NCBI RefSeq assembly: GCF_000205165.1
Contig: NZ_GL883865.1
Span: 62,001-126,000, forward strand
Direction: 5' to 3'
DNA length: 64,000 bases
Source: Paraprevotella xylaniphila YIT 11841
Lineage (GTDB): Bacteria > Bacteroidota > Bacteroidia > Bacteroidales > Bacteroidaceae
The notes beneath the pieces were generated by a model. The model was not told the origin of the DNA. It worked only from the letters and a program-made list of their open reading frames with translations, and made no database searches. The position numbers were made by a program, and so were the translations under genes. How positions within the stretch are numbered: the stretch's first letter is position 1; each line of letters opens with the position of its first letter. Shown piece by piece: positions 1 to 64,000 of the stretch.

Positions 1-2
1 AC

Positions 3-563
3 TTACTGGGATTGTACCGGACCATAGGCGAACGGCTGAAACACCAGTTCCTGGACAACGATGCCTGGGTCCTGAGCTACCGCGAAGAATGCTTTGACGA
101 AATAGGGCTGAAACCGTCCATCAAAATACCTTTGTACAACGGTTCGTTGGAATGCGAGTTCCGCAAATACCAAATATTCAGTGGAAAATACAAGGAATTA
201 CGCGCCGAAGGCAAGGAAATCAAGACCGATGAGGAACGTCGGCAAATGGCAGAAAAACGACGTTTCAAAATGCACCGCGAATTTAAAAGGGCCATTGATG
301 ACGACGAAGAAGACTTCACCCCCAGAAGAAGGGATTATGACGACCGCGACAGTCGGTCACGCGGAAACCGTCCTTTCGACCGCCGTCCGCGAGAAGAACG
401 CGAGGACAGAGGAGCGTCATACGAAAAACGTCCGTTTAAACGCGAAGGAAAAACTTTCGAACGCAAAGAACGCTCGTTCGACCGCAAGAACAAGTCGTTC
501 GACCGCGACCGGAAACCATTCGGGAAAAACCGTAAATTCGACCGCTATGATGAAGAAGATTAA
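3..563 (+). CDS. Class I SAM-dependent RNA methyltransferase, C-terminal part (RlmL/YcbY-like)
   Basis: Only the last 186 codons are in the window; the reading frame is open to the left edge (L-L-G-L-Y-R-T-I-G at the start), so the start codon lies outside. The first ~65 residues (LYRTIGERLKHQF, then a C-terminal strand/helix with YNGSLECEFRKYQIF) match the end of THUMP-containing 23S rRNA guanine-N2 methyltransferases of Bacteroidetes. From about residue 85 the protein becomes a low-complexity tail of Arg, Asp, Lys, Glu and Phe (repeats of the type FDRxxKxFxR), likely disordered and RNA-binding. The stop overlaps the next start by 17 nt, so the two genes are probably co-transcribed. The family call rests on the C-terminal fragment alone. 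Confidence 0.75.
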   Translation, partial: LLGLYRTIGERLKHQFLDNDAWVLSYREECFDEIGLKPSIKIPLYNGSLECEFRKYQIFSGKYKELRAEGKEIKTDEERRQMAEKRRFKMHREFKRAIDDDEEDFTPRRRDYDDRDSRSRGNRPFDRRPREEREDRGASYEKRPFKREGKTFERKERSFDRKNKSFDRDRKPFGKNRKFDRYDEED

Positions 564-2787
564 TCTTTTCATAGTGATTTCATTACTGTCAATCCTCGCC
601 ATGGCACAAGGAAAAAAGAGTTTCACGTTGGATGATTTGCTTCCGGGAGGAAGTACATACCATCAATTACAGCCCCAAAACCTGTACACGGCTTGGTGGG
701 GCGACCGGTTGGTGGATACGGACTTGGACGGCTGCCATGAGATAAACCCCAAGGACGGAAGCAAGAAGGTGCTGTTCACCTTATCGCAACTGAACCAATG
801 GCTAGGAGCCGGGGAAGACTCATCGGTCGTGCATAGCTGCTACAATGTGGAGTTCCCCGATGGCGGACAACCATGGGTAGCCACCGTCGTTTCCGGAAAA
901 GGAAAAAACGGGGGTAAACCGACCTCCATATACACTGTAGTAGACTTCAAATCGGGAAAGAAGGTATGGGAACAGGAATATCCGGCGGATGCCACGGCAT
1001 TGGACCGCTCCCCGTCTTCCAATAGCCTGGCTTTCGTACGGCAACACAACCTATATGTCACGACGAAAGAGGGACAAACGATGGCCGTGTCTTCCGACGG
1101 CAGCAACGACTTGGTGTATGGTGAAGCCGTACATCGTAACGAGTTCGGCATCACCAAAGGAACATTCTGGAGCCCGGACGGGAAACAGCTCGCTTTCTAT
1201 CGGATGGACCAAAGCATGGTGCCCGACTATCCGCAAGTGGATATCACGACACGTATAGCCACCACTTATCCCTGCAAATATCCGATGGCAGGAGAAAAGA
1301 TGCACAAAGTGACGGTGGGCATCTTTACGCCGGCCACAGGCCAGACAGTATGGCTGCAAACCGGAGACCCCACCGACCGTTATTTCACGAACATTTCTTG
1401 GAGTCCGGACAACCGGAAAATATACATGATCGAACTGAACCGCGACCAAAACCACGCGGAATTGGTTTGTTACGATGCAGCTACGGGTAAAAAGGAAGGC
1501 GTGATATACGAAGAGGAGCATCCCAAATACGTGGAACCGATGCACGGCCTACAGTTCCTGCCGTGGGACAGTTCCAAGTTTATTTATCAAAGTCAACGGG
1601 ACGGTTACAACCATCTCTATTTGTTCGACCAGTCCAAGCCACAGGCTTCACAACGACATAAGACATTCCAAGGCGGCTCATGCGAAGAACATGTCAAGGT
1701 CACCCCGTTGACCTCCGGCGAATGGGTGGTGAAAGAAGTCTTGGGTTTTGACCAGAAAGAAAAGAGCCTGCTTTTTTGCAGCAACGAAATCCATCCGTTG
1801 CAGTCCAATATATATAAGGTACGCGTAAAGGATGGCAAACGTACCCTTCTGGACAACGGTGAGGGTGTACACTACGGTAGCGTGAATGCAAACGGCACTT
1901 ACGTAGAAGACCGTTACTCTTCCCCTACCGTGGCGCGCGGCATCAGCCTGACAGACACCCGGAACGGGAAAGAGCGTAACTTGCTGACTGCCGAAAACCC
2001 ATGGAAAGACTATAACGTGCCGGAAATTACATGCGGGAGCATCAAGGCCGCCGACGACACCACCGACCTCTACTATCGGATGGTGAAACCCGTGGATTTC
2101 GACCCGGATAAGAAATATCCTACCGTAATCTACGTGTACGGCGGGCCGCACGCCCACAACGTGGAGGCGAGCCGGAATTATATGGCACGCGGTTGGGAAA
2201 TCTACATGGCACAGAAAGGCTACCTGCTCTTCATCCTCGACAACCGAGGCTCGGAACATCGGGGGTTGGCCTTCGAGAACGCTACCTTCCGGCATCTGGG
2301 CGTAGAAGAAATGAAAGACCAGATGGAAGGCGTAAAGTTCCTGAAATCACTGCCTTACGTCGACGCCGACCGGATAGGTGTGCACGGTTGGTCGTTCGGT
2401 GGTTTCATGACCACCAACCTCATGCTCACTTATCCCGACGTATTCAAAGTAGGTGTGGCCGGAGGACCTGTCATCGATTGGCAATACTACGAAGTGATGT
2501 ACGGCGAGCGTTATATGGACCGTCCGCAGGACAATCCCGAAGGCTACAAAGGCAGTAACCTGAAACTCAAGGCCGGTAACCTAAAAGGCAAACTCCAAGT
2601 CATCATCGGTTACAACGACCCGGTATGCGTCCCGCAACACTCCCTGTCGTTCCTGCGTGCCTGTATCGACGCAGGCACCCAACCGGATTTCTTCACTTAT
2701 CCGGGCGACGAACATAACATGATGGGAAAGGACCGCATACACCTGCACGAACGCATCACGCAATATTTTGAAGACTATTTGAAATAA
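547..2787 (+). CDS. S9 family prolyl peptidase, dipeptidyl-peptidase IV type
   Basis: 746 residues. The first ~20 residues (MMKKINLFIVISLLSILAMA) are a signal peptide, so the protein is exported, probably periplasmic. Residues ~35-490 form the DPP-IV N-terminal beta-propeller and ~520-746 the alpha/beta-hydrolase domain. The catalytic triad is visible: Ser616 in GWSFGG, Asp691 in GYNDPV, His723 in PGDEHN. The family releases N-terminal X-Pro dipeptides. In-frame sequence upstream lacks stops back to 181 but encodes a lysine-rich shadow of the previous gene; the double ATG at 547/550 directly before the signal peptide is the sensible start. It overlaps the methyltransferase gene, and purD follows after 12 nt. 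Confidence 0.9.
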   Translation: MMKKINLFIVISLLSILAMAQGKKSFTLDDLLPGGSTYHQLQPQNLYTAWWGDRLVDTDLDGCHEINPKDGSKKVLFTLSQLNQWLGAGEDSSVVHSCYNVEFPDGGQPWVATVVSGKGKNGGKPTSIYTVVDFKSGKKVWEQEYPADATALDRSPSSNSLAFVRQHNLYVTTKEGQTMAVSSDGSNDLVYGEAVHRNEFGITKGTFWSPDGKQLAFYRMDQSMVPDYPQVDITTRIATTYPCKYPMAGEKMHKVTVGIFTPATGQTVWLQTGDPTDRYFTNISWSPDNRKIYMIELNRDQNHAELVCYDAATGKKEGVIYEEEHPKYVEPMHGLQFLPWDSSKFIYQSQRDGYNHLYLFDQSKPQASQRHKTFQGGSCEEHVKVTPLTSGEWVVKEVLGFDQKEKSLLFCSNEIHPLQSNIYKVRVKDGKRTLLDNGEGVHYGSVNANGTYVEDRYSSPTVARGISLTDTRNGKERNLLTAENPWKDYNVPEITCGSIKAADDTTDLYYRMVKPVDFDPDKKYPTVIYVYGGPHAHNVEASRNYMARGWEIYMAQKGYLLFILDNRGSEHRGLAFENATFRHLGVEEMKDQMEGVKFLKSLPYVDADRIGVHGWSFGGFMTTNLMLTYPDVFKVGVAGGPVIDWQYYEVMYGERYMDRPQDNPEGYKGSNLKLKAGNLKGKLQVIIGYNDPVCVPQHSLSFLRACIDAGTQPDFFTYPGDEHNMMGKDRIHLHERITQYFEDYLK

Positions 2788-2799
2788 AAACAATCGGAT

Positions 2800-4068
2800 A
2801 TGAAGATATTACTGTTAGGCAGCGGAGGGCGCGAACACGCTCTGGCCTGGAAAATCGCCCAAAGCAAGAAAGTGGACCAACTGTACGTCGCACCCGGAAA
2901 TGCGGGTACGGGCAGTGTGGGGGAAAACGTACCGCTCAAAGCCGATGATTTTGAAGGCATCAGGCAATTTGTCCTCAGCAAAGGCGTGGACATGGTAGTA
3001 GTCGGTCCGGAAGATCCCTTGGTCAAAGGTGTATATGATTTCTTCAAGAACGACGGCCAACTGAAAGACATCCCGGTCATCGGGCCGTCCAAACAAGGTG
3101 CCGTACTGGAGGGCAGCAAAGATTTTGCCAAGGCATTCATGCAACGCCACGGCATACCGACAGCCGCCTACCGCACGTTCACGGGGGAGACGTTGGAAGA
3201 AGGCCTGAAATTCTTGGAAACCCTGAAAGCCCCTTACGTACTGAAAGCCGACGGACTTTGTGCAGGGAAAGGCGTACTCATCCTGCCCACCCTGGAAGAA
3301 GCCCGCAAAGAACTGAAAGAAATGTTGGGCGGCATGTTCGGCACAGCCTCTTCATCGGTTGTCATAGAGGAATTCCTTAGCGGAATCGAATGTTCCGTAT
3401 TCGTACTGACTGACGGGCGGAACTACAAAATCCTGCCGGAAGCCAAGGATTACAAACGAATCGGAGAACATGACACCGGCCTGAACACCGGAGGCATGGG
3501 AAGCGTATCTCCCGTCCCGTTCGCTACCCCGGAATGGATGCAGAAAGTCGAAGACCGCATCATCCGCCCCACGGTAGAGGGATTGGCCGAAGAAGGAATC
3601 GACTACAAAGGATTTATCTTCTTCGGACTGATTAACGTGGAAGGCGAACCGATGGTCATCGAATACAACGTACGCATGGGCGACCCGGAAACAGAAAGTG
3701 TCATGCTCCGTGTGAAGAGCGACCTGGTGGACCTTCTGGAAGGTGTGGCACAAGGCGACCTCGACCGACGGACACTGGAAATCGACGAACGCAGTGCCGT
3801 ATGTGTCATGTTGGTATCCGGCGGGTATCCCGAAGCCTACGAAAAAGGATTCCCCATCACGGGTATCGAAGACGTACAGGACAGCATCGTCTTCCATGCC
3901 GGCACGGCTTTGAAGGACGGACAGGTGGTTACAGCCGGTGGGCGGGTCATCGCCGTCAGCTCTTACGGACAGGATAAGGAAGAAGCCTTGAAGCAATCTT
4001 TCAGCCAGGCACAGAAAATCCGGTTCGAGAAGAAGTATTTCCGCTCCGACATCGGTCAAGACCTATAA
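2800..4068 (+). CDS. purD: Phosphoribosylamine--glycine ligase (GAR synthetase)
   Basis: 422 residues, normal length for PurD. It makes glycinamide ribonucleotide from phosphoribosylamine, glycine and ATP, the second step of de novo purine synthesis, in the cytoplasm. The N-terminal [15 protein letters not shown] motif is diagnostic. The ATP-grasp core follows ([27 protein letters not shown]) with the metal-binding GDPETE motif near residue 295. No other pur gene is adjacent. It sits 12 nt after the S9 peptidase and 4 nt before the next membrane-protein gene, so it appears part of a long mixed operon. Confidence 0.97.
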
Positions 4069-4072
4069 CGAA

Positions 4073-5020
4073 ATGAGGAGTAACAGGTTCCAGAACAAGG
4101 TGGCTACGAGCAATTTCACACTGCCCGTAGCCGCTTTTCTCACCACACTGCTGTGGTGTGCGGAAGGAATCTATACGCTCGACCGCCTGTTGGGATGGGG
4201 CGTTTGCGGCCTGACAGCCTACTTCTGGGTGGAAACCAACAACGCCCATTCACTCATCCGTATCCGCAGCCGGCTGACACCGTCCATTTACCTGTGGATG
4301 ACGGGATGTATATTCTGCCTGCATCCCCTGCAAGACGGCTTAATCGTTTCTTGCCTCGTGTTGGCATCCTATTACCTGCTGTTCAAATCCTATCAGCAAA
4401 CGGAAGCCGTAAGCCCGATTTTCCATTCATTTCTCTGTCTCGGCATAGGCAGCTTGTTTTTCCCGCAACTGCTTTTCTTCGCCCCGTTCTATCTTTGGTA
4501 CACCGCCGTCTACCTCCGTTCGCTGACGTGGCGTACGTTTTGGGCGGCCATGACGGGTTTGATTCTCCCTTACTGGTTCATGGCCGGATACTTCCTTTAT
4601 ACGGAAGACTTCGGCCGGTTCACCGGACATTTCCGGGAACTTATCCTTTTCCAACCGATATATTATGAGAACTATCGGAATTTCGACTTTTTACAAATCA
4701 GCACCATAGGACTGGTCATAGCTTTCACCATCATTGCCGCCCTGCATGGCATACGCACTAGCTTTAACGACAAGATACGCACGAGAATGTTTCTATATCT
4801 CATCCTCACACAAGAACTTCTTATCGTACTGCTCATGGCCTTGCAACCGGTACATTTCCAAGTTCTTTTGGGGCTATTAGTCATGAACTCCGCTCCCATC
4901 CTGTCCCACTACTTTGCCTTGACAAGCAAAAGGTTTACCGATGCGGTATTCATCTTGTTCCTATTCATGTTTGCAGCTTTATCTTTCCTGAATATATGGA
5001 CGCAATGGTTGACTTTCTGA
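4073..5020 (+). CDS. Polytopic inner-membrane protein of unknown function
   Basis: 315 residues, almost entirely hydrophobic, with roughly 9-10 predicted membrane spans separated by short charged loops (NNAHSLIRIRSR, RTSFNDKIRTR). No catalytic motif is visible. Proteins of this shape, annotated only as hypothetical, occur near purD in Bacteroidales; no function can be assigned. It begins 4 nt after purD and its last 25 nt overlap the start of the YqaA-like gene, indicating translational coupling. Confidence 0.75.
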   Translation: MRSNRFQNKVATSNFTLPVAAFLTTLLWCAEGIYTLDRLLGWGVCGLTAYFWVETNNAHSLIRIRSRLTPSIYLWMTGCIFCLHPLQDGLIVSCLVLASYYLLFKSYQQTEAVSPIFHSFLCLGIGSLFFPQLLFFAPFYLWYTAVYLRSLTWRTFWAAMTGLILPYWFMAGYFLYTEDFGRFTGHFRELILFQPIYYENYRNFDFLQISTIGLVIAFTIIAALHGIRTSFNDKIRTRMFLYLILTQELLIVLLMALQPVHFQVLLGLLVMNSAPILSHYFALTSKRFTDAVFILFLFMFAALSFLNIWTQWLTF

Positions 5021-5448
5021 TACAATACGGCTATTGGGGCATGTTTCTGGCGGCATTTCTGGCAGCCAGCGTATTCCCGTTCAGTTCCGAAGCTGTCATG
5101 GTCGGCCTGCAACTGGCCGGACTTGATCCGCTCTTACTGCTTGTATGGGGCACCATAGGAAACGTAGGCGGCAGCATGTTCAATTACAGCATCGGACGTC
5201 TCGGCCGTATGGAATGGGTAGAAAAATACCTTCGTGTGAAACGGGAAAGCGTGGAGAAAGCACAGCATTGGATGGAACGGAAAGGCGCATGGGTGGGCGG
5301 CATCTTGTGTGTGGTTCCCGTCATCGGCGATGCCATTTCCGTGGCATTGGGTTTCATGCGTGCCAACTGGCTGATATGCCTGATTTCCATTACGATTGGA
5401 AAACTGGTACGTTACGCTATTTTAGTTTATACCGTCACTTTATTTTAA
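4996..5448 (+). CDS. YqaA/DedA-like small membrane protein
   Basis: 150 residues. Hydrophobic, with the YqaA-type (SNARE-associated/DedA superfamily) pattern: an N-terminal amphipathic/TM pair with FPFSSEAVMVGLQLAG, the glycine-rich GTIGNVGGSMFNYSIGR motif, a charged loop (KRESVEKAQHWMERKGAW) and a C-terminal TM with VPVIGDAISVALGFM. Related DedA proteins are implicated in envelope homeostasis and lipid-carrier recycling, but YqaA members are uncharacterised. The start at 4996 overlaps the previous gene; an alternative ATG lies at 5005. The stop TAA shares its last base with the next ATG (TAATG). Confidence 0.85.
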   Translation: MDAMVDFLIQYGYWGMFLAAFLAASVFPFSSEAVMVGLQLAGLDPLLLLVWGTIGNVGGSMFNYSIGRLGRMEWVEKYLRVKRESVEKAQHWMERKGAWVGGILCVVPVIGDAISVALGFMRANWLICLISITIGKLVRYAILVYTVTLF

Positions 5449-6335
5449 TGCAAATGAGATTACGTCCCTTCCTGTTTTACCTCGTGGCATGTCTTTGCTT
5501 TTTCACCGGATGCAAACCGTCCGGCCGTACAGACAACAAAGGCACACAGCGACCGGTTATTACCGTATCTATCGAACCGTTGCGTTACATTACAGAACGC
5601 ATTGCAGGCGACGGATTCCACGTGGAAACATTTGTACCGAAAGGCAGCAGCCCCGAGACTTACGAGCCGACTCCCGAACAGATGATGAAACTCAGGCAAA
5701 GTCTGGTCTATTTCACAATCGGCGATTTAGGCTTTGAACGTACTTGGACAGACCGATTCCGGCAAACGTCACCCGAAGTCCCGTTCGTCCGGACTTCGGA
5801 AGGCATCAAGCTCATAGAGGGGCATCATCACGGCACGCCCGACAAACCGGAAAACGAAACTGACCCGCACGTATGGACTTCGCCGGCTCGCATGAAGGCC
5901 ATTGCACAAAACATCTGTGCCGCGCTCTGCAAACTTGATACCGCACACGCCCGGCAATTCCGCCGGAACCTGCAACAGACACTGGCCGACCTGCAAGCCA
6001 CGGAAGACAGCATACACACGCTCGTAGACAGCCTGCACCCCAAAGCATTCCTTATATACCACCCCACGCTCACCTATTTTGCACAGGACTACGGACTCAC
6101 GCAAATCGCCATAGAAACCGACGGTAAGGAACCGTCCCCGGCACAACTCGTCCGGCTCATCCGGCTTTGCAAAGAAAAACAAGTCCGCACCATTTTCGTC
6201 CAACAGGAATTCGACCGGAGAAACGCGGAACTCATAGCCAAAGAAACCGGCACGCACCTCGTAGACATCAACCCGCTCTCTTACGAGTGGAAAGAAGAAA
6301 TGCTGAAAATAGCCCGTACACTGCACGCACAATGA
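5448..6335 (+). CDS. Metal ABC transporter substrate-binding lipoprotein (ZnuA/cluster A-I type)
   Basis: 295 residues. A signal peptide ends in a lipobox (FFTGC, Cys22), so it should be an outer-leaflet or periplasmic lipoprotein. It matches the cluster A-I family for Zn2+/Mn2+ uptake: SIEPLRYITERIAGD near the N terminus, a short His-rich loop (GHHHGTPD), DPHVW, IYHPTLTYFAQDYGL and the C-terminal LVDINPLS. Metal-ligand candidates are the His of DPHVW, the His of YHP and an acidic residue near TDGKEPS. I place the start at the coupled TAATG; ATG 5454 is an alternative. It overlaps the ATPase gene by 4 nt (ATGA). Confidence 0.88.
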   Translation: MQMRLRPFLFYLVACLCFFTGCKPSGRTDNKGTQRPVITVSIEPLRYITERIAGDGFHVETFVPKGSSPETYEPTPEQMMKLRQSLVYFTIGDLGFERTWTDRFRQTSPEVPFVRTSEGIKLIEGHHHGTPDKPENETDPHVWTSPARMKAIAQNICAALCKLDTAHARQFRRNLQQTLADLQATEDSIHTLVDSLHPKAFLIYHPTLTYFAQDYGLTQIAIETDGKEPSPAQLVRLIRLCKEKQVRTIFVQQEFDRRNAELIAKETGTHLVDINPLSYEWKEEMLKIARTLHAQ

Positions 6336-7093
6336 AAATAACCCCACTTATACAATTAAACCGGATTCAGGTAGGATATGACGGCAAACAAGTCTTGCGG
6401 GACATCGACCTGACGGTATATGCCCATGACTTTTTGGGTGTCATCGGCCCGAACGGCGGTGGAAAGACCACTTTAATCAAAACGATTCTCGGGTTGAAAA
6501 AACCGATGTCCGGGACAGTCACCTTCTTCCGTGAAGGCCGCCCCGTCCCCTCCATCCGCATGGGTTATCTGCCCCAATACAACAAAATAGACAAGAACTT
6601 CCCCATCTCGGTCTACGAGGTCGTGCTGTCGGGACTGCGGAAAAGCTTCTGGAAGCGTTATTCCAAGGCACAGCACCAAGCCACGCGGGACATGCTCTGC
6701 CGCATGGGGTTGGACACATTGGCCGACCGCCCAATAGGCCGTCTCAGCGGCGGCCAGTTGCAACGCGCCCTGCTCGGCCGTGCCATCATCGCGCAGCCGG
6801 ACGTGGTCATATTGGACGAACCGAATACCTATATAGACAAGCGGTTCGAAACACAACTCTACCAACAATTAGAAGAAATCAACCGCGAAAGCGCCATCAT
6901 ACTTGTCAGTCACGACTTAGGCTCCGTATTGCAAAACGTGAAGAGTATCGCCTGCGTAAACGAGACCCTCGACTACCATCCGGATACGGAACTGCCGGAA
7001 GGCTGGCTCGAAGACAAGTTCAACTGCCCCATAGATTTGGTAGGACACGGCAACTATCCCCACCGTGTACTAAAATGTCACAAACATAGTTAA
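6332..7093 (+). CDS. Metal ABC transporter ATP-binding protein (ZnuC-like)
   Basis: 253 residues with a complete ABC ATPase core: Walker A GPNGGGKTT, the Q-loop region in YLPQYNKIDKNFPISV, signature LSGGQ, Walker B VVILDEP with D-loop, and switch His in VSHD. The sequence around the Q-loop and its place directly after a ZnuA-like gene (ATGA overlap) assign it to zinc/manganese import. The expected membrane permease does not follow; the next gene is a DUF2723 protein. The permease must be encoded elsewhere or the pair works with another partner. The preceding reading frame is open further upstream, but that part lies inside the ZnuA gene. Confidence 0.9.
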   Translation: MKITPLIQLNRIQVGYDGKQVLRDIDLTVYAHDFLGVIGPNGGGKTTLIKTILGLKKPMSGTVTFFREGRPVPSIRMGYLPQYNKIDKNFPISVYEVVLSGLRKSFWKRYSKAQHQATRDMLCRMGLDTLADRPIGRLSGGQLQRALLGRAIIAQPDVVILDEPNTYIDKRFETQLYQQLEEINRESAIILVSHDLGSVLQNVKSIACVNETLDYHPDTELPEGWLEDKFNCPIDLVGHGNYPHRVLKCHKHS

Positions 7094-7151
7094 AACGGCC
7101 GACAAACCTTTTAAAATTCAGGAAAGAGCCGTACAAAAAGGAAAAAGTTAC

Positions 7152-7159
7152 TAATTTTG
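7152..7159 (+). promoter_or_regulatory. Putative Bacteroides-type -7 element (TAATTTTG)
   Basis: TAATTTTG fits the TAnnTTTG -7 consensus, 41 nt before the DUF2723 start. No clear TTTG is seen at the -33 position, so this is a moderate call. It suggests the DUF2723 gene starts a new transcript after the znuC-like gene. Confidence 0.45.
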
Positions 7160-7200
7160 CAACTTGACCGATAAAAACAAAATCAAATAACAGCAAAACA

Positions 7201-10200
7201 ATGAAACAGTTCAAACTTGTAAACACTCTTTTGGGATGGATTACATTTGCTATTGCCGCGTGGGTTTACTGTTCCACCATTGAACCGACCGCAAGTTTCT
7301 GGGACTGTCCGGAGTTTATCACTACCGGCTACAAACTGGAAGTGGGACACCCGCCCGGTGCGCCTTTCTTCATGCTTACGGCCAACTTGTTCTCGCAATT
7401 TACCAACGACCCTTCGCAAGTAGCCCTGATGGTCAACACGATGTCGGCGTTGATGAGTGCCGGTTGTATCCTGTTCCTTTTCTGGAGCATCACGCACCTG
7501 GCACGCAAGTTGGTATGCAGTGACTACAGCCAGATAACAACAGCCAAATTGATTACCATCGAAGGTAGCGGTTTGGTAGGCGCGTTGGTCTATACTTTTA
7601 GCGACACATTCTGGTTCAGTGCCGTAGAAGGTGAGGTTTACGCTTATTCATCCTTGTTTACGGCATTGGTGTTCTGGCTCATCCTGAAATGGGAAGAACA
7701 TGCTGACGAGCCTCACAGCGACCGTTGGCTCGTACTGATTGCCTACCTGACAGGGCTTTCCATCGGTGTGCATTTGCTGAACTTGCTTTGTTTGCCGGCC
7801 ATCGTGCTCATTTGGTATTACAAGAAAAATCCCGATGCCAACCTGAAAGGTTCACTTTGGGCTTTGGTGGCTTCCTTTATCCTGGTAGCCGCCGTATTGT
7901 ACGGCATCGTACCGGGCATCGTGAAAGTAGGCGGATGGTTCGAGCTGTTCTTCGTCAACACTTTGGGACTTCCGTTCAACACCGGTCTTATTTTCTATAT
8001 TTTCTGCCTGATAGCCACCGTACTTTGGGCTATCCGTGAAACGCTTGTCCAGAAAAGCCGTCGCCGCATGAATATCGCCTATCTGGTAGCCGTAGGCATG
8101 TTGGGTATTCCTTTCTACGGATACGGATGGAGCAGCTTCGTCATCGGAGTCATCGTTTTGGGCATTCTGGCTTTCATCCTCAGCCGCAAGGTACAGGGAA
8201 AACCGCTCATCAGCCCCCGCGTCATGAACACCTCATTGCTTTGCATGCTGATGATCATGATCGGGTATTCCACATACGCCGTCATTGTCATCCGTTCCAC
8301 GGCAAATCCGCCGATGGACCAAAATTCACCTGAGGACATCTTCACGTTGGGACAATACCTGAACCGTGAACAATACGGCAGCCGTCCGTTGTTCTACGGG
8401 CAGGCCTACACTTCAAAGGTGCAGTTAGAGACCAAAGACGGCTACTGCATGCCGGAATATAAAGAAGGGGCACCGATTTACCAACGTGTGGAGAAACATT
8501 CCGCCGATGAGAAAGATGCTTACCGTATCGTGTACTACGACAGGGAACCAATCTATGCCCAGAACATGGTGTTCCCGCGCATGTATTCCGACCGCCCCGA
8601 GCACGTCAGGGCTTACGAAGACTGGATGGGCGGCGTGGAAGGCAAGCAAGTGCCTTACGACCAATGCGGACAAATGGTAATGGTAAAGGTACCGACGCAA
8701 GGCGAAAACCTGCGTTTCTTCTTCAGTTACCAGATTAACTTCATGTACTGGCGTTATTTCATGTGGAACTTTGCCGGACGGCAGAACGACATACAGGGTA
8801 ATGGCGAACTGGAACACGGTAACTGGCTGACCGGAATTCCGTTCATCGACAATGCCCGTCTGGGCGACCAAAGCAAACTGCCCACCGAACTGAAAGAGAA
8901 CAAGGGACATAATGTATTCTACTGCCTGCCCCTGTTGTTGGGACTCATCGGACTCTTCTGGCAGGCTTACAAGAACCAAGAAGGCGTACGCCAGTTCTGG
9001 GTGGTCTTCTTCCTGTTCTTCATGACCGGTCTGGCCATTGTGGTCTACCTCAACCAGACACCGTTGCAGCCGCGTGAACGTGATTATGCTTACGCCGGTT
9101 CGTTCTATGCCTTCGCCATTTGGGTAGGTATGGGTGTAGCCGCTATCGTAGACGGGCTGAAACGTCTCAAGGTGCCGGAAACCGCTGCCTCTTTGGTCAG
9201 CCTGCTCGCCCTGTTCGTCCCCATACAAATGGCCGGACAGACGTGGGACGACCACGACCGCAGCGGACGCTACACCTGCCGCGACTTCGGACAGAACTAC
9301 CTGAACTCCATGGATGCCAAGGGCAATCCGGTGATCTTCACCAACGGCGACAACGACACCTTCCCGTTGTGGTACAACCAGGAAACGGAAGGCGTGCGTA
9401 CCGATGCCCGTGTCTGCAACTTGAGTTACCTGCAGACAGACTGGTATATCGACCAGATGCGCCGCCCGGCCTACGATTCGCCGTCGTTGCCCATCAGTTG
9501 GACCCGTCTGCAATACGTCACCGGCACACGCGAAGGCATCCCCGTGCAACCCGATGCCCTACAGCAAGTCATCGACTATTACAAAGACAGTCCGGAAGAC
9601 CTGAAACAGATGTTGGGCGACAACCCGTATGAGTTGAAGAACATCATCCGGCACTGGATATTGAACGACAACCCGGACTTGCAGATTTTCCCGACCGACA
9701 GCATCGTGGTGACGGTGGACAAGGAAGCCGTGAAACGCTCGGGCATGATGATTGCCGCCGATTCTATTCCCGACGTGATGCACATCTCGCTCAAAGGCAA
9801 ACGCGCCGTCTACAAGAGTGAGATGATGATGTTGGAAATGATTTCGCAGGCCAACTGGGAACGCCCGCTCTACATGTCCACGACGGTAGGTCCCGACAAT
9901 TACGGACATCTGGGCGACAACTTCGTACAGGAAGGCCTTGCCTGCCGCATCACACCGTTCGACACCAAACAGAGCGGCCGCACCATCGACAGCGAGAGGA
10001 TGTACGACAACATGATGAACAAGTTCAAATACGGTGGATTGAAAGAGAATCCGGACATCTACCTCGACGAGACCGTGATACGCATGTGCTACACACACCG
10101 CCGCCTCTTCAACCAACTGGCCCAACAGCTGCTGAAAGAAGGAAAGAAAGAGAAGGCATTGAAAGTGCTGCAACGGGCTGAGGAAGAAATTCCGGGCAGC

Positions 10201-10512
10201 ATCGTCCCGCACGAAGCCATCTACGGACATTCCATCGAACTGGGCAGGGCGTGGTTGTCACTGGGCCATAAGGCAGAAGGAGGCAAATTGCTCGAAGCTG
10301 CACGACAAAACGCGAAAGAATATTTGGAATGGTACCTGAGCCTGAGCACGCCGCGACTGTTGCAATCGTCACGGGAATGCCTCACACAGCTCTACATCCT
10401 GAACAGCATCGCGAAAACTTGGGAGGCCGCAGACAAGAAGAAAGCCGAAGAGTGCATCATGGAAGTGAACAACTATGCTTCACGTTGCCATCAAAGAGGA
10501 ATAAGCTTGTAA
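7201..10512 (+). CDS. DUF2723 membrane protein, GT-C glycosyltransferase-like (TMEM260 family)
   Basis: 1103 residues. The N-terminal ~690 residues hold about 12-14 membrane spans; the C-terminal ~400 are soluble and helical near the end (KKEKALKVLQRAEEEIP, TPR-like). The DUF2723 signature is seen at residues ~27-60: PTASFWDCPEF and GHPPGAPFF, where the acidic residue in the first luminal loop is typical of GT-C enzymes. The animal homologue TMEM260 is a protein O-mannosyltransferase, so a role in protein O-glycosylation, which Bacteroides carry out in the periplasm, is reasonable but inferred. A deacetylase gene follows after 24 nt. Confidence 0.85.
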   Translation: MKQFKLVNTLLGWITFAIAAWVYCSTIEPTASFWDCPEFITTGYKLEVGHPPGAPFFMLTANLFSQFTNDPSQVALMVNTMSALMSAGCILFLFWSITHLARKLVCSDYSQITTAKLITIEGSGLVGALVYTFSDTFWFSAVEGEVYAYSSLFTALVFWLILKWEEHADEPHSDRWLVLIAYLTGLSIGVHLLNLLCLPAIVLIWYYKKNPDANLKGSLWALVASFILVAAVLYGIVPGIVKVGGWFELFFVNTLGLPFNTGLIFYIFCLIATVLWAIRETLVQKSRRRMNIAYLVAVGMLGIPFYGYGWSSFVIGVIVLGILAFILSRKVQGKPLISPRVMNTSLLCMLMIMIGYSTYAVIVIRSTANPPMDQNSPEDIFTLGQYLNREQYGSRPLFYGQAYTSKVQLETKDGYCMPEYKEGAPIYQRVEKHSADEKDAYRIVYYDREPIYAQNMVFPRMYSDRPEHVRAYEDWMGGVEGKQVPYDQCGQMVMVKVPTQGENLRFFFSYQINFMYWRYFMWNFAGRQNDIQGNGELEHGNWLTGIPFIDNARLGDQSKLPTELKENKGHNVFYCLPLLLGLIGLFWQAYKNQEGVRQFWVVFFLFFMTGLAIVVYLNQTPLQPRERDYAYAGSFYAFAIWVGMGVAAIVDGLKRLKVPETAASLVSLLALFVPIQMAGQTWDDHDRSGRYTCRDFGQNYLNSMDAKGNPVIFTNGDNDTFPLWYNQETEGVRTDARVCNLSYLQTDWYIDQMRRPAYDSPSLPISWTRLQYVTGTREGIPVQPDALQQVIDYYKDSPEDLKQMLGDNPYELKNIIRHWILNDNPDLQIFPTDSIVVTVDKEAVKRSGMMIAADSIPDVMHISLKGKRAVYKSEMMMLEMISQANWERPLYMSTTVGPDNYGHLGDNFVQEGLACRITPFDTKQSGRTIDSERMYDNMMNKFKYGGLKENPDIYLDETVIRMCYTHRRLFNQLAQQLLKEGKKEKALKVLQRAEEEIPGSIVPHEAIYGHSIELGRAWLSLGHKAEGGKLLEAARQNAKEYLEWYLSLSTPRLLQSSRECLTQLYILNSIAKTWEAADKKKAEECIMEVNNYASRCHQRGISL

Positions 10513-10536
10513 TCCCAGTCTGAAACCCAGGAATCC

Positions 10537-11148
10537 ATGTTCATAGAACAACCCGCAGTATTCCTCCGGTGGCTATATCCGACCGCGATATGGCGGATGA
10601 GCCGCAAGAAGAAAGTAGTCTATCTGACATTCGATGACGGACCGATACCTGAAGCCACCCCGTTTGTGTTAGACACATTGGACAGGTTTGGTATCAAGGC
10701 CACTTTCTTCATGGTGGGAGACAACGTGCGCAAGCATCCCGACATCTACCGCATGGTCGTCGAACGCGGGCACCGCATCGGCAACCATACGTTCAACCAC
10801 ATCGGCGGCTTCCGGCATTCATGCAAAGAATATCTGGAAAATGCAGACAAAGCCAACCGCCTGCTGCATACCAACCTCTTCCGCCCTCCACACGGGTGGA
10901 TGCGGTTGCTGCAATTCAAACTGCTACGCAAGCACTACCGCATCATCATGTGGGACTTGGTGACGCGTGACTACAGCAAAAGGGTGACGGCGGAGGACGT
11001 GGTGAACAACGTGAAACGCTACGCACGCAACGGTTCCATCATCACGTTCCACGACTCGCTGAAAAGTATCGACAAGCTGCAAACGGCTTTGCCCGAATCC
11101 CTGCAATGGCTGAAAGACCAAGGATATGTTTTCAAAGTGATAGAATGA
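10537..11148 (+). CDS. Polysaccharide deacetylase family protein (NodB domain, CE4)
   Basis: 203 residues, almost entirely one NodB domain. CE4 motifs are present: motif 1 TFDDGP (residues ~30-35, catalytic base Asp and metal-binding Asp), motif 2 HTFNH (metal-binding His pair), motif 3 FRPPHGW, and motif 4-like WDLVTRDY. CE4 enzymes remove N- or O-acetyl groups from peptidoglycan, chitin-like or other glycans. No signal peptide is obvious (start MFIEQPAVFLRWLYP), so location is unclear. The stop overlaps the queG ATG (ATGA). Confidence 0.92.
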   Translation: MFIEQPAVFLRWLYPTAIWRMSRKKKVVYLTFDDGPIPEATPFVLDTLDRFGIKATFFMVGDNVRKHPDIYRMVVERGHRIGNHTFNHIGGFRHSCKEYLENADKANRLLHTNLFRPPHGWMRLLQFKLLRKHYRIIMWDLVTRDYSKRVTAEDVVNNVKRYARNGSIITFHDSLKSIDKLQTALPESLQWLKDQGYVFKVIE

Positions 11149-12095
11149 CAAAAAACATACTCTCTGCCACTCAAATAAAAGCCGAGGCCGCACGCCTCGG
11201 CTTTTCTGCTTGCGGACTGGCCCCGGCCGGACCGGTCGCCCCTCAGCACGCCGCTTTCTTCAAACGCTGGCTCGGCGAAGGACGGCAGGCCGGTATGGCT
11301 TACATGGAAGGGCATGAAGCCAAACGGCTTGACCCCCGCCTCCTCGTGGAAGGATGCCGGACGGTGGTCAGCGTGGCCCTGAACTACCACCCGTCCACGC
11401 CCATCCCGGACCACAAACTGCAAATCGCCTGGTATGCTTACGGGAAGGACTACCACGACATCATGCGGCAGAAACTGAACGGCCTGCTCGAAGCCCTGCG
11501 GCACAGTACGCCGGAAGGCACCTTGCAAGGGCGTGCCTTCTGCGACACGGCACCGGTACTGGAACGCTATTGGGCCTGGCGGTGCGGCTTGGGGTGGATA
11601 GGCCGCCACACCCAGCTCGTCATCCCCCGGGCGGGCAGTGCATTCTTCCTCGGCGAACTGATGCTCAACCTACCGGCGGATGCCTACGATACGCCTTTCC
11701 CCACCGACCGTTGCGGCACCTGCCGCCGTTGCATCGAAGCCTGCCCCACGCATGCCTTGGAAGAAGGGTGCGGACTGGATGCCCGCCGCTGCCTGAGCTA
11801 CCTGACCATCGAGAACCGGGGCGGAATTCCCGAAGAGGTTGCTGCCCGGATGTATCCTTATTTCTACGGTTGCGACCGTTGCCTGCGTGCCTGTCCTCAT
11901 TTGCGTTCCGCCATCTCCACCACGGAACCGGCCTTCACTCCCCGTCCCGAACTGCTGCAAATGGAGGAGGAAGACTGGGTGCGGTTGGACGTGGAACACT
12001 ACCGGATGCTCTTCAAAGGCTCTGCCGTGAAACGGGCAAAATACGAGGGCCTCATCCGCAACCTGAAAGCACTGCGCGGCCACGGGGACAAGTAG
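11145..12095 (+). CDS. queG: Epoxyqueuosine reductase
   Basis: 316 residues. It reduces epoxyqueuosine to queuosine in tRNA, the last step of Q synthesis, using cobalamin and two 4Fe-4S clusters. Visible features: DUF1730-like N-terminal half with VALNYHP, YGKDYHDIM and DTAPVLERYWAWRCGLGW, then ferredoxin-like motifs CGTCRRCIEACPT and CDRCLRACPH, and the typical ARRCLSYLTIENRG between them. The start at 11145 overlaps the deacetylase stop; upstream in-frame codons lie inside that gene. The enzyme for the preceding step, QueA, is encoded at 37.4 kb on the other strand. Confidence 0.95.
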   Translation: MTKNILSATQIKAEAARLGFSACGLAPAGPVAPQHAAFFKRWLGEGRQAGMAYMEGHEAKRLDPRLLVEGCRTVVSVALNYHPSTPIPDHKLQIAWYAYGKDYHDIMRQKLNGLLEALRHSTPEGTLQGRAFCDTAPVLERYWAWRCGLGWIGRHTQLVIPRAGSAFFLGELMLNLPADAYDTPFPTDRCGTCRRCIEACPTHALEEGCGLDARRCLSYLTIENRGGIPEEVAARMYPYFYGCDRCLRACPHLRSAISTTEPAFTPRPELLQMEEEDWVRLDVEHYRMLFKGSAVKRAKYEGLIRNLKALRGHGDK

Positions 12096-12477
12096 TGCAT
12101 TCCGTTCTCCTGTCCATCCTTACATTCTGTCAATTTGCCAATCCAACACCCTTAGGATTTCATTTTCTTGCATGATGGCGCACACGGACGAAAAAACACG
12201 ATTCTCGCGTGCCTTGCAAAATCCTTCGTGTCACTCATTCCCTCCCTTACGCTTACTTCCTGCATACAAAGCCATCATCCCGTGCGCAAGCCATTACACA
12301 CCACGTAAGCCCATAGCCTTCCCGGCCCATCATCTTGCCACACGGATTTGGACAGGAACGGGCTTCCATTTAAAAGAAAAACAGGCCATCGGGACACACC
12401 TACGTACCGCCCGAAGCCGATTTTTCCAACGACATGCGGACAAACACAAAAAGTCCTGCGCAGATAAAAAGTGTTTT

Positions 12478-12507
12478 CTCAGCCGAACGGAAAATCATTC
12501 GGCTGAG
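12478..12507. repeat. Hairpin, possible partial copy of the CTCAGCC intergenic repeat
   Basis: CTCAGCCGAA and TTCGGCTGAG form a perfect 10-bp stem around a 10-nt loop. The left arm, with the T-run before it, resembles the end of the intergenic elements at 36.7 and 50.8 kb (TTTTCTCAGCCAAACG). Like two of those, it lies between convergent genes. Confidence 0.6.
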
Positions 12508-12570
12508 ACTGATTCCTAAAAATGCTTTAGATACATGAAAAACGAGGCCGAAATGTGAATATATGTATTC

Positions 12571-12615
12571 AAATGAGCCTGAAAATTACACGGAATGTAC
12601 TTTTCAGGCTCATTT
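12571..12615. terminator. Long inverted repeat, probable bidirectional terminator
   Basis: A perfect 15-bp inverted repeat (arms 12571-12585 and 12601-12615, outer AAATGAGCC / GGCTCATTT, loop 15 nt) lies between convergent genes. The arms start and end in A/T tracts but no long T-run follows, so it is a plausible but not classical terminator for queG and/or the opposite gene. Confidence 0.55.
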
Positions 12616-12746
12616 CATCACCCCAAAAATCGGCATATAGCTTACATTTTGTCGACATAAAGAGGGAATCCTATATCAAATATCCAAAGACAGAATACAC
12701 ATACAAATGACGAAGAGAAATATGAAGTACCTCAATCCACCACGAC

Positions 12747-12880
12747 TTTGCATAATCTGCTCACGCTCGGCAGACTTCGAGCAAGCTCGGTCTGCGCTCA
12801 CTTAATCGCAAATTTGCATAATTTGCTCACGCTCGGCAGGCTTCGAGCAAGCTCGGCCTGCGCTCACTTAATCGCAAATT
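12747..12880. repeat. 66-bp tandem repeat with covarying hairpin
   Basis: Two copies (12747-12812 and 12813-12878, period 66) begin TTTGCATAAT and end CTTAATCGCAAA. Each contains a hairpin with outer stem GCAGRC/GYCTGC and inner stem CGAGC/GCTCG. Copy 1 has GCAGAC with GTCTGC; copy 2 has GCAGGC with GCCTGC, so both strands of one base pair changed together. Copy 2 overlaps the last codons and the stop (12864) of the GH51-GH43 gene; copy 1 duplicates that coding end downstream of the stop. Confidence 0.9.
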
Positions 12881-15800
12881 TCTTCGTACCCACGATATAA
12901 ATCCCGTGCGGAAGTCCGTTCACGGCTTCATGCGGCATGACCGCGCTGCGCACTTTCACGCCGCTCACGGTGTACACATCCACCGGAACCGCAGCCGACC
13001 CCGTCACTTCACGTATGGCAGTCGGTTTGCCGACATACAGCAACCTAAAGTTGTCGAAACAGTTCCAGTCGTGGTACCTATACTCAGTCTTGTCCAGACC
13101 GACCCGCAAATCCCCTTTCGCCAATAGCTCGTATTCCACTTCATTGGCACGGTATTCCCCGTCGCGGTTGAAGGCATTGTCAGCCGACCGCACATCGTCG
13201 GGATAGGTATAGGGATTGTAAGTGTAGGGAGCGGAACCGTCGAACAAAGACATGAACGTCTGGCGGCTGTTATTGAGATACAGCCCGGCCAAAAACTGTT
13301 CCGAACCGTCCTGATGCGCGTTATAGGCTTCCGCCTTGTCGCCATAGCGATAAAAGCCTTGGGCGCGAAGACGGTATGTACCGGCCGGCATACGTTCCAA
13401 CACCTGATAAGTGTCGTAAACCTTGTCATAAAACTCAGCCACGCCGGAAGAAGCCGCCGTAAAAGGCGTGCCTTCCCATCCCTTGCTGCCTTCCGAAAAA
13501 TCGGGATTGACTAAAAGCCAGGTAAGGTCTACTTCCTCTCCGGGCGTCCAACCGGCGCACAAATCCCTCGTATAGGCTTCCATCGCCGCTTTCAGGGCTT
13601 CGTAGGCCGCAGGCAAAGCCATGGCCAACTCCGGCACGGAAGTCAGGTCCAACGCTTTTTCGGCTTGCCGGATGGCGGCATCGAACACTTGGCTGCCGCT
13701 CTCCTCCTTCACTTCCCGCACACGTGGCAGGTACAAACGCACGTCGCTCCATGCCTGCAACAGGCGGTATTCTTCTTCCGTCACCGTCATGACGGAACCG
13801 TGCTGGAACGCTCCGGTCCCTTCCACGTTGGAGGAATGCGTCACGTTCAATCCTAAATGGTCGGTCTCGCAATACTTGTAGGCATTGCCTCCGGAGTAAC
13901 GCATATAATACAGGTTGTACATGTCTTCATTGATGCGGCGCACCGTACTGGAACCTTCCACCTGTTCCGAACCTTCGTTCGTCACGTGCATCACTTCCGT
14001 CCAAGTACCACCCACCAACTTCTTGCTTGTAGCTTCATAAATACCCCGTTCCGTACCCGAAGCCCCTTCACGCTTGTAATACATGTGGTAGAGGCTGTCG
14101 TAGGGATTATACACGATGTCCGCGTCGATTACCGAGATTCCGGGGTCGAAAAAGACACGGGGTTGGGTCAGCGTCTTGAACTCCCGGTCGGCATAGGAAT
14201 AGAAAATACGGTCATGGTTGTCGCCTTCGTTCGTGGAAAGTATGGAATAATACACTAAATAGGCACCTTCTCCCCCGTTATAGTCCTTGTCCCAGATGAA
14301 CTGCGGTGCCCATACACGGTTGATACGGGCATATTCCTCATCGGTGTCATATACGCCCGTCGTGACATCGGGGTCGGAGAAGATGGATTTCCCCCGGTTG
14401 AAGTCGAACGTCGTACCCTCCCAATGTATCAAATCCCGGGAACGTACCAAGTTGATGCCGTGGTTGTTCCACACGCCGGAAGCGTGCTGTTTCATGTCGG
14501 TGGTCGTGATGAAATAGCCGTCCGACGCTTCAGCGCGCCCTATATAGGCGTCACGCGTGCCATGTTCTATTCCTGCCACCTGTTCCGTGTCGAAAATTTC
14601 TTCCCCGTCCAACAATACGTGGAACACACGGCCTTTATCTTCCTTCGCACCGAGTGCGAAATTGGTGATTTCCTTTCCTGCGTTCATGAAGCAGTACAAG
14701 TAACCATAGCGGTTGTCATCGGGTGCCAACATCACCGGACACTCCACTACCACCGTGTCGGCCTCGCAACTTAACTTGGCAGACAACACCCCGGCACGGA
14801 CAGCCTCATCCCCTTGCGGCAGGGCGCGTACCACCAGTTTCCCATCCTCTAAAGCAACGGCATCCTCATAGCCTTGGCCTACGGACAAGAGCCATTCCAC
14901 GCCTACTTTGTCGGAAATCATGTTGGGTAATTCCGTCGTGGCATGCAAACAGTTGAACTTCTTCATAAACCGTGCCAGTCCTTCGCGCCCAACACTCATG
15001 GCCACTTCCCGCGACTCCGCCGCACGGTCTTTCACCCGGGCATAGAGTTCCCTCGCCTGCCCTTCGTCCAAAGCCACGTCATAAATCTGGAAATCATCGA
15101 AGAAGACCTCGGCCATCAAGGCATCTGCGGCAAAGGGCGAACGCCCGATATAGGCTTCCGTCAGACGTTCCGCCACGTTGTCCGGACGTTGCGTTACTTG
15201 CTGCTCACTGGCCAGACGACCATCCACGTAAAGCCGCCCCATGCCGCCCGACTGCACGTATGCGATATTATGCCACACGCCATAAGCCAACCCTCCGTGC
15301 GAAGGGGCATCCGTGCTCGCCCCGTCCTTGATAGTGTAATACCAACCCGTGTTGCCCGGGCTGTTCACCAACCCTATGTATTGCTCCGTCCCATGGGCAA
15401 AAGCGTATGCCCAACAATAATCCTCCAACGTTCCTACGCCGGGCAAGGCGATGTCGACCGACATGGTATAATCGGCATCTAACCCGGCCAAGGTACGGCG
15501 TGCCATGTCCACGCCTAAATCAAAAAAACCTTGCTCACCAACAGCACCAGTATAAAGGGCATGGTTGCCGTCATCCATCGTCACGATGGAAGCACCTCCA
15601 CACAACTTCCCAACGAACTTCCCAGCATCGTCAGCTGCTTGCCCACCGTCGAAGGAATACCGCACCAACGGCTCCGGCAATTCCGGTTTTTCTTCTGGAA
15701 CAAGTTCCACGTCCTTCACGTCCAAACGAAGGATACTCAACGAATAGGCCGGAACAGTATAAGTAAAACTACTGCCCGAAACCTCCAATGCCTGCTCACG

Positions 15801-18155
15801 GGGCACCACTTTGTCCGGGTGCTCCAGGCTGTTCTCGTCCGTACCGTTCCCACTTGTCAGCACCACCACCGAACCGCCGGTCGTGGAAGCATGTGCCAGA
15901 TTAACCGTAGCCTCTTGCGGTGTGGAAGACGGATTGACCAACTTCACGTACAACACGCCTGCCTCGTCGTCGATATTGGAAGAGACGTATATCTTGCGGC
16001 TCACCGGCAAAGTGAAATCATGCAGGAGCGCACCGTCCAGATAGCACTTCACGTGCGTGCCGTTCACTTCGACTTTAATACGGTAGGCATGTCCTGTTTC
16101 CAAAGACCCACTCACGGAAGCCACCGTAGTCTTCGACCCGTTGGTGCAAACTTCCACCCCGTGTTGGGTGTTGCCCCATCCGCCGAGGTTCCACCAACAA
16201 TAATTGTCTCCGTCCCCGCAATTAAAGGCGATGAGGAAACCCTCCGCCCCACCGGTCTTCGTGGCTTCCACCTCATACGTATAGTCCTGTCCCGGCTGCA
16301 CATCGCAGACATAAAGTTTGCCTTGCATGCCCTTATCCGTCTGTTTCAGCACGCCGCCCGAAGTGGTCCACGTGCCTCCGTCGGCCTTCCATTCTGGTTT
16401 TACGGACGAGAAATCGTCGTGGAAGACCACCGTCCCGTCGCCTGCCGTGACTTTCACGTTGTCGAAAGTGGCACTCGTGCTCCACGTGCTCAGGCCGATG
16501 CCCCCGGAGCGCAACAGTTGGTTGTTTTCCTCCGTCCACTTCACATTCTGTTTTCCTACATTGTTCGGGAAAAGCTGCTGCACGTAGTACGAAGGTGTAC
16601 CGTAACTGGTATAACTGTTGAAACGGATCATGTCCGGACGCCAGTTGTAATTGTTTTCGTTGACGAATATCGGGGCATAGCTGTTCATGATGCAAACATC
16701 GGAGTTGTTTTCCATCCCCTGCATGAAGACCGCCTCTCCCAACGCCGCATTCAAATGACCATTGACGCCATAGTCCTGTGTCACAGCATACTCTCCCACA
16801 TAGATCTTGTGGCTTGCCCGGCTATAAGAATCATACTTGTTATATTGGTTGACAAACCATGAGGGATTCCTATAATAGTGCTCGTCAACCGCATCCACCG
16901 GATATGGGTTACGCCAACTGGGATTGTCCGTGCCCCATGATTCCACGTTACCAATCAGCGTCACTTCGGGATACTTGGCCTTAATGGCCTTGCGGAACTG
17001 TTCGTAACGTTCAGCATAGTGGTCGCTCTGGTCGTTATTGTTTTCCGAACTGTAATTATAGTTCTCGTTCCCGATTTCCAATAAACGGAGATTGAAAGGC
17101 TCGGGATGGCCGTTCTTGGCCCGTAACGCGCCCCATTTCGTAGTTTTGGCATCGCCGTTGCAATACTCTATCGCATCGAGAGCCTCTTGGATGTATTCGT
17201 CTATCCGGGTATAGTCCTCCACCCACGCATGCCCCATGCCCATATTGACCACGAACAGAGGTTCCGCCCCCAAGTCCTCGGTGAGCTGCAACATCTCATG
17301 GAATCCGAAACCGTCCGACACCCTATATCCCCAATTCTGGTTCATGTGCCCGGGACGTTCCTCGATAGGGCCGATGGTGTTTTTCCACTCAAAACGGTTG
17401 GTTTTTCCGTTGGCATAATGCCCTTCCACGTAACAACCGCCGGGAAAACGTACGAACGACGGCTTCATGGCTTCCAGTTTTTCCGCCAAGTCGATGCGGC
17501 AACCGTTGTCACGGCCTTTGTAAGTAGGCGGGAAAAGACTTACCACGTCCAATACGACCGTGCCGGGCACGGAACCCTTCAGGGCGAACCAACCGTCGCG
17601 AGCCTCTCCCGTGGCCGTGATTTCCGCCGTCAGCTTCGTCCATCCCGAGCCGACATCCACCGTCATCTCTCGGCTACCCAGACTCCGACCGCCCTGAGTC
17701 TGCAACTCGGCTGTAATGACACCCTTATAATCAGGACTTCCTTTTATCCAAAAAGACAGCCGATAAGTCTGCCCGCTCACCACATGAATGCCCCAGAAAC
17801 CCTCGTTACGCACACCGTCGCCCGCGCCTTTGAATTCCAATTCGAGCGCGTGCCCCTGTGCCTCATTCAGCATCCCGTCGGTAACCACGGCCATACGGGC
17901 ATTCCCCACAGGCCACCATTTGTCAGGGTTCGACGCATTGTCCTCGAAAGAACGGTTGTGAATCAGCTCGGCGTAAAGCCCACCGTCGCCGGCATGGTTG
18001 ATTTCCTCGAAAAAGATGCCGTAATGGCGACCACCGATGGAAGCTCCCCGCTGTCCGGCATCGATATTCAATGTAACTTGTGCCATGGAAGAGGCCACAC
18101 ACATTGCGTAAAATGCAACGGGAATAAGCCTCTTGAAAAAAGATTTGCCCTTCAT
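12864..18155 (-). CDS. Secreted multidomain GH51-LamG-GH43 arabinofuranosidase
   Basis: 1763 residues. Signal peptide 1-25; GH51 N-terminal part with inserted CBM4/9-like sandwich (~80-210); GH51 barrel ~215-540 with acid/base Glu364 (EIGNEN) and nucleophile Glu455 (YVGEYA); a concanavalin-like insert ~565-720 ahead of the GH51 C-terminal strands (to ~815); LamG-like domain ~830-1030; GH43-type propeller ~1065-1470 (VWAPQFIWDKDY; acidic residue in IDADIVYN, ~1346; probable acid Glu1400 in QVEGSS); a helical linker; a carbohydrate-binding-like module ~1545-1708; and a GIYI-type tail ending KKFAIK. GH51 and GH43 enzymes remove arabinofuranose from arabinan or arabinoxylan, so this is probably a bifunctional polymer-trimming enzyme. 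No SusC/D pair or regulator is adjacent. The GH43 general base is uncertain (Asp1202 or Asp1212). Confidence 0.88.
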   Translation of the reverse strand: MKGKSFFKRLIPVAFYAMCVASSMAQVTLNIDAGQRGASIGGRHYGIFFEEINHAGDGGLYAELIHNRSFEDNASNPDKWWPVGNARMAVVTDGMLNEAQGHALELEFKGAGDGVRNEGFWGIHVVSGQTYRLSFWIKGSPDYKGVITAELQTQGGRSLGSREMTVDVGSGWTKLTAEITATGEARDGWFALKGSVPGTVVLDVVSLFPPTYKGRDNGCRIDLAEKLEAMKPSFVRFPGGCYVEGHYANGKTNRFEWKNTIGPIEERPGHMNQNWGYRVSDGFGFHEMLQLTEDLGAEPLFVVNMGMGHAWVEDYTRIDEYIQEALDAIEYCNGDAKTTKWGALRAKNGHPEPFNLRLLEIGNENYNYSSENNNDQSDHYAERYEQFRKAIKAKYPEVTLIGNVESWGTDNPSWRNPYPVDAVDEHYYRNPSWFVNQYNKYDSYSRASHKIYVGEYAVTQDYGVNGHLNAALGEAVFMQGMENNSDVCIMNSYAPIFVNENNYNWRPDMIRFNSYTSYGTPSYYVQQLFPNNVGKQNVKWTEENNQLLRSGGIGLSTWSTSATFDNVKVTAGDGTVVFHDDFSSVKPEWKADGGTWTTSGGVLKQTDKGMQGKLYVCDVQPGQDYTYEVEATKTGGAEGFLIAFNCGDGDNYCWWNLGGWGNTQHGVEVCTNGSKTTVASVSGSLETGHAYRIKVEVNGTHVKCYLDGALLHDFTLPVSRKIYVSSNIDDEAGVLYVKLVNPSSTPQEATVNLAHASTTGGSVVVLTSGNGTDENSLEHPDKVVPREQALEVSGSSFTYTVPAYSLSILRLDVKDVELVPEEKPELPEPLVRYSFDGGQAADDAGKFVGKLCGGASIVTMDDGNHALYTGAVGEQGFFDLGVDMARRTLAGLDADYTMSVDIALPGVGTLEDYCWAYAFAHGTEQYIGLVNSPGNTGWYYTIKDGASTDAPSHGGLAYGVWHNIAYVQSGGMGRLYVDGRLASEQQVTQRPDNVAERLTEAYIGRSPFAADALMAEVFFDDFQIYDVALDEGQARELYARVKDRAAESREVAMSVGREGLARFMKKFNCLHATTELPNMISDKVGVEWLLSVGQGYEDAVALEDGKLVVRALPQGDEAVRAGVLSAKLSCEADTVVVECPVMLAPDDNRYGYLYCFMNAGKEITNFALGAKEDKGRVFHVLLDGEEIFDTEQVAGIEHGTRDAYIGRAEASDGYFITTTDMKQHASGVWNNHGINLVRSRDLIHWEGTTFDFNRGKSIFSDPDVTTGVYDTDEEYARINRVWAPQFIWDKDYNGGEGAYLVYYSILSTNEGDNHDRIFYSYADREFKTLTQPRVFFDPGISVIDADIVYNPYDSLYHMYYKREGASGTERGIYEATSKKLVGGTWTEVMHVTNEGSEQVEGSSTVRRINEDMYNLYYMRYSGGNAYKYCETDHLGLNVTHSSNVEGTGAFQHGSVMTVTEEEYRLLQAWSDVRLYLPRVREVKEESGSQVFDAAIRQAEKALDLTSVPELAMALPAAYEALKAAMEAYTRDLCAGWTPGEEVDLTWLLVNPDFSEGSKGWEGTPFTAASSGVAEFYDKVYDTYQVLERMPAGTYRLRAQGFYRYGDKAEAYNAHQDGSEQFLAGLYLNNSRQTFMSLFDGSAPYTYNPYTYPDDVRSADNAFNRDGEYRANEVEYELLAKGDLRVGLDKTEYRYHDWNCFDNFRLLYVGKPTAIREVTGSAAVPVDVYTVSGVKVRSAVMPHEAVNGLPHGIYIVGTKKFAIK

Positions 18156-18212
18156 TTCATGAAAAATATAGAGGTTAATGTTTTTAATTTACAAGACGTT
18201 GCCATCTTTGTC

Positions 18213-18220
18213 CAAAAGTA
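18213..18220 (-). promoter_or_regulatory. Putative -7 element for the GH51-GH43 gene (TACTTTTG)
   Basis: CAAAAGTA on the + strand reads TACTTTTG on the - strand, fitting TAnnTTTG, about 58 nt upstream of the start codon. The CAAA at 18236-18239 could be the -33 TTTG, but the 15-nt spacing is short. Divergent from the metK promoter ~80 nt away. Confidence 0.4.
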
Positions 18221-18295
18221 ATTAAATCCACGTTTCAAACCTAATAAAAATCTAAATAAATGTGGAAGACACACCATTTTCTCCTTTTTTCTCCT

Positions 18296-18303
18296 TAACT
18301 TTG
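18296..18303 (+). promoter_or_regulatory. Putative -7 element for metK (TAACTTTG)
   Basis: TAACTTTG matches TAnnTTTG and lies just upstream of the SAM-II aptamer. A start of transcription a few bases downstream would give a ~135-nt leader holding the whole riboswitch. The -33 region is T-rich (CATTTTC) without an exact TTTG. Confidence 0.6.
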
Positions 18304-18318
18304 CAGCCGTAAATACAA

Positions 18319-18370
18319 ATGTGGATAGATTTGGGCGGCTTGCAACCACGGTAAAAAATGCTAAATACAG
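18319..18370 (+). promoter_or_regulatory. SAM-II riboswitch aptamer upstream of metK
   Basis: The order and spacing of the SAM-II consensus are all present. P1 strand TGTGG (18320-18324) pairs with CCACG (18346-18350). The 21-nt loop between them carries the conserved GATTTG (18328-18333) and TTGCAA (18340-18345). After P1 come GGTAAA and GCTAAA (18360-18365), the conserved 3' pseudoknot strand. The 21-nt loop length equals that of the structurally solved metX SAM-II RNA as I remember it. It lies between a promoter-like element and metK, whose product makes the ligand S-adenosylmethionine, so feedback repression is expected. The start codon is ~75 nt further, so the switch mechanism (usually ribosome-site masking) is unclear here. 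Confidence 0.88.
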
Positions 18371-18444
18371 TTTTGAAACTGCACGCATACCTTCCCAATG
18401 AAACCCCATTCTTATTATTATTTTTTTAATTTAACTACGTAGAA

Positions 18445-19728
18445 ATGGGTTATTTATTTACTTCCGAATCGGTGTCCGAAGGACATCCGGACAAAGTGGC
18501 GGACCAGATTTCCGACGCTGTATTGGACGAATTATTGGCTTTCGACCCTAATTCGAAAGTCGCATGTGAAACATTGGTGACAACGGGTCAGGTTGTCGTG
18601 GCCGGAGAGGTAAAATCAGAAGCTTACGTCGACCTGCAAGAAATAGCCCGCCGTACTATCCGCCGTATCGGTTATACCAAAGCGGAATACAAGTTCGAAG
18701 CGGAAAGTTGCGGCGTATTCTCTGCCATCCATGAACAAAGCGCCGACATCAACCGCGGCGTGGAACGCCAAGACCCGATGGAACAAGGGGCAGGCGACCA
18801 AGGCATGATGTTCGGTTATGCCACCAATGAAACGGAAAACTACATGCCGCTATCCCTCGACCTCAGCCACAAAATCCTGCGTGTATTGGCCGAAATACGA
18901 CGCGAAGGCAAAGAAATGACGTACTTGCGTCCCGATGCCAAAAGCCAAGTGACGATTGAATATGATGATAACGGGAAACCGGTTCGCGTAGACACGGTTG
19001 TGGTTTCCACACAACATGACGAGTTTATCCAACCGACCGACGGCAACCAAGAAGAAGCCGACCGGAAGATGTTGGACAAGATACGACAGGATGTCATTAC
19101 AATCCTGATGCCGCGTGTCATTGCCGAGATTCACGACCCGGCCATACTCCGACTGTTTGACGAACATATCACTTACCACGTGAACCCCACCGGTAAATTC
19201 GTGATAGGCGGTCCTCACGGCGATACCGGACTGACCGGCCGTAAGATCATAGTAGACACCTACGGGGGCAAAGGTGCCCACGGCGGAGGCGCCTTCTCCG
19301 GGAAGGATCCCTCCAAAGTAGACCGTTCGGCCGCATACGCCGCACGCCACATCGCCAAGAACATGGTGGCAGCCGGAGTGGCCGACGAAATGCTAGTGCA
19401 AATCAGCTATGCCATCGGTGTGGCACGCCCTGTGAACATCTACGTCAATACTTACGGACGCAGCCATGTCAGCCTGAGCGACGGAGAGATTGCGCAAAAG
19501 ATAGACGCGTTGTTCGACCTGCGGCCGAAAGCCATCGAAGACCGCCTGAAACTCCGCAATCCCATTTATGAAGAGACTGCCGCTTACGGCCACATGGGAC
19601 GCCAACCGCAGACCGTGACCAAGGAGTTCCACAGCCGCTATATGCCTACCAAGACCCTCGAAGTGGAACTCTTCACGTGGGAGAAATTGGATTATGTTGC
19701 TCAAATCAAAGAAACATTCGGACTATAA
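18445..19728 (+). CDS. metK: S-adenosylmethionine synthetase
   Basis: 427 residues. It forms S-adenosylmethionine from methionine and ATP in the cytoplasm. Motifs: [18 protein letters not shown] at the N terminus, [12 protein letters not shown] (residues ~113-124) and the P-loop-like [21 protein letters not shown] segment (~250-270). The protein is somewhat longer than the ~385-residue E. coli enzyme, usual for Bacteroidetes. A SAM-II aptamer lies upstream and a 14-codon leader frame ends 2 nt before the ATG. Its stop is 1 nt before the LOG gene start. Confidence 0.98.
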
Positions 19729-19729
19729 G

Positions 19730-20317
19730 ATGAACGCGATTCAGTCAGTGTGTGTATACTCGGCCTCCAGTACGAAAATAGCCGATTGCTATTTCCGGGC
19801 TGCACGGGAATTGGGTGAACTCTTGGGACACCATGGCATCCGTCTGGTGAACGGTGCCGGAAACCTCGGGCTTATGAGAGCCTGCGCCGATGCCTGCCTG
19901 GAAGCCGGAGGGCAAGTGACCGGCGTGATTCCCCGTTTCATGGTGGAACAAGGTTGGCAACACCCCGGGCTTACGGAACTGATTGAAACGGAAGACATGC
20001 ACACCCGCAAGCAAACAATGGCCCGCCTTTCAGACGGTGTCATTGCCTTGCCGGGCGGATGTGGCACGTTGGAAGAATTGCTCGAAATCATTACGTGGAA
20101 ACAACTCGGACTATATCTGAACCCCATTGTAGTACTGAATACAAACGGATTCTATGATCCTTTGTTGAAAATGCTCGACCGAGCCGCCGAAGAGCATTTC
20201 ATGCGTCCGGCCCATTTGGACATCTGGAAAGTGGCTTCCACTCCTACAGAAGCCATCGACTTATTGTACTCCACTCCTGTCTGGGACAAGGAAATCCGCA
20301 AGTTTGCCGCCATTTGA
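19730..20317 (+). CDS. LOG family protein (TIGR00730; nucleoside 5'-monophosphate phosphoribohydrolase)
   Basis: 195 residues, complete Rossmann-like LOG protein. Diagnostic motifs: VYSASST near the N terminus, GAGNLGLM, and the catalytic LPGGCGTLEEL, with Arg upstream in MHTRKQTMARL. Plant and bacterial LOG enzymes release free bases from nucleoside 5'-monophosphates (cytokinin-type or AMP/purine); the substrate in Bacteroidales is not established. ATG 19730 is chosen because upstream in-frame codons lie within metK. The next gene starts 2 nt after its stop. Confidence 0.9.
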   Translation: MNAIQSVCVYSASSTKIADCYFRAARELGELLGHHGIRLVNGAGNLGLMRACADACLEAGGQVTGVIPRFMVEQGWQHPGLTELIETEDMHTRKQTMARLSDGVIALPGGCGTLEELLEIITWKQLGLYLNPIVVLNTNGFYDPLLKMLDRAAEEHFMRPAHLDIWKVASTPTEAIDLLYSTPVWDKEIRKFAAI

Positions 20318-20319
20318 AC

Positions 20320-21324
20320 ATGAAAGACTCACTTCAAACGGCTCTTCCGGCACACGAGAACGCTTCGTATCCCCTCCGGCAGAAATTCAACCCGAAACAA
20401 ATCATTGAAAGCCTGCCCGCTGATGCCACACCGGCCCAACAGGATTCTGCCATCCAGGCGATGCTGCCTCCACGTCCGACCGTGCGTTCGACACGTCCCG
20501 ACACCCTGAACCTTCCGGGATGGCAGATACCGTCGGCCAAAAGTACCCTCTCCGTACAAGGCATCCGATACGATGAAAACTTTTTCAGCACCTCGCCCTA
20601 TTACCATGCTGAAACAAACATCCGCCCAACCGGCATGGATGCCGACCCGTTACCCTACCTGTTACGCCACGATGACTGGGTCACGGGCATCCTGCTCTGC
20701 TGTTTCCTGGTAGTCATGACCATCTTCGCCAACAGCAAAAAGTTTATCAAACAACGCTTACAGGACTTTTTCCTCAACCGCATGGACAAGGAGAAACTTT
20801 TCTCGATAGAGACGGGCCGCGAAATGCGCCACGCCGTTTTCCTTTATATGCAAAGCGGATTGCTCGTCAGCCTTTTTTTCTTCGATTACACACAAACTAC
20901 CCGGGACCTCTTCATGTCCCCCGTTTCCTCCCATACCCTATTGGGAATCTATGTTTTGATTTGTTGGACTTACTTAGGATTCAAGCAACTGTTTTACACG
21001 TTTGTCAATTGGATCTTTTTTGACAAAGAACGCAGAAGTACCTGGCTCAAATCATATTCATTCCTCATTTCGGCCGAAGGAGTACTGCTCTTTCCGCTTG
21101 CTCTAATCACAGTCTTTTTCAATCTTCCGACCCACGATGTGATATTATGTTTATGCCTGTTGTTGGGTTTCATCAGACTTCTACTCTTTTATAAAACTTT
21201 TTGTATATTTTTCCCAAAAATTCATGGTTTTTTCCATTTAATTATGTACTTTTGTGCCCTTGAAATGCTGCCTTTGTGCGGCTTATGGCAAGCACTTACA
21301 TATACGAACGACATACTATTATAA
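20320..21324 (+). CDS. DUF4271 membrane protein
   Basis: 334 residues. The first ~115 residues are soluble and proline-rich (QIIESLPADATPAQQD, MLPPRPTVRSTRPDT); the rest has about six to seven membrane spans, starting at WVTGILLCCFLVVMTIF. This architecture and its place directly before hemD are standard for Bacteroidales DUF4271. Function unknown; genetic linkage suggests an envelope or tetrapyrrole-related role only by association. A TTG at 20314 is in frame, but ATG 20320 is the more likely start. Confidence 0.85.
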   Translation: MKDSLQTALPAHENASYPLRQKFNPKQIIESLPADATPAQQDSAIQAMLPPRPTVRSTRPDTLNLPGWQIPSAKSTLSVQGIRYDENFFSTSPYYHAETNIRPTGMDADPLPYLLRHDDWVTGILLCCFLVVMTIFANSKKFIKQRLQDFFLNRMDKEKLFSIETGREMRHAVFLYMQSGLLVSLFFFDYTQTTRDLFMSPVSSHTLLGIYVLICWTYLGFKQLFYTFVNWIFFDKERRSTWLKSYSFLISAEGVLLFPLALITVFFNLPTHDVILCLCLLLGFIRLLLFYKTFCIFFPKIHGFFHLIMYFCALEMLPLCGLWQALTYTNDILL

Positions 21325-21339
21325 AATATTTGGACACTT

Positions 21340-22083
21340 ATGATAAAGAAGATTCTGGTTTCACAACCCAAACCAACCTCCGAGAAATCTCCTTATTTCG
21401 AGATTGCCTCCAAGTATGGTGTGGAAGTAGTTTTCAGACCATTTATCAAGATTGAAGGTTTGTCTGCTAAGGAATTCCGCCAACAGAAAGTCTCTATATT
21501 GGATTATACCGCAGTGGTATTCACCTCACGCAATGCCATAGACCATTTCTTCCTTCTGTGCAAAGAATTACGTGTGACGATACCCGAAGACATGAAGTAT
21601 TTCTGCATCACGGAAACCATTGCACTGTACATCCAGAAATATGTGCAGTACCGCAAACGCAAAGTATTCTTCGGTTCCACGGGCAAAGTGGACGACTTGA
21701 TACCGGCCATGGTGAAACACAAGACAGAGAAATATCTGGTTCCATTGTCGGATGTACATAATGACGAAATTACCAATTTGTTGGATGCCAAGAAACTCAT
21801 CCATAAGGAGGTTGTGATGTACCGCACAGTGAGCAACGATTTCAAGAGCGACGAGAAGTTCGATTACGACATGTTGATTTTCTTCAGCCCGTCGGGCATA
21901 CAGGCTTTGCTGAAAAACTTCCCCAAATTCGAGCAGAAAGACATCGCCATCGGTACGTTCGGACCGGCCACAGCCCAAGCCGTCAAAGACGCAGGACTGC
22001 GGTTGGACATGGAAGCTCCCACTTCGCAATACCCGTCTATCACGGCTGCATTGGACGATTTCGTGAAGAAGCACAACTGTTGA
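21340..22083 (+). CDS. hemD: Uroporphyrinogen-III synthase
   Basis: 247 residues, the right length. It closes and inverts ring D of hydroxymethylbilane to give uroporphyrinogen III for haem/corrinoid synthesis. HemD sequences are poorly conserved; recognised features are the N-terminal KKILVSQP, VVFTSRNAIDHFF (~55-67), YFCITETIALYIQKY, and the C-terminal LIFFSPSGIQALL and IGTFGPATAQAVKDAGL. 15 nt after the DUF4271 gene; followed by a hairpin terminator. Confidence 0.9.
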   Translation: MIKKILVSQPKPTSEKSPYFEIASKYGVEVVFRPFIKIEGLSAKEFRQQKVSILDYTAVVFTSRNAIDHFFLLCKELRVTIPEDMKYFCITETIALYIQKYVQYRKRKVFFGSTGKVDDLIPAMVKHKTEKYLVPLSDVHNDEITNLLDAKKLIHKEVVMYRTVSNDFKSDEKFDYDMLIFFSPSGIQALLKNFPKFEQKDIAIGTFGPATAQAVKDAGLRLDMEAPTSQYPSITAALDDFVKKHNC

Positions 22084-22096
22084 TGCTCATCAAATA

Positions 22097-22125
22097 AGAA
22101 AGGGTGCCGGAAAAGCACCCTTTTT
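22097..22125 (+). terminator. Rho-independent terminator after hemD
   Basis: AAAGGGTGC and GCACCCTTT pair around a short loop (CGGAAAA), followed by TTTTTCC. It lies 13 nt after the hemD stop and before rnpA, so rnpA probably has its own promoter or is reached by read-through. Confidence 0.8.
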
Positions 22126-22150
22126 CCTTTACCTGACAACACCGTACCTT

Positions 22151-22591
22151 ATGGAACAGAAACCGGACTCTTCATTTCATAAATCGGAGCGCTTATGCAG
22201 CAAACGCGTCATAGACGCCCTGTTCGCCGGAGGCAGCAAGTCCATGTCGGCCTTTCCGCTTCGCGTAGTCTTCATGCCGGTTCCCGTAGAGGCCCCGGCT
22301 CCTCCTGTATCCGTACTGGTATCCGTCTCGAAACGGCGTTTCAAAAGGGCAGTAAAACGCAACCGGGTGAAACGGCAAATCCGCGAAGCTTACCGCAAAC
22401 AAAAACACATACTGACATCCGCCTTACCCACGCCCTCCGGGCAAGGCTTGGCCGTGGCATTCCTCTGGCTTTCCGACCGATTGTATGCTTCGGCCGAAGT
22501 GGACGATTGCGTAAAACGCTTGTTGGTGCGTATTTCCGAACAACTTCCGGCATCCCCGGCCGAACACCCCGGCAATGCATCTGCCTTATGA
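22151..22591 (+). CDS. rnpA: Ribonuclease P protein component
   Basis: 146 residues. It is the protein subunit that helps the RNase P RNA cleave tRNA 5' leaders. The RNR signature is clear: [20 protein letters not shown] (residues ~59-78), after an N-terminal [16 protein letters not shown]. Slightly longer than the ~120-residue Gram-negative model enzyme, with a Pro/Ala-rich tail ([10 protein letters not shown]). The yidD start lies inside its 3' end (17-nt overlap), the usual rnpA-yidD pairing. Confidence 0.95.
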
Positions 22592-22817
22592 CCGTTTCCG
22601 ACATTGGTTATCCGCCGCGTTGATTGCTCCCATCCAGTTCTACCGCCGCGTGATTTCCCCCATGACTCCCCCGTCGTGCAGGTTCACGCCGACTTGTTCG
22701 CAATACGCCATCGAAGCCATCCGCAAGCATGGCCCCTTCAAAGGCATGTACTTGGCCGTGCGCCGAATCCTGCGCTGCCATCCCTGGGGAGGAAGCGGTT
22801 ATGACCCCGTCCCGTAA
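22575..22817 (+). CDS. yidD: Membrane protein insertion efficiency factor YidD
   Basis: 80 residues, normal size. YidD is a small membrane-associated protein that aids YidC-dependent insertion. Motifs [18 protein letters not shown] (residues ~28-45) and [14 protein letters not shown] at the C terminus are diagnostic, with conserved cysteines. It overlaps rnpA upstream. The tatD-like reading frame begins within or 4 nt after this gene. Confidence 0.96.
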
Positions 22818-22821
22818 GCCT

Positions 22822-23481
22822 ATGGAAACATATCTGAACCTCCATGCCCACCGGCCGGCCGCTTCTCCGTCGGAGAGTGTTGTCCGCAACTATATCCTCC
22901 CCTTGCCTCCTTCCGGACACGAAGAGCCCGAATACGGGCAAACCTTTTCCGCCGGTATCCATCCTTGGTATATCCCCGCACATCCGGAAGAAACCCTGAA
23001 AGAACTGGAGCGCCTGGCAGCCTCTCCTTCTTGTAAATCCATAGGAGAAGCCGGACTGGACAAATATGCATCTACCCCACTTCCCCTACAACGTGAACTT
23101 TTCATACGGCAGGCGGAACTGGCCGTCTCTCGTCAACTTCCCGTCATCATCCACTGCGTCAAGGCATGGGACGAATTACTGGCCATAAAAAAAGACTTCC
23201 CAGAAACATTACCTTGCATCATCCATGGTTTCCGAGGAAAGCCCCAACTGGCCGAAAGCTTGTTAAGCAAAGGCTTTTACCTCAGTTTCGGTTTCCGTTT
23301 CCATCCGCAAAGCCTGACGCTCTGCCCGTCCGACCGTCTCTTCTTTGAAAGCGACGAAGACCTGCGTCCCATAGACACACTATACCATATAGCTGCCGAA
23401 CTGCGCTCTTGTACACCGGAAGGACTGCGCGCACAATGTTGGGAAAACCTCGTCCGTACCGGCCCATCGTCTAAAAAATAA
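22822..23481 (+). CDS. TatD family metal-dependent hydrolase
   Basis: 219 residues. TatD-type TIM-barrel metal site residues are recognisable: HxH in NLHAH (residues 6-10), Glu in SIGEAGLD, His in VIIHC, His in CIIHGFRG and Asp in FFESDED. Related enzymes are 3'-5' nucleases or hydrolases. It is ~40 residues shorter than E. coli TatD and the first metal motif reads NLHAH instead of DxHxH, a variant seen in the Bacteroidales branch. Start chosen at ATG 22822, just after yidD; ATG 22801 (7 codons earlier) would overlap yidD by 17 nt and cannot be excluded. Confidence 0.82.
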   Translation: METYLNLHAHRPAASPSESVVRNYILPLPPSGHEEPEYGQTFSAGIHPWYIPAHPEETLKELERLAASPSCKSIGEAGLDKYASTPLPLQRELFIRQAELAVSRQLPVIIHCVKAWDELLAIKKDFPETLPCIIHGFRGKPQLAESLLSKGFYLSFGFRFHPQSLTLCPSDRLFFESDEDLRPIDTLYHIAAELRSCTPEGLRAQCWENLVRTGPSSKK

Positions 23482-23488
23482 GAATATA

Positions 23489-23520
23489 GTTGCAAGTCTC
23501 ATTGAAAGGTCGTACTTTTG
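23489..23520 (+). promoter_or_regulatory. tyrS promoter with palindrome over the -7 box
   Basis: GTTG at 23489-23492, a 20-nt spacer and TACTTTTG at 23513-23520 match the Bacteroides -33/-7 arrangement. The -7 box sits in a perfect inverted repeat, GTCGTAC-TTTT-GTACGAC (23509-23526), which could be an operator or a hairpin at the very start of the RNA. Confidence 0.65.
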
Positions 23521-23558
23521 TACGACTCAATTTTTATTAAACAAAATACATTCATACG

Positions 23559-24851
23559 ATGAACTTTGTAGAAGAACTGAAATGGAGAGGCATGATCCAC
23601 ACCATGATGCCGGGCACCGAGGATTTACTTGAAAAAGAACAGGTCACCGCCTATCTGGGCATCGACCCCACGGCGGACTCCCTGCACATAGGCCATCTTT
23701 GTGGTGTGATGATGCTCAAGCATTTCCAACGTTGCGGGCACAAACCGTTGGCCCTTATCGGAGGTGCCACCGGAATGATAGGCGACCCTTCGGGTAAAAG
23801 CCAGGAACGCAACTTGCTCGACGAAGAAACGTTGCGCCACAACGTGGCCTGCATCAAACAGCAACTAGCCCGGTTCCTGGATTTCGACAGCGACGCTCCC
23901 AACCACGCCGAGTTAGTGAACAATTACGACTGGATGAAGGACTTCAAGTTCCTCGACTTCGCCCGCGAAGTCGGCAAGCACATCACCGTGAACTACATGA
24001 TGGCCAAAGACAGCGTGCAAAAGCGTCTGAACGGCGAGGCACGCGACGGACTGTCGTTCACCGAGTTCACTTACCAACTTCTTCAAGGTTACGACTTCTT
24101 ATATTTGTACGAACATAAAGGCTGCCGCCTCCAGTTGGGCGGAAGCGACCAATGGGGCAACATCACGACCGGTGCCGAACTGATACGCCGCACCAACGGT
24201 GGTGAAGTGTTCGCTTTGGTATGCCCGTTAGTGACGAAAGCCGACGGAACCAAGTTCGGCAAGACCGAAAAAGGCAACATCTGGCTTAACCGCGACTACA
24301 CTAGCCCGTATGCCTTCTATCAGTTCTGGCTCAACGTGGCCGACGACGATGCCAAACGTTACATCCGCATCTTCACCACACTGGACAAGGAAGAAATAGA
24401 CGGCCTCATCGCCCAACACGATGAAGACCCGGGACAGCGCATCCTGCAAAAACGCCTGGCCAAGGAAATCACCATCATGGTACACAGCGAAGAAGACTAC
24501 AACATGGCTGTGGAGGCTAGCAACATCCTGTTCGGAAAGGCGACCAAGGAAAGCCTGACGAAGTTGGACGAACAAACGCTGCTCGACGTGTTCGCGGGCG
24601 TGCCGCAATTCGAAGTCAGCCGCGAAGCCCTGTCGGCCGGAGTCAAAGCCGTAGACCTGACAGCCGAGATGACGCAATGCTTCCCCAGCAAGGGCGAGAT
24701 GCGCAAGATGGTACAAGGCGGCGGCGTTTCGCTGAACAAGGAAAAACTGACAGCTTTCGACCGCATGGTAACAACCGACGACCTGCTCAACGGCAAATAC
24801 CTGCTCGTGCAACGTGGCAAGAAAAACTATTTCCTGCTCATCGCAAAATAA
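23559..24851 (+). CDS. tyrS: Tyrosyl-tRNA synthetase
   Basis: 430 residues, class I synthetase that charges tRNA-Tyr. The HIGH motif appears as HIGHLCG (~residue 46), the Tyr-binding region as GGSDQWGN and the KMSKS loop as the bacterial variant KFGKT. The C terminus carries an S4 RNA-binding domain ([14 protein letters not shown], ~residues 385-430). It has its own promoter-like element 38 nt upstream. Confidence 0.97.
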
Positions 24852-24866
24852 AAAAACAGAGAAAAA

Positions 24867-24898
24867 TTTGTAGGATAGCGAAAATCTCGCTATCTTTG
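24867..24898 (+). promoter_or_regulatory. Promoter of the tRNA-Gln gene
   Basis: TTTG at 24867-24870 and TATCTTTG at 24891-24898, spaced by 20 nt, match the Bacteroides consensus exactly. The spacer and -7 box include the inverted repeat GATAGCGA / TCGCTATC (24874-24895), which may double as the tyrS terminator. Confidence 0.82.
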
Positions 24899-24927
24899 CA
24901 CCGCTTTCGAGAGAAAGACATAAGGAT

Positions 24928-25001
24928 TGGGATATGGTGTAATGGTAGCACAAGACATTTTGGTCGTCTTAGTCTTGGTTCGAACCCAGGTATCCCAACC
25001 A
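24928..25001 (+). tRNA. tRNA-Gln (anticodon TTG)
   Basis: A complete 74-nt cloverleaf: acceptor TGGGATA/TATCCCA, D arm with AATGGTA loop, anticodon loop TTTTGGT with TTG reading CAA codons, T arm CTTGG-TTCGAAC-CCAGG, and encoded ACCA. The base pair closing the anticodon loop would be an A-C mismatch (31-39). The terminal A of CCA is also the first base of a perfect palindrome that follows. Confidence 0.95.
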
Positions 25002-25046
25002 AAAGGAAGACCTCCGGAATTTTAAAATTCCGGAGGTCTTCCTTTT
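25001..25046 (+). terminator. Perfect 46-nt palindromic terminator after tRNA-Gln
   Basis: Positions 25001-25023 and 25024-25046 are exact reverse complements (outer AAAAGGAAGACC, centre TTTTAAAA). The folded stem ends in TTTT and starts at the last base of the tRNA CCA. Such a long perfect stem is unusual for a tRNA terminator. Confidence 0.85.
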
Positions 25047-25240
25047 GTATCTTCCATATCTCATGTAATACAATATAGTAGAATGGCTATTTCCATCCAC
25101 GTCCCCTCTTCCGACATCCCCTCACAAACAGCCTACCACGCAGTACAAACCTATTCTTTTACAGATGAAACAGGCACGCCATTTTCACGTTCCTTCATCA
25201 TCATCTGATAGCCAAACGATTAGAAAGCTCCTCTGTTTAA

Positions 25241-25326
25241 CTTTTCATTCTGCGCCAAATGATTTTTCAATCTCCTGAGATTGATTTTCCGTTCTGCGCC
25301 AAACGATTTACGGTTTGGCGCAGAAC
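25241..25326 (+). repeat. Intergenic palindromic repeat, copy 1
   Basis: Modules in order: TTTTCATTCTGCGCCAAA, then TTTTTCAATCTCCTGAGATT with palindromic core CAATCTC-CT-GAGATTG, then CGTTCTGCGCCAAACG-ATTTA-CGGTTTGGCGCAGAAC, a long imperfect hairpin. The same order is found at 36.7 kb (reversed) and 50.8 kb. It lies in a gene-free 480-nt stretch between the tRNA-Gln terminator and the GNAT gene; I see nothing else convincing in that stretch. Confidence 0.85.
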
Positions 25327-25462
25327 ATTTCGTGAAATGAAAAGGAATGACAAAACAAGGTCGTGGAAGGCGTACCATATGCCGCGCCTACGGCATCATG
25401 GATGTGCAACGCAAGGCGACGCACCACCAGAACCGCCATACGTCCCCCGACTGAGAAACAAA

Positions 25463-25494
25463 TTTGCACGAACAACAGTTTTCTTATAATTTTG
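25463..25494 (+). promoter_or_regulatory. Promoter of the GNAT gene
   Basis: TTTG at 25463-25466, 20-nt spacer, TAATTTTG at 25487-25494; exact match to the Bacteroides consensus, 34 nt before the start codon. Confidence 0.8.
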
Positions 25495-25528
25495 CCCCCG
25501 ACAAAACCACTCCAACACGAAAAAAGCC

Positions 25529-26053
25529 ATGGACAAAATCATTTTGGAAACAGAACGGATGTACCTTCGCGAAATGTCGCCCGAAGATTTCAAAGCCATT
25601 TGCCTCATCATGCAAGACGAGCAGACGATGCAAGCCTATAACGGAGCGTTCGCAGACTGCGACATCCGCACGTGGATTGAAAGGCAACTCCAACGGTACG
25701 ACACCTACGGATACGGATTGTGGGCCGCCATCCGGAAAGATTCGGGCGAACTGATAGGGCAATGCGGACTGACACGGCAATATTGGTTGGAACGACAAGT
25801 GATAGAGGTGGGATACCTGTTCCGCCGCGACCATTGGCACAAGGGCTACGCCACGGAAGCCGCCAAGGCTTGCAAAACGTATGCTTTCGGGCAGTTGGAG
25901 GCCAACCGGCTGTGCGCCATCATACGCGACACCAATACCGCCTCCCAACGCGTGGCACAACGTATCGGTATGACCCGCCGACCGGGAATCATGGTGAAAC
26001 ACTATCGTGGTACCGACATGCCCCATTACCTCTTCGCCGTAGAGAAATATTAA
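25529..26053 (+). CDS. GNAT family N-acetyltransferase (RimJ/RimL-like)
   Basis: 174 residues with the GNAT fold of the RimL type: ILETERMYLREMSPEDF at the N terminus, the VIEVGYLFRRDHWHKGYATEA segment carrying the acetyl-CoA pyrophosphate loop (HKGYATEA), and NTASQRVAQRIGM near the C terminus. The family acetylates protein N termini, antibiotics or small amines; the substrate cannot be read from sequence. Monocistronic, with its own promoter; the next gene has a separate promoter. Confidence 0.9.
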   Translation: MDKIILETERMYLREMSPEDFKAICLIMQDEQTMQAYNGAFADCDIRTWIERQLQRYDTYGYGLWAAIRKDSGELIGQCGLTRQYWLERQVIEVGYLFRRDHWHKGYATEAAKACKTYAFGQLEANRLCAIIRDTNTASQRVAQRIGMTRRPGIMVKHYRGTDMPHYLFAVEKY

Positions 26054-26102
26054 TTGCAACCAAGTTGCATGCCAAACTGTTGTGTGCTTGGCATTTTTCC
26101 CC

Positions 26103-26110
26103 TATCTTTG
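26103..26110 (+). promoter_or_regulatory. Putative promoter of the metal-efflux cluster (TATCTTTG)
   Basis: TATCTTTG fits the -7 consensus 30 nt before the His-rich protein gene. GTTG at 26079-26082, 20 nt upstream, may serve as the -33 element. Confidence 0.65.
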
Positions 26111-26139
26111 CTCCCACGAAAACAAGAATCACCGAAACG

Positions 26140-26517
26140 ATGAAAAAACAACTCCATGCCATCATCTTGTTATGGCTCTGCATGTTGGTGCAGGCCGTTT
26201 CGGTCTTTCCCCACCACCATCATGCCGAAGCCCTCTGTCTGGGGCACGACATGGAAACCGCCCGTCCGGCAAAAGGAACACATGCGTGCGGTTCGGAGTG
26301 CATCACGCATTTCCACCTGACGATGCCATCGTCCGGCTCCCACGTCTCTTATAAGAAAAACGTATCCCGTCCTTCATGTCTGCTGCGGACGTCATACGAC
26401 TTTCCGGTCATTCATGGCCCACAAACATCAAAAGGAACTTACCAGACAGACCGGACCGACTTATACCTTTCCCTGCCCGTCGGGGGGAAAGGATTAAGGG
26501 CACCTCCCTTGGCTTAG
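26140..26517 (+). CDS. Small exported His/Cys-rich protein preceding an RND efflux system
   Basis: 125 residues. An N-terminal signal peptide (MKKQLHAIILLWLCMLVQAV) is followed directly by VFPHHHHAEALCLGHD, then CGSEC and HFHL. The clustered His, Cys and Met residues suggest metal binding. It lies 51 nt before the membrane-fusion gene and shares its promoter, so a periplasmic metal sensor or chaperone for the efflux pump is a fair inference. No named domain was recognised. The start is set by the signal peptide; the frame is open further upstream inside the GNAT gene. Confidence 0.75.
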   Translation: MKKQLHAIILLWLCMLVQAVSVFPHHHHAEALCLGHDMETARPAKGTHACGSECITHFHLTMPSSGSHVSYKKNVSRPSCLLRTSYDFPVIHGPQTSKGTYQTDRTDLYLSLPVGGKGLRAPPLA

Positions 26518-26568
26518 CCAGAGACAAAGACATTTTTCATCTTATTCATCCCAAATTTTAATATTCCT

Positions 26569-27723
26569 ATGAAGAAAATATATTTCTTGATGGGCGCTTT
26601 GGCTATAAGCATGCTGAGCGCCTGCCACAACCATGACCACGAGAACGAGCATGTACACGACAGCGAGAAGACCGCTGAAAAAGAGAACCATAACGAACAT
26701 GCGGATGAAATCATCCTGACAGCCGAGAAAGCCAAAGCGGCAGGCATCGCCACCGAAACCGTGAAACGGGACACGTTCCGGCAAGTCATCCCGACCGGCG
26801 GCCAGATACTCGCTGCCCAAGGAGAAGAAACCACGGTAGTGGCCGGAACGTCCGGCGTGGTGCGGTTCGCACGGACGCTGACCGCCGGTGCCCAGATCGG
26901 AAGCGGCACTGTATTGTTTCATTTGTCCTCGGAAAAGATACAAGGCGGAGATCCTTTGGAACGTGCATACGTCGCTTACCAAAACGCCAAGGCAGAATAC
27001 GAACGCGCCAAACCGCTGGCTGAGAAACAGATTGTGACGCGCAAAGACCTTGAAAACCTGAAAGCGGCCTACGAAGACGCACGTATCAGTTACGAGGCCC
27101 TGGATCCCCAACATACACGGAAAGGCATAGCCGTCACGGCTCCGACGGGCGGATATGTGAAGAACGTGGCGGTGAAAGAAGGTGACTATGTGACCACCGG
27201 ACAAGCATTGATGACCCTGACCCAAAACCGACGCCTGCAACTGCGTGCCGATGTATCGGAACGTTATTACGGCGCACTGAAGCAAATCACTTCGGCCCAC
27301 TTCAAGACCCCGTATGATGACAAGGTTTATGCTTTGGAAAACCTGCACGGACGGATCCTGTCCTACGGAAAGGCTTCGGACGAGAATGCTTTCTACATCC
27401 CTGTCCTGTTTGAATTCGACAACACGGGCGATATCGTGCCAGGAAGTTATGTGGAAACCTACCTCCGTGGGGCAGAACGCACCGGAGTAATTTCCCTGCC
27501 CGTCTCAGCACTGACTGAAGAACAAGGGTTGTACTTCGTTTACTTGCAGGAAGGCAAGGAAGTGTACCGTAAACAGGAAGTAAAAACAGGAGCCGAAGAC
27601 GGGCTGCGCGTAGAAATCCTCTCGGGCCTGAAACCCGGCGACCGCGTGGTCACACAAGGTGCTTACCACGTGAAACTGGCTTCGGCCTCGAATGCCATCC
27701 CGGCCCACAACCATTCCCACTAA
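26569..27723 (+). CDS. RND efflux periplasmic adaptor (CusB/HlyD family)
   Basis: 384 residues. Lipoprotein signal with lipobox LSAC (Cys19), then a mature N terminus rich in His and Glu (HNHDHENEHVHD, HNEHADE) that could bind metal. The adaptor core follows: barrel-sandwich (VVAGTSGVVRFARTLTAGAQIGSG), helical hairpin (~residues 130-180), second lipoyl half (VTAPTGGYVKNVAVKEGDYV) and beta-barrel/MP domains. It bridges the inner-membrane pump and the outer-membrane channel encoded next. The His-rich N terminus and neighbours point to Cu, Ag, Zn or Co rather than drugs. Confidence 0.9.
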   Translation: MKKIYFLMGALAISMLSACHNHDHENEHVHDSEKTAEKENHNEHADEIILTAEKAKAAGIATETVKRDTFRQVIPTGGQILAAQGEETTVVAGTSGVVRFARTLTAGAQIGSGTVLFHLSSEKIQGGDPLERAYVAYQNAKAEYERAKPLAEKQIVTRKDLENLKAAYEDARISYEALDPQHTRKGIAVTAPTGGYVKNVAVKEGDYVTTGQALMTLTQNRRLQLRADVSERYYGALKQITSAHFKTPYDDKVYALENLHGRILSYGKASDENAFYIPVLFEFDNTGDIVPGSYVETYLRGAERTGVISLPVSALTEEQGLYFVYLQEGKEVYRKQEVKTGAEDGLRVEILSGLKPGDRVVTQGAYHVKLASASNAIPAHNHSH

Positions 27724-27744
27724 ACTTGTCTTGGAGGATATATT

Positions 27745-30700
27745 ATGCTGAACAAAATCATACGGTTCTCCCTGCAGAACCGCTTATTCATATTGATGGC
27801 CTCCATCCTGTTGATGATAGGAGGCCTCTATCAGGCTTACCATACGGAAGTGGATGTTTTCCCCGACCTGAACGCCCCCACCGTTGTGGTCATGACAGAA
27901 GCCGGAGGCATGGCAGCCGAAGAGGTGGAACAGTTGGTCACTTTCCCGATAGAGACCGCCGTCAACGGTGCCACCAGTGTACGTCGTGTACGTTCCTCAT
28001 CTACCACAGGCTTCTCTGTCGTATGGGTGGAATTCGACTGGGATACGGATATCTATCTGGCCCGGCAAATCGTATCAGAAAAACTGGCCACAGTGGCAGA
28101 AAGCCTGCCCGACAACGTGGGTAACCCGACGTTAGGACCACAGTCTTCCATCTTGGGAGAATTGCTTATCGTAGGCTTGACTGCCGACAGCACCTCCATG
28201 CTCGACTTACGTACATTGGCCGACTGGGTCATCCGCCCACGCCTGATGTCCACCGGAGGCGTAGCCCAAGTGGCCGTATTGGGCGGTGACATCAAGGAAT
28301 ACCAAATCCTGCTGCACCCCGAACGGATGAAACACTACGGAGTGACGCTGGGCGAGGTGATGGAAGTCACGCGGAACATGAATACCAACACCAACGGCGG
28401 AGTGATTTACCAATACGGCAACGAATACATCGTACGCGGAGTCGTCTCGACCGACGACGTGCGGAAAATGGGCCGGGCGGCCATCAAGACCGTAGGAGGC
28501 TCGCCTGTCACGCTGGAAGACATTGCCGACGTAAGAACCGGCAGCCAACAGCCCAAGCTGGGTTTGGCCTCCGAGAAAGGCAAGCCCGCCGTATTGCTTA
28601 CCGTGACCAAGCAACCGAACACGGGTACGATAGAACTGACCGGAAAGTTGGAAGAAGCCTTGCAAGACCTGCAAAAGAGCCTTCCGGCCGACGTGCATGT
28701 GTCCACCGACGTGTTCCGCCAATCCCGCTTCATCGAAAGCTCCATCGGTAACGTCCAGGATTCGCTGCTCGAAGGCGCCATCTTCGTGGTCATCGTCTTG
28801 TTCCTCTTCTTGGGCAACGTGCGCACAACGGTCATCTCTTTGGTCACCCTCCCTCTTTCGCTGTTGGTCACCATTTTGGTGCTTCACTACATGGGGCTGA
28901 CCATCAACACGATGAGCTTGGGCGGTATGGCCATCGCCATCGGTTCGTTGGTGGACGATGCCATCGTGGACGTGGAAAACGTATGGAAACATCTGCGCGA
29001 AAACCGCATGTTGCCGGAAAGCGAACGGTTACGTGTACGCGATGTCGTATTCAACGCCTCCCGGGAGGTGCGTATGCCCATCCTGAACTCCACACTCATC
29101 ATCATCGTCAGCTTCGTCCCGCTGTTTTTCCTGAGCGGTATGGAAGGACGCATGCTCGTGCCGTTGGGCGTGGCTTTCATCGTATCGCTGTTCGCCTCCA
29201 CCATCGTAGCCCTGACGCTGACGCCCGTACTTTGCAGCTACCTGTTGGGGCACAAAGCCAAGACGGGCGGACTGCCTAAAGAAGCATTCCTGGCCGTATA
29301 TCTAAAGAAGCATTACCAGAACGGACTGTCTTGGGCTTTGTCGCACAAGAAAATCGTACTGGGCACCACGCTTACGCTTTTCGTCGCAGCCTTGGGAAGC
29401 TTCCTCACGTTGGGGCGCAGCTTCTTGCCGCCGTTCAACGAAGGTTCGTTTACCATAAATATCAGTTCCCTTCCGGGTATCTCCTTGGAGGAATCGGATA
29501 AAATCGGACGGCAAGCCGAAGAACTGTTGCTCTCCATCCCCGAAATCAAGACCGTGGCACGCAAGACGGGACGGGCGGAACTGGACGAGCATGCCCTCGG
29601 CGTGAACGTATCGGAAATAGAGGCTCCGTTTGAATTGGAAGACCGCAGCCACACCGAGGTTTTAGAGGACGTGCGACATAAACTGTCCGTCATATCGGGA
29701 GCGAACATCGAGATAGGACAACCCATCAGCCATCGTATAGATGCCATGTTGAGCGGCACGCAGGCCGGCATCGCCATCAAACTGTTCGGTGACGACCTGA
29801 ACAAAATGTACCAAATCGGCAACCAAATCAAATCGGCTGTCAGCGACGTGGAGGGTGTGGCCGACCTGAATGTGGAACAGCAGATCGAACGTCCGGAACT
29901 GAAAATCGAACCGAAACGGGAAATGCTGACCCGATACGGCATCTCATTACCGCAATTCAATGAGTTTGTCACGGTGAACATGGGAGGAGAAGTCGTATCG
30001 CAAGTGTACGAGAAAGGGCGTTCGTTCAACCTCATCGTCCGTTCGGCAGAAGAAAACCGCAGCACGATGGAGCATATCCGTAACCTGATGATCGACGATG
30101 CGCAAGGCAACAAAGTCCCCTTGTCGTATGTGGCCGACATCCGGTCGTCCATGGGGCCGAACACCATCAACCGCGAAAACGTGAAACGCAAAATCGTCAT
30201 CTCGGCCAATGCCAGCGGGCGAGACATGCGCAGCGTGGTGAACGACATCCGCAGCCGGATAGACGAAAAAGTGAAACTGCCCGAAGGTTACCATATCGAA
30301 TACGGCGGCCAGTTCGAAAGCGAAGAGTCGGCTAGCCGGGTGTTGTTGCTCACATCGTTCATCAGCATCGTGGTCATCTTCCTGTTGCTTTACTTCCAAT
30401 TCCGTAATGCAGCGCAGAGCGGGGTCATCCTGCTCAATCTGCCCCTGGCCCTGATTGGCGGTGTGTTCGCCCTGTTGCTGACCACCGGGGAAATCAGCAT
30501 TCCGGCCATCATCGGATTCATTTCCCTTTTCGGCATTGCGACCCGCAACGGCATGTTGCTTATCAGCCACTACAACACGTTGCGCGAAGAAGGATTGTCG
30601 TTGCGGGAAAGCATCCTGCACGGGTCGCTAGACCGGTTGAACCCCATCCTGATGACCGCACTTTCGTCGGCTCTTGCCCTTATTCCGCTAGCCCTTCGGG

Positions 30701-30837
30701 GGGACCTTCCGGGCAACGAAATCCAGAGTCCGATGGCCAAGGTGATATTGGGCGGCCTGCTGACCTCCACTTTCCTGAATGCCTTTATTATTCCTATTAT
30801 ATATGAATGGATGAACCGCAAAAGTGTCCGTTCCTGA
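27745..30837 (+). CDS. RND efflux pump, heavy-metal type (CusA/CzcA-like)
   Basis: 1030 residues, typical RND length with 12 membrane spans and two large periplasmic loops. N-terminal MLNKIIRFSLQNRLFILM and the segment GTEVDVFPDLN-like (HTEVDVFPDLNAPTVVV) match the HME family. TM4 carries the proton-relay acidic pair in LVDDAIVDVEN (~residues 402-412), the HME-RND signature. Metal specificity cannot be read with confidence. It follows the adaptor by 21 nt with a GGAGG sequence ahead of the ATG, and the channel gene follows by 15 nt. Confidence 0.93.
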   Translation: MLNKIIRFSLQNRLFILMASILLMIGGLYQAYHTEVDVFPDLNAPTVVVMTEAGGMAAEEVEQLVTFPIETAVNGATSVRRVRSSSTTGFSVVWVEFDWDTDIYLARQIVSEKLATVAESLPDNVGNPTLGPQSSILGELLIVGLTADSTSMLDLRTLADWVIRPRLMSTGGVAQVAVLGGDIKEYQILLHPERMKHYGVTLGEVMEVTRNMNTNTNGGVIYQYGNEYIVRGVVSTDDVRKMGRAAIKTVGGSPVTLEDIADVRTGSQQPKLGLASEKGKPAVLLTVTKQPNTGTIELTGKLEEALQDLQKSLPADVHVSTDVFRQSRFIESSIGNVQDSLLEGAIFVVIVLFLFLGNVRTTVISLVTLPLSLLVTILVLHYMGLTINTMSLGGMAIAIGSLVDDAIVDVENVWKHLRENRMLPESERLRVRDVVFNASREVRMPILNSTLIIIVSFVPLFFLSGMEGRMLVPLGVAFIVSLFASTIVALTLTPVLCSYLLGHKAKTGGLPKEAFLAVYLKKHYQNGLSWALSHKKIVLGTTLTLFVAALGSFLTLGRSFLPPFNEGSFTINISSLPGISLEESDKIGRQAEELLLSIPEIKTVARKTGRAELDEHALGVNVSEIEAPFELEDRSHTEVLEDVRHKLSVISGANIEIGQPISHRIDAMLSGTQAGIAIKLFGDDLNKMYQIGNQIKSAVSDVEGVADLNVEQQIERPELKIEPKREMLTRYGISLPQFNEFVTVNMGGEVVSQVYEKGRSFNLIVRSAEENRSTMEHIRNLMIDDAQGNKVPLSYVADIRSSMGPNTINRENVKRKIVISANASGRDMRSVVNDIRSRIDEKVKLPEGYHIEYGGQFESEESASRVLLLTSFISIVVIFLLLYFQFRNAAQSGVILLNLPLALIGGVFALLLTTGEISIPAIIGFISLFGIATRNGMLLISHYNTLREEGLSLRESILHGSLDRLNPILMTALSSALALIPLALRGDLPGNEIQSPMAKVILGGLLTSTFLNAFIIPIIYEWMNRKSVRS

Positions 30838-30852
30838 ACAAAAACGACAGTC

Positions 30853-32028
30853 ATGAAAAGAATCATTCTTATCACAACCGTTTGCGCCTGTGGCTTGCTC
30901 CCTTTGCAGGCCCAGAGCGTGGACGAAGTGCTGCAGAGCGTGGCACAACATAACAAATCCATCCAGGCACAACAAAAAAACGGAGAAGCCGAGAAGATAG
31001 GCATCGAAGCTGAAAACGGCCTGGAAGACCCTACGGTGGAATACAGCTCTTTCTTTAGCAAAGGAGTCAACGGGCAGTCAGGTTCCGAACTGGTCGTATC
31101 ACAAGGATTCGACTTTCCCACGGTATATAACAGCCGTAACCGTGCCGGACACGACAAGAAAGAAGCCGTGGACTACCGTGCCGAAGCCTTGCGCCGCAAC
31201 GTGCTGCTCGAAGCCAAGACCCTTTGCCTGGACATGATACGGCTGAACCGGCAAAGAGACTTGCTAAACAAACGCATGCAAAATGCCGACGAGTTGTTGG
31301 CCCTGTACGAAGAGCGGTTGAGAGCCGGTGATGCCACAGTCATCGAGGTGAACAAAATCAAGATGGAGCGCATGAGCATACAGACAGAAGTCCTGCAAAA
31401 CCATACCGACCACCGCACGGCCTTGCAGTCGTTGCTGGCTCTGAACGGCAACATGCCGCTCACGTTTGAAGGACGGGAATATCCCATCGTCCCGTCTCCC
31501 CTCGACTTCGACGCTTTGTGCGATGAAGCACTCGGCAACGATGCAGAACTCAAAGCCGCCGAAGCCGATACACGGGCTGCCGAACGCACCCTCACGGTCA
31601 GCCGTCAAAAATGGCTGCCCAAACTGGAAATCGGGTACCGCCGGAACACGGGCGAAGGCAGCAAAGAGCACGGTTTCCTTGTAGGAGGCTCCATCCCGTT
31701 GTTCTCCAACCGCAGACAAGTAAAAATGGCGCAGGCACAATCCATCGGTGCACGCTTACAAGCGGACGAAACGCGCCTGAAAGCGGAAGCTGCCTTGCAT
31801 TCCGGCTTCAACGAACTTCAGCAACTGGGACGAGCCATGTCGGTATACGACCAACCCCTGATGACGCAGACTCTCGAACTGCTGAAAGAAAGCGTAAAAG
31901 GCGGCGAACTGTCCGTGACGGACTACTTTGTGGAAGCCGACCAGATTTATCGCAACCTGCAAGCTTTCATGGAACTGGAGTGCCAATATCAGAAAGTGGC
32001 TGCCACGCTGTTTAAGAACAGGTTATAG
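30853..32028 (+). CDS. TolC-like outer-membrane efflux channel (OMF, CusC-like)
   Basis: 391 residues. Signal peptide (MKRIILITTVCACGLLPLQAQ), then two OEP repeats of long coiled-coil helices: DEVLQSVAQHNKSIQAQQ, LRRNVLLEAKTLCLDMIRLNRQRD, and the second with LPKLEIGYRRNTGEGS. It completes an adaptor-pump-channel set in the same operon, probably exporting metal ions across both membranes. It is shorter than E. coli TolC or CusC but has both halves. Confidence 0.88.
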   Translation: MKRIILITTVCACGLLPLQAQSVDEVLQSVAQHNKSIQAQQKNGEAEKIGIEAENGLEDPTVEYSSFFSKGVNGQSGSELVVSQGFDFPTVYNSRNRAGHDKKEAVDYRAEALRRNVLLEAKTLCLDMIRLNRQRDLLNKRMQNADELLALYEERLRAGDATVIEVNKIKMERMSIQTEVLQNHTDHRTALQSLLALNGNMPLTFEGREYPIVPSPLDFDALCDEALGNDAELKAAEADTRAAERTLTVSRQKWLPKLEIGYRRNTGEGSKEHGFLVGGSIPLFSNRRQVKMAQAQSIGARLQADETRLKAEAALHSGFNELQQLGRAMSVYDQPLMTQTLELLKESVKGGELSVTDYFVEADQIYRNLQAFMELECQYQKVAATLFKNRL

Positions 32029-32104
32029 AAACCAACATCCTACCGGAAAAAGAAAAAGGAAAAAGATTCTCGTCAAATTGTGTGCGTATGTCAGTTACTT
32101 TTTC

Positions 32105-32112
32105 TAACTTTG
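32105..32112 (+). promoter_or_regulatory. Putative -7 element of the SDR gene (TAACTTTG)
   Basis: TAACTTTG matches the -7 consensus 37 nt before the start codon. No good TTTG lies at the expected -33 distance. Confidence 0.55.
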
Positions 32113-32148
32113 CCGGAAAGGAAAACGCATTATTAAATCAACAAGAAC

Positions 32149-32958
32149 ATGGAAAAGAATTTTTTGCAGAATTTCTCTTTGGAAGGCAAGGTTGCTTTGG
32201 TTACCGGAGCATCTTACGGAATCGGGTTCGGCATTGCGACGGCTTTCGCACAGTGCGGTGCCACCATCGTTTTCAACGACATCAAGCAGGAATTGGTGGA
32301 CAAAGGACTGGCCGCATATAAGGAAAAAGGTATCGAAGCCCACGGCTACGTGTGCGACGTGACAGATGAAGCAGCCGTCAATGCCTTGGTTGCCCGTATC
32401 GAAAAGGAAGTCGGCGTGATAGACATCCTCGTCAACAATGCAGGCATCATCAAGCGCATCCCGATGACGGAAATGTCGGCCGCAGAGTTCCGCCAAGTCA
32501 TCGATGTGGATTTGAACGCCCCGTTCATCGTATCGAAAGCCGTTATTCCCGGCATGATCAAGAAAGGGCACGGCAAAATCATCAACATCTGTTCCATGAT
32601 GTCCGAACTAGGCCGTGAAACCGTATCAGCCTACGCAGCAGCCAAAGGCGGCTTGAAGATGCTGACGCGCAACATTTGCTCGGAATACGGAGAATACAAC
32701 ATCCAATGCAACGGTATCGGTCCGGGCTACATCGCTACTCCTCAAACCGCTCCGTTACGTGAACGTCAGCCGGACGGCAGCCGTCATCCTTTTGACAGTT
32801 TCATCGTGGCCAAGACCCCCGCAGCCCGTTGGGGTACTCCTGAAGACTTGCAAGGTCCGGCCGTATTTTTGGCTTCTGATGCTTCCAACTTCGTCAACGG
32901 CCTGGTACTGTATGTGGACGGAGGCATCTTGGCCTATATCGGCAAACAACCGAAATAA
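32149..32958 (+). CDS. SDR oxidoreductase, gluconate 5-dehydrogenase / KduD-like
   Basis: 269 residues, classical SDR: cofactor motif TGASYGIG (residues ~19-26), NNAG (~92-95), catalytic Ser in ICSMMSELGRETVSAYAAAKGG with Tyr-x-x-x-Lys, and GPGYIATPQT. The sequence is of the type called gluconate 5-dehydrogenase or 2-deoxy-D-gluconate 3-dehydrogenase in Bacteroides, which acts in uronate/gluconate breakdown, often beside kduI. Here it stands alone with its own promoter-like element and terminator, so the substrate is uncertain. Confidence 0.85.
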   Translation: MEKNFLQNFSLEGKVALVTGASYGIGFGIATAFAQCGATIVFNDIKQELVDKGLAAYKEKGIEAHGYVCDVTDEAAVNALVARIEKEVGVIDILVNNAGIIKRIPMTEMSAAEFRQVIDVDLNAPFIVSKAVIPGMIKKGHGKIINICSMMSELGRETVSAYAAAKGGLKMLTRNICSEYGEYNIQCNGIGPGYIATPQTAPLRERQPDGSRHPFDSFIVAKTPAARWGTPEDLQGPAVFLASDASNFVNGLVLYVDGGILAYIGKQPK

Positions 32959-32980
32959 AAAAAACATTTCCAACTCTATT

Positions 32981-33019
32981 AAAATCCGGTGTCTTGCATC
33001 CACGACACCGGATTTTTTA
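32981..33019 (+). terminator. Rho-independent terminator after the SDR gene
   Basis: AAAATCCGGTGTC (32981-32993) pairs with GACACCGGATTTT (33004-33016), loop TTGCATCCAC, and is followed by further T residues. Confidence 0.88.
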
Positions 33020-33180
33020 TTATGACCTTCCCTTTTTTCTATCTCATTTGCTGCAAAACCTATAAGAAATCCTATTTTTATGCCAAAATGATAATTATTG
33101 AATCAAAAAGCCCATCTTGATTGCCTGTAACAAACTATCTTTATCCCGACTAATTCTAATGTTATATACAAAATGTTATC

Positions 33181-36100
33181 ATGAGAAACTTTACATTGAA
33201 GCCTTTGCTATTCTGCACCGCGCTGGCAGGAATGGCATTTCAAGGCACGATTAAAGCGCAAGAGATCACGTTCCGTGCGGCAGAAAACGAAGAAGCAGAT
33301 GCCATCGGGGTAAAGACGAGCGACGGGGTGCCCGTCGTGGCAGACTTCGACAACAACGGGTTCATGGACCTATGGGCACCGGGACAAACCTATGAATGGC
33401 GCCCCACTTCGGAAGTGGACGAGAAAGGAGAAGTGATTTGGACATGGCAATGGTACGATGACCTCCCCCTTTCGTTCAACAACGGTGACGGCACATGGAA
33501 CGTCAGAAACCGTGACAGCGGCACAGGTCTTCCATTCGCCTACGGTGGCATTAGCAACAAGGCTTTCGACTTCAACCAGGACGGCTTGGTGGATTTCATC
33601 TATCCGAGCGTCAACGTGGGTTGGACATTCGAAGCCAAAAGAGCTTTGCTTTTGGCCATCAACAACGGTGACGGCACTTTCACCATGAAAGAAGATGCCG
33701 CACTGGCAGAAATTGTCCCGGCACTCCAGAACAACAAATGGAACCAGCAGATACAGAACAGCTGCATCTCCATTGCCGACTACAACAAAGACGGTTACCC
33801 TGACCTGTTGATACAGTTTGAAAACGAAAACCCGTGGGAACGCGCCGTATGGCTGTTCAAGAATGTGGAAGGTGACCACTTTGAAAGAGTTACCGACCCA
33901 TTCATCCCCGAAGCGGGCAAACCGTTTATCCCGCAATGCGCCGGAAGCATATCCTTCGGCGATTTCAACAACGATGGATGGCCGGACATTGTATCCACCG
34001 GATGGGGAGACGGTAATGAGGAATTAGGTATCAATGGGGGAGGACAAGTACATTTTTACCGTAATATGAAAGATGGTACATTCCAACTCGCCGACACCGA
34101 TTTCGGTGAAATCAACGCCATTTCCGAGAAACTAAACTTCCCTTATGGTGAGGAACATTTCATCACTGTCGTAGACTATGACCAAGACGGCAAACAGGAC
34201 ATCCTTGTTTTCGGACAGACAGGTTTCCAAGGAGAAGCCATATACGCTCAAAACGGCAAAGTGGCCTTGATGCTGCGTAATGTCTCAACTGATGAAAAGT
34301 TTGCTTTCGAGGAAGTTGAAACCCAACTTTATCCTTTGTCGGGCGCAAATGTCCGTCTGGCTTCATTGGCCGATTTCAACGGAGACGGTTGGATAGATTT
34401 CGTAGCCAGAGGATGGAACGGAGATTGGCATACGGCCATCTCAAGCAGTACCGGCTCATACGACGGTTACTACATCACGGAAGATGTTCCCGACGCGGAA
34501 GACAACACCGATCCTATCCGTATTAAAGAAGCCTACATGGCCCACGGCGACCTGAACAACGACGGCCTGCTCGATTTGTTTACACAAGACAATTGCGACC
34601 GCTTGTCGTGGACAATCAATACTACCGAACCTGATTACGGCATACAAGTCCCCGGAGCACCCGAAGACGTGAAAGCCGAATACAACGCGGAAACGAAACA
34701 GCTCACCGTGACCTGGGCTGAATGCTACACTCCCGACACGGAGAGCAAAGCTTTCTACAACCTGTATTTAAAGAACAAGGCCACGGGTAAGACCTTCATG
34801 ATTGCCCCGGCCAACCCAGAAAACGGCAAGCAACTCACATACACCGCATTCTCAGGTTACGTGAATCCTACTACCTATACATTCGAGGGAGTGGAAGAGG
34901 GCAACTACACCGTCGGCGTACAGGCCGTGACTTATTCTTGGCAGGCTTCCGAGTTCTCCACCACAGATGTCAACCTGAACGAAAACCCGACTTCCGCTTT
35001 CACCATAGTGTCTACCGACCCGTCTGGGCGGAAAGAAATCGAGTCGCTCTCCCACATTACGTTGAACTTTAACGAAGAAGCATATCCCAATGCCATGGAA
35101 GGCGCACCGGCCATCACCTTGACCAACAGCGCATCCGAAACATTGGACGTCACCGTGAAGAAAGCAAGCGGACAAGCCAAGCAGATACAAATCATCCTGC
35201 CGCCCACGATTGAAGCCGGCACATACACGCTCACCGTACCCGAGAAAGCCGTCTGCCGCACTAACGGAGATTGGAACACGGCCTTTACAAAGACGTTCAC
35301 CACCACCGGAATAACGGCATACATGCCTACCGGCATCGAGGGAGACGAAGGCAACTATGGCTCTTTGAAAGACTTTACCCTTACTTTCCCGGAACAGACA
35401 AACGCGCAAGTCAATCCCGAAGCAACCACATTGGCTTACATGGTAAACAACGATAACGATTACCAGGTTCCGGCCACGCTCTCGCAAGGCAACAGGCCCA
35501 ACCAGATCAAACTCACGTTGGACGAAGAACAGAAAACCGAAGGTTCCTACACTCTCGTCATTCCGGAAGGCCTGATCCAACGCGTTGCCTACACGGAAAC
35601 AACGGGAGAAGAAAACGCAGAAAACGCCACAGTGTTGCTCAGTTCGCCCGAAATCAAGTACGACTATACCATCGGGCTCGACTTCGCCCCCACTGGCATC
35701 ACGCCTGCCGCAGGAAAAGTATTCTCCCTGAAAGACTTCACCATAGAGTTTGCCGAGGGGACAGTACCGCAGCTCAACGAAGAATCCGCAAGCCAGGCCT
35801 ACTTGCTCAACGGCAAAGACGGCAGCCAAGTAGCCGCCACGCTGGCCATCGGTACGAACACGACCGAAGTCATTGCGACATTGGCCGAAGAGGTCAGCGC
35901 AGAAGGTAACTATACCTTGGTCATCCCGGCCCGCATGATACAGCAGACGAGCATGGATGAAGGCGACGGCACAACCGAGCCTACGGTAAAAACAGAGTAT
36001 GCCCCGAACTTAAAGTACGACTACACGATTGGACACGACTACGAACCCGTATCCATCACGCCTGCTGAAGGCACGGTGAATTCCCTGCATGAATTCGTCC

Positions 36101-36534
36101 TCCAATTCGTGGCAGACACCACCTACGCTGCAATCAATACTGAGAATGAAGACAAGGCCTACCTTGCAGACAACAGCGGGGAAAGCATAGAGGAAGCCAC
36201 GTTGGCCTCCGGTGACAATCCCAACGAAATAAAAGTCACTCTGGCTAATGAAGTAAACACGAAAGGCACTTACACATTGGTTATCCCGGCCAAGATGATC
36301 CAGCAATCGGCCGGAGAAGAGAATCCAACTGTTGTAGACTATGCTCCGCAACTGGAATTCATCTTCACCGTCATGGATGGACAAAGCATAGAAAGCATCC
36401 TGAATGAAGCAAACACGGCAGAGGTATATACCATCAGTGGCATATTAGTAAAGAGAAATGCCACCCGTGAGGATCTGAAAGGCTTGAAGAAAGGCATTTA
36501 TATCATCAACGGAAAGAACGTGCTCGTGAAATAA
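33181..36534 (+). CDS. Large secreted FG-GAP/VCBS-repeat protein with Ig-like repeats
   Basis: 1117 residues. Signal peptide 1-26. Residues 50-470 hold seven calcium-type loops DxDxxxDGxxD, at 55-63, 130-138, 200-208, 261-269, 332-340, 398-406 and 457-465, which should form a seven-bladed propeller. An Fn3-like domain (~493-595) and an Ig-like domain (~604-708) follow, then three homologous ~120-residue repeats (~709-830, 831-952, 953-1063), each with a YTLVIP motif and the first two ending in YDYTIG. The C terminus (VYTISGILVKRN, GIYIINGKNVLVK) is the same tail seen in two other secreted proteins here. No catalytic domain was recognised; glycan or protein binding at the surface is the likely role. 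Monocistronic, ended by a strong terminator. Confidence 0.88.
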   Translation: MRNFTLKPLLFCTALAGMAFQGTIKAQEITFRAAENEEADAIGVKTSDGVPVVADFDNNGFMDLWAPGQTYEWRPTSEVDEKGEVIWTWQWYDDLPLSFNNGDGTWNVRNRDSGTGLPFAYGGISNKAFDFNQDGLVDFIYPSVNVGWTFEAKRALLLAINNGDGTFTMKEDAALAEIVPALQNNKWNQQIQNSCISIADYNKDGYPDLLIQFENENPWERAVWLFKNVEGDHFERVTDPFIPEAGKPFIPQCAGSISFGDFNNDGWPDIVSTGWGDGNEELGINGGGQVHFYRNMKDGTFQLADTDFGEINAISEKLNFPYGEEHFITVVDYDQDGKQDILVFGQTGFQGEAIYAQNGKVALMLRNVSTDEKFAFEEVETQLYPLSGANVRLASLADFNGDGWIDFVARGWNGDWHTAISSSTGSYDGYYITEDVPDAEDNTDPIRIKEAYMAHGDLNNDGLLDLFTQDNCDRLSWTINTTEPDYGIQVPGAPEDVKAEYNAETKQLTVTWAECYTPDTESKAFYNLYLKNKATGKTFMIAPANPENGKQLTYTAFSGYVNPTTYTFEGVEEGNYTVGVQAVTYSWQASEFSTTDVNLNENPTSAFTIVSTDPSGRKEIESLSHITLNFNEEAYPNAMEGAPAITLTNSASETLDVTVKKASGQAKQIQIILPPTIEAGTYTLTVPEKAVCRTNGDWNTAFTKTFTTTGITAYMPTGIEGDEGNYGSLKDFTLTFPEQTNAQVNPEATTLAYMVNNDNDYQVPATLSQGNRPNQIKLTLDEEQKTEGSYTLVIPEGLIQRVAYTETTGEENAENATVLLSSPEIKYDYTIGLDFAPTGITPAAGKVFSLKDFTIEFAEGTVPQLNEESASQAYLLNGKDGSQVAATLAIGTNTTEVIATLAEEVSAEGNYTLVIPARMIQQTSMDEGDGTTEPTVKTEYAPNLKYDYTIGHDYEPVSITPAEGTVNSLHEFVLQFVADTTYAAINTENEDKAYLADNSGESIEEATLASGDNPNEIKVTLANEVNTKGTYTLVIPAKMIQQSAGEENPTVVDYAPQLEFIFTVMDGQSIESILNEANTAEVYTISGILVKRNATREDLKGLKKGIYIINGKNVLVK

Positions 36535-36565
36535 AAGCCACCATTTAAAGAACTGGCAGAAACCA

Positions 36566-36605
36566 CAAAGGGCTGCCCCGTCATCGCTACGGGACAGCCC
36601 TTTTT
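36566..36605 (+). terminator. Rho-independent terminator after the FG-GAP gene
   Basis: AAAGGGCTG and CAGCCCTTT pair, with an inner CCGT/ACGG pairing, followed by TTTTTCC, 32 nt after the stop. Confidence 0.88.
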
Positions 36606-36654
36606 CCATCCTTCCGGCAAACGGATGTCATGAATATTCAGCCTTAAAAACACC

Positions 36655-36733
36655 TTGCGGCAAACGGTATTTCGTTTGCCGCAGAACGGAAAATCAATCT
36701 CAGGAGATTGAAAAATCGTTTGGCTGAGAAAAA
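36655..36733 (-). repeat. Intergenic palindromic repeat, copy 2 (reversed)
   Basis: Read on the - strand: TTTTTCTCAGCCAAACGA, the TTTTTCAATCTCCTGAGATT module with core CAATCTC-CT-GAGATTG, then CGTTCTGCGGCAAACG, AAATA, CGTTTGCCGCAA. Same modules and order as copy 1 and copy 3. It lies between convergent genes; the rest of this 313-nt gap (36535-36847) holds only the terminator and A/T-rich sequence. Confidence 0.85.
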
Positions 36734-36847
36734 AATGTTAATTTCAGGAGATTCGTAAACTTCTGAACAACAAGGAAATAATAAGCCTCATTCCATTCGG
36801 GAAAAATAGTATCCCTGACAAATATTTTCTTACCCGAAAATGAAGCC

Positions 36848-37351
36848 TCACCGGTCTGCCAACGCAGCCAGAAGCTCCCGGAAAGTCCGTTTCAACACCG
36901 GATGAACAACTTTTGGTGCCACCTCGGCCAAAGGTTCCATGACGAAACTGCGTTCGTGCATCAACGGATGGGGCAAGGACAAGTGTACTTTCCTCCCCTC
37001 TTCCCCAGGCACATCGAAATCCGCCTCCATCACCACGTCGCCATAGAGCAACAAGTCGATGTCAATCGGACGGTCGGCATACACCCGGCCCGTACTCTTG
37101 CTGCATCGCCCCAGTTCCCGCTCCACAGCCTGCGTGATATGAAGAACCTCTTCCGGTGTTTTCCCCGTACGCAATACAGCCACGGCGTTCAGGAAAGGAT
37201 GTTCGGAGCAAAACCCCCAAGGCTCCGTTTCATAAAAAGCGGACAGGCTTTTCAATCCGCCTATCCGCTCCACCAATATCTCTACGGCCCGGTGCAACAA
37301 CCGTTCACGATCGCCCAAGTTGCTGCCCAGGCCCAAATACAAGTCCGTCAT
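36848..37351 (-). CDS. folK: 2-amino-4-hydroxy-6-hydroxymethyldihydropteridine diphosphokinase (HPPK)
   Basis: 167 residues. It transfers pyrophosphate from ATP to 6-hydroxymethyl-dihydropterin in folate synthesis. Motifs LGLGSNLGDRE at the N terminus, ETEPWGF and the signature RPIDIDLLLYGD are present, and PHPLMHERSFV near the C terminus. The ATG overlaps the queA stop (ATGA); an upstream TTG in frame lies inside queA. Last gene of the ftsX-to-folK operon. Confidence 0.95.
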   Translation of the reverse strand: MTDLYLGLGSNLGDRERLLHRAVEILVERIGGLKSLSAFYETEPWGFCSEHPFLNAVAVLRTGKTPEEVLHITQAVERELGRCSKSTGRVYADRPIDIDLLLYGDVVMEADFDVPGEEGRKVHLSLPHPLMHERSFVMEPLAEVAPKVVHPVLKRTFRELLAALADR

Positions 37352-38412
37352 CAATCGTTCAGTATAAGCATGGCATCACCGTATGTCCCGAAACGGTAAC
37401 CTTCCTTCAAGGCTTCCTTGTAGCCTTGCATCACCAAGTCGTAACCGCCATAAGCTGCCGTGAGCATGAGCATCGTGCTATAAGGCATATAGAAATTGGC
37501 CACCATACAGTCGGCTACGCCGAATTCATAAGGCGGGAAAATGAACTTGTTGGTCCATCCGGTGAACTCCTTCAGGTTGCAGTCCGTCCCCACGGCCGTT
37601 TCCAACACGCGCTGCACCGTAGTTCCGACGGCACACACGCGATGCCCGCCCTCTTTTGCCGTGTTGACGATGCGGCAGGCATCCGCGCCTACGAACATTT
37701 CTTCACTGTCCATCTTATGCTTGGTCAAGTCCTCCACGTCTATGTCACGAAAACAGCCCAAGCCGCAGTGCATCGTAACAAAGGCGAAATTAACGCCCTT
37801 GATTTCAAGACGTTTCATCAGTTCCCTTGAGAAATGGAGTCCTGCCGAGGGAGCCGTGACAGCCCCTTCGTTACGGGCAAAGATACATTGGAAACGCTCC
37901 ATGTCCTCTGGTTCGGCCGGACGCTTCACTATATGTTTGGGCAGCGGAGCCTCGCCAAGCGCATACAGGGCGGCCTTGAACTCGTCGTGCGGCCCGTCGT
38001 ACAAGAAACGGAGCGTACGCCCGCGCGACGTCGTATTGTCGATGACTTCTGCCACCATGGAATCATCTTCACCGAAGTACAACTTGTTACCTATACGGAT
38101 CTTACGGGCCGGGTCGACCAACACATCCCACAGGCGCAAGTCCTCATTCAGCTCCCTCAACAAGAACACTTCGATACGTGCACCCGTCTTTTCCTTGTTG
38201 CCATAAAGGCGGGCTGGGAACACCTTAGTATCATTGAAGATAAACACATCCTTGTCGTCGAAATAGTCAAGGATGTCTTTAAAGTACTCGCGATGCTCGA
38301 TATCCCCGCTTTTCTTGTGCAACACCATCAAACGGGATTCGTCACGATGGCGCGCAGGATATTGGGCAATCTGTTCTTCAGGCAATTTGAATTTGAATTG
38401 TGACAGCTTCAT
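37351..38412 (-). CDS. queA: S-adenosylmethionine:tRNA ribosyltransferase-isomerase
   Basis: 353 residues. It adds the ribosyl part of S-adenosylmethionine to preQ1 at tRNA position 34, giving epoxyqueuosine, the substrate of QueG encoded at 11.1 kb. Recognised by [40 protein letters not shown] and the C-terminal [28 protein letters not shown]. Overlaps folK by 1 codon and follows truB by 24 nt. Confidence 0.96.
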
Positions 38413-38436
38413 ATAGAATAGTTCTTCTTATATTGA

Positions 38437-39144
38437 TTAATTATCTTCTGTTATCTCTATCGTCTGGCGATCCAACCACTCGGCAAAACCGTCCAGTTTC
38501 AGGCAGTCTTCCACTTTGACATCCCCGATTCGCGTACGGCGCAAGGCCGTCAGGTGGGCACCGCTGTGCAGGGCCTCGCCGATGTCACGGGCCAACGCCC
38601 GGATGTAAGTACCTTTGCTGCATACCACCCGGATGACGATTTCCGGCAGTTCGCAACGCAACAGTTCCAGTTCATCGATGACCAGGGTCTTGGCTTTCAG
38701 TTCCACCTCTTCCCCTTTGCGGGCCAAATCGTACGCACGGCTCCCGTTCACCTTGCAAGCCGAGAAGACAGGCGGCACCTGTTCTATCGTGCCTACGAAA
38801 CGAACCAGCGTTTCCTCCACCATCTCACGCGTGATATGTTCCGTGGGATACTCCGCATCCACGGGCTTCTCCAGGTCGAACGAAGGCGTGGTAGCCCCCA
38901 GACGGAGCGTGGCCACATACTCTTTCGTATGGGCCTGAAGTTCCTCTATCCGCTTCGTCGCCTTACCGGTGCAGACGAGCAGTACACCGGTGGCCAAAGG
39001 ATCGAGCGTACCGGCATGTCCCACTTTCAGTTTCTTCACTCCCAATCTCTTGCACAACAGGTAACGTACCTTGGCCACCAACCCGAACGACGTCCACTCG
39101 TATGGCTTGTCAAAAGCCAATATTTCTCCTTTCTTGAAATCCAC
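38437..39144 (-). CDS. truB: tRNA pseudouridine-55 synthase
   Basis: 235 residues. It makes the pseudouridine of the T-loop in most tRNAs. The catalytic Asp is in GHAGTLDPLATGVLL (~residues 42-56); YDLARKGEEVE, RVVCSKGTYIRALARDIG and GAHLTALRRTRIG also fit. The start is GTG at 39144: an in-frame TAA lies immediately upstream, and MDFKKGEILAFDKP is the usual N terminus in relatives. Shorter than E. coli TruB because it lacks much of the C-terminal extension. Confidence 0.95.
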   Translation of the reverse strand: MDFKKGEILAFDKPYEWTSFGLVAKVRYLLCKRLGVKKLKVGHAGTLDPLATGVLLVCTGKATKRIEELQAHTKEYVATLRLGATTPSFDLEKPVDAEYPTEHITREMVEETLVRFVGTIEQVPPVFSACKVNGSRAYDLARKGEEVELKAKTLVIDELELLRCELPEIVIRVVCSKGTYIRALARDIGEALHSGAHLTALRRTRIGDVKVEDCLKLDGFAEWLDRQTIEITEDN

Positions 39145-39162
39145 TTAAGCGAATTTTAACGG

Positions 39163-39975
39163 TTAGAGGCAATGATGCACGATGAGCGCGACACCCACCA
39201 CGGCACAATAAACGGCAAAATATACCAACTTGCCTTTCTTGACAATATTGATCATCCACTTGCAAGCCAGGCATCCCGACACGAAAGCCGCCACGAATCC
39301 CACGGCAAGCGGCCACATCCCGATACCCGCAGAAGCAGCTTCTACCCCGTGGGTCACTCCCTTTGCAATATCGAGTATGGCTTCTCCCAAAATGGGAGGC
39401 ATCACCATCAGGAAGGAGAACTGGGCCAACTTGGCCTTGTTGTTACCCAACAGCAAGCCCGTGGCGATGGTCGTACCGGAACGGGACAAGCCGGGCAACA
39501 CGGCGCAAGCCTGGGAAAGCCCGATGACAAAGGCGTCACGAAGGGATATGTTCTCTTTCTGGCGGGGGCGGGCATAGTATGAAAACGTCAGCAGCAAAGC
39601 TGTCAGCAACAGACAAATGCCCACAACCAACAGGCCGCTGCCGAATATCATCTCCACATAGTCCTTAAAGAAAACCCCCACAATGCCCACAGGTATCATG
39701 GAAACCAAAATATTCAGGGCATAACGTTGGGATTCGTTCATCCCCGGCCCTTTGAAGTCAAACAACCCCTTGAATATCCACACGATATCTTTCCAAAGAA
39801 TCACCAAGGTGCTGAACACCGTAGCCACATGGACTGCCACCGTAAATGTCAGATTGGCTTCTCCTTCTATCCCGAAGAAATGGGAAGCGATGGCCAGATG
39901 CCCGCTACTGCTCACCGGCAAATATTCCGTCAGGCCCTGCAAAAGGCCCATCAACAACGCATCTATTACATCCAT
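39163..39975 (-). CDS. uppP: Undecaprenyl-diphosphate phosphatase (BacA)
   Basis: 270 residues, about eight membrane spans. It recycles undecaprenyl pyrophosphate to the monophosphate lipid carrier for cell-wall and glycan export. Motif 1 [17 protein letters not shown] (residues ~12-28) holds the catalytic Glu and Ser residues; motif 2 is [17 protein letters not shown] (~157-173). Two nucleotides separate it from the DUF3098 gene, and truB follows after 18 nt. Confidence 0.96.
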
Positions 39976-39977
39976 GC

Positions 39978-40283
39978 TTAATCCTTATTGATTGTGGCGT
40001 CCGTACCGGACATTTCGTCTTTCTTTTCCCCGGCACCCTCATTCTCTTCTTCCAACGGCGTATATGCAGGCTTCCGCAAAATGGCATAAATGATGAACAA
40101 AAAGCCAAACAGGCAAACCATTGGAGCCACTTTGATGCGGCGCACACTGAATATGTCCGGATTGAATACCGTCTCCGAACTCCCGGAACCGGACATAAGG
40201 ATGAACCCGATGATTACAATCGCCATCCCGACGGCCAACAACATAAAATTCACCTTGTCGAAAGCAAAATTTCTTTTATCCAT
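39978..40283 (-). CDS. DUF3098 small membrane protein
   Basis: 101 residues with two membrane spans ([20 protein letters not shown] and [17 protein letters not shown]) and an acidic C-terminal tail. The pattern [18 protein letters not shown] and [17 protein letters not shown] is diagnostic for DUF3098, almost always encoded between ftsX and uppP in Bacteroidetes. Function unknown; linkage suggests an envelope or division role. Confidence 0.92.
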
Positions 40284-40311
40284 AAACCTCTATTTATTAT
40301 ATGTTTCCTAT

Positions 40312-41178
40312 TTAATACAAATCACCGGCTTTCATCCGCAGAAACTTGTTGACGGAGAGGTACGTACAGCCCAACGTAAGCAAAAGGCCGAACAACAGCA
40401 CCGCCGCCCCTACGGCGAGCAACATATCGACATGGATATATTGGGAAAGCGAAGGGTCGTATCGCAAAAGGGTATGTACGCCTCCCAACAGCACAGCATC
40501 GGCCAACAAACCGGACAAGAACCCGAGGTTGAAACTCCGTGCCATAAATGGCCGACGGATAAATCCCCAACTCGCTCCTACCAATTTCATCGTACGGATA
40601 ACGAAACGGCCGGAATAAATGCTCAACCGGACCGTATTGTTGATAAGCGCAAAAGAGACCAAGGCCAAAAGCACGGCCAAGCCCAAAAGCACGTAACTTA
40701 TACGCCGCAAATTGTCATTCACCGTGTCGACCAACTCTTTTTGGTACATCACATCCTCCACCAAAGGGTTCTTTTTCAACTTCGCAGTAATCCATGCCAA
40801 ACTGTCGGAGTTGGCATAAAGGGCATTCATACGTAATTCAAACGAGGCCGTGAAGGGATTGGCCCCGAGAAACTCGGACGGATCGCTGCCCATGGCCTTG
40901 ACTTGCTCTTTCAACGCCTGCTCTTTGGACACGTAATCCAAAGCATACACATAACGTTCGTCCGTCAATGCCCTCCGGAATTCATGGATGTCCGAACGGC
41001 TTGCTTCACCGTCAAGCAAGACCGTTACCGTCAGGTTTTCCTTCACGGAATCAGACAAACGTTGGGCAAACAATATAAAAAAGGAGACGATTCCCAACAG
41101 TATCAACACCAACGTGGTACTGACACCGGTCGTGAACCACTGCATCCCCAAAGAACCTTTTGCTTTTTTCTTTCCCAT
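40312..41178 (-). CDS. ftsX: Cell division protein FtsX
   Basis: 288 residues with four membrane spans, one at ~30-52 and three in the C-terminal 120, and an extracytoplasmic loop (~55-170) between the first and second. FtsEX couples division to peptidoglycan hydrolase activation. Matching features are VLLDGEASRSDIHEFRRAL, YVSKEQALKEQ and TVRLSIYSGRFVIRTMKLVGAS. ftsE is not adjacent. I use ATG 41178 (MGKKKAKG); an in-frame ATG at 41220 would add 14 residues that look like leader sequence. First gene of the operon running to folK. Confidence 0.93.
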   Translation of the reverse strand: MGKKKAKGSLGMQWFTTGVSTTLVLILLGIVSFFILFAQRLSDSVKENLTVTVLLDGEASRSDIHEFRRALTDERYVYALDYVSKEQALKEQVKAMGSDPSEFLGANPFTASFELRMNALYANSDSLAWITAKLKKNPLVEDVMYQKELVDTVNDNLRRISYVLLGLAVLLALVSFALINNTVRLSIYSGRFVIRTMKLVGASWGFIRRPFMARSFNLGFLSGLLADAVLLGGVHTLLRYDPSLSQYIHVDMLLAVGAAVLLFGLLLTLGCTYLSVNKFLRMKAGDLY

Positions 41179-41209
41179 GACTTCTATCCGGCCGTATTTA
41201 CGTATTTTA

Positions 41210-41217
41210 CAAAAATA
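41210..41217 (-). promoter_or_regulatory. Putative -7 element of the ftsX operon (TATTTTTG)
   Basis: CAAAAATA on the + strand reads TATTTTTG on the - strand, fitting TAnnTTTG, ~32 nt before the chosen ftsX start. No clear -33 element. If used, it favours the shorter FtsX start. Confidence 0.4.
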
Positions 41218-41267
41218 CAACGAAACACGGGGATTGGTTCTCTCTTTAACAGCATTTAACTTGATTG

Positions 41268-42593
41268 TCAGTCTTCTACCACCTCTCCTTTCAGCGTAGC
41301 CGAAGAACTTCCGCTAATTCTCACCTTTACAAAATCACCGACATGATGCTTTCCCCTGTCGAACACGACCACCTTATTCTGCTCCGTACGTCCGAACAAC
41401 TGCTCTTTGGAACGTTTGCTCACACCCTCTACCAACACTTCATAAACCCGGCCTTCGCAATGGCGGTTGCTCTCTGCCGAGAGTTCATTCTGCAAAGCGA
41501 TCAATTCGTTCAAACGCCGCACCTTCACGTCCTCCGGCACGTCGTCGGGCAAATGCTTGGAGGCATACGTCCCCGGCCGCTCCGAATACTTGAACATAAA
41601 AGCACTGTCGTAGGCGCATTCACGCATCAACGACAAAGACATTTGATGGTCTTCTTCGGTCTCGGAACAGTAACCCGAAAAAATATCTGTGGACAAACCG
41701 CAATCCGGCACAATCCGACGAATGGCCGCCACACGGTCAAGGTACCATTCACGGGTGTACTTGCGGTTCATCAATTTCAGGATACGGTCGCTCCCGCTCT
41801 GCACCGGCAAATGGATATGCCGGCACACATTGGGTTCTTCCGCAATGACACGCAACGTGTCATCGCTCATATCCTTCGGATGGGAAGTGGTGAAACGCAC
41901 GCGCATCCCGTCGGCCTCGTGTGCCACCAACCGCAAAAGTTGCGGAAAAGAAACTGTCTTTCCGTCGCCCCCCACATGGAGGTAAGAATTCACATTCTGC
42001 CCTAAAAGCGTGACTTCCTTATACCCGCGCTTTTTCAAATCCCTCACCTCATTCAGGATGCTTTCCACATCCCGGCTGCGTTCCCGTCCACGCGTGTAAG
42101 GCACAATGCAGTAATGGCAAAAATTGTTGCAGCCACGCATGATACTGACAAAACCGGAAATATGCGAGCCGCACACACGTTGCGGAATCACGTCCCTGTA
42201 AGTTTCCGTCACGGACAGTTCCACGTTGATGGCCTTATGCCCCAGCTCCACTTGGGCTATCAGGTCGGGCAGGGACAAATAAGCGTCGGGGCCTGCCACC
42301 AAATCCACATGGTGGTTCTCTATCAATTCTTCCTTCACCCGTTCGGCCATACAGCCCAACACGCCGATAACCAAATGCCGGCCCTTCCGTCTCAAAGCAT
42401 GCAAAGCCTCCAGACGGTTGATGATTTTCTGTTCGGCATTATCCCGTACGGAACAAGTATTCAGGAAAACGGCATCCGCCTCATCCAGGGTTTCGCACGT
42501 CTCGTATCCTGCCATACGCATCACCGAAGCCACCACTTCACTGTCGGCCACATTCATCTGGCAACCATAAGTTTCTATAAAAAGCTTTTTCAT
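41268..42593 (-). CDS. miaB: tRNA-i6A37 methylthiotransferase MiaB
   Basis: 441 residues. A radical-SAM enzyme that adds the 2-methylthio group to i6A37 in tRNAs reading U-starting codons. The N-terminal UPF0004 domain has the three cluster ligands (YGCQMN, NTCSV, GCMAER). The radical-SAM motif is RGCNNFCHYCIVPYTRG (~residues 153-169, CxxxCxxC), and a TRAM domain ends the protein (RVYEVLVEGVSKRS). Single gene with its own promoter-like element. Confidence 0.97.
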   Translation of the reverse strand: MKKLFIETYGCQMNVADSEVVASVMRMAGYETCETLDEADAVFLNTCSVRDNAEQKIINRLEALHALRRKGRHLVIGVLGCMAERVKEELIENHHVDLVAGPDAYLSLPDLIAQVELGHKAINVELSVTETYRDVIPQRVCGSHISGFVSIMRGCNNFCHYCIVPYTRGRERSRDVESILNEVRDLKKRGYKEVTLLGQNVNSYLHVGGDGKTVSFPQLLRLVAHEADGMRVRFTTSHPKDMSDDTLRVIAEEPNVCRHIHLPVQSGSDRILKLMNRKYTREWYLDRVAAIRRIVPDCGLSTDIFSGYCSETEEDHQMSLSLMRECAYDSAFMFKYSERPGTYASKHLPDDVPEDVKVRRLNELIALQNELSAESNRHCEGRVYEVLVEGVSKRSKEQLFGRTEQNKVVVFDRGKHHVGDFVKVRISGSSSATLKGEVVED

Positions 42594-42616
42594 GCTGTTC
42601 TTTCAAGTTCAGGCTG

Positions 42617-42624
42617 CAAAGATA
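42617..42624 (-). promoter_or_regulatory. Putative -7 element of miaB (TATCTTTG)
   Basis: CAAAGATA on the + strand is TATCTTTG on the - strand, 24 nt upstream of the miaB start. CAAG at 42645-42648, 20 nt further, reads CTTG and could be the -33 element. Confidence 0.65.
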
Positions 42625-42895
42625 GTGAAAGGCGAGCGCAGAGACAAGCGAAAACGTAGTTTTCTGGCTTGGCTATGCTGAGCCGCATCTTATCCTCGTG
42701 AAACAAAGACAGTCAAAATCATACATATAAGTACCATTTACTTCTGCAAAGAATTTGAAGAAGAAACACATCTTCTTAAAAAAGACTAAAAACGAAGTTA
42801 AAATAGAGTACAAATTATTATTATCAAAGAGATAATTGCGATATTTGCTCCCGAATGAAAACATTAGATTTTTTCATAGTTAAGGTTTAGTTGAG

Positions 42896-42931
42896 TAAGC
42901 GGGATTTGTGAAAACCCCGCTTATTTTTTTT
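42896..42931 (+). terminator. Terminator-like hairpin directly before the AraC-type gene
   Basis: TAAGCGGG (42896-42903) and CCCGCTTA (42916-42923) form an 8-bp stem followed by eight T residues, a classical rho-independent form on the + strand. The U-tract ends 5 nt before ATG 42937. No + strand gene lies upstream (miaB is divergent), so it would end only a leader or small RNA. The rest of the 343-nt gap (42594-42936) shows only the miaB promoter and A/T-rich sequence. Confidence 0.8.
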
Positions 42932-42936
42932 AAGTA

Positions 42937-44052
42937 ATGCAGATTGGTCTATACGGCAATAAAATGAGCGATGATACCACTTACATACAACTCATGCAGT
43001 ACACGGCGGGGACAAGTTTCATGTTCCTGCTATGGCTGTGTGCATACTTTTTCCGGAACGGAAGCGGTAACCGACTCCGCCAAATCACAGGTTGGGTCCT
43101 GCTCGTATGGGTCATACAGTCGGTCAAGGATATTGCATTGATATGGTATCCTACCGTCCGGTTCGAGTTCCTTCACCATGTTTTCGTACTCATCGACATG
43201 ACAGCCGTCCCCACCTGCGCCTTCCTGCTGTTCGAACTCACACGCCCCGGTTCCATGACACTCCTGCGGGCTGCACTGCATGAAATACCGTTCATCCTCT
43301 TCATACTCATCTACGCGTTCCATCCCATGGAGATGCTATACGAAAGCGCCATCGCTTGCGCCGTGGCATACGGTACGGCCGTGATGCTTTATGTCTTGTT
43401 CGAAATACCGGCTTATCACAAGCGGCTGAAGCAAAGTTATTCTTACCACGAACGCATCGACCTGCGGTGGCTGTACATCATCCTTCTCTCTTTCGTGGTG
43501 TTCCTTGCGGTATGGAGCCTGACTTCCACCTACTACTCCGAGTTCAACGACACGCTGTACTACCTGCTCACATGTATCATCTGGTCGCTCATCAGCTACT
43601 TCATCAACCGGCAGGAGCAAGTGCTCGGCTCATTGACGACCCGTTCGCACCAGGACGTTGAGATGCCCCAAGAAAACGGAGAGGAGCCACATCAATTCAC
43701 CATCCACTTGCATCGGATTTTCGAGGAAGAGCATCTCTACCTCAACCCCAAGCTGACTATCATGGACTTGGCCCAAGCCATCGGCACAAACCGCACCTAT
43801 ATTTCTAATTACCTGAACAATGTGTTGGGCACAACATTCTTCGATTATGTCAACCAATACCGCCTGTCCCATGCAGAACGACTTCTTCGGCAAACCAAAA
43901 TGCCTATCGAAGAAATAGCAGACCGTTCCGGCTTTAATTCACGGAGTACCTTCCGGCGCGCCTTCCTCAAAAGGTTTGGTTGCGCCCCGAGCCAGTACCG
44001 CCTTCATCACTTACCAAAAGAAATAGAAAAGGAAATAAGCCTGACACGATAA
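42937..44052 (+). CDS. AraC-family regulator with N-terminal membrane domain
   Basis: 371 residues. About six to seven membrane spans fill residues ~20-225, a cytoplasmic linker follows (NRQEQVLGSLTTRSHQDVEM), and an AraC/XylS helix-turn-helix domain ends the protein (~270-360: LTIMDLAQAIGTNRTYISNYLNN, then IEEIADRSGFNSRSTFRRAFLKRFGCAPSQYR). It probably senses a signal in or across the inner membrane and binds DNA directly, a design common in Bacteroidetes. The target is unknown; the CoA-transferase gene follows. ATG 42964 (MSDDTTYIQL) is an alternative start that would leave more room after the terminator. Confidence 0.88.
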   Translation: MQIGLYGNKMSDDTTYIQLMQYTAGTSFMFLLWLCAYFFRNGSGNRLRQITGWVLLVWVIQSVKDIALIWYPTVRFEFLHHVFVLIDMTAVPTCAFLLFELTRPGSMTLLRAALHEIPFILFILIYAFHPMEMLYESAIACAVAYGTAVMLYVLFEIPAYHKRLKQSYSYHERIDLRWLYIILLSFVVFLAVWSLTSTYYSEFNDTLYYLLTCIIWSLISYFINRQEQVLGSLTTRSHQDVEMPQENGEEPHQFTIHLHRIFEEEHLYLNPKLTIMDLAQAIGTNRTYISNYLNNVLGTTFFDYVNQYRLSHAERLLRQTKMPIEEIADRSGFNSRSTFRRAFLKRFGCAPSQYRLHHLPKEIEKEISLTR

Positions 44053-44072
44053 CACCTTTCAAAAAAAATAGC

Positions 44073-44080
44073 TAACTTTG
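44073..44080 (+). promoter_or_regulatory. Putative -7 element of the CoA-transferase gene (TAACTTTG)
   Basis: TAACTTTG fits the -7 consensus, 41 nt before the start codon. No exact -33 TTTG. Confidence 0.55.
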
Positions 44081-44121
44081 CGCCATATTAAATAAGGTAT
44101 AACTATTAAGCAATCAACTCT

Positions 44122-45633
44122 ATGGGATTCAACAAAATCACAGCAGCCGAAGCTGCTGCCCTCATCCAAAACGGAGATACCATCGGACTGAGCGGCTTCA
44201 CACCCGCCGGTGTGCCTAAAAGCGTACCGGCAGAGATAGCCCGAAAAGCAGAGAAAGAACATGCTGAAGGCAAAGAGTTTAAAATCAACATCCTTACCGG
44301 AGCATCTACTGGACAAAGTTGCGACGGCATGTTGGCCAATGCCCAGGCCATCAAATTCCGTGCCCCTTACACCACGAACAAAGACTTCCGCACGCATGTC
44401 AACAATAATGAGATTTCGTATTCCGACCTCAACCTTTCCAACATGGCCACTCAAATCCGCCAAGGTTATCTCGGACAAGTAGACTGGGCCATCATCGAAG
44501 CTTGCGAAATCGAACAAACAGGCAGTAAGGCTCGTATTTACCTGACGGCCGCAGGAGGCATCAGTCCCACCGTCTGCCGTCTGGCACGCAAAGGCATCAT
44601 CATCGAAGTCAATGCCTTCCACAGCAAAAAGTGCATGGGTATCCACGATGTGTACGAGATAGAAGACCATCCCTACCGCACGCCCATCATGATCATGAAG
44701 GCGAGCGACCGCATCGGCAAACCCTACGTGGAAGTGGATGCTGACCGCATCAAAGGCATCATTGAATGCAACATCCCCGACGAAGCTCGCTCTTTCAAGG
44801 CCCCCGACCCCATCACGACACAAATCGGAAACAATGTGGCCGACTTCCTGTTAGCCAACCTGAAAAGCGGGAAAATACCACCTACTTTCCTTAATTTGCA
44901 AAGTGGGGTAGGCAGCGGGGCCAACGCCGTTTTGGGCGCATTAGGCCAATGCCCGGACGTCCCGAATTTCAGCATTTACACCGAAGTGCTTCAGGATGCC
45001 CCCGTACAACTGATGCGCGAAGGCCGCGTACTCTCGGCATCAGCCTGTTCGCTCACCGTGACGAACGAATGCCTGCAAGGCATTTACAACGACATGGACT
45101 TCTTCAAAGACAAGCTCGTGCTCCGTCCTTCCGAAATTTCAAACAGCCCCGAAGTCATCGCCCGCATCGGCGTATGCTCTCTGAATACGGCCATCGAGGT
45201 GGACATCTACGGACATGTAAACTCTACCAAAATCTGCGGCACGAAGATGATGAACGGTATCGGCGGTTCGGCAGACTTCACCAACAATGCTTATTTGAGT
45301 ATTTTCACTTGCGGTTCCACCACCAAAGGCGGAGCCATCAGCAGCATCGTGCCTTTCTGTTCCCACATCGACCATACGAGCCATTTCGTAGATGCCGTCA
45401 TCACGGAATACGGCGTGGCCGACCTGCGTGGAAAATGCGCCATGGAGAAAGCAGCAGAACTTGTCAAGGTAGCCCATCCCGACTATCGTCCGCTTTTGCT
45501 CGACTACATGAAGTACGCAGCCCAAAACGGAGGACACACCCACCACTGCCTGTCGGCAGCATTCGCCATGCACGACACTTACCTGCGCAAGGGAGACATG
45601 CGACTGACCGACTGGGCCGAATACGTAAAATAA
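44122..45633 (+). CDS. Acetyl-CoA hydrolase/transferase family CoA-transferase (succinyl-CoA:acetate/propionate type)
   Basis: 503 residues, family I (Cat1/Ach1/ScpC-like) enzyme. It moves CoA between carboxylic acids, for example succinyl-CoA with acetate or propionate, in the succinate/propionate fermentation of Bacteroides. Features: GDTIGLSGFTPAGVPKSVP at the N terminus, LQSGVGSGANAVLGAL, SIYTEVLQD with the likely catalytic Glu, and VDAVITEYGVADLRGK near the C terminus. The exact acyl pair is inferred. The peptidase gene follows after 12 nt. Confidence 0.9.
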   Translation: MGFNKITAAEAAALIQNGDTIGLSGFTPAGVPKSVPAEIARKAEKEHAEGKEFKINILTGASTGQSCDGMLANAQAIKFRAPYTTNKDFRTHVNNNEISYSDLNLSNMATQIRQGYLGQVDWAIIEACEIEQTGSKARIYLTAAGGISPTVCRLARKGIIIEVNAFHSKKCMGIHDVYEIEDHPYRTPIMIMKASDRIGKPYVEVDADRIKGIIECNIPDEARSFKAPDPITTQIGNNVADFLLANLKSGKIPPTFLNLQSGVGSGANAVLGALGQCPDVPNFSIYTEVLQDAPVQLMREGRVLSASACSLTVTNECLQGIYNDMDFFKDKLVLRPSEISNSPEVIARIGVCSLNTAIEVDIYGHVNSTKICGTKMMNGIGGSADFTNNAYLSIFTCGSTTKGGAISSIVPFCSHIDHTSHFVDAVITEYGVADLRGKCAMEKAAELVKVAHPDYRPLLLDYMKYAAQNGGHTHHCLSAAFAMHDTYLRKGDMRLTDWAEYVK

Positions 45634-45645
45634 CACCAGGACTTT

Positions 45646-47043
45646 ATGAAAAAAACATCATTATTATTATATCTGGCCTTTCCGTTCTGCGGCAGCATTT
45701 CTTTCGCCCAACAGGCACTCACCCCCGAAGTCCTGCAGACCTTGAAAGAGAGCTACTCGCACGACGATGCCCACAAAGCCATCCGGAATGCCGTAAATGC
45801 CAACTCCATCAAAAAGCTTACGGCCAACAGTGAACAGGCGGCTACGCCCGACACGTGGTTCAGCCACAAGGTGAAAAGCTCCGGCATCAGCGACCAGAAA
45901 AGCAGCGGACGTTGCTGGCTGTTTACGGGTACCAACGTGATTCGTGCACAAGTCATGGCCCGCACGGGTATGAAGAATTTCTTTTTTTCGCAGGCCTACA
46001 ACTTCTTCTACGACCAACTGGAAAAGAGCAACCTTTTTCTTCAAGGCATTATCGACACGCGCAAAAAGCCCATCGACGACAAAATGGTGGAATGGTTGTT
46101 CCGTAACCCGCTGAGCGACGGAGGGCAATTCACAGGGGTTTCGGATCTGATTGAGAAATATGGGCTTGTACCCAAAGAGGTCATGGCCGAAACTTACAGC
46201 AGCGACAACACCAATGAATTTTCAGCCCTCTTGAAAAGAAAATTGCGCGAAGACGGCATGTTACTGCGCGAAGCATCCGAGAAGGGCGCCTCCGAAAAGG
46301 AATTGGAACAACAGAAGGTAGACATGATGAAAACGGTTTACCGTATGTTGGTCTATGCCTACGGAGAGCCTCCAACTTCTTTTACTTGGGCACCGAAAAT
46401 CGACGGGAAATATACAGAAAAGCCCAAGACTTACACGCCCCAAAGTTTCTACAAGGAAGTATGCGGCGGAGAAGACTTGAACGCCAATTACGTCATGCTG
46501 ATGAACGACCCTTCACGTCCGTTCAACCAAGTATATGAAATCGATTATGACCGTCACACTTACGACGGACACAACTGGCTGTACATCAACCTGCCTATCG
46601 AAGACATCAAAGAAATGGCTATTGCCAGCCTGAAAGACAGCACCATGATGTACTTCAGTTGCGACGTGGGCAAGTTTCTGGATTCAAAGAAAGGTACGCT
46701 CGACTTGAACAACTACGACTACGGCAGTCTCTTCGGCACGACGTTCGGCATGAACAAGAAACAACGCATCCAGAGCTTCGACAGCGGCAGCACCCACGCC
46801 ATGACGCTGATGGCCGTCGACCTCGACGATAGCGGCAAGCCCAAGAAATGGATGGTGGAAAACAGTTGGGGCAAAGATGCCGGCTATCAGGGCCATCTCA
46901 TCATGACGGACGAGTGGTTCGACGAATACATGTTCCGCGTGGTCGTCAACAAGAAGTACTGCCCGCAAAACGTTCTGGACATGCTGAAACAAAAGCCCGT
47001 CCGTTTGCCGGCATGGGATCCCATGTTCCAAAATGAACAATAA
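45646..47043 (+). CDS. C1 family cysteine peptidase, bleomycin hydrolase / aminopeptidase C type
   Basis: 465 residues. Papain-like peptidase with active-site Cys90 in SSGRCWLFTG, His384 in STHAMTLMAVD and Asn406 in ENSWG. Unlike cytoplasmic PepC it has an N-terminal signal peptide (KTSLLLYLAFPFCGSISFAQ), so it should act in the periplasm, as is usual for Bacteroidales. The family trims N-terminal amino acids from peptides and forms hexamers. 12 nt after the CoA-transferase, 33 nt before ddh. Confidence 0.93.
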   Translation: MKKTSLLLYLAFPFCGSISFAQQALTPEVLQTLKESYSHDDAHKAIRNAVNANSIKKLTANSEQAATPDTWFSHKVKSSGISDQKSSGRCWLFTGTNVIRAQVMARTGMKNFFFSQAYNFFYDQLEKSNLFLQGIIDTRKKPIDDKMVEWLFRNPLSDGGQFTGVSDLIEKYGLVPKEVMAETYSSDNTNEFSALLKRKLREDGMLLREASEKGASEKELEQQKVDMMKTVYRMLVYAYGEPPTSFTWAPKIDGKYTEKPKTYTPQSFYKEVCGGEDLNANYVMLMNDPSRPFNQVYEIDYDRHTYDGHNWLYINLPIEDIKEMAIASLKDSTMMYFSCDVGKFLDSKKGTLDLNNYDYGSLFGTTFGMNKKQRIQSFDSGSTHAMTLMAVDLDDSGKPKKWMVENSWGKDAGYQGHLIMTDEWFDEYMFRVVVNKKYCPQNVLDMLKQKPVRLPAWDPMFQNEQ

Positions 47044-47076
47044 CATACACACGAACTCAATAACAAGACAACGGAA

Positions 47077-47976
47077 ATGAAAAAAATCAGAGCAGCCGTA
47101 GTAGGTTACGGCAACATAGGACACTATGCCTTGCAGGCACTCGAAGCCGCGCCCGACTTCGAAGTGGCAGGTGTCGTACGCCGGAACGGGGCTGAAAACA
47201 AGCCCGAAGAACTGGCCAAGTATAACGTGGTGAAGAACATCCGCGAATTGCAAGACGTAGACGTAGCCATCCTGGCCACGCCAACCCGTAGCGTGGAGAA
47301 ATACGCCAAAGAGATCCTCTCGCTCGGCATCAACACAGTGGACAGTTTCGACATCCACACCCAAATCACTTCCCTTCGCCGCTCGCTCGATGAAAGCGCA
47401 AAAGCGGGAAAAGCCGTATCCGTCATCTCCGCAGGGTGGGATCCGGGTAGCGACTCCGTCGTACGCGCCATGTTACAGGCCATTGCCCCCAAAGGCATCA
47501 CCTACACGAATTTCGGACCGGGCATGAGCATGGGACATACCGTAGCCGTGAAAGCCGTGGAAGGAGTGAAAGCTGCCCTCTCCATGACCATCCCCACCGG
47601 CACGGGCATTCACCGCCGCATGGTATACATAGAGGTAAAGGAAGGATACGAGTTCCAGAAAGTAGCCGCTGCCATTAAAGCTGACCCCTACTTCGTCAAC
47701 GATGAAACCCACGTCATAGAAGTACCTTGTGTAGACGAGTTGTTGGACATGGGACACGGTGTCAACCTGACACGCAAAGGCGTATCTGGAAAGACCCAGA
47801 ACCAGTTGTTCGAATTCAACATGCATATCAACAACCCGGCGCTGACGGGACAAGTATTGGTTTGCGTGGCTCGCGCCTCGATGAAACAACAACCTGGCTG
47901 CTACACGATGATAGAAATACCCGTCATCGACCTGCTGCCGGGCGAGCGTGAAGATTTGATAGCCCATTTGGTTTAA
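47077..47976 (+). CDS. ddh: Meso-diaminopimelate dehydrogenase
   Basis: 299 residues. NADPH-dependent enzyme giving meso-DAP in one step from tetrahydrodipicolinate, for lysine and peptidoglycan. N-terminal Rossmann motif VVGYGNIGHYALQAL, TPTRSVEKYAKEILSLG, DSFDIH, AGWDPGSDSVVRAM and GPGMSMGHTVAVKAVEGV match the family. A perfect terminator hairpin follows. Confidence 0.96.
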   Translation: MKKIRAAVVGYGNIGHYALQALEAAPDFEVAGVVRRNGAENKPEELAKYNVVKNIRELQDVDVAILATPTRSVEKYAKEILSLGINTVDSFDIHTQITSLRRSLDESAKAGKAVSVISAGWDPGSDSVVRAMLQAIAPKGITYTNFGPGMSMGHTVAVKAVEGVKAALSMTIPTGTGIHRRMVYIEVKEGYEFQKVAAAIKADPYFVNDETHVIEVPCVDELLDMGHGVNLTRKGVSGKTQNQLFEFNMHINNPALTGQVLVCVARASMKQQPGCYTMIEIPVIDLLPGEREDLIAHLV

Positions 47977-48013
47977 CCGCTCCCTGCGTATCCGGTCGTT
48001 TAAGACTTAAAAC

Positions 48014-48050
48014 AAAGTAAAAAGAGGCCGAAAAAGCCTCTTTTTACTTT
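48014..48050 (+). terminator. Rho-independent terminator after ddh
   Basis: Perfect 15-bp stem, arms 48014-48028 and 48036-48050 (inner AGAGGC/GCCTCT), loop CGAAAAA; the right arm contains a TTTTT run. Confidence 0.9.
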
Positions 48051-48089
48051 TAATAACATAAAAACAGAATGAACTTCCACTTTTATATG

Positions 48090-48097
48090 TACCTTTG
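48090..48097 (+). promoter_or_regulatory. Putative -7 element of the first OmpA gene (TACCTTTG)
   Basis: TACCTTTG fits TAnnTTTG, 47 nt before the start codon; no exact -33 motif is visible. Confidence 0.55.
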
Positions 48098-48143
48098 GGA
48101 TAGGTTATAAATAACATATTTATTAATTTTCAATTAAACAATT

Positions 48144-49277
48144 ATGAAAAAGTCTCTACTGTTATTAGCGGGTGTATTAGGTATAAGTAGCCTGAACGCC
48201 CAAACGACTGAGGAACAAACTACAAAGTTCCGTGACAATTGGTCAATTGGTTTGAATGGTGGTATTGTGACTCCGCTCAGCCATAGTGCATTCTTCAAGA
48301 ATGCCCGTGCCACCGTGGGTATTGATCTCAACAAGCAACTCTCTCCGATTTATGGCTTGACATTTGAAAACATGTGGAGCATCAACACGTTCGAGAGCAG
48401 TGCAGCTTTTGATGCAAGCAATCTGATGTTGTTGCACCGCATCAATTTAAATAATGTGTTCTGCCGTTACAAAGGCAAACCTAGCCTGTTTGAAGTTGAA
48501 GCATTGGCCGGTTTCGGTTGGTTGCACGTAAACGACGCATATTACGGAGAAGACGGGGACAAGGACGGCAACTGGCTTTCTTCAAAAGTAGGCTTGAACC
48601 TCAACTTCAATTTAGGTGAAAAGAAAGCATGGACCATAGCAGTAAAACCGGCTATATTGTGGAATGTAACCCAGTTTGGAAAAGACAACATCAACTTCCA
48701 TTCCGACCAAGCTGCTTGGGAAATCACAGCAGGCGTAGTGTACCACTTCAAGAACAGCAACGGCAAGCACTACTATTCCAATGGTTGCAGCCATGCAGAC
48801 CAGATTGCAGCCCTGAACGCCACCATCAGTTCGATGGAAGCTGAAGCTGCAGGCAAGGACCGTGCATTGCAGAACGCACAAAAAACCATCAACGACTTAC
48901 AGAAGGATTTGAATGACTGCAAGAACAAGAAGGTGCCAACCACGGCTACGCAGACTGTAGAAAAGAACGAATACGTAGTCATCTTCCGTCAGAGCAGCAG
49001 CAAAGTAGACGCGCTCCAGATGCCGAATATCGACCGTTTGGCAAGCTATTTGAAGAAGAACAGCAACGCCAAAGTCACCATCTCAGGATACGCTTCACCG
49101 GAAGGCAACGCCAAGTTCAACCAGAAGCTGTCTGAAAAACGTGCGGAAGCCGTGAAGAACATTTTGGTGAAAGAATACGGCATCAGCGCCAACAGAATCG
49201 AAACCCAAGGTAAGGGAGTGGGCAGCATATTCGGTAAACCGGCTTATAACCGTGCAAGCATCTGCGTGACCGAATAA
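48144..49277 (+). CDS. OmpA family outer-membrane porin (first of a tandem pair)
   Basis: 377 residues. Signal peptide MKKSLLLLAGVLGISSLNAQ; residues ~25-215 look like an 8-strand beta-barrel (alternating hydrophobics, DNWSIGLNGGIVTPLSH, VEALAGFGWLHV). A coiled coil follows at ~218-260 (LNATISSMEAEAAGKDRAL, INDLQKDLNDCKNK), and a peptidoglycan-binding OmpA domain at ~275-377 with ISGYASPEGNAKFNQKLS and EKRAEAVKNIL. It likely anchors the outer membrane to peptidoglycan. Paralogue of the next gene, but each has its own promoter and terminator. Confidence 0.93.
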   Translation: MKKSLLLLAGVLGISSLNAQTTEEQTTKFRDNWSIGLNGGIVTPLSHSAFFKNARATVGIDLNKQLSPIYGLTFENMWSINTFESSAAFDASNLMLLHRINLNNVFCRYKGKPSLFEVEALAGFGWLHVNDAYYGEDGDKDGNWLSSKVGLNLNFNLGEKKAWTIAVKPAILWNVTQFGKDNINFHSDQAAWEITAGVVYHFKNSNGKHYYSNGCSHADQIAALNATISSMEAEAAGKDRALQNAQKTINDLQKDLNDCKNKKVPTTATQTVEKNEYVVIFRQSSSKVDALQMPNIDRLASYLKKNSNAKVTISGYASPEGNAKFNQKLSEKRAEAVKNILVKEYGISANRIETQGKGVGSIFGKPAYNRASICVTE

Positions 49278-49306
49278 TCATACAACAATCTTTAATTAAA
49301 TCACAA

Positions 49307-49340
49307 AAAGAGGGCGACCTTTGGGCCGCCCTCTCTTTAT
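49307..49340 (+). terminator. Rho-independent terminator after the first OmpA gene
   Basis: AGAGGGCG (49309-49316) pairs with CGCCCTCT (49327-49334) around a loop ACCTTTGGGC, followed by CTTTATTT. Confidence 0.88.
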
Positions 49341-49383
49341 TTACTAAAAAAGGTTACTTCCTAAAAAATATTACCATTATTAT

Positions 49384-49414
49384 TTTGAAACTGATATAAA
49401 TTACCTTATATTTG
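49384..49414 (+). promoter_or_regulatory. Promoter of the second OmpA gene
   Basis: TTTG at 49384-49387, 19-nt spacer, TATATTTG at 49407-49414; full Bacteroides consensus, 26 nt before the start codon. Confidence 0.82.
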
Positions 49415-49439
49415 TGATGTATTACTAAACAAATAAATT

Positions 49440-50624
49440 ATGAAAAAGTCTTTAATTGTAGTTATATTAAGCGCTTTCAGTATAAGCGGCTTAAATGCCC
49501 AAGATTATAATTTGGGTGGAAACAAATTTGGTGACAACTGGTCAATAGGCCTGAACGGTGGTATAGCCACTCCCCTCACCCATAGTACATTTTTTAAAAA
49601 CTCTCGTGCAGTCATCGGTCTTGACATTAATAAACAGTTAAGCCCCATTTACGGTTTGACATTGGAAAGCAACTGGAGCATTAATACCCAAAGCCGAATG
49701 GCCGCCCAAAAGAGCGGTACGGCATTCGACGCCTTCAACCTGATGTTGTTGAATCGGCTCAACCTAAACAACATGTTTGCAGGATACAACGGTCAGCCAC
49801 GCCTGTTCGAAGTAGAAGCCGTAGGCGGATTTGGTTGGTTACGCCTGAACGATTTCTATGAGACAGGCGAAGGTGCCAACCACTTGGCATCAAAAGCCGG
49901 AGTAAACTTCAATTTCAATTTGGGAGAAAAGAAAGCATGGACCGTAGCCATCAAACCGGCTATCCTATGGGATATGAGCATGTGGGATGCCGACAGGGCT
50001 CACTCCCACCCCAATTTCAATGCCAATTATGCCAACTGGGAAATTACAGCCGGAGTGGTTTATCACTTCAAGAACAGCAACGGCAAGCATCACATGACAA
50101 AGGTAAGAGCCTACGACGCATCGGAAGTCAGCGCACTGAACGCTACCATCAACAACTTGCGTCAGGACGTAAGCTCCAAGGATGAAAGCATGAGAAATAC
50201 GGCTAACCGACTCCGCAACGAGGAACAGAAATCTGCCGATTTGGAACGTGCACTGCAAGAATGCCGCAACCAAGGCCCGAAAGTGATTACGAACAACAAG
50301 AAAACATTGGAGTCTGTCGTAACATTCCGTCAAGGCAAGATCGTCATCGACGCGTCACAGCAACCCAACGTAGAACGTATCGCCACTTATCTGAAGAACC
50401 ATAAAGAAGCTAAGGTGAACATCTTAGGATATGCTTCTCCTGAAGGAAGTGCCGAAGTGAACGAACGTATCGCCAACCAACGTGCGGAAGCCGTGAAGAA
50501 TATGTTGGTGAACAAATACAGAATCGACGTTCGCCGTATTACAGCTAAGGGACAAGGCGTAGGCTACATGTTCGAGGAACCGGATTGGAACCGCGTCAGC
50601 ATCTGTACGATTGTTGAAGATTAA
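49440..50624 (+). CDS. OmpA family outer-membrane porin (second of a tandem pair)
   Basis: 394 residues, clearly related to the preceding porin over its whole length: signal peptide (MKKSLIVVILSAFSISGLNA), barrel with DNWSIGLNGGIATPLTHSTFFKNSRA, coiled-coil (SALNATINNLRQDVSSKDESM, longer than in the first copy), and OmpA domain (ILGYASPEGSAEVNE, NQRAEAVKNMLVNKY). The main differences are in barrel loops and the coiled-coil length. It arose by tandem duplication; separate promoters and terminators allow independent expression. Confidence 0.93.
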   Translation: MKKSLIVVILSAFSISGLNAQDYNLGGNKFGDNWSIGLNGGIATPLTHSTFFKNSRAVIGLDINKQLSPIYGLTLESNWSINTQSRMAAQKSGTAFDAFNLMLLNRLNLNNMFAGYNGQPRLFEVEAVGGFGWLRLNDFYETGEGANHLASKAGVNFNFNLGEKKAWTVAIKPAILWDMSMWDADRAHSHPNFNANYANWEITAGVVYHFKNSNGKHHMTKVRAYDASEVSALNATINNLRQDVSSKDESMRNTANRLRNEEQKSADLERALQECRNQGPKVITNNKKTLESVVTFRQGKIVIDASQQPNVERIATYLKNHKEAKVNILGYASPEGSAEVNERIANQRAEAVKNMLVNKYRIDVRRITAKGQGVGYMFEEPDWNRVSICTIVED

Positions 50625-50643
50625 TCATCATTAGACTGATATA

Positions 50644-50677
50644 AAAAAGGCCGCTTTTCGCAAGCGGTCTTTTTTTA
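50644..50677 (+). terminator. Rho-independent terminator after the second OmpA gene
   Basis: CCGCTT and AAGCGG pair around TTCGC, extended by AAAAAG/CTTTTT flanks and a run of seven T residues. Confidence 0.88.
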
Positions 50678-50760
50678 TACCCTTTATCGTTTGGGAATCC
50701 TAAAACACTGTGATTCTGCAATCTACATATTACTCCATCAGGCTCCTCGTTTTAACATTT

Positions 50761-50850
50761 TTTTCTCAGCCAAACGATTTTTCAATCTCATGAGATTGAT
50801 TTTTCATTCTGCGCCAAACGATTTCCCGTTTGCCTCATATCGGCAGAACA
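50761..50850 (+). repeat. Intergenic palindromic repeat, copy 3
   Basis: TTTTCTCAGCCAAACGA, then TTTTTCAATCTCATGAGATT with palindromic core CAATCTC-AT-GAGATTG, then ATTCTGCGCCAAACG, ATTTCC and CGTTTGCC, ending in a diverged GGCAGAAC. The last hairpin arm carries an insertion relative to copy 1. It lies between the convergent ompA and menE genes; the remaining gap sequence shows nothing else. Confidence 0.85.
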
Positions 50851-50913
50851 CCTTCGGCAAAGGCATTTGTTCTCCTGCAAAAACCGCCCCTTTTGTCAAG
50901 ATTATAAAAAGCA

Positions 50914-52017
50914 TCAACGGACAGCCCCTGCTCCAAGAGCCAACTCCCGGCAAGCCTTACGATTCACCTTACCATTTCCCGCCACCGGTACGGTCTCCAC
51001 GCGCAAAATATGCCGGGGAACATGGTAACGAGGCAGAAAAGCCTTCATCGCACTAAACAAATCGGCATCATCCATCGGGAAATCACGTACCAACAACAAC
51101 ACCAAAGCCTCGCCCAACTGCCGGTCCGGCACGGAAGTCAAAGCAAAAGGCACGCTGATAAGCTCCTTCAGCCGATGCTCTTCCTCCTCTATCTGGATTT
51201 TTACGCCCCCGCTGTTTACCACATTATCCGCACGCCCCACAATCATGAACGTGCCGTCGTCATACAAACGCGCCACGTCGTTCGTCTCCAAATCGGAAAC
51301 ACACAATTCCGGTGCATGAATCACCAACGTCCCCCGGGCGGACAGCGACAAACTTACCCCCTCGAAAGGACGATAACCTGCCGAAGCCTCCGGCCCGTTA
51401 AGCGGACGCAAAGCGACATGCGACAATGTCTCCGTCATGCCGTAAGTGGAATACACCCGGCAGGGCAAGTACTCCAAACGCCGTTCCAAAGCCTCGTCCA
51501 CCGCTCCGCCCCCCACGATGACACAACGAACACGTGCCAGACGCTCCCGCTCGTCCGCCTGCCCCAACGTGTTGTAAAGTTGCATCGGCACGACAGACAG
51601 GAAATCCACCCGCTCCTCCATGTCGGCCAACGGATGCCCCGACGGACGACGAACCCATAGATGCAGCCCGGCCACCAAGGCACGCACGACCATCATCTTA
51701 GCCCCGATATACTTCAAGTCCATGCACAGCAAAGCCGTGTCGCCCGGGCGCAAGCCGAGGAACTCACACGTCCGAACGGCACTACGCATCATCCGCTCTT
51801 TTTCCACTCTCATCCGCTTGGGGACACCGGTGGAACCGGAAGTCTGCACTTCCACCGTAGACGCAGGCGAGAACCATTCCGCCAGAAAGGCATAAACGGC
51901 CCGCAAAGCCTCATCTTCCTCTTCAACGGACAACGCGGCCAGTTCGTGCAAGTCTGCCGCCGAGAAACGCCGCCCCTCCACGCCGACATGCTGCCGTTCA
52001 ATCTCCGTCTGCCACAT
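50914..52017 (-). CDS. menE: o-Succinylbenzoate--CoA ligase
   Basis: 367 residues. ANL-family enzyme that activates o-succinylbenzoate with CoA for menaquinone synthesis. Motifs: VQTSGSTGVPKRM (AMP-binding P-loop), YSTYGMTETLSHVAL, and the C-terminal domain with VGRADNVVNSGGVKIQ and the catalytic Lys in GNGKVNRKA. Start ATG 52017 (MWQTEIERQH) is chosen; in-frame codons upstream belong to menC, whose stop it overlaps by 20 nt, so the two are coupled. Confidence 0.94.
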   Translation of the reverse strand: MWQTEIERQHVGVEGRRFSAADLHELAALSVEEEDEALRAVYAFLAEWFSPASTVEVQTSGSTGVPKRMRVEKERMMRSAVRTCEFLGLRPGDTALLCMDLKYIGAKMMVVRALVAGLHLWVRRPSGHPLADMEERVDFLSVVPMQLYNTLGQADERERLARVRCVIVGGGAVDEALERRLEYLPCRVYSTYGMTETLSHVALRPLNGPEASAGYRPFEGVSLSLSARGTLVIHAPELCVSDLETNDVARLYDDGTFMIVGRADNVVNSGGVKIQIEEEEHRLKELISVPFALTSVPDRQLGEALVLLLVRDFPMDDADLFSAMKAFLPRYHVPRHILRVETVPVAGNGKVNRKACRELALGAGAVR

Positions 52018-53032
52018 ACCACAAACAATCTTTCCGGATTTCCAACGGCATCGGTACGTTGTCAGTGAACAACATTCCCGTGCCCAATCCCTGCGGCATC
52101 CGGGTGTGCCATGTGGCACACCATTGCGCAATGGCATTCAAGCCTACGTTCGACTCCAGTGCCGAGGTAATCCACCATCCGACGTTCCTCTTTTCCGCCT
52201 CTTCTATCCACTCCCGGCAACCGGAGAACCCGCCATGCAACGAGGGTTTCAGCACGATATACTGCGGATGGAGCGCGTCCAACAGCCTCCGCTTCGCTTC
52301 AAGGCTGCAATGTCCTATCAGCTCCTCGTCGAAAGCGACGGGCAAGGGCGAAACCGACACCAGTCCGGCCATTTCGTCCCATTGCCCGGCCCGTATGGGC
52401 TGCTCGATGGAATGCAAATCAAGTTCGGCCAACCGTTTCAGCTTGTCCAAGGCTTCAGCAGGAGCAAAAGCCCCGTTGGCATCCACCCGGAGTTCCACCT
52501 CACGAGCCGGGAAATGCCGCCGGATGAAACGCAACAAGTCCAATTCCTCCTCGAAACCGATGGCACCGATTTTCAACTTGACACAACGGAAACCGGCTTC
52601 CAACTTCTCCCTGATTTGCCTGTACATGGCGTCATGGTCGCCCATCCATATCAACCCGTTGATGCAGATGCCCTCTTCACCGCGCGAAAAGGATGTATCC
52701 CACAAGGCATACGTCCCTTGTCCGAAATGGCGCAAAGCCGTCTCCACCCCGAACAGCATGGAGGGGTATTCCCTCCACCGCTCCATATCGACCTGCCCCG
52801 TACGGGCCACCTCCGCACATATCCCGCGCAACACGCTTTCGTAATCCGGCAAGTCATCCACACTCAACTGTGGCAAGGGAGCGCATTCGCCCCATCCCTC
52901 ACGTCCCGGACAGGCAGCGGATGACACCCTGACGTACCACGACCGCCGCTCCGTGTACACTCCCCTTGACGTACCCGCCGGCTTTTTAAAATGAAAAAGC
53001 CGAGGGAAAACATCTATCTTATAATCTATCAT
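51998..53032 (-). CDS. menC: o-Succinylbenzoate synthase
   Basis: 344 residues, enolase superfamily. It dehydrates SHCHC to o-succinylbenzoate. Active-site pattern: VKLKIGA (KxK), VDANGAF (Asp), SIEQPI (Glu), AFDEELIG (Asp) and VLKPSLHGGF (Lys). FHFKKPAGTSRGVYTERRSW at the N terminus fits Bacteroidales MenC. ATG 53032 (MIDYKIDVF) is preferred; ATG 53038 and 53077 are in frame. In relatives menC directly follows menB; here 8.5 kb separates them. Confidence 0.93.
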   Translation of the reverse strand: MIDYKIDVFPRLFHFKKPAGTSRGVYTERRSWYVRVSSAACPGREGWGECAPLPQLSVDDLPDYESVLRGICAEVARTGQVDMERWREYPSMLFGVETALRHFGQGTYALWDTSFSRGEEGICINGLIWMGDHDAMYRQIREKLEAGFRCVKLKIGAIGFEEELDLLRFIRRHFPAREVELRVDANGAFAPAEALDKLKRLAELDLHSIEQPIRAGQWDEMAGLVSVSPLPVAFDEELIGHCSLEAKRRLLDALHPQYIVLKPSLHGGFSGCREWIEEAEKRNVGWWITSALESNVGLNAIAQWCATWHTRMPQGLGTGMLFTDNVPMPLEIRKDCLWYVADGD

Positions 53033-53114
53033 TCCCATTCTATCCTCAATGTCACTGCATGCACCGTACATTCCCACATACGGAAACCCACCTGCAGCAT
53101 ATCACTTTAGGGTG

Positions 53115-53122
53115 CAAACTTA
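53115..53122 (-). promoter_or_regulatory. Putative -7 element of menC-menE (TAAGTTTG)
   Basis: CAAACTTA on the + strand reads TAAGTTTG on the - strand, ~83 nt before the menC start. No clear -33. It would let menC-menE be transcribed independently of menD-menB. Confidence 0.5.
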
Positions 53123-53233
53123 GAAAAAATCTTCGGATAATCATGCTTCCACCTTAAAAAACACAATCTTCCGCGACCGACGGGAATAAAAGTAACAGAC
53201 TTTACACACTCTCCCAGGCACGAAAGGAATGAC

Positions 53234-53704
53234 TCACTCCAATTTCTGGAAAGTAAACAGCAAACCATCCACCCGTAATTCACCATTAACTAATGTACCA
53301 ATGGTACCATCCGTGATATACACCTTATTGCCATCAAGCACATAAGTGTAAGTCCTCACATTTTCCGCCACGAAAGACACCGTCTTTCCTGAAACAGTTT
53401 CCGTATGAAACGCAGCGGACTTATGGCCTATGTAGCAATTCGTCGTAAAACTTTCTACGGTATTAGCATTCAGGAAACGGTATGAAACGGCTCCTCCTGT
53501 AAAACCGTCTTCATCGGCATTGTCTTCTTCCACCGCTTCTCTCGCCATATCACGGAGGTCTGTCAACGGCAACCAATACCCCATGATGCCTCCGCCACCT
53601 GCCTCGTCATCGTCCTTATCGCAAGAAGAAAAAAACACCAACCCCAACAACAGGCACAGCATGAATCCCGGCAACTGCCATAATTTGAAACTTTTCATAT
53701 CCAT
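53234..53704 (-). CDS. Lipoprotein of unknown function
   Basis: 156 residues. Lipoprotein signal with lipobox FFSSC (Cys29), followed by DKDDDEAGGGG, a typical surface-export-like acidic stretch of Bacteroides lipoproteins. The rest is predicted beta-rich (VSYRFLNANTVESFTTNCYIG, YTYVLDGNKVYITDGTIGTL, then LLFTFQKLE), resembling lipocalin-like or DUF-type calyx proteins; no domain is firmly recognised. It follows the next lipoprotein gene by 21 nt, probably in one transcript. Confidence 0.8.
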   Translation of the reverse strand: MDMKSFKLWQLPGFMLCLLLGLVFFSSCDKDDDEAGGGGIMGYWLPLTDLRDMAREAVEEDNADEDGFTGGAVSYRFLNANTVESFTTNCYIGHKSAAFHTETVSGKTVSFVAENVRTYTYVLDGNKVYITDGTIGTLVNGELRVDGLLFTFQKLE

Positions 53705-53725
53705 CGCATTTTATCTTTTAATTAA

Positions 53726-54754
53726 TCATTTATCGGCCACCGGGCGTATGGCTCCCCCTAGACAACAGTCCATCCCGTCTGTCGGTCCAGGATCACCACC
53801 TTGGAATCCCAATCCATAAACCAGTAGACTACCATAAGAATACTGCTCAAACGTCCCTGTCCAATAAACGCTAAGCCCATTGGTAAGGACTTCTGACCCT
53901 ATCCGTCGTCCACACGAGGGGAAAAAGAGCTTGTTCCCGTTGGGAGCAATGAACAGCAGCCCTTCCACATTATTATACAGAACCGTTTTCACGAGACAAT
54001 CTTCCACCAAGTCATCCATTTCTTTCCGCGTGGGCATGCGCAAGCGGCCTTGCGATTTCACGTAAGCAATGTCCAACTCCGTACCGCTTATCTCCTTCGG
54101 AGGATTCACCCCGGCATAATACTCATAACATCCGGGAGCAGGCACATAAAAGTCATAAGTATCAATAATCCCTTGGTACTTGACAGTTCCCGTAGGATCG
54201 CCCCATCCGCACAAAACGCCGGTCTGCTCCGGTGAAGACGCATCCCAATTACACGAGGCCCATTTCACCCGACCTCCCATGTCTACCAGTTCGCCAACCG
54301 TAGGCACATCGATACCATCGTCAGCAGGCTTCATCGTGAATGTTTTCGTATTGCCATATTCATAAGCCCCGTCTTTCTCAAAATATGCCCTGTAATAATA
54401 GGTCGTATTCGGTGTCAAACCTTCCAGAGTCGTTTTGAAATCTCCTGTCTCCGACATACCAACCTGTACTTTCACCACTCCTTCATTGCCGGCTTCCGGT
54501 GATTTCGATGTCCCGTAAACAAAACCAAAAGCATACACCTCAGGCACTTTCCCGGTTATGGAGCACGTCCCGGAAACCTCCACAGTGGTGGAAGACAATC
54601 CCGAATACGGTTGCGTCAGGATGGTCACGGAATACGCATCCTTGTCACCGTTGCCGCCGCCCGTCCCACCGTTATCATCGTCGCTACACGATACAAAAAA
54701 CATCATGCCCAAAATCCACATCCAAACCGGACATTTAAAACATAACTTTTTCAT
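53726..54754 (-). CDS. Lipoprotein with Fn3-like domain and FISUMP-like C-terminal region
   Basis: 342 residues. Lipobox FFVSC (Cys23), then an acidic/Gly linker (SDDDNGGTGGGNGDKD). Residues ~42-145 form an Fn3-like domain with the repeated Bacteroidetes pattern GLTPNTTYYYRAYFEKDG. The C-terminal part has VDMGGRVKWASCNW, RLRMPTRKEMDDLVEDC and GLLFIAPNGNKLFFPSCGRR, resembling the Fibrobacter succinogenes major paralogous domain found in surface lipoproteins. Probably surface-exposed; no enzymatic role seen. Confidence 0.82.
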   Translation of the reverse strand: MKKLCFKCPVWMWILGMMFFVSCSDDDNGGTGGGNGDKDAYSVTILTQPYSGLSSTTVEVSGTCSITGKVPEVYAFGFVYGTSKSPEAGNEGVVKVQVGMSETGDFKTTLEGLTPNTTYYYRAYFEKDGAYEYGNTKTFTMKPADDGIDVPTVGELVDMGGRVKWASCNWDASSPEQTGVLCGWGDPTGTVKYQGIIDTYDFYVPAPGCYEYYAGVNPPKEISGTELDIAYVKSQGRLRMPTRKEMDDLVEDCLVKTVLYNNVEGLLFIAPNGNKLFFPSCGRRIGSEVLTNGLSVYWTGTFEQYSYGSLLVYGLGFQGGDPGPTDGMDCCLGGAIRPVADK

Positions 54755-54795
54755 TTTTTTTAATTTAATGTTGTTCTCGAATTCAGTTTACCATG

Positions 54796-54803
54796 CAAAG
54801 ATA
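54796..54803 (-). promoter_or_regulatory. Putative -7 element of the lipoprotein pair (TATCTTTG)
   Basis: CAAAGATA on the + strand is TATCTTTG on the - strand, 42 nt before the start of the Fn3-like lipoprotein gene. Confidence 0.6.
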
Positions 54804-54878
54804 GGCAAATCGAGAAGATGAAACGGAAATGGATAGTTCCAAGAAGTTGACAGAAATATTGCCATTTGATTAACATCC

Positions 54879-55124
54879 CTATTCCGTTCCGGAACTAAAA
54901 GGAAGGGAAAAATTTACGTCACACTTCATTTCCTGTGAAAGGTCTCCGAAAAAGTCATGATGAAGAATACAAGAAATACGCCACAACAAAGAGATATCAA
55001 TATTTTCTTTGCCGAATATTTTATATACGTTAGGCCGTGTGCAACACAACTGTCTTGCAAACCATGTCACCGTACGCCCTTGCTCGTGAAGCGTGCAAGC
55101 TATAAGCTGTCCGATATGCAGCAT
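54879..55124 (-). CDS. Small helix-turn-helix protein (XRE-like)
   Basis: 81 residues. The segment HIGQLIACTLHEQGRTVTWF and CTRPNVYKIFGKENIDISLL has the helix-turn-helix layout (helices, RPNVYKIF recognition helix) of short HTH proteins widespread in Bacteroides, and it uses coding-like codons. It stands alone in a mostly non-coding region. A small DNA-binding regulator is the likely role; its target is unknown. The tail (CDVNFSLPFSSGTE) is not conserved-looking, so the true end could have been changed by mutation. Confidence 0.7.
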   Translation of the reverse strand: MLHIGQLIACTLHEQGRTVTWFARQLCCTRPNVYKIFGKENIDISLLWRISCILHHDFFGDLSQEMKCDVNFSLPFSSGTE

Positions 55125-55640
55125 ACCCCTCTTTATTCATCCGGACTCCCAACGGACATGTTAAATCCAACATAAGAACTGCCTGTATATAGAAAAGGCG
55201 TAGGAATCTTACCTTTGCCCGTTCCGAGTTCCAAGGCCTTCGCATGCCCACCTGTCAAGAACGAGCAACGCAGAAAGCCCACGCCGATATGTATACGGCA
55301 TGTCCTTTCCCAAAAAGGGAAGGACAGTACGTAAATATACATACCACGAGGACGTTACCGGTTGCCATCTGTTCTTTCGACAGGTCAAAAGGTGCGAAGT
55401 TCTGAAACCCGAAAGCCAGACGCTTGTAAACGTCTTCTCCATATATAATGCACATATCCTTGCCCACCCTTGGGCTTTCTGCGGAAATGTACAAGGCAAA
55501 TATAGGAAAAAATGATGAATACTGATGTTCTCCATTCATTTTTTCTTCTTTTTGCAGTATCCGAACTTATCTAAACCTATTGGTCAGTAAACGGTGATAA
55601 ACGAGTGATAAAGAAATTCTCCTATTGAAAATCAGAAGAA
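55125..55640. other. Non-coding region with internal repeats
   Basis: No convincing gene. Short open frames on both strands have atypical composition and overlap each other. There is a 13-bp exact inverted repeat, CGCAGAAAGCCCA at ~55269 and its complement at ~55470. Similar blocks of the form CATRTCCTT-SCCCA ... GGG ... AATATA occur around 55300 and 55455. Probably degenerate or structured-RNA sequence. Confidence 0.45.
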
Positions 55641-55646
55641 ACATAC

Positions 55647-55686
55647 TACTATGTATTGCATAGTACCAATATAATACATATATTTG
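55647..55686 (+). promoter_or_regulatory. padR-pspC promoter with operator-like inverted repeat
   Basis: ATTG at 55655-55658, 20-nt spacer, TATATTTG at 55679-55686. The -33 box lies inside the perfect inverted repeat TACTATG-TATTG-CATAGTA (55647-55665). PadR regulators bind such dyads and usually repress their own operon, so this is a candidate autoregulatory operator. Confidence 0.72.
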
Positions 55687-55742
55687 CACGGAACAAAGGG
55701 ACGCACCGGCCGGACGTCTCCTTACTTAAACGTTAAAAGCCT

Positions 55743-56102
55743 ATGAACGTAGACAATGCGAAATCACAAATGCGGAAAGGAATGTTGGAATATTGTGTCA
55801 TGCTGTTGCTGCGCAAGGAACCGTCATACGCCTCCGACATCATCACACGGCTGAAGGAAGCCGATTTGATTGTCGTGGAAGGCACGCTCTATCCGCTGCT
55901 CACCCGCCTGAAAAAGGACGGGTTGCTGAGTTATGAATGGCGCGAGTCCACCCAAGGACCTCCACGCAAATATTATGCCCTGACCCTCAACGGCGAAACT
56001 TTCCTGGCCGGACTGGACTGTGCCTGGAATGAGCTTTCCGCCACCGTGGGGCATCTGAAATCAGAAAGCCCCATAAGGCTTCCCCTACAAGAAAAAGACT
56101 GA
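55743..56102 (+). CDS. PadR family transcriptional regulator
   Basis: 119 residues. Winged-helix PadR protein: MRKGMLEYCVMLLLRKEPSYASDII (helix 1-2), VVEGTLYPLLTRLKKDGLLSYEW (recognition helix and wing), GPPRKYYALTLNGETFL. Family members repress operons until a ligand or stress signal is present. It precedes the PspC-domain gene by 28 nt, the common PadR-PspC pair of Bacteroidetes, and has an operator-like dyad in its promoter. Confidence 0.93.
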   Translation: MNVDNAKSQMRKGMLEYCVMLLLRKEPSYASDIITRLKEADLIVVEGTLYPLLTRLKKDGLLSYEWRESTQGPPRKYYALTLNGETFLAGLDCAWNELSATVGHLKSESPIRLPLQEKD

Positions 56103-56130
56103 ATCCTTAACTTTTAAATACATAATATTT

Positions 56131-57840
56131 ATGAAAAAGAATATTACCATCAACCTCTTCGGATCGCTCTATGCCATCGACGAGGACGCTTACGAACTGT
56201 TGAACCAATACCAAAAGAACATGCAACGCTACTTTTCCCGCCAAGAAGGGGGCGAAGAAATTGCGGAGGACATCGAACGCCGCATTGCTGAATTGTTCGA
56301 TGAACTGAAGGCGTCCGGGGTGGAAGCCATTACCATAGAACACATGCAGGAAATCATCAAACGCATCGGGAACCCGGAAGAAATGGATAATCCGGAATCA
56401 GAAAACCTTTCCGAAGGCACAGAAGAACCGCATGAAGGACGCAAACCGAAAGAAACCATCCACAAGAAACTTTTCCGTAACCCGGACGACAAAATGTTGG
56501 GCGGCGTCACCTCCGGTTTGGCTTGTTTCTTCGGCATCGACCCACTGTGGCTCCGCCTACTGATGATATTGTTTGCCTGGTTCTCCCTCGGCACCATGAT
56601 TGTCATCTACCTCATCCTATGGATCATTACCCCGGAAGCCCAAACCCCGGAAGACCGCTTGCGCATGCAAGGACGCCCCGTGAACATGGAAAACCTGCGC
56701 GACGAAATCATGGAAGGCGCACGCAAAGCCGGACAATATGCCACAGCACCGGAAACGAAAAAAACAGCACGCGGATGCCTCACTGTCTTACTGGACATTA
56801 TCACTGCAGTTTTTAAAGGTTGCCTCTTTGTCTTCATTGGCGGACTGATTCTCATATTGTCCATCGTCTTATTGTTCGCTTTGGTCATGCTCTGCCTTTT
56901 CCTGATTTCCGCATGTTGCGGAGGTATAAGCGAGGGCGTGTTCAGTTCGTCGGCAGACCAAGCCTTTTTCAACGGGCTTGTCAACGGTTCCATCGGCCAA
57001 GGCATTTATTGGATAGCCTCGATAAGCTTTATTGTCTTGTCGGTCCTCACTTTGTATATAGGCGGACATTCCATCTTACGCATGGCCGGACGCATAGCCC
57101 CAATGAACGCCATGAAACGGTTGGCACTCCTCGGGACATGGGTCGTATGCCTGGCTGTCTTCATTGCATCGGCCATTCAGGGCAATGCTTTTTATGAACG
57201 TTACAGACGGGAGTTCTACAAAGAAAAACAAGAACGTGAAGACACCGCCCACCGACAGAAACAGTTAAGCTACCTGAAAAACGAAGGTTGGACAGTCATC
57301 AGGCACGAAAACTGTGACGGTTACGTGAAAAGCGGAGAATATTATACCGGTGACCGTGAAATGCAATATATCGATGCCTGGAGCGGCAACCGGAACATGG
57401 AATATGAGTTGGAACAAACCGTACACATGGCACCCGGCATCTACCGGTTGGAGGCCGCCGCACGGACTGACGGGCACGGTTGCGAAATCTTCGCCATTTC
57501 CGGAGGAAAGGAACAAAAGACCCAAGTACCTATATATAGCAATGAAGGCGGCGGAATCTGGCAGGATGCCAAAAAGAAACAGAACGACGGTACCGTCTCA
57601 TTGGGCTTATGGAGAAATATCACCGAAGCCAATGGAGGAAAGGGCTATGGATGGAGCACCGTAAGGATTGACAGCATCGTCACACACGACGGTACCATAC
57701 GCTATGGCGTGACCAATATCCGCAGCAGGACATGGGACGGGACTTGGTTCTCAGCCACGGATTTCAAACTGGAAAAGACCGGTAATCTCCCCCAACGGAA
57801 TCCTTCTTCCATCCCTCGGAAACCTGCCCGGCATCCTTAA
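56131..57840 (+). CDS. PspC domain-containing membrane protein
   Basis: 569 residues. The N-terminal ~90 residues are soluble (NLFGSLYAIDEDAYELLNQYQ, then helical). A PspC domain follows at ~110-170 (KKLFRNPDDKMLGGVTSGLACFFGIDPLWLRLL, then WIITPEA), then three or four membrane spans (~210-350) and a periplasmic C-terminal domain (~365-560) of mixed beta character containing GDGYVKSGEYY-like segments and GIYRLEAAARTDGHGCEIF. PspC proteins act in envelope-stress responses. Its pairing with PadR suggests a membrane-stress operon; the C-terminal domain has no name that I recognise. Confidence 0.88.
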   Translation: MKKNITINLFGSLYAIDEDAYELLNQYQKNMQRYFSRQEGGEEIAEDIERRIAELFDELKASGVEAITIEHMQEIIKRIGNPEEMDNPESENLSEGTEEPHEGRKPKETIHKKLFRNPDDKMLGGVTSGLACFFGIDPLWLRLLMILFAWFSLGTMIVIYLILWIITPEAQTPEDRLRMQGRPVNMENLRDEIMEGARKAGQYATAPETKKTARGCLTVLLDIITAVFKGCLFVFIGGLILILSIVLLFALVMLCLFLISACCGGISEGVFSSSADQAFFNGLVNGSIGQGIYWIASISFIVLSVLTLYIGGHSILRMAGRIAPMNAMKRLALLGTWVVCLAVFIASAIQGNAFYERYRREFYKEKQEREDTAHRQKQLSYLKNEGWTVIRHENCDGYVKSGEYYTGDREMQYIDAWSGNRNMEYELEQTVHMAPGIYRLEAAARTDGHGCEIFAISGGKEQKTQVPIYSNEGGGIWQDAKKKQNDGTVSLGLWRNITEANGGKGYGWSTVRIDSIVTHDGTIRYGVTNIRSRTWDGTWFSATDFKLEKTGNLPQRNPSSIPRKPARHP

Positions 57841-57843
57841 AAA

Positions 57844-57895
57844 AGTAGCCTGATATGAGTTCAATCCTTCACAGGATACCTCATATCAGGCTACT
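57844..57895 (-). terminator. Long inverted repeat, terminator for the - strand operon
   Basis: A perfect 16-bp stem (57844-57859 with 57880-57895) encloses a 20-nt loop that itself contains ATCC/GGAT. On the - strand the stem is followed by TTTTTT, so it should end the secreted-protein/51-residue operon; it also lies right after the pspC stop. The rest of the gap up to 58131 shows nothing else. Confidence 0.8.
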
Positions 57896-58131
57896 CACAC
57901 CAATATTAACCTAATTTCTAACTGCATCTCTCTTAATAGACCAAGGTACGCTCCATCATCTTAGAATGCCTTCACATCCGTGACTTCTGAAACGCATGGC
58001 AAAGATAAAACGAATCATCCATTCCATTGGTGACAGATAAGCACAAAAAATGGGACATTTTCATCCAAATGCACTTTATGCACCATTTCTACCCGTTTTT
58101 GACGCTTTTTGTCTAATTCCGGCTAAAGGAT

Positions 58132-58287
58132 TCACCAAATATCATCCCAAACGTTCTTGTTCGACAACTGTTCGGCATCCGAATAATCATCATGGATATC
58201 CATTCCATTTCCTGACCCACAAAGCATGTCTTGTTGCAACAATACCACTGCGTCAACCTCAGGAGTTACATATACCTTCTTTTTCAT
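58132..58287 (-). CDS. 51-residue small protein with conserved Bacteroidales pattern
   Basis: 51 residues. It begins MKKKVYVTPEVDAVVLLQQD, continues with MLCGSGNG, a run of acidic residues, and ends KNVWDDIW. The layout MKK-x-Y-x-x-P-x-x-x-V...L.SGSG, then an acidic stretch and a Trp-rich end, is that of many tiny Bacteroidales proteins of unknown function. It starts 8 nt after the stop of the large secreted protein on the same strand and is followed by the operon terminator. The GSG motif is reminiscent of a peptide leader, but no export or maturation genes are nearby. Confidence 0.75.
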   Translation of the reverse strand: MKKKVYVTPEVDAVVLLQQDMLCGSGNGMDIHDDYSDAEQLSNKNVWDDIW

Positions 58288-58295
58288 TTCGTTTC

Positions 58296-61115
58296 CTATT
58301 TTAAGATTTTCCTTCCATTTATAATATAAATTCCTTTGGACAACCCCTCCAAAGCCTCAGAAGCCTTCACACCGGAACGCACGCGTATGCCGGAAATCCC
58401 GTAGACATCCACAGGGGCTTCCTCTGCCGTAAGCTCTGTATCGGTGATACCCGTTGCATCAAAGTCGAATGCAAGGAAGTTGGCCTCTTGCGCCACGGCC
58501 TCCGGCAAAGCCAAATATGCCTTGTTCGCTCCGTTTACGATAGAGCTGCCGTCTTGGGTGGCAAAGTAGAAGCCTAAACCGTTCGTCACATCATCAGCCA
58601 GTTTGTAGTACTTGTAGCCTTCGGCATCCACAGTGGTTTCCACCAACGTGCCTTCCAACAGGTTATCCTCCGGACGCGACATGTTTGCCACACTAAAGTT
58701 ACCCGTATAACCACCGGCCTTACCCCTAAGAAGGATACCGGTCAAACCCGGGACAGTACTGCCCGAAGCATAACGCCAATCCACAGCCAAAGTGGTTCCT
58801 CCATCGGAAATCCCGGTCACGACACCGGCTTCCAGACCTTCAGGCACAGTAAAGGCATTAGCGGAATAATAAGTAGCCATACCTGCGTCAGAGATGCGAA
58901 TAGCCTGCGAGGCGGATTCGGGGACACCGATGTAATACAAGCGGAAGTTGTCGGCCTCCCAATGCTGTCCATTACCATGTACGATATCTTCACCCTTCAC
59001 TCCCAAATAAAGGACACCTCCACTTACGTCCATCCGTAGTTCCGTGGTTGAACCATCGTTCACCCCGGTAGCGGCATTATAAACCGCTTCATCGCCATTG
59101 AAATCAGAGAACTCCATGTTTACGTTATCCAACGAACCATATAAATTCACATTCGCGGCATCACGGGTACAATAAGTGGCAGCTTTCAACAGATAAGTAC
59201 CGTCTGGCAAATTAGCTACACGGTTTCCTGTCCCTCCTATTTTAGTATAATAATGAGCCTTGCCTACATTGTTGTTTTCATTGCTTGACCAACTAGAAGA
59301 CCATAATGCGGCATCTCCTTTCCCCCCTGTGGTGACATCAGGACTATTGTTTTCTCCAAGTGCGGCCACGACCCATCCGTCCGGAGCTTCCTTGTTCTCT
59401 CCTACTTGATAAATATTCGGGTTCTGGATAAAACAGGTCATGTCTATGGGAGCATCTGATGTAGCCTTCGACAAGAAATCCATAGTCATTGCATTGCGGC
59501 AAACCAAATTCAAAGCCGCCACATCGGTTGTTACTTTCTCGAAAGTCAATGCCACATCATCCAAATCACTCACGACTTGCCGGTAAGCATCCGTCTCGCC
59601 AAGTCCCGTTATCGCATCAGCCAGCTCTTTGGCCTTTTCCAACGGATATATCATACCCATCCAAAGCCTGGCATCCCGGACTTGGGCATTAAGAATTTCC
59701 ACGTAAACAGGAGCCTGTGTACCCATAGCCGACATCTGCGTTTCCTGCAATATCCTTTCGGCTTCAGTTATGCCCTGCTCCAAAGCTTCTTTCCCCTTGG
59801 TGGACAAGGTATATGTACCGTCCTCAACCTTTGCATAAAGCGACTCGGCTGTTTTTATGGAAGCCACTAAACTGTCCACATTGACCTGCACGTCCTTAGC
59901 TTCGGCCATGACCTCAGACAGAGCTTTCTGTGCTACTTCTATACCATCGCCCGAAACATCTTTATTTTTGTCATACACCTCCTGCAACTCCGTGGCGATG
60001 GCGGTTGCCCCGGAAACTGTAAAATGCGCAATCAAGGTTTCCAACATCTTCAATGACTGTTGGAATGCCTCAGAAGCATCTGCCTCTCCCAAATACGTTA
60101 AACGAAAGTTATCAAAAGCCGCCCAATCTTTTGATATATGTACATCCTTCCTCACACCTATCCTCAATGTACCATCCATCACGACCGTACGTACTTCATT
60201 ACCGCCATAACGCCCAACCAAGAAAGCATCGGCAGCCTGCTCCATGTTATTAGGAATGCCTTTCCCGTCATCCTTCAGCAACTGAAGCGGAGTCTCATCT
60301 GCATTCGCATATAAAATAGCATTCTGTGCCCCATTGGCATCCACGTTACCGCCTGGACGATAATACCCTTGGCAGGATACCAAATAACATCCGTTTTTCA
60401 ATCCTGTCATAACTTGGTATACCTCAAAGTTTGCATTGTCGTACGCCTCAGTACAGGAATTTGTAGACTTTGCCGCCCTGTCTGGTCCGATAAGCGTCAG
60501 TGTACCACCGGTATGGCTTTCCTTCCATTCACTCGGCTGAGAACGGTCGAAATTAGCTCCTGTGACATAAAACGTGGCATCTACGCCCTGCTCTTCCGTC
60601 GCGTTATCCAAAGCCTTGATACGTTGGTCCTTGGATACCAAAATCCATTCGCAAACATCTACAGTTTCCACCCGTGCCAGAACCGTACCCGAACCATTGT
60701 AATGTAAATAACGACCATTCCCGAACAAGGAAAACTCATACACTTCGTCTTCTATATTCTGGTCAGTAAAAATATATCCGGTCTTGTCTTTGTCAATGTA
60801 GTCATCTTTCAAATAATTATTAGCCGTCGTCTTGATGGCATATTTACCATCGGGCATAACCTCTAACGTACACAACAGGCCGGGCTGCCCTAACGAGGCT
60901 TGCGTGCCCCAAGTATTTGCCCCAAGCAGGAATCCTCCACCTTCCTTATTATAAAGGTAAAACTCTCCACCTTCGGCAGGCAAAGGTTCCCCCACCCAAG
61001 AAGATTCTTCCTGTGCCCACACCCCGTTCGCGGCCATACAAGCCACAAACACAGCCATCAACGGCCTACGCTTCCCCATCAACGGGAACAAAGAATTTGG
61101 TATTTTCTTTTTCAT
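58296..61115 (-). CDS. Large secreted protein with paired carbohydrate-binding-like modules
   Basis: 939 residues. Signal peptide to ~residue 34 (LMAVFVACMAANGVWAQ). Residues ~40-170 look like a beta-trefoil-like module (GEFYLYNKEGGGFLLGANTWG). A first jelly-roll-like module lies at ~180-345, with LKNGCYLVSCQGYYRPGG and WAAFDNFRLTYLG. A helical region follows (~350-560), then a second jelly-roll-like module (~580-760, DGTYLLKAATYCTRD, WEADNFRLYYIG) and a C-terminal beta domain. The tail VDVYGISGIRVR and GLSKGIYIINGRKILK matches two other proteins here. No catalytic motif seen; probably glycan-binding. Start at 61115 fits the signal peptide; ATG 61148 would add 11 residues. Confidence 0.85.
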   Translation of the reverse strand: MKKKIPNSLFPLMGKRRPLMAVFVACMAANGVWAQEESSWVGEPLPAEGGEFYLYNKEGGGFLLGANTWGTQASLGQPGLLCTLEVMPDGKYAIKTTANNYLKDDYIDKDKTGYIFTDQNIEDEVYEFSLFGNGRYLHYNGSGTVLARVETVDVCEWILVSKDQRIKALDNATEEQGVDATFYVTGANFDRSQPSEWKESHTGGTLTLIGPDRAAKSTNSCTEAYDNANFEVYQVMTGLKNGCYLVSCQGYYRPGGNVDANGAQNAILYANADETPLQLLKDDGKGIPNNMEQAADAFLVGRYGGNEVRTVVMDGTLRIGVRKDVHISKDWAAFDNFRLTYLGEADASEAFQQSLKMLETLIAHFTVSGATAIATELQEVYDKNKDVSGDGIEVAQKALSEVMAEAKDVQVNVDSLVASIKTAESLYAKVEDGTYTLSTKGKEALEQGITEAERILQETQMSAMGTQAPVYVEILNAQVRDARLWMGMIYPLEKAKELADAITGLGETDAYRQVVSDLDDVALTFEKVTTDVAALNLVCRNAMTMDFLSKATSDAPIDMTCFIQNPNIYQVGENKEAPDGWVVAALGENNSPDVTTGGKGDAALWSSSWSSNENNNVGKAHYYTKIGGTGNRVANLPDGTYLLKAATYCTRDAANVNLYGSLDNVNMEFSDFNGDEAVYNAATGVNDGSTTELRMDVSGGVLYLGVKGEDIVHGNGQHWEADNFRLYYIGVPESASQAIRISDAGMATYYSANAFTVPEGLEAGVVTGISDGGTTLAVDWRYASGSTVPGLTGILLRGKAGGYTGNFSVANMSRPEDNLLEGTLVETTVDAEGYKYYKLADDVTNGLGFYFATQDGSSIVNGANKAYLALPEAVAQEANFLAFDFDATGITDTELTAEEAPVDVYGISGIRVRSGVKASEALEGLSKGIYIINGRKILK

Positions 61116-61243
61116 GTTTAAAAATTTTAAGGTTCTATTGTTTTCCACCGTGCCGCCACCGAACCTATTGACGAGGACACGGAGCTTTCATACGGAATAA
61201 ACATCATGCTAGCCAACTTGTTTCTATTCCTTTTTCAGGATAC

Positions 61244-61251
61244 AAAATTAT
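61244..61251 (-). promoter_or_regulatory. Putative -7 element for the large secreted protein (TAATTTTG)
   Basis: CAAAATTA on the + strand reads TAATTTTG on the - strand, giving a leader of ~125 nt before the start at 61115. No matching -33. The rest of the 61116-61490 gap holds only the menB terminator. Confidence 0.4.
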
Positions 61252-61400
61252 ATTCTTCCCCCACATTGGAATAAGACATAAAATAACCAATGATAGGATA
61301 AATCTTACCAAAATACATTTTCCGACCCGTTTTCCGTCATATATCATGCCATATTCCTTTCTTCCTTTGAAAAGAAGGATACGAATCGGACATATAAAAA

Positions 61401-61434
61401 GTCCGGATTGAAAACCTACCGTTTCAATCCGGAC
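61401..61434 (-). terminator. Rho-independent terminator after menB
   Basis: GTCCGGATTGAAA (61401-61413) pairs with TTTCAATCCGGAC (61422-61434). On the - strand it is followed by TTTTTATA, so it ends the menD-menB transcript 57 nt after the menB stop. Confidence 0.9.
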
Positions 61435-61490
61435 CCAATCAAAATAAGATAGACGCTGCCACCTGTTACACCGCCTTGTTCCACATACTT

Positions 61491-62303
61491 TTAGAACCTC
61501 CACTTCGGTTTACGCTTCTCCAGGAAAGCACGGCCACCCTCCTGAGCCTCATCAGTCATATAGTAAAGCATCGTGGCGTCCCCGGCCAGTTCCTGAATAC
61601 CGGCCTGGCCGTCCAGTTCGGCATTCAGCCCCACCTTTATCATACGCAGGGCCAACGGACTGAGTTGCATCATCTCTTCCGCCCATGCCACATATTCGTC
61701 TTCCAATTCAGCCAAAGGCACCACCTTGTTGACCAATCCCATATCGAGGGCCTCCTGGGCATTATACTTCCGGCACAGGAACCATATCTCACGGGCTTTC
61801 TTCTGACCTACGACACGGGCCAGATAAGAGGAACCGAAACCGGCATCGAAGCTGCCCACGCGAGGTCCGGTCTGCCCGAAAATGGCATTGTCCGAAGCTA
61901 TCGTCAGGTCGCACACCACATGGAGCACGTGCCCTCCGCCGATGGCAAAACCGTTGACCGCCGCAATCACGGGCTTGGGCAACGAACGGATTTGTTTTTG
62001 CACCTCCAACACATTCAAACGGGGCACACCGTCGTCCCCGACATATCCCCCGTGCCCTTTCACGTGCATGTCGCCTCCGGAACAAAAAGCCTTGTCGCCC
62101 GCTCCTGTCAACACCACCACACGGACATCACGCCGCTCGCGGCAAATATAGAACGCGTCGCTCATCTCCGACACCGTGCGCGGCGTAAAAGCGTTGCGCA
62201 CCTGCGGGCGGTTGATGGTGATACGGGCAATGCCGTTATAAAATTCAAAAAGAATATCCTCGTATTCCTTCAAAGTTTTCCATTCTCTGTTCATATCCTT
62301 CAT
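61491..62303 (-). CDS. menB: 1,4-Dihydroxy-2-naphthoyl-CoA synthase
   Basis: 270 residues, crotonase fold. It closes the naphthoquinone ring from o-succinylbenzoyl-CoA in menaquinone synthesis. Motifs: [74 protein letters not shown] and a final KRKPKWRF. One nucleotide separates it from the menD stop. ATG 62294 (MNREW) is an alternative start. Confidence 0.97.
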
Positions 62304-62304
62304 C

Positions 62305-63978
62305 TTAAAAATTCTTCCATCTCTCCTTTATCGCATGATAGTAATTCCGTAGCTCTTCTGCATCGGCCTCCGCATCGGTAAACACTTCCAACAAGACAGG
62401 TGCCGTGGCTGTTTCGTCCAACAAATCATCAAAAGCGGCCAAGAGGGACACAGTGTCCGCAGCCTGCAAATAAGTGAATCCCTGCGATTCAGCCCAACCT
62501 GCCGCCGACGCGCCATGAGAAGCCGTCACGAAATGCCGCGTATCCCCGGCCATGTCCAATCCGGGCAAGGCATGGAAAATGGCCCCGCCGCCGTTGTTCA
62601 ACACGACAATGCGGAGGTTGGAACGTATATGGCCGTTCCATAACGCATTCATGTCATAAAAGAAACTCAAATCACCTACAAGCAGGAAATTCATCCGGTC
62701 GGACACTGCCGCATAACCTACCGCAGCCGACACGGAACCTTCTATGCCGTTCACTCCCCTGTTGCATTGCACTTCCACACCTTCGGGCAGGCGGCACAAT
62801 TCCGCCAAGCGCACCACCGAACTGTTGGCCAAATGGAGCACTGCATGGGGTGGCAATGCCTCTAACACGCGCCGCACGGCATACATCTCGGAGTATCCGG
62901 TTTCCGGAGAGGCCAACCGGGCACAACTTTCATGCCATAGCTGCGCATACGCCCCGGACAGCAAAGCCTCCGGCCGGAAAAACAAACGGAAGAAATCAGC
63001 AGGAGAAGCCTCCACAACCGTGGTCAGCGCACAAAACAAATCCGCCGGAAGGCCATCCGGCGAAACATGCCAGTGCACCAACGAAGGCGTACGCCTCAGG
63101 AACTGTTTCAAACGTTTCGACACGACATGCCCGCCTACGGTAATCACCAAGTCCGGGCGCAACGCCTGCAAGTCTTCCTCACGGGCTGCATATAACAAGG
63201 CATCGAAGCCCCGTACCGCATCTGAAGCCGACGGGCAATTCCCCAACACTTCAGCCAACCAAGCCACGCGACTGCCGGACAGGCAAGCCGCTACACCGGC
63301 CGCCTCGTCCGAAGACATCTGCCCCGACACGACCAGAACCCGACGGTACTTGGGAAGCTCTTCTTTCAGGAAGAAAGACAAAGTCCGTCCCTCGTCGGAC
63401 ATATCCCGCCGTACCATACGCCGTACGGAAGGCAAAGCTTCCGCCGTAAATTGAAACAACGGTTCGGAAAGGGGGACATTGATATGCACCGGCCCGTAGC
63501 CGTGGTGATCCACTTCAAGCAAAGCCTCGTTGACAAGCCGGTTGGCATACCATTCATCTTCCCCGGTACGTACCTCGGGCAGATTGACCGCCTTCCGCAC
63601 CAAGCCACCGAAAACACCCGGCTGCGGCAAAGTCTGCCCGTCCATCTGCCCGATCCAAGCCGCCGGACGGTCGGCGGAAACGACTACCAAAGGTACCCGA
63701 CGGTAGAACGCCTCGCACACCGCCGGATGGAGGTTGAGCAAAGCCGAACCGGAGGTACAACAGACCACCACGGGAGCCTGTACATGCAAAGCCAATCCGA
63801 CGGCGAAGAAACCGGCACTGCGCTCGTCCGTCACCGAAAAGCATTCAAAATCCTCACACGTGGCGAAAGCCTGTACTAACGGCACATTACGGCTTCCGGG
63901 ACACAACACCGCCCGGCGAATGCCGTGCGCACGCAGCAAGGCAACAAGCTGCAACACGTTCTTCTTATCCGAATACAT
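62305..63978 (-). CDS. menD: SEPHCHC synthase (menaquinone, ThDP-dependent)
   Basis: 557 residues, complete. It condenses isochorismate with 2-oxoglutarate using thiamine diphosphate, the first committed step of menaquinone synthesis. Motifs: [29 protein letters not shown], and the ThDP/Mg site with [29 protein letters not shown] and NNGGGAIF. It begins 22 nt before the right edge; the isochorismate synthase gene, if adjacent, lies outside the window. Confidence 0.97.
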
Positions 63979-64000
63979 CAGTTCCTCCTTTCGAGATTAC

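Follow-up and report, generated by a model that had tools for sequence, protein, structure and literature searches.

How can a SAM-II riboswitch control metK when some 80 nt separate its aptamer from the start codon and the host belongs to a phylum that naturally does without Shine-Dalgarno sequences? A leader in a 64,000-nucleotide stretch of the Paraprevotella xylaniphila genome, hereafter the window, raises this question. A first-pass annotation had placed a SAM-II riboswitch there at 18319-18444. A cmscan search of the whole window finds SAM-II (RF01726) at 18315-18374 on the forward strand with 54.2 bits against a gathering score of 44 (E 1.3e-7), in an alignment that spans all 60 model positions (1-60), and the sole other match above cut-off in the window is a tRNA. 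RF01726 matches one site only in the strain's own 3.79 Mb genome. The window element is confirmed as a genuine member of the SAM-II "long loop" family, far beyond chance. Both the aptamer call, with its P1 and its L1 and GCUAAA elements, and the placement in a metK leader held up, the latter through the strong TIGR01034 match of the downstream gene. The covariance check had been proposed with RF00521, but the family that passes is RF01726. The annotated interval contains most of the aptamer, begins ~4 nt too far downstream and covers the leader in full.

The elements were assigned from the SAM-II motif list, namely a P1 stem, a P2 pseudoknot, GAUUU...UUGC in loop L1 and a 3′ GCUAAA. The two sequence elements are present in the window and invariant in 15 leaders of the genus. 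The P2b pairing, UUGC (18340-18343) with GCUAA (18360-18364), is read by analogy to the SAM-II structure, reportedly that of Gilbert 2008, in which L1 supplies both the triplex strand and the 5′ strand of P2. The RF01726 covariance model itself holds no pseudoknot. The leader RNA is predicted to bind S-adenosylmethionine (SAM). As for SAM-II, the aptamer lies next to a SAM/methionine gene (metK) and behind a promoter-like box, 17 nt before P1. This box fits TAnnTTTG, the Bacteroidota promoter -7 box. The motif stands upstream of P1 in 188 of the 213 leaders with a recognisable P1, at 14-18 nt in 141 of these, against 4.2 on average in base-shuffled upstream sequences. Therefore, the metK transcript probably begins just before P1, which in the window would put the transcription start at ~18310. 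Coordinates are collected in Table 1.

Table 1. Features of the metK leader, in window positions
Feature	Position	Strand	Basis
Promoter -7-like box TAACTTTG	18296..18303	+	17 nt before P1
SAM-II long-loop aptamer, RF01726	18315..18374	+	54.2 bits, cut-off 44
P1 5′ strand GUGG, partner 18346-18349 CCAC	18321..18324	+	cmscan alignment; invariant in 15-leader genus alignment
Loop L1 GAUUUGGGCGGCUUGC, proposed switching strand, made up of the triplex strand GAUUU, a variable segment and the P2b 5′ strand UUGC	18328..18343	+	cmscan alignment
P1 3′ strand CCAC	18346..18349	+	cmscan; invariant in 15-leader genus alignment
AUGCUAAA, including P2b 3′ strand GCUAA (18360-18364)	18358..18365	+	cmscan; invariant in genus alignment
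P3 hairpin CAGUU-UUGA-AACUG, directly 3′ of the P2b 3′ strand	18368..18381	+	folding against shuffles in GGGC-class leaders
Putative anti-L1 strand GCAUACCUUCCCAA, complementary to L1 UUGGG 18331-18335, GG 18337-18338 and UGC 18341-18343	18385..18398	+	MFE fold of the free leader
Putative anti-start arm AAUGAAACCCCAUU, potential partner of the metK start region; shares AA with anti-L1	18397..18410	+	ensemble and swap tests; largely conserved in genus
metK start region AAUGGGUUAUUUAUU, proposed masked strand	18444..18458	+	swap test; occlusion rank
metK, methionine adenosyltransferase, 427 aa	18445..19728	+	TIGR01034 509 bits, cut-off 309.4

Counting a genome as positive when it holds a match at E 0.001 or better, RF01726 occurs in 17 of 18 genomes of the genus, in 166 of 201 genomes and 25 of 30 genera of the family, and in 77 of 119 genomes of the order. 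Six near-complete genomes of genus g6, in the same family (L277-L282), have metK and give no SAM-II match. SAM-I as a replacement was considered for this genus and dropped, with a match in 0/6 genomes. In one of the six, L277, the box TATCTTTG stands 40 nt ahead of the ATG, and the interval holds no aptamer. For comparative work, 276 loci were collected and 231 parsed, giving 217 unique metK leaders once identical ones were removed; the leader counts thus leave out 45 of the 276 loci that were unparsed (41 lacking the aptamer pattern) and 14 parsed loci that are identical repeats. Some leaders drop out of single tests because they are short or miss an anchor, which the n values reflect, and all p values take related leaders as independent or thin them by sequence similarity only.

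In the window, 79 nt lie between GCUAAA, whose last base is 18365, and the metK ATG, close to the ~75 nt first given. Over the 217 unique leaders the gap from UAAA to AUG has a median of 94 nt, with quartiles of 81 and 120 and a range of 5-253. The long gap pointed out in the first-pass annotation is therefore ordinary, and a SAM-II that controls a start 74 nt away has been published for Sinorhizobium meliloti metA (PMC9373788). Nor is SAM-II new to Bacteroidetes: B. thetaiotaomicron is already in the alignment of Corbino 2005 (PMC1273637), Barrick and Breaker 2007 reported the class in Bacteroidetes (PMC2258182), and Weinberg 2010 listed the "SAM-II long loops" of Bacteroidetes and marine sequences, RF01726 (PMC2864571). 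The view that SAM-II normally masks the ribosome site also runs against the literature, where most SAM-II are called transcriptional (PMC2258182, PMC6061858). The suspicion that the mechanism departs from Shine-Dalgarno masking in the aptamer fared better, and the comparative evidence below supports a different platform. In our reading, the window leader holds a known riboswitch, correctly annotated, with a probable new kind of expression platform; it is the platform that would be new, the aptamer family in Bacteroidetes being already known. Among the papers listed in a literature search, none dealt with the expression platform of SAM-II in Bacteroidetes; an earlier description is possible in the additional files of Weinberg 2010.

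Comparison with the known systems shows where the leader departs from them. With the SAM-II long loops it shares a full-model score over cut-off, and Bacteroidetes and marine members appear in the published table (PMC2864571); the RF01726 match, however, stops at 18374, 9 nt past GCUAAA, and so excludes the proposed anti-L1 strand and start-masking arm as well as part of P3. With SAM-II/SAM-alpha (RF00521), as described by Corbino 2005 (PMC1273637), it shares P1, the P2 pseudoknot, a promoter just before P1 and a downstream methionine/SAM gene. Proteobacterial SAM-II (RF00521) are mostly described with terminators, whereas no terminator-like site was found in the window leader. A published parallel in spacing is S. 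meliloti metA, in which a SAM-II aptamer controls a translation start 74 nt downstream, against 79 nt here. According to that report, though, a Shine-Dalgarno sequence inside the riboswitch is needed and a terminator lies between AUG1 and AUG2 (PMC9373788), and neither is seen in the window. A reading of 18366-18444 for a Shine-Dalgarno sequence within or just 3′ of the aptamer gave no GGAG/GAGG-like sequence. SAM-V has a closely similar aptamer core and is described as a translational OFF switch with a P2a pairing 3′ of the aptamer; it hides a Shine-Dalgarno sequence immediately 3′ of the aptamer, whereas in the window the start codon itself, ~80 nt further on, would be paired (PMC6061858). 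Bacteroidota are reported to be naturally without Shine-Dalgarno sequences and to adjust initiation through the structure of the mRNA and through key bases close to the start codon (PMC6847099). The usual route of a translational riboswitch would thus be closed to them.

We consider it about an even chance that the window leader is a SAM-OFF switch that governs start-codon access at a distance, by L1/anti-L1 switching combined with an arm over the metK start, without a Shine-Dalgarno sequence. According to this proposal, the metK mRNA would begin just upstream of an aptamer that senses SAM, the product of MetK, so that plentiful SAM would lower MetK synthesis. Bound SAM would keep L1 in the pseudoknot and triplex. 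When SAM is absent, L1 would be able to pair with the downstream GCAU..CCCAA, which would cover the triplex strand and the P2 5′ strand in part. The arm AAUGAAACCCCAUU lies immediately 3′ of the anti-L1 strand and overlaps it by two bases; by pairing with the AUG of metK and the codons that follow, the arm would close a hairpin across the A/U-rich region where the ribosome lands. SAM binding would free the anti-L1 strand and make the masking arm usable over its full length, favouring the start-masking hairpin and turning translation off with no Shine-Dalgarno sequence involved. The OFF direction and the coupling between the anti-L1 and start-masking helices are what we infer. The parts of the proposal are taken up below in the order in which they follow the aptamer.

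The first structure behind the aptamer is the P3 hairpin. The window's L1 is of the GGGC class. In leaders of this class the stretch that ends at the first GCAY is more stably folded than its shuffles (mean z -1.7, n=59), against +0.19 for a control segment behind it. Within the genus the stems vary yet still pair, as in CAG../..CUG, GCAAUG/CAUUGC (L173) and CAGCUU/AGGCUG (L033); two leaders, L172 and L035 (whose GCAU falls within the stem), lack a stem when the segment is cut in this way. A P3 after the aptamer is thus supported for the GGGC class. In the GAGTAG class no hairpin of this type is seen (z -0.03, n=8).

Downstream of the aptamer, many leaders carry a strand complementary to L1; in the 37 of 147 leaders whose signal is strongest, it lies at a median of 23 nt past UAAA and 47 nt ahead of AUG. 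Examples of L1 and its downstream partner are GAGUAG/CUACUC, UGAUUGA/UCAAUCA and UGACUGA/UCAGUCA; in another, GAUUUGAA..GAUUGC faces UGCAAUC..UUCAAAUC. TACTC occurs in 24 of 28 GAGTA leaders and CAATC in 12 of 14 GATTG leaders, and both are rarer in most other classes. When matched L1/downstream pairs were compared with permuted ones over 147 thinned leaders, with composition adjusted, the matched pairs stood out at z -7.5, with 0/4000 permutations as good, and the signal stayed when the GAGTAG class was removed (132 leaders, z -6.1). In the same direction, an L1 pairs better with its own tail than with shuffled tails over 212 leaders (p 2.7e-9, leaders treated as independent), 35 of which reach p 0.05 or less individually. 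Co-variation of L1 with a downstream strand is thus supported over the sampled leaders by comparative analysis. The signal is uneven among classes. In the comparison with shuffles the GAGC class lacks it and the GGCTGC class lies slightly below the shuffled level (p 0.03 in the wrong direction), and a first L1-segment test with contiguous helices was clear for GAGTAG and null for the GGG classes. In the window's GGGC class alone, where L1 scarcely varies, the matched-versus-permuted test is not significant (979/4000, n=35); without composition adjustment that class gives p 0.016. Covariation of the P1-L1 linker (GGANAG) with CUNUCC in the leader was also considered and rejected, the own variant being no commoner overall than others.

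If L1 supplies both the triplex strand and the 5′ strand of P2, anti-L1 pairing would compete with SAM binding. The main rival to such competition is that the L1-complementary strand replaces P2a. The strand would then be the displaced 3′ strand of P2a, the aptamer would be longer than the Rfam model with P3 inserted within P2, and SAM would stabilise P2b and P2a together, thereby positioning the start-masking hairpin. P2a has been described as a helix between the linker that joins the third strand to the P2 strand and sequence lying 3′ of the aptamer (PMC6061858), and the downstream partner often includes the linker segment here, exact CUACUC being found in 21 of 28 GAGUAG leaders. Proximal P2a, in which an L1 segment would pair directly 3′ of GCUAAA, was not found: the first 14 nt after the aptamer give no matched L1 signal over the 147 leaders (z +1.5), the GGGC class runs the wrong way (z +3.8), and in the window that position is taken by P3. 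Both this missing proximal signal and the location of P3 between the two strands speak for a displaced P2a. In the distant leaders L120, L164, L149, L144 and L276, however, the complementarity extends into GAUUU and/or UUGC, elements used in the ligand-bound fold, as expected of a competitor. We hold a displaced P2a to be somewhat unlikely and retain competition between the anti-L1 strand and the SAM pocket as the working reading.

The remaining part of the proposal is the arm over the start codon. AAUGAAACCCCAUU is complementary to AAUGGGUUAUUUAUU with small interruptions. In 74 GGGC-class leaders the probability that ATGGG pairs with the leader is 0.841, against 0.749 in shuffled sequences, and it is higher in 51 of the 74 (p 1.2e-5); start pairing is also higher in the GAGC class (15/20, p 0.019). 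No such excess appears in the GAGTAG class (15/28, p 0.49), and those in the GATTGA class (10/14) and the remaining leaders (45/79) are not significant. Of 71 ATGGG leaders, 55 have a CCC[AG] arm; exchanging the flanks of the start between these 55 shows that own flanks pair better (mean rank 0.71), and after thinning the mean rank is 0.70 (n=33, p 0.0009). Eight of nine decoys rank at 0.43-0.57; an arm shifted by -8, with the core still inside, gives 0.674, and the flanks alone give 0.647 (p 0.03). As a different target for the masking arm, the P1 5′ strand (AAUGUGG) was discarded (rank 0.539, p 0.17, n=26). CCCAU occurs in 44 leaders of the GAG/GGG classes, out of 117 that have AUGGG. Where AUG is preceded by A, CCCAU is followed by U in 19 of 22 cases; where it is preceded by U, CCCAU is followed by A in 9 of 19 (Fisher test of the A/U cells, 1.6e-4, leaders treated as independent). 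Within the genus, both unique leaders with metK AUGGGAU (L176, L182) carry AUCCCCAUU, and AACCCCAUU is found in 10 of 13 leaders with metK AUGGGUU, L042, L037 and L186 being different. With the aptamer locked, the start is less open than with shuffled tails in 15/15 leaders (14 from the genus, plus L245 from a different one). Among the 39 ORFs of the window, metK ranks third in start occlusion, some starts being uncertain. We regard the start-masking helix as moderately supported.

These pairings might instead arise by chance in C-rich, A/U-rich leaders, the aptamer alone being specific and control depending on the stability of the mRNA or on ribosome standby, both of which have been proposed for S. 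meliloti metA. The signal for the start helix is of moderate size and weakens as thinning gets stricter, the swap effect being gone at the strictest level (n=5, rank 0.575), and the contiguous-helix test of start region against leader shows no excess over shuffles, so that only the ensemble and swap tests show the helix. However, chance does not readily account for the anti-L1 permutation result, the P3 folding signal with its control, or the start-flank swap with its decoys, and we judge this explanation to have only a small chance of being right. The folding results count against the preferred start-masking switch. Two-state folding of the window shows no opening of the start, with an unpaired probability of 0.22 when locked and 0.21 when anti-L1 is formed; over the class there is only a small opening, 0.229 against 0.25 (20/32, p 0.034). 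The whole window leader folds no better than its shuffles (z -0.58). The folding used is nested and cannot represent the pseudoknot.

Control might also be exerted on transcription, with SAM causing premature termination between aptamer and metK, Rho-dependent or at a non-canonical hairpin. Most SAM-II are called transcriptional in the literature (PMC6061858, PMC2258182), the window leader has a U-rich tract at ~18409-18435, and terminator-like hairpins occur in 11 of 215 leaders against 5, 3 and 2 in three shuffles. Strong ones lie in the longer leaders of some relatives: L017, L020, L073, L097, L191, L189, L052 and L221 combine such hairpins with U-rich runs (dG -10.4 to -17.5, gaps 114-204 nt), and 7 of these 8 strongest come from genus g16. 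The window leader, by contrast, is outside the 11, with 0 terminator-like sites in 18100-18600, and the start-flank swap result points to translation; the window's genus contributes only L186 (dG -8.2). For the window we find termination improbable. An anti-terminator formed by L1 with the terminator 3′ arm was rejected for the long leaders, being significant in 0/8 (lowest p 0.095).

A leader ORF that starts from the aptamer's own AUGCUAAA (18358-18429, 23 codons) and controls metK by translational coupling is a further alternative. Frames open from the aptamer AUG average 23.9 codons over 209 leaders against 19.9 with shuffled tails (p 1.7e-5), but the +2 frame is nearly as long (22.6) and no frame-specific conservation is seen. 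In addition, the peptide is unconserved in the genus, running from 6 to 39 codons with changing frames, and in 15 leaders the stops scatter between -71 and +30, counted from metK. The evidence on peptide, frame and stop position disfavours a leader peptide, and coupling of this kind is very improbable.

The preferred start-masking switch may be one form of a wider design. More tentatively than for the window itself, we suggest a Bacteroidota SAM-II platform without Shine-Dalgarno sequences, in which L1 switches, anti-L1 competes with the SAM pocket and the adjoining arm forms a hairpin with the AUG. L1 and its partner would have co-evolved across the phylum, and the output, be it AUG masking, a terminator as in genus g16 or an abutment of 5-6 nt, would have been exchanged between genera of one family. 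The last form is seen in L075 and L081 (genus g11, same family), where GCUAAA stands only 5-6 nt before the metK ATG; because of this short distance they may act by direct occlusion. If true, a start-masking platform on a small, well-solved aptamer would make riboswitch control of translation without Shine-Dalgarno sequences testable in gut Bacteroides, with metK, a central metabolic gene, as the setting. One aptamer before one gene with differing outputs in one bacterial family would also, if true, offer a natural series in which to follow how expression platforms evolve.

The neighbourhood of the leader offers two minor observations. Divergent from metK, a 1763-aa protein (12864-18155, reverse strand) starts ~160 nt from the aptamer and has weak arabinofuranosidase matches under curated cut-offs. 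Downstream, the first ATG of a TIGR00730 (LOG-like) ORF (19694-20317, forward strand) overlaps the metK end by 35 nt, and because of this overlap the ORF may be co-transcribed with metK under the same riboswitch.
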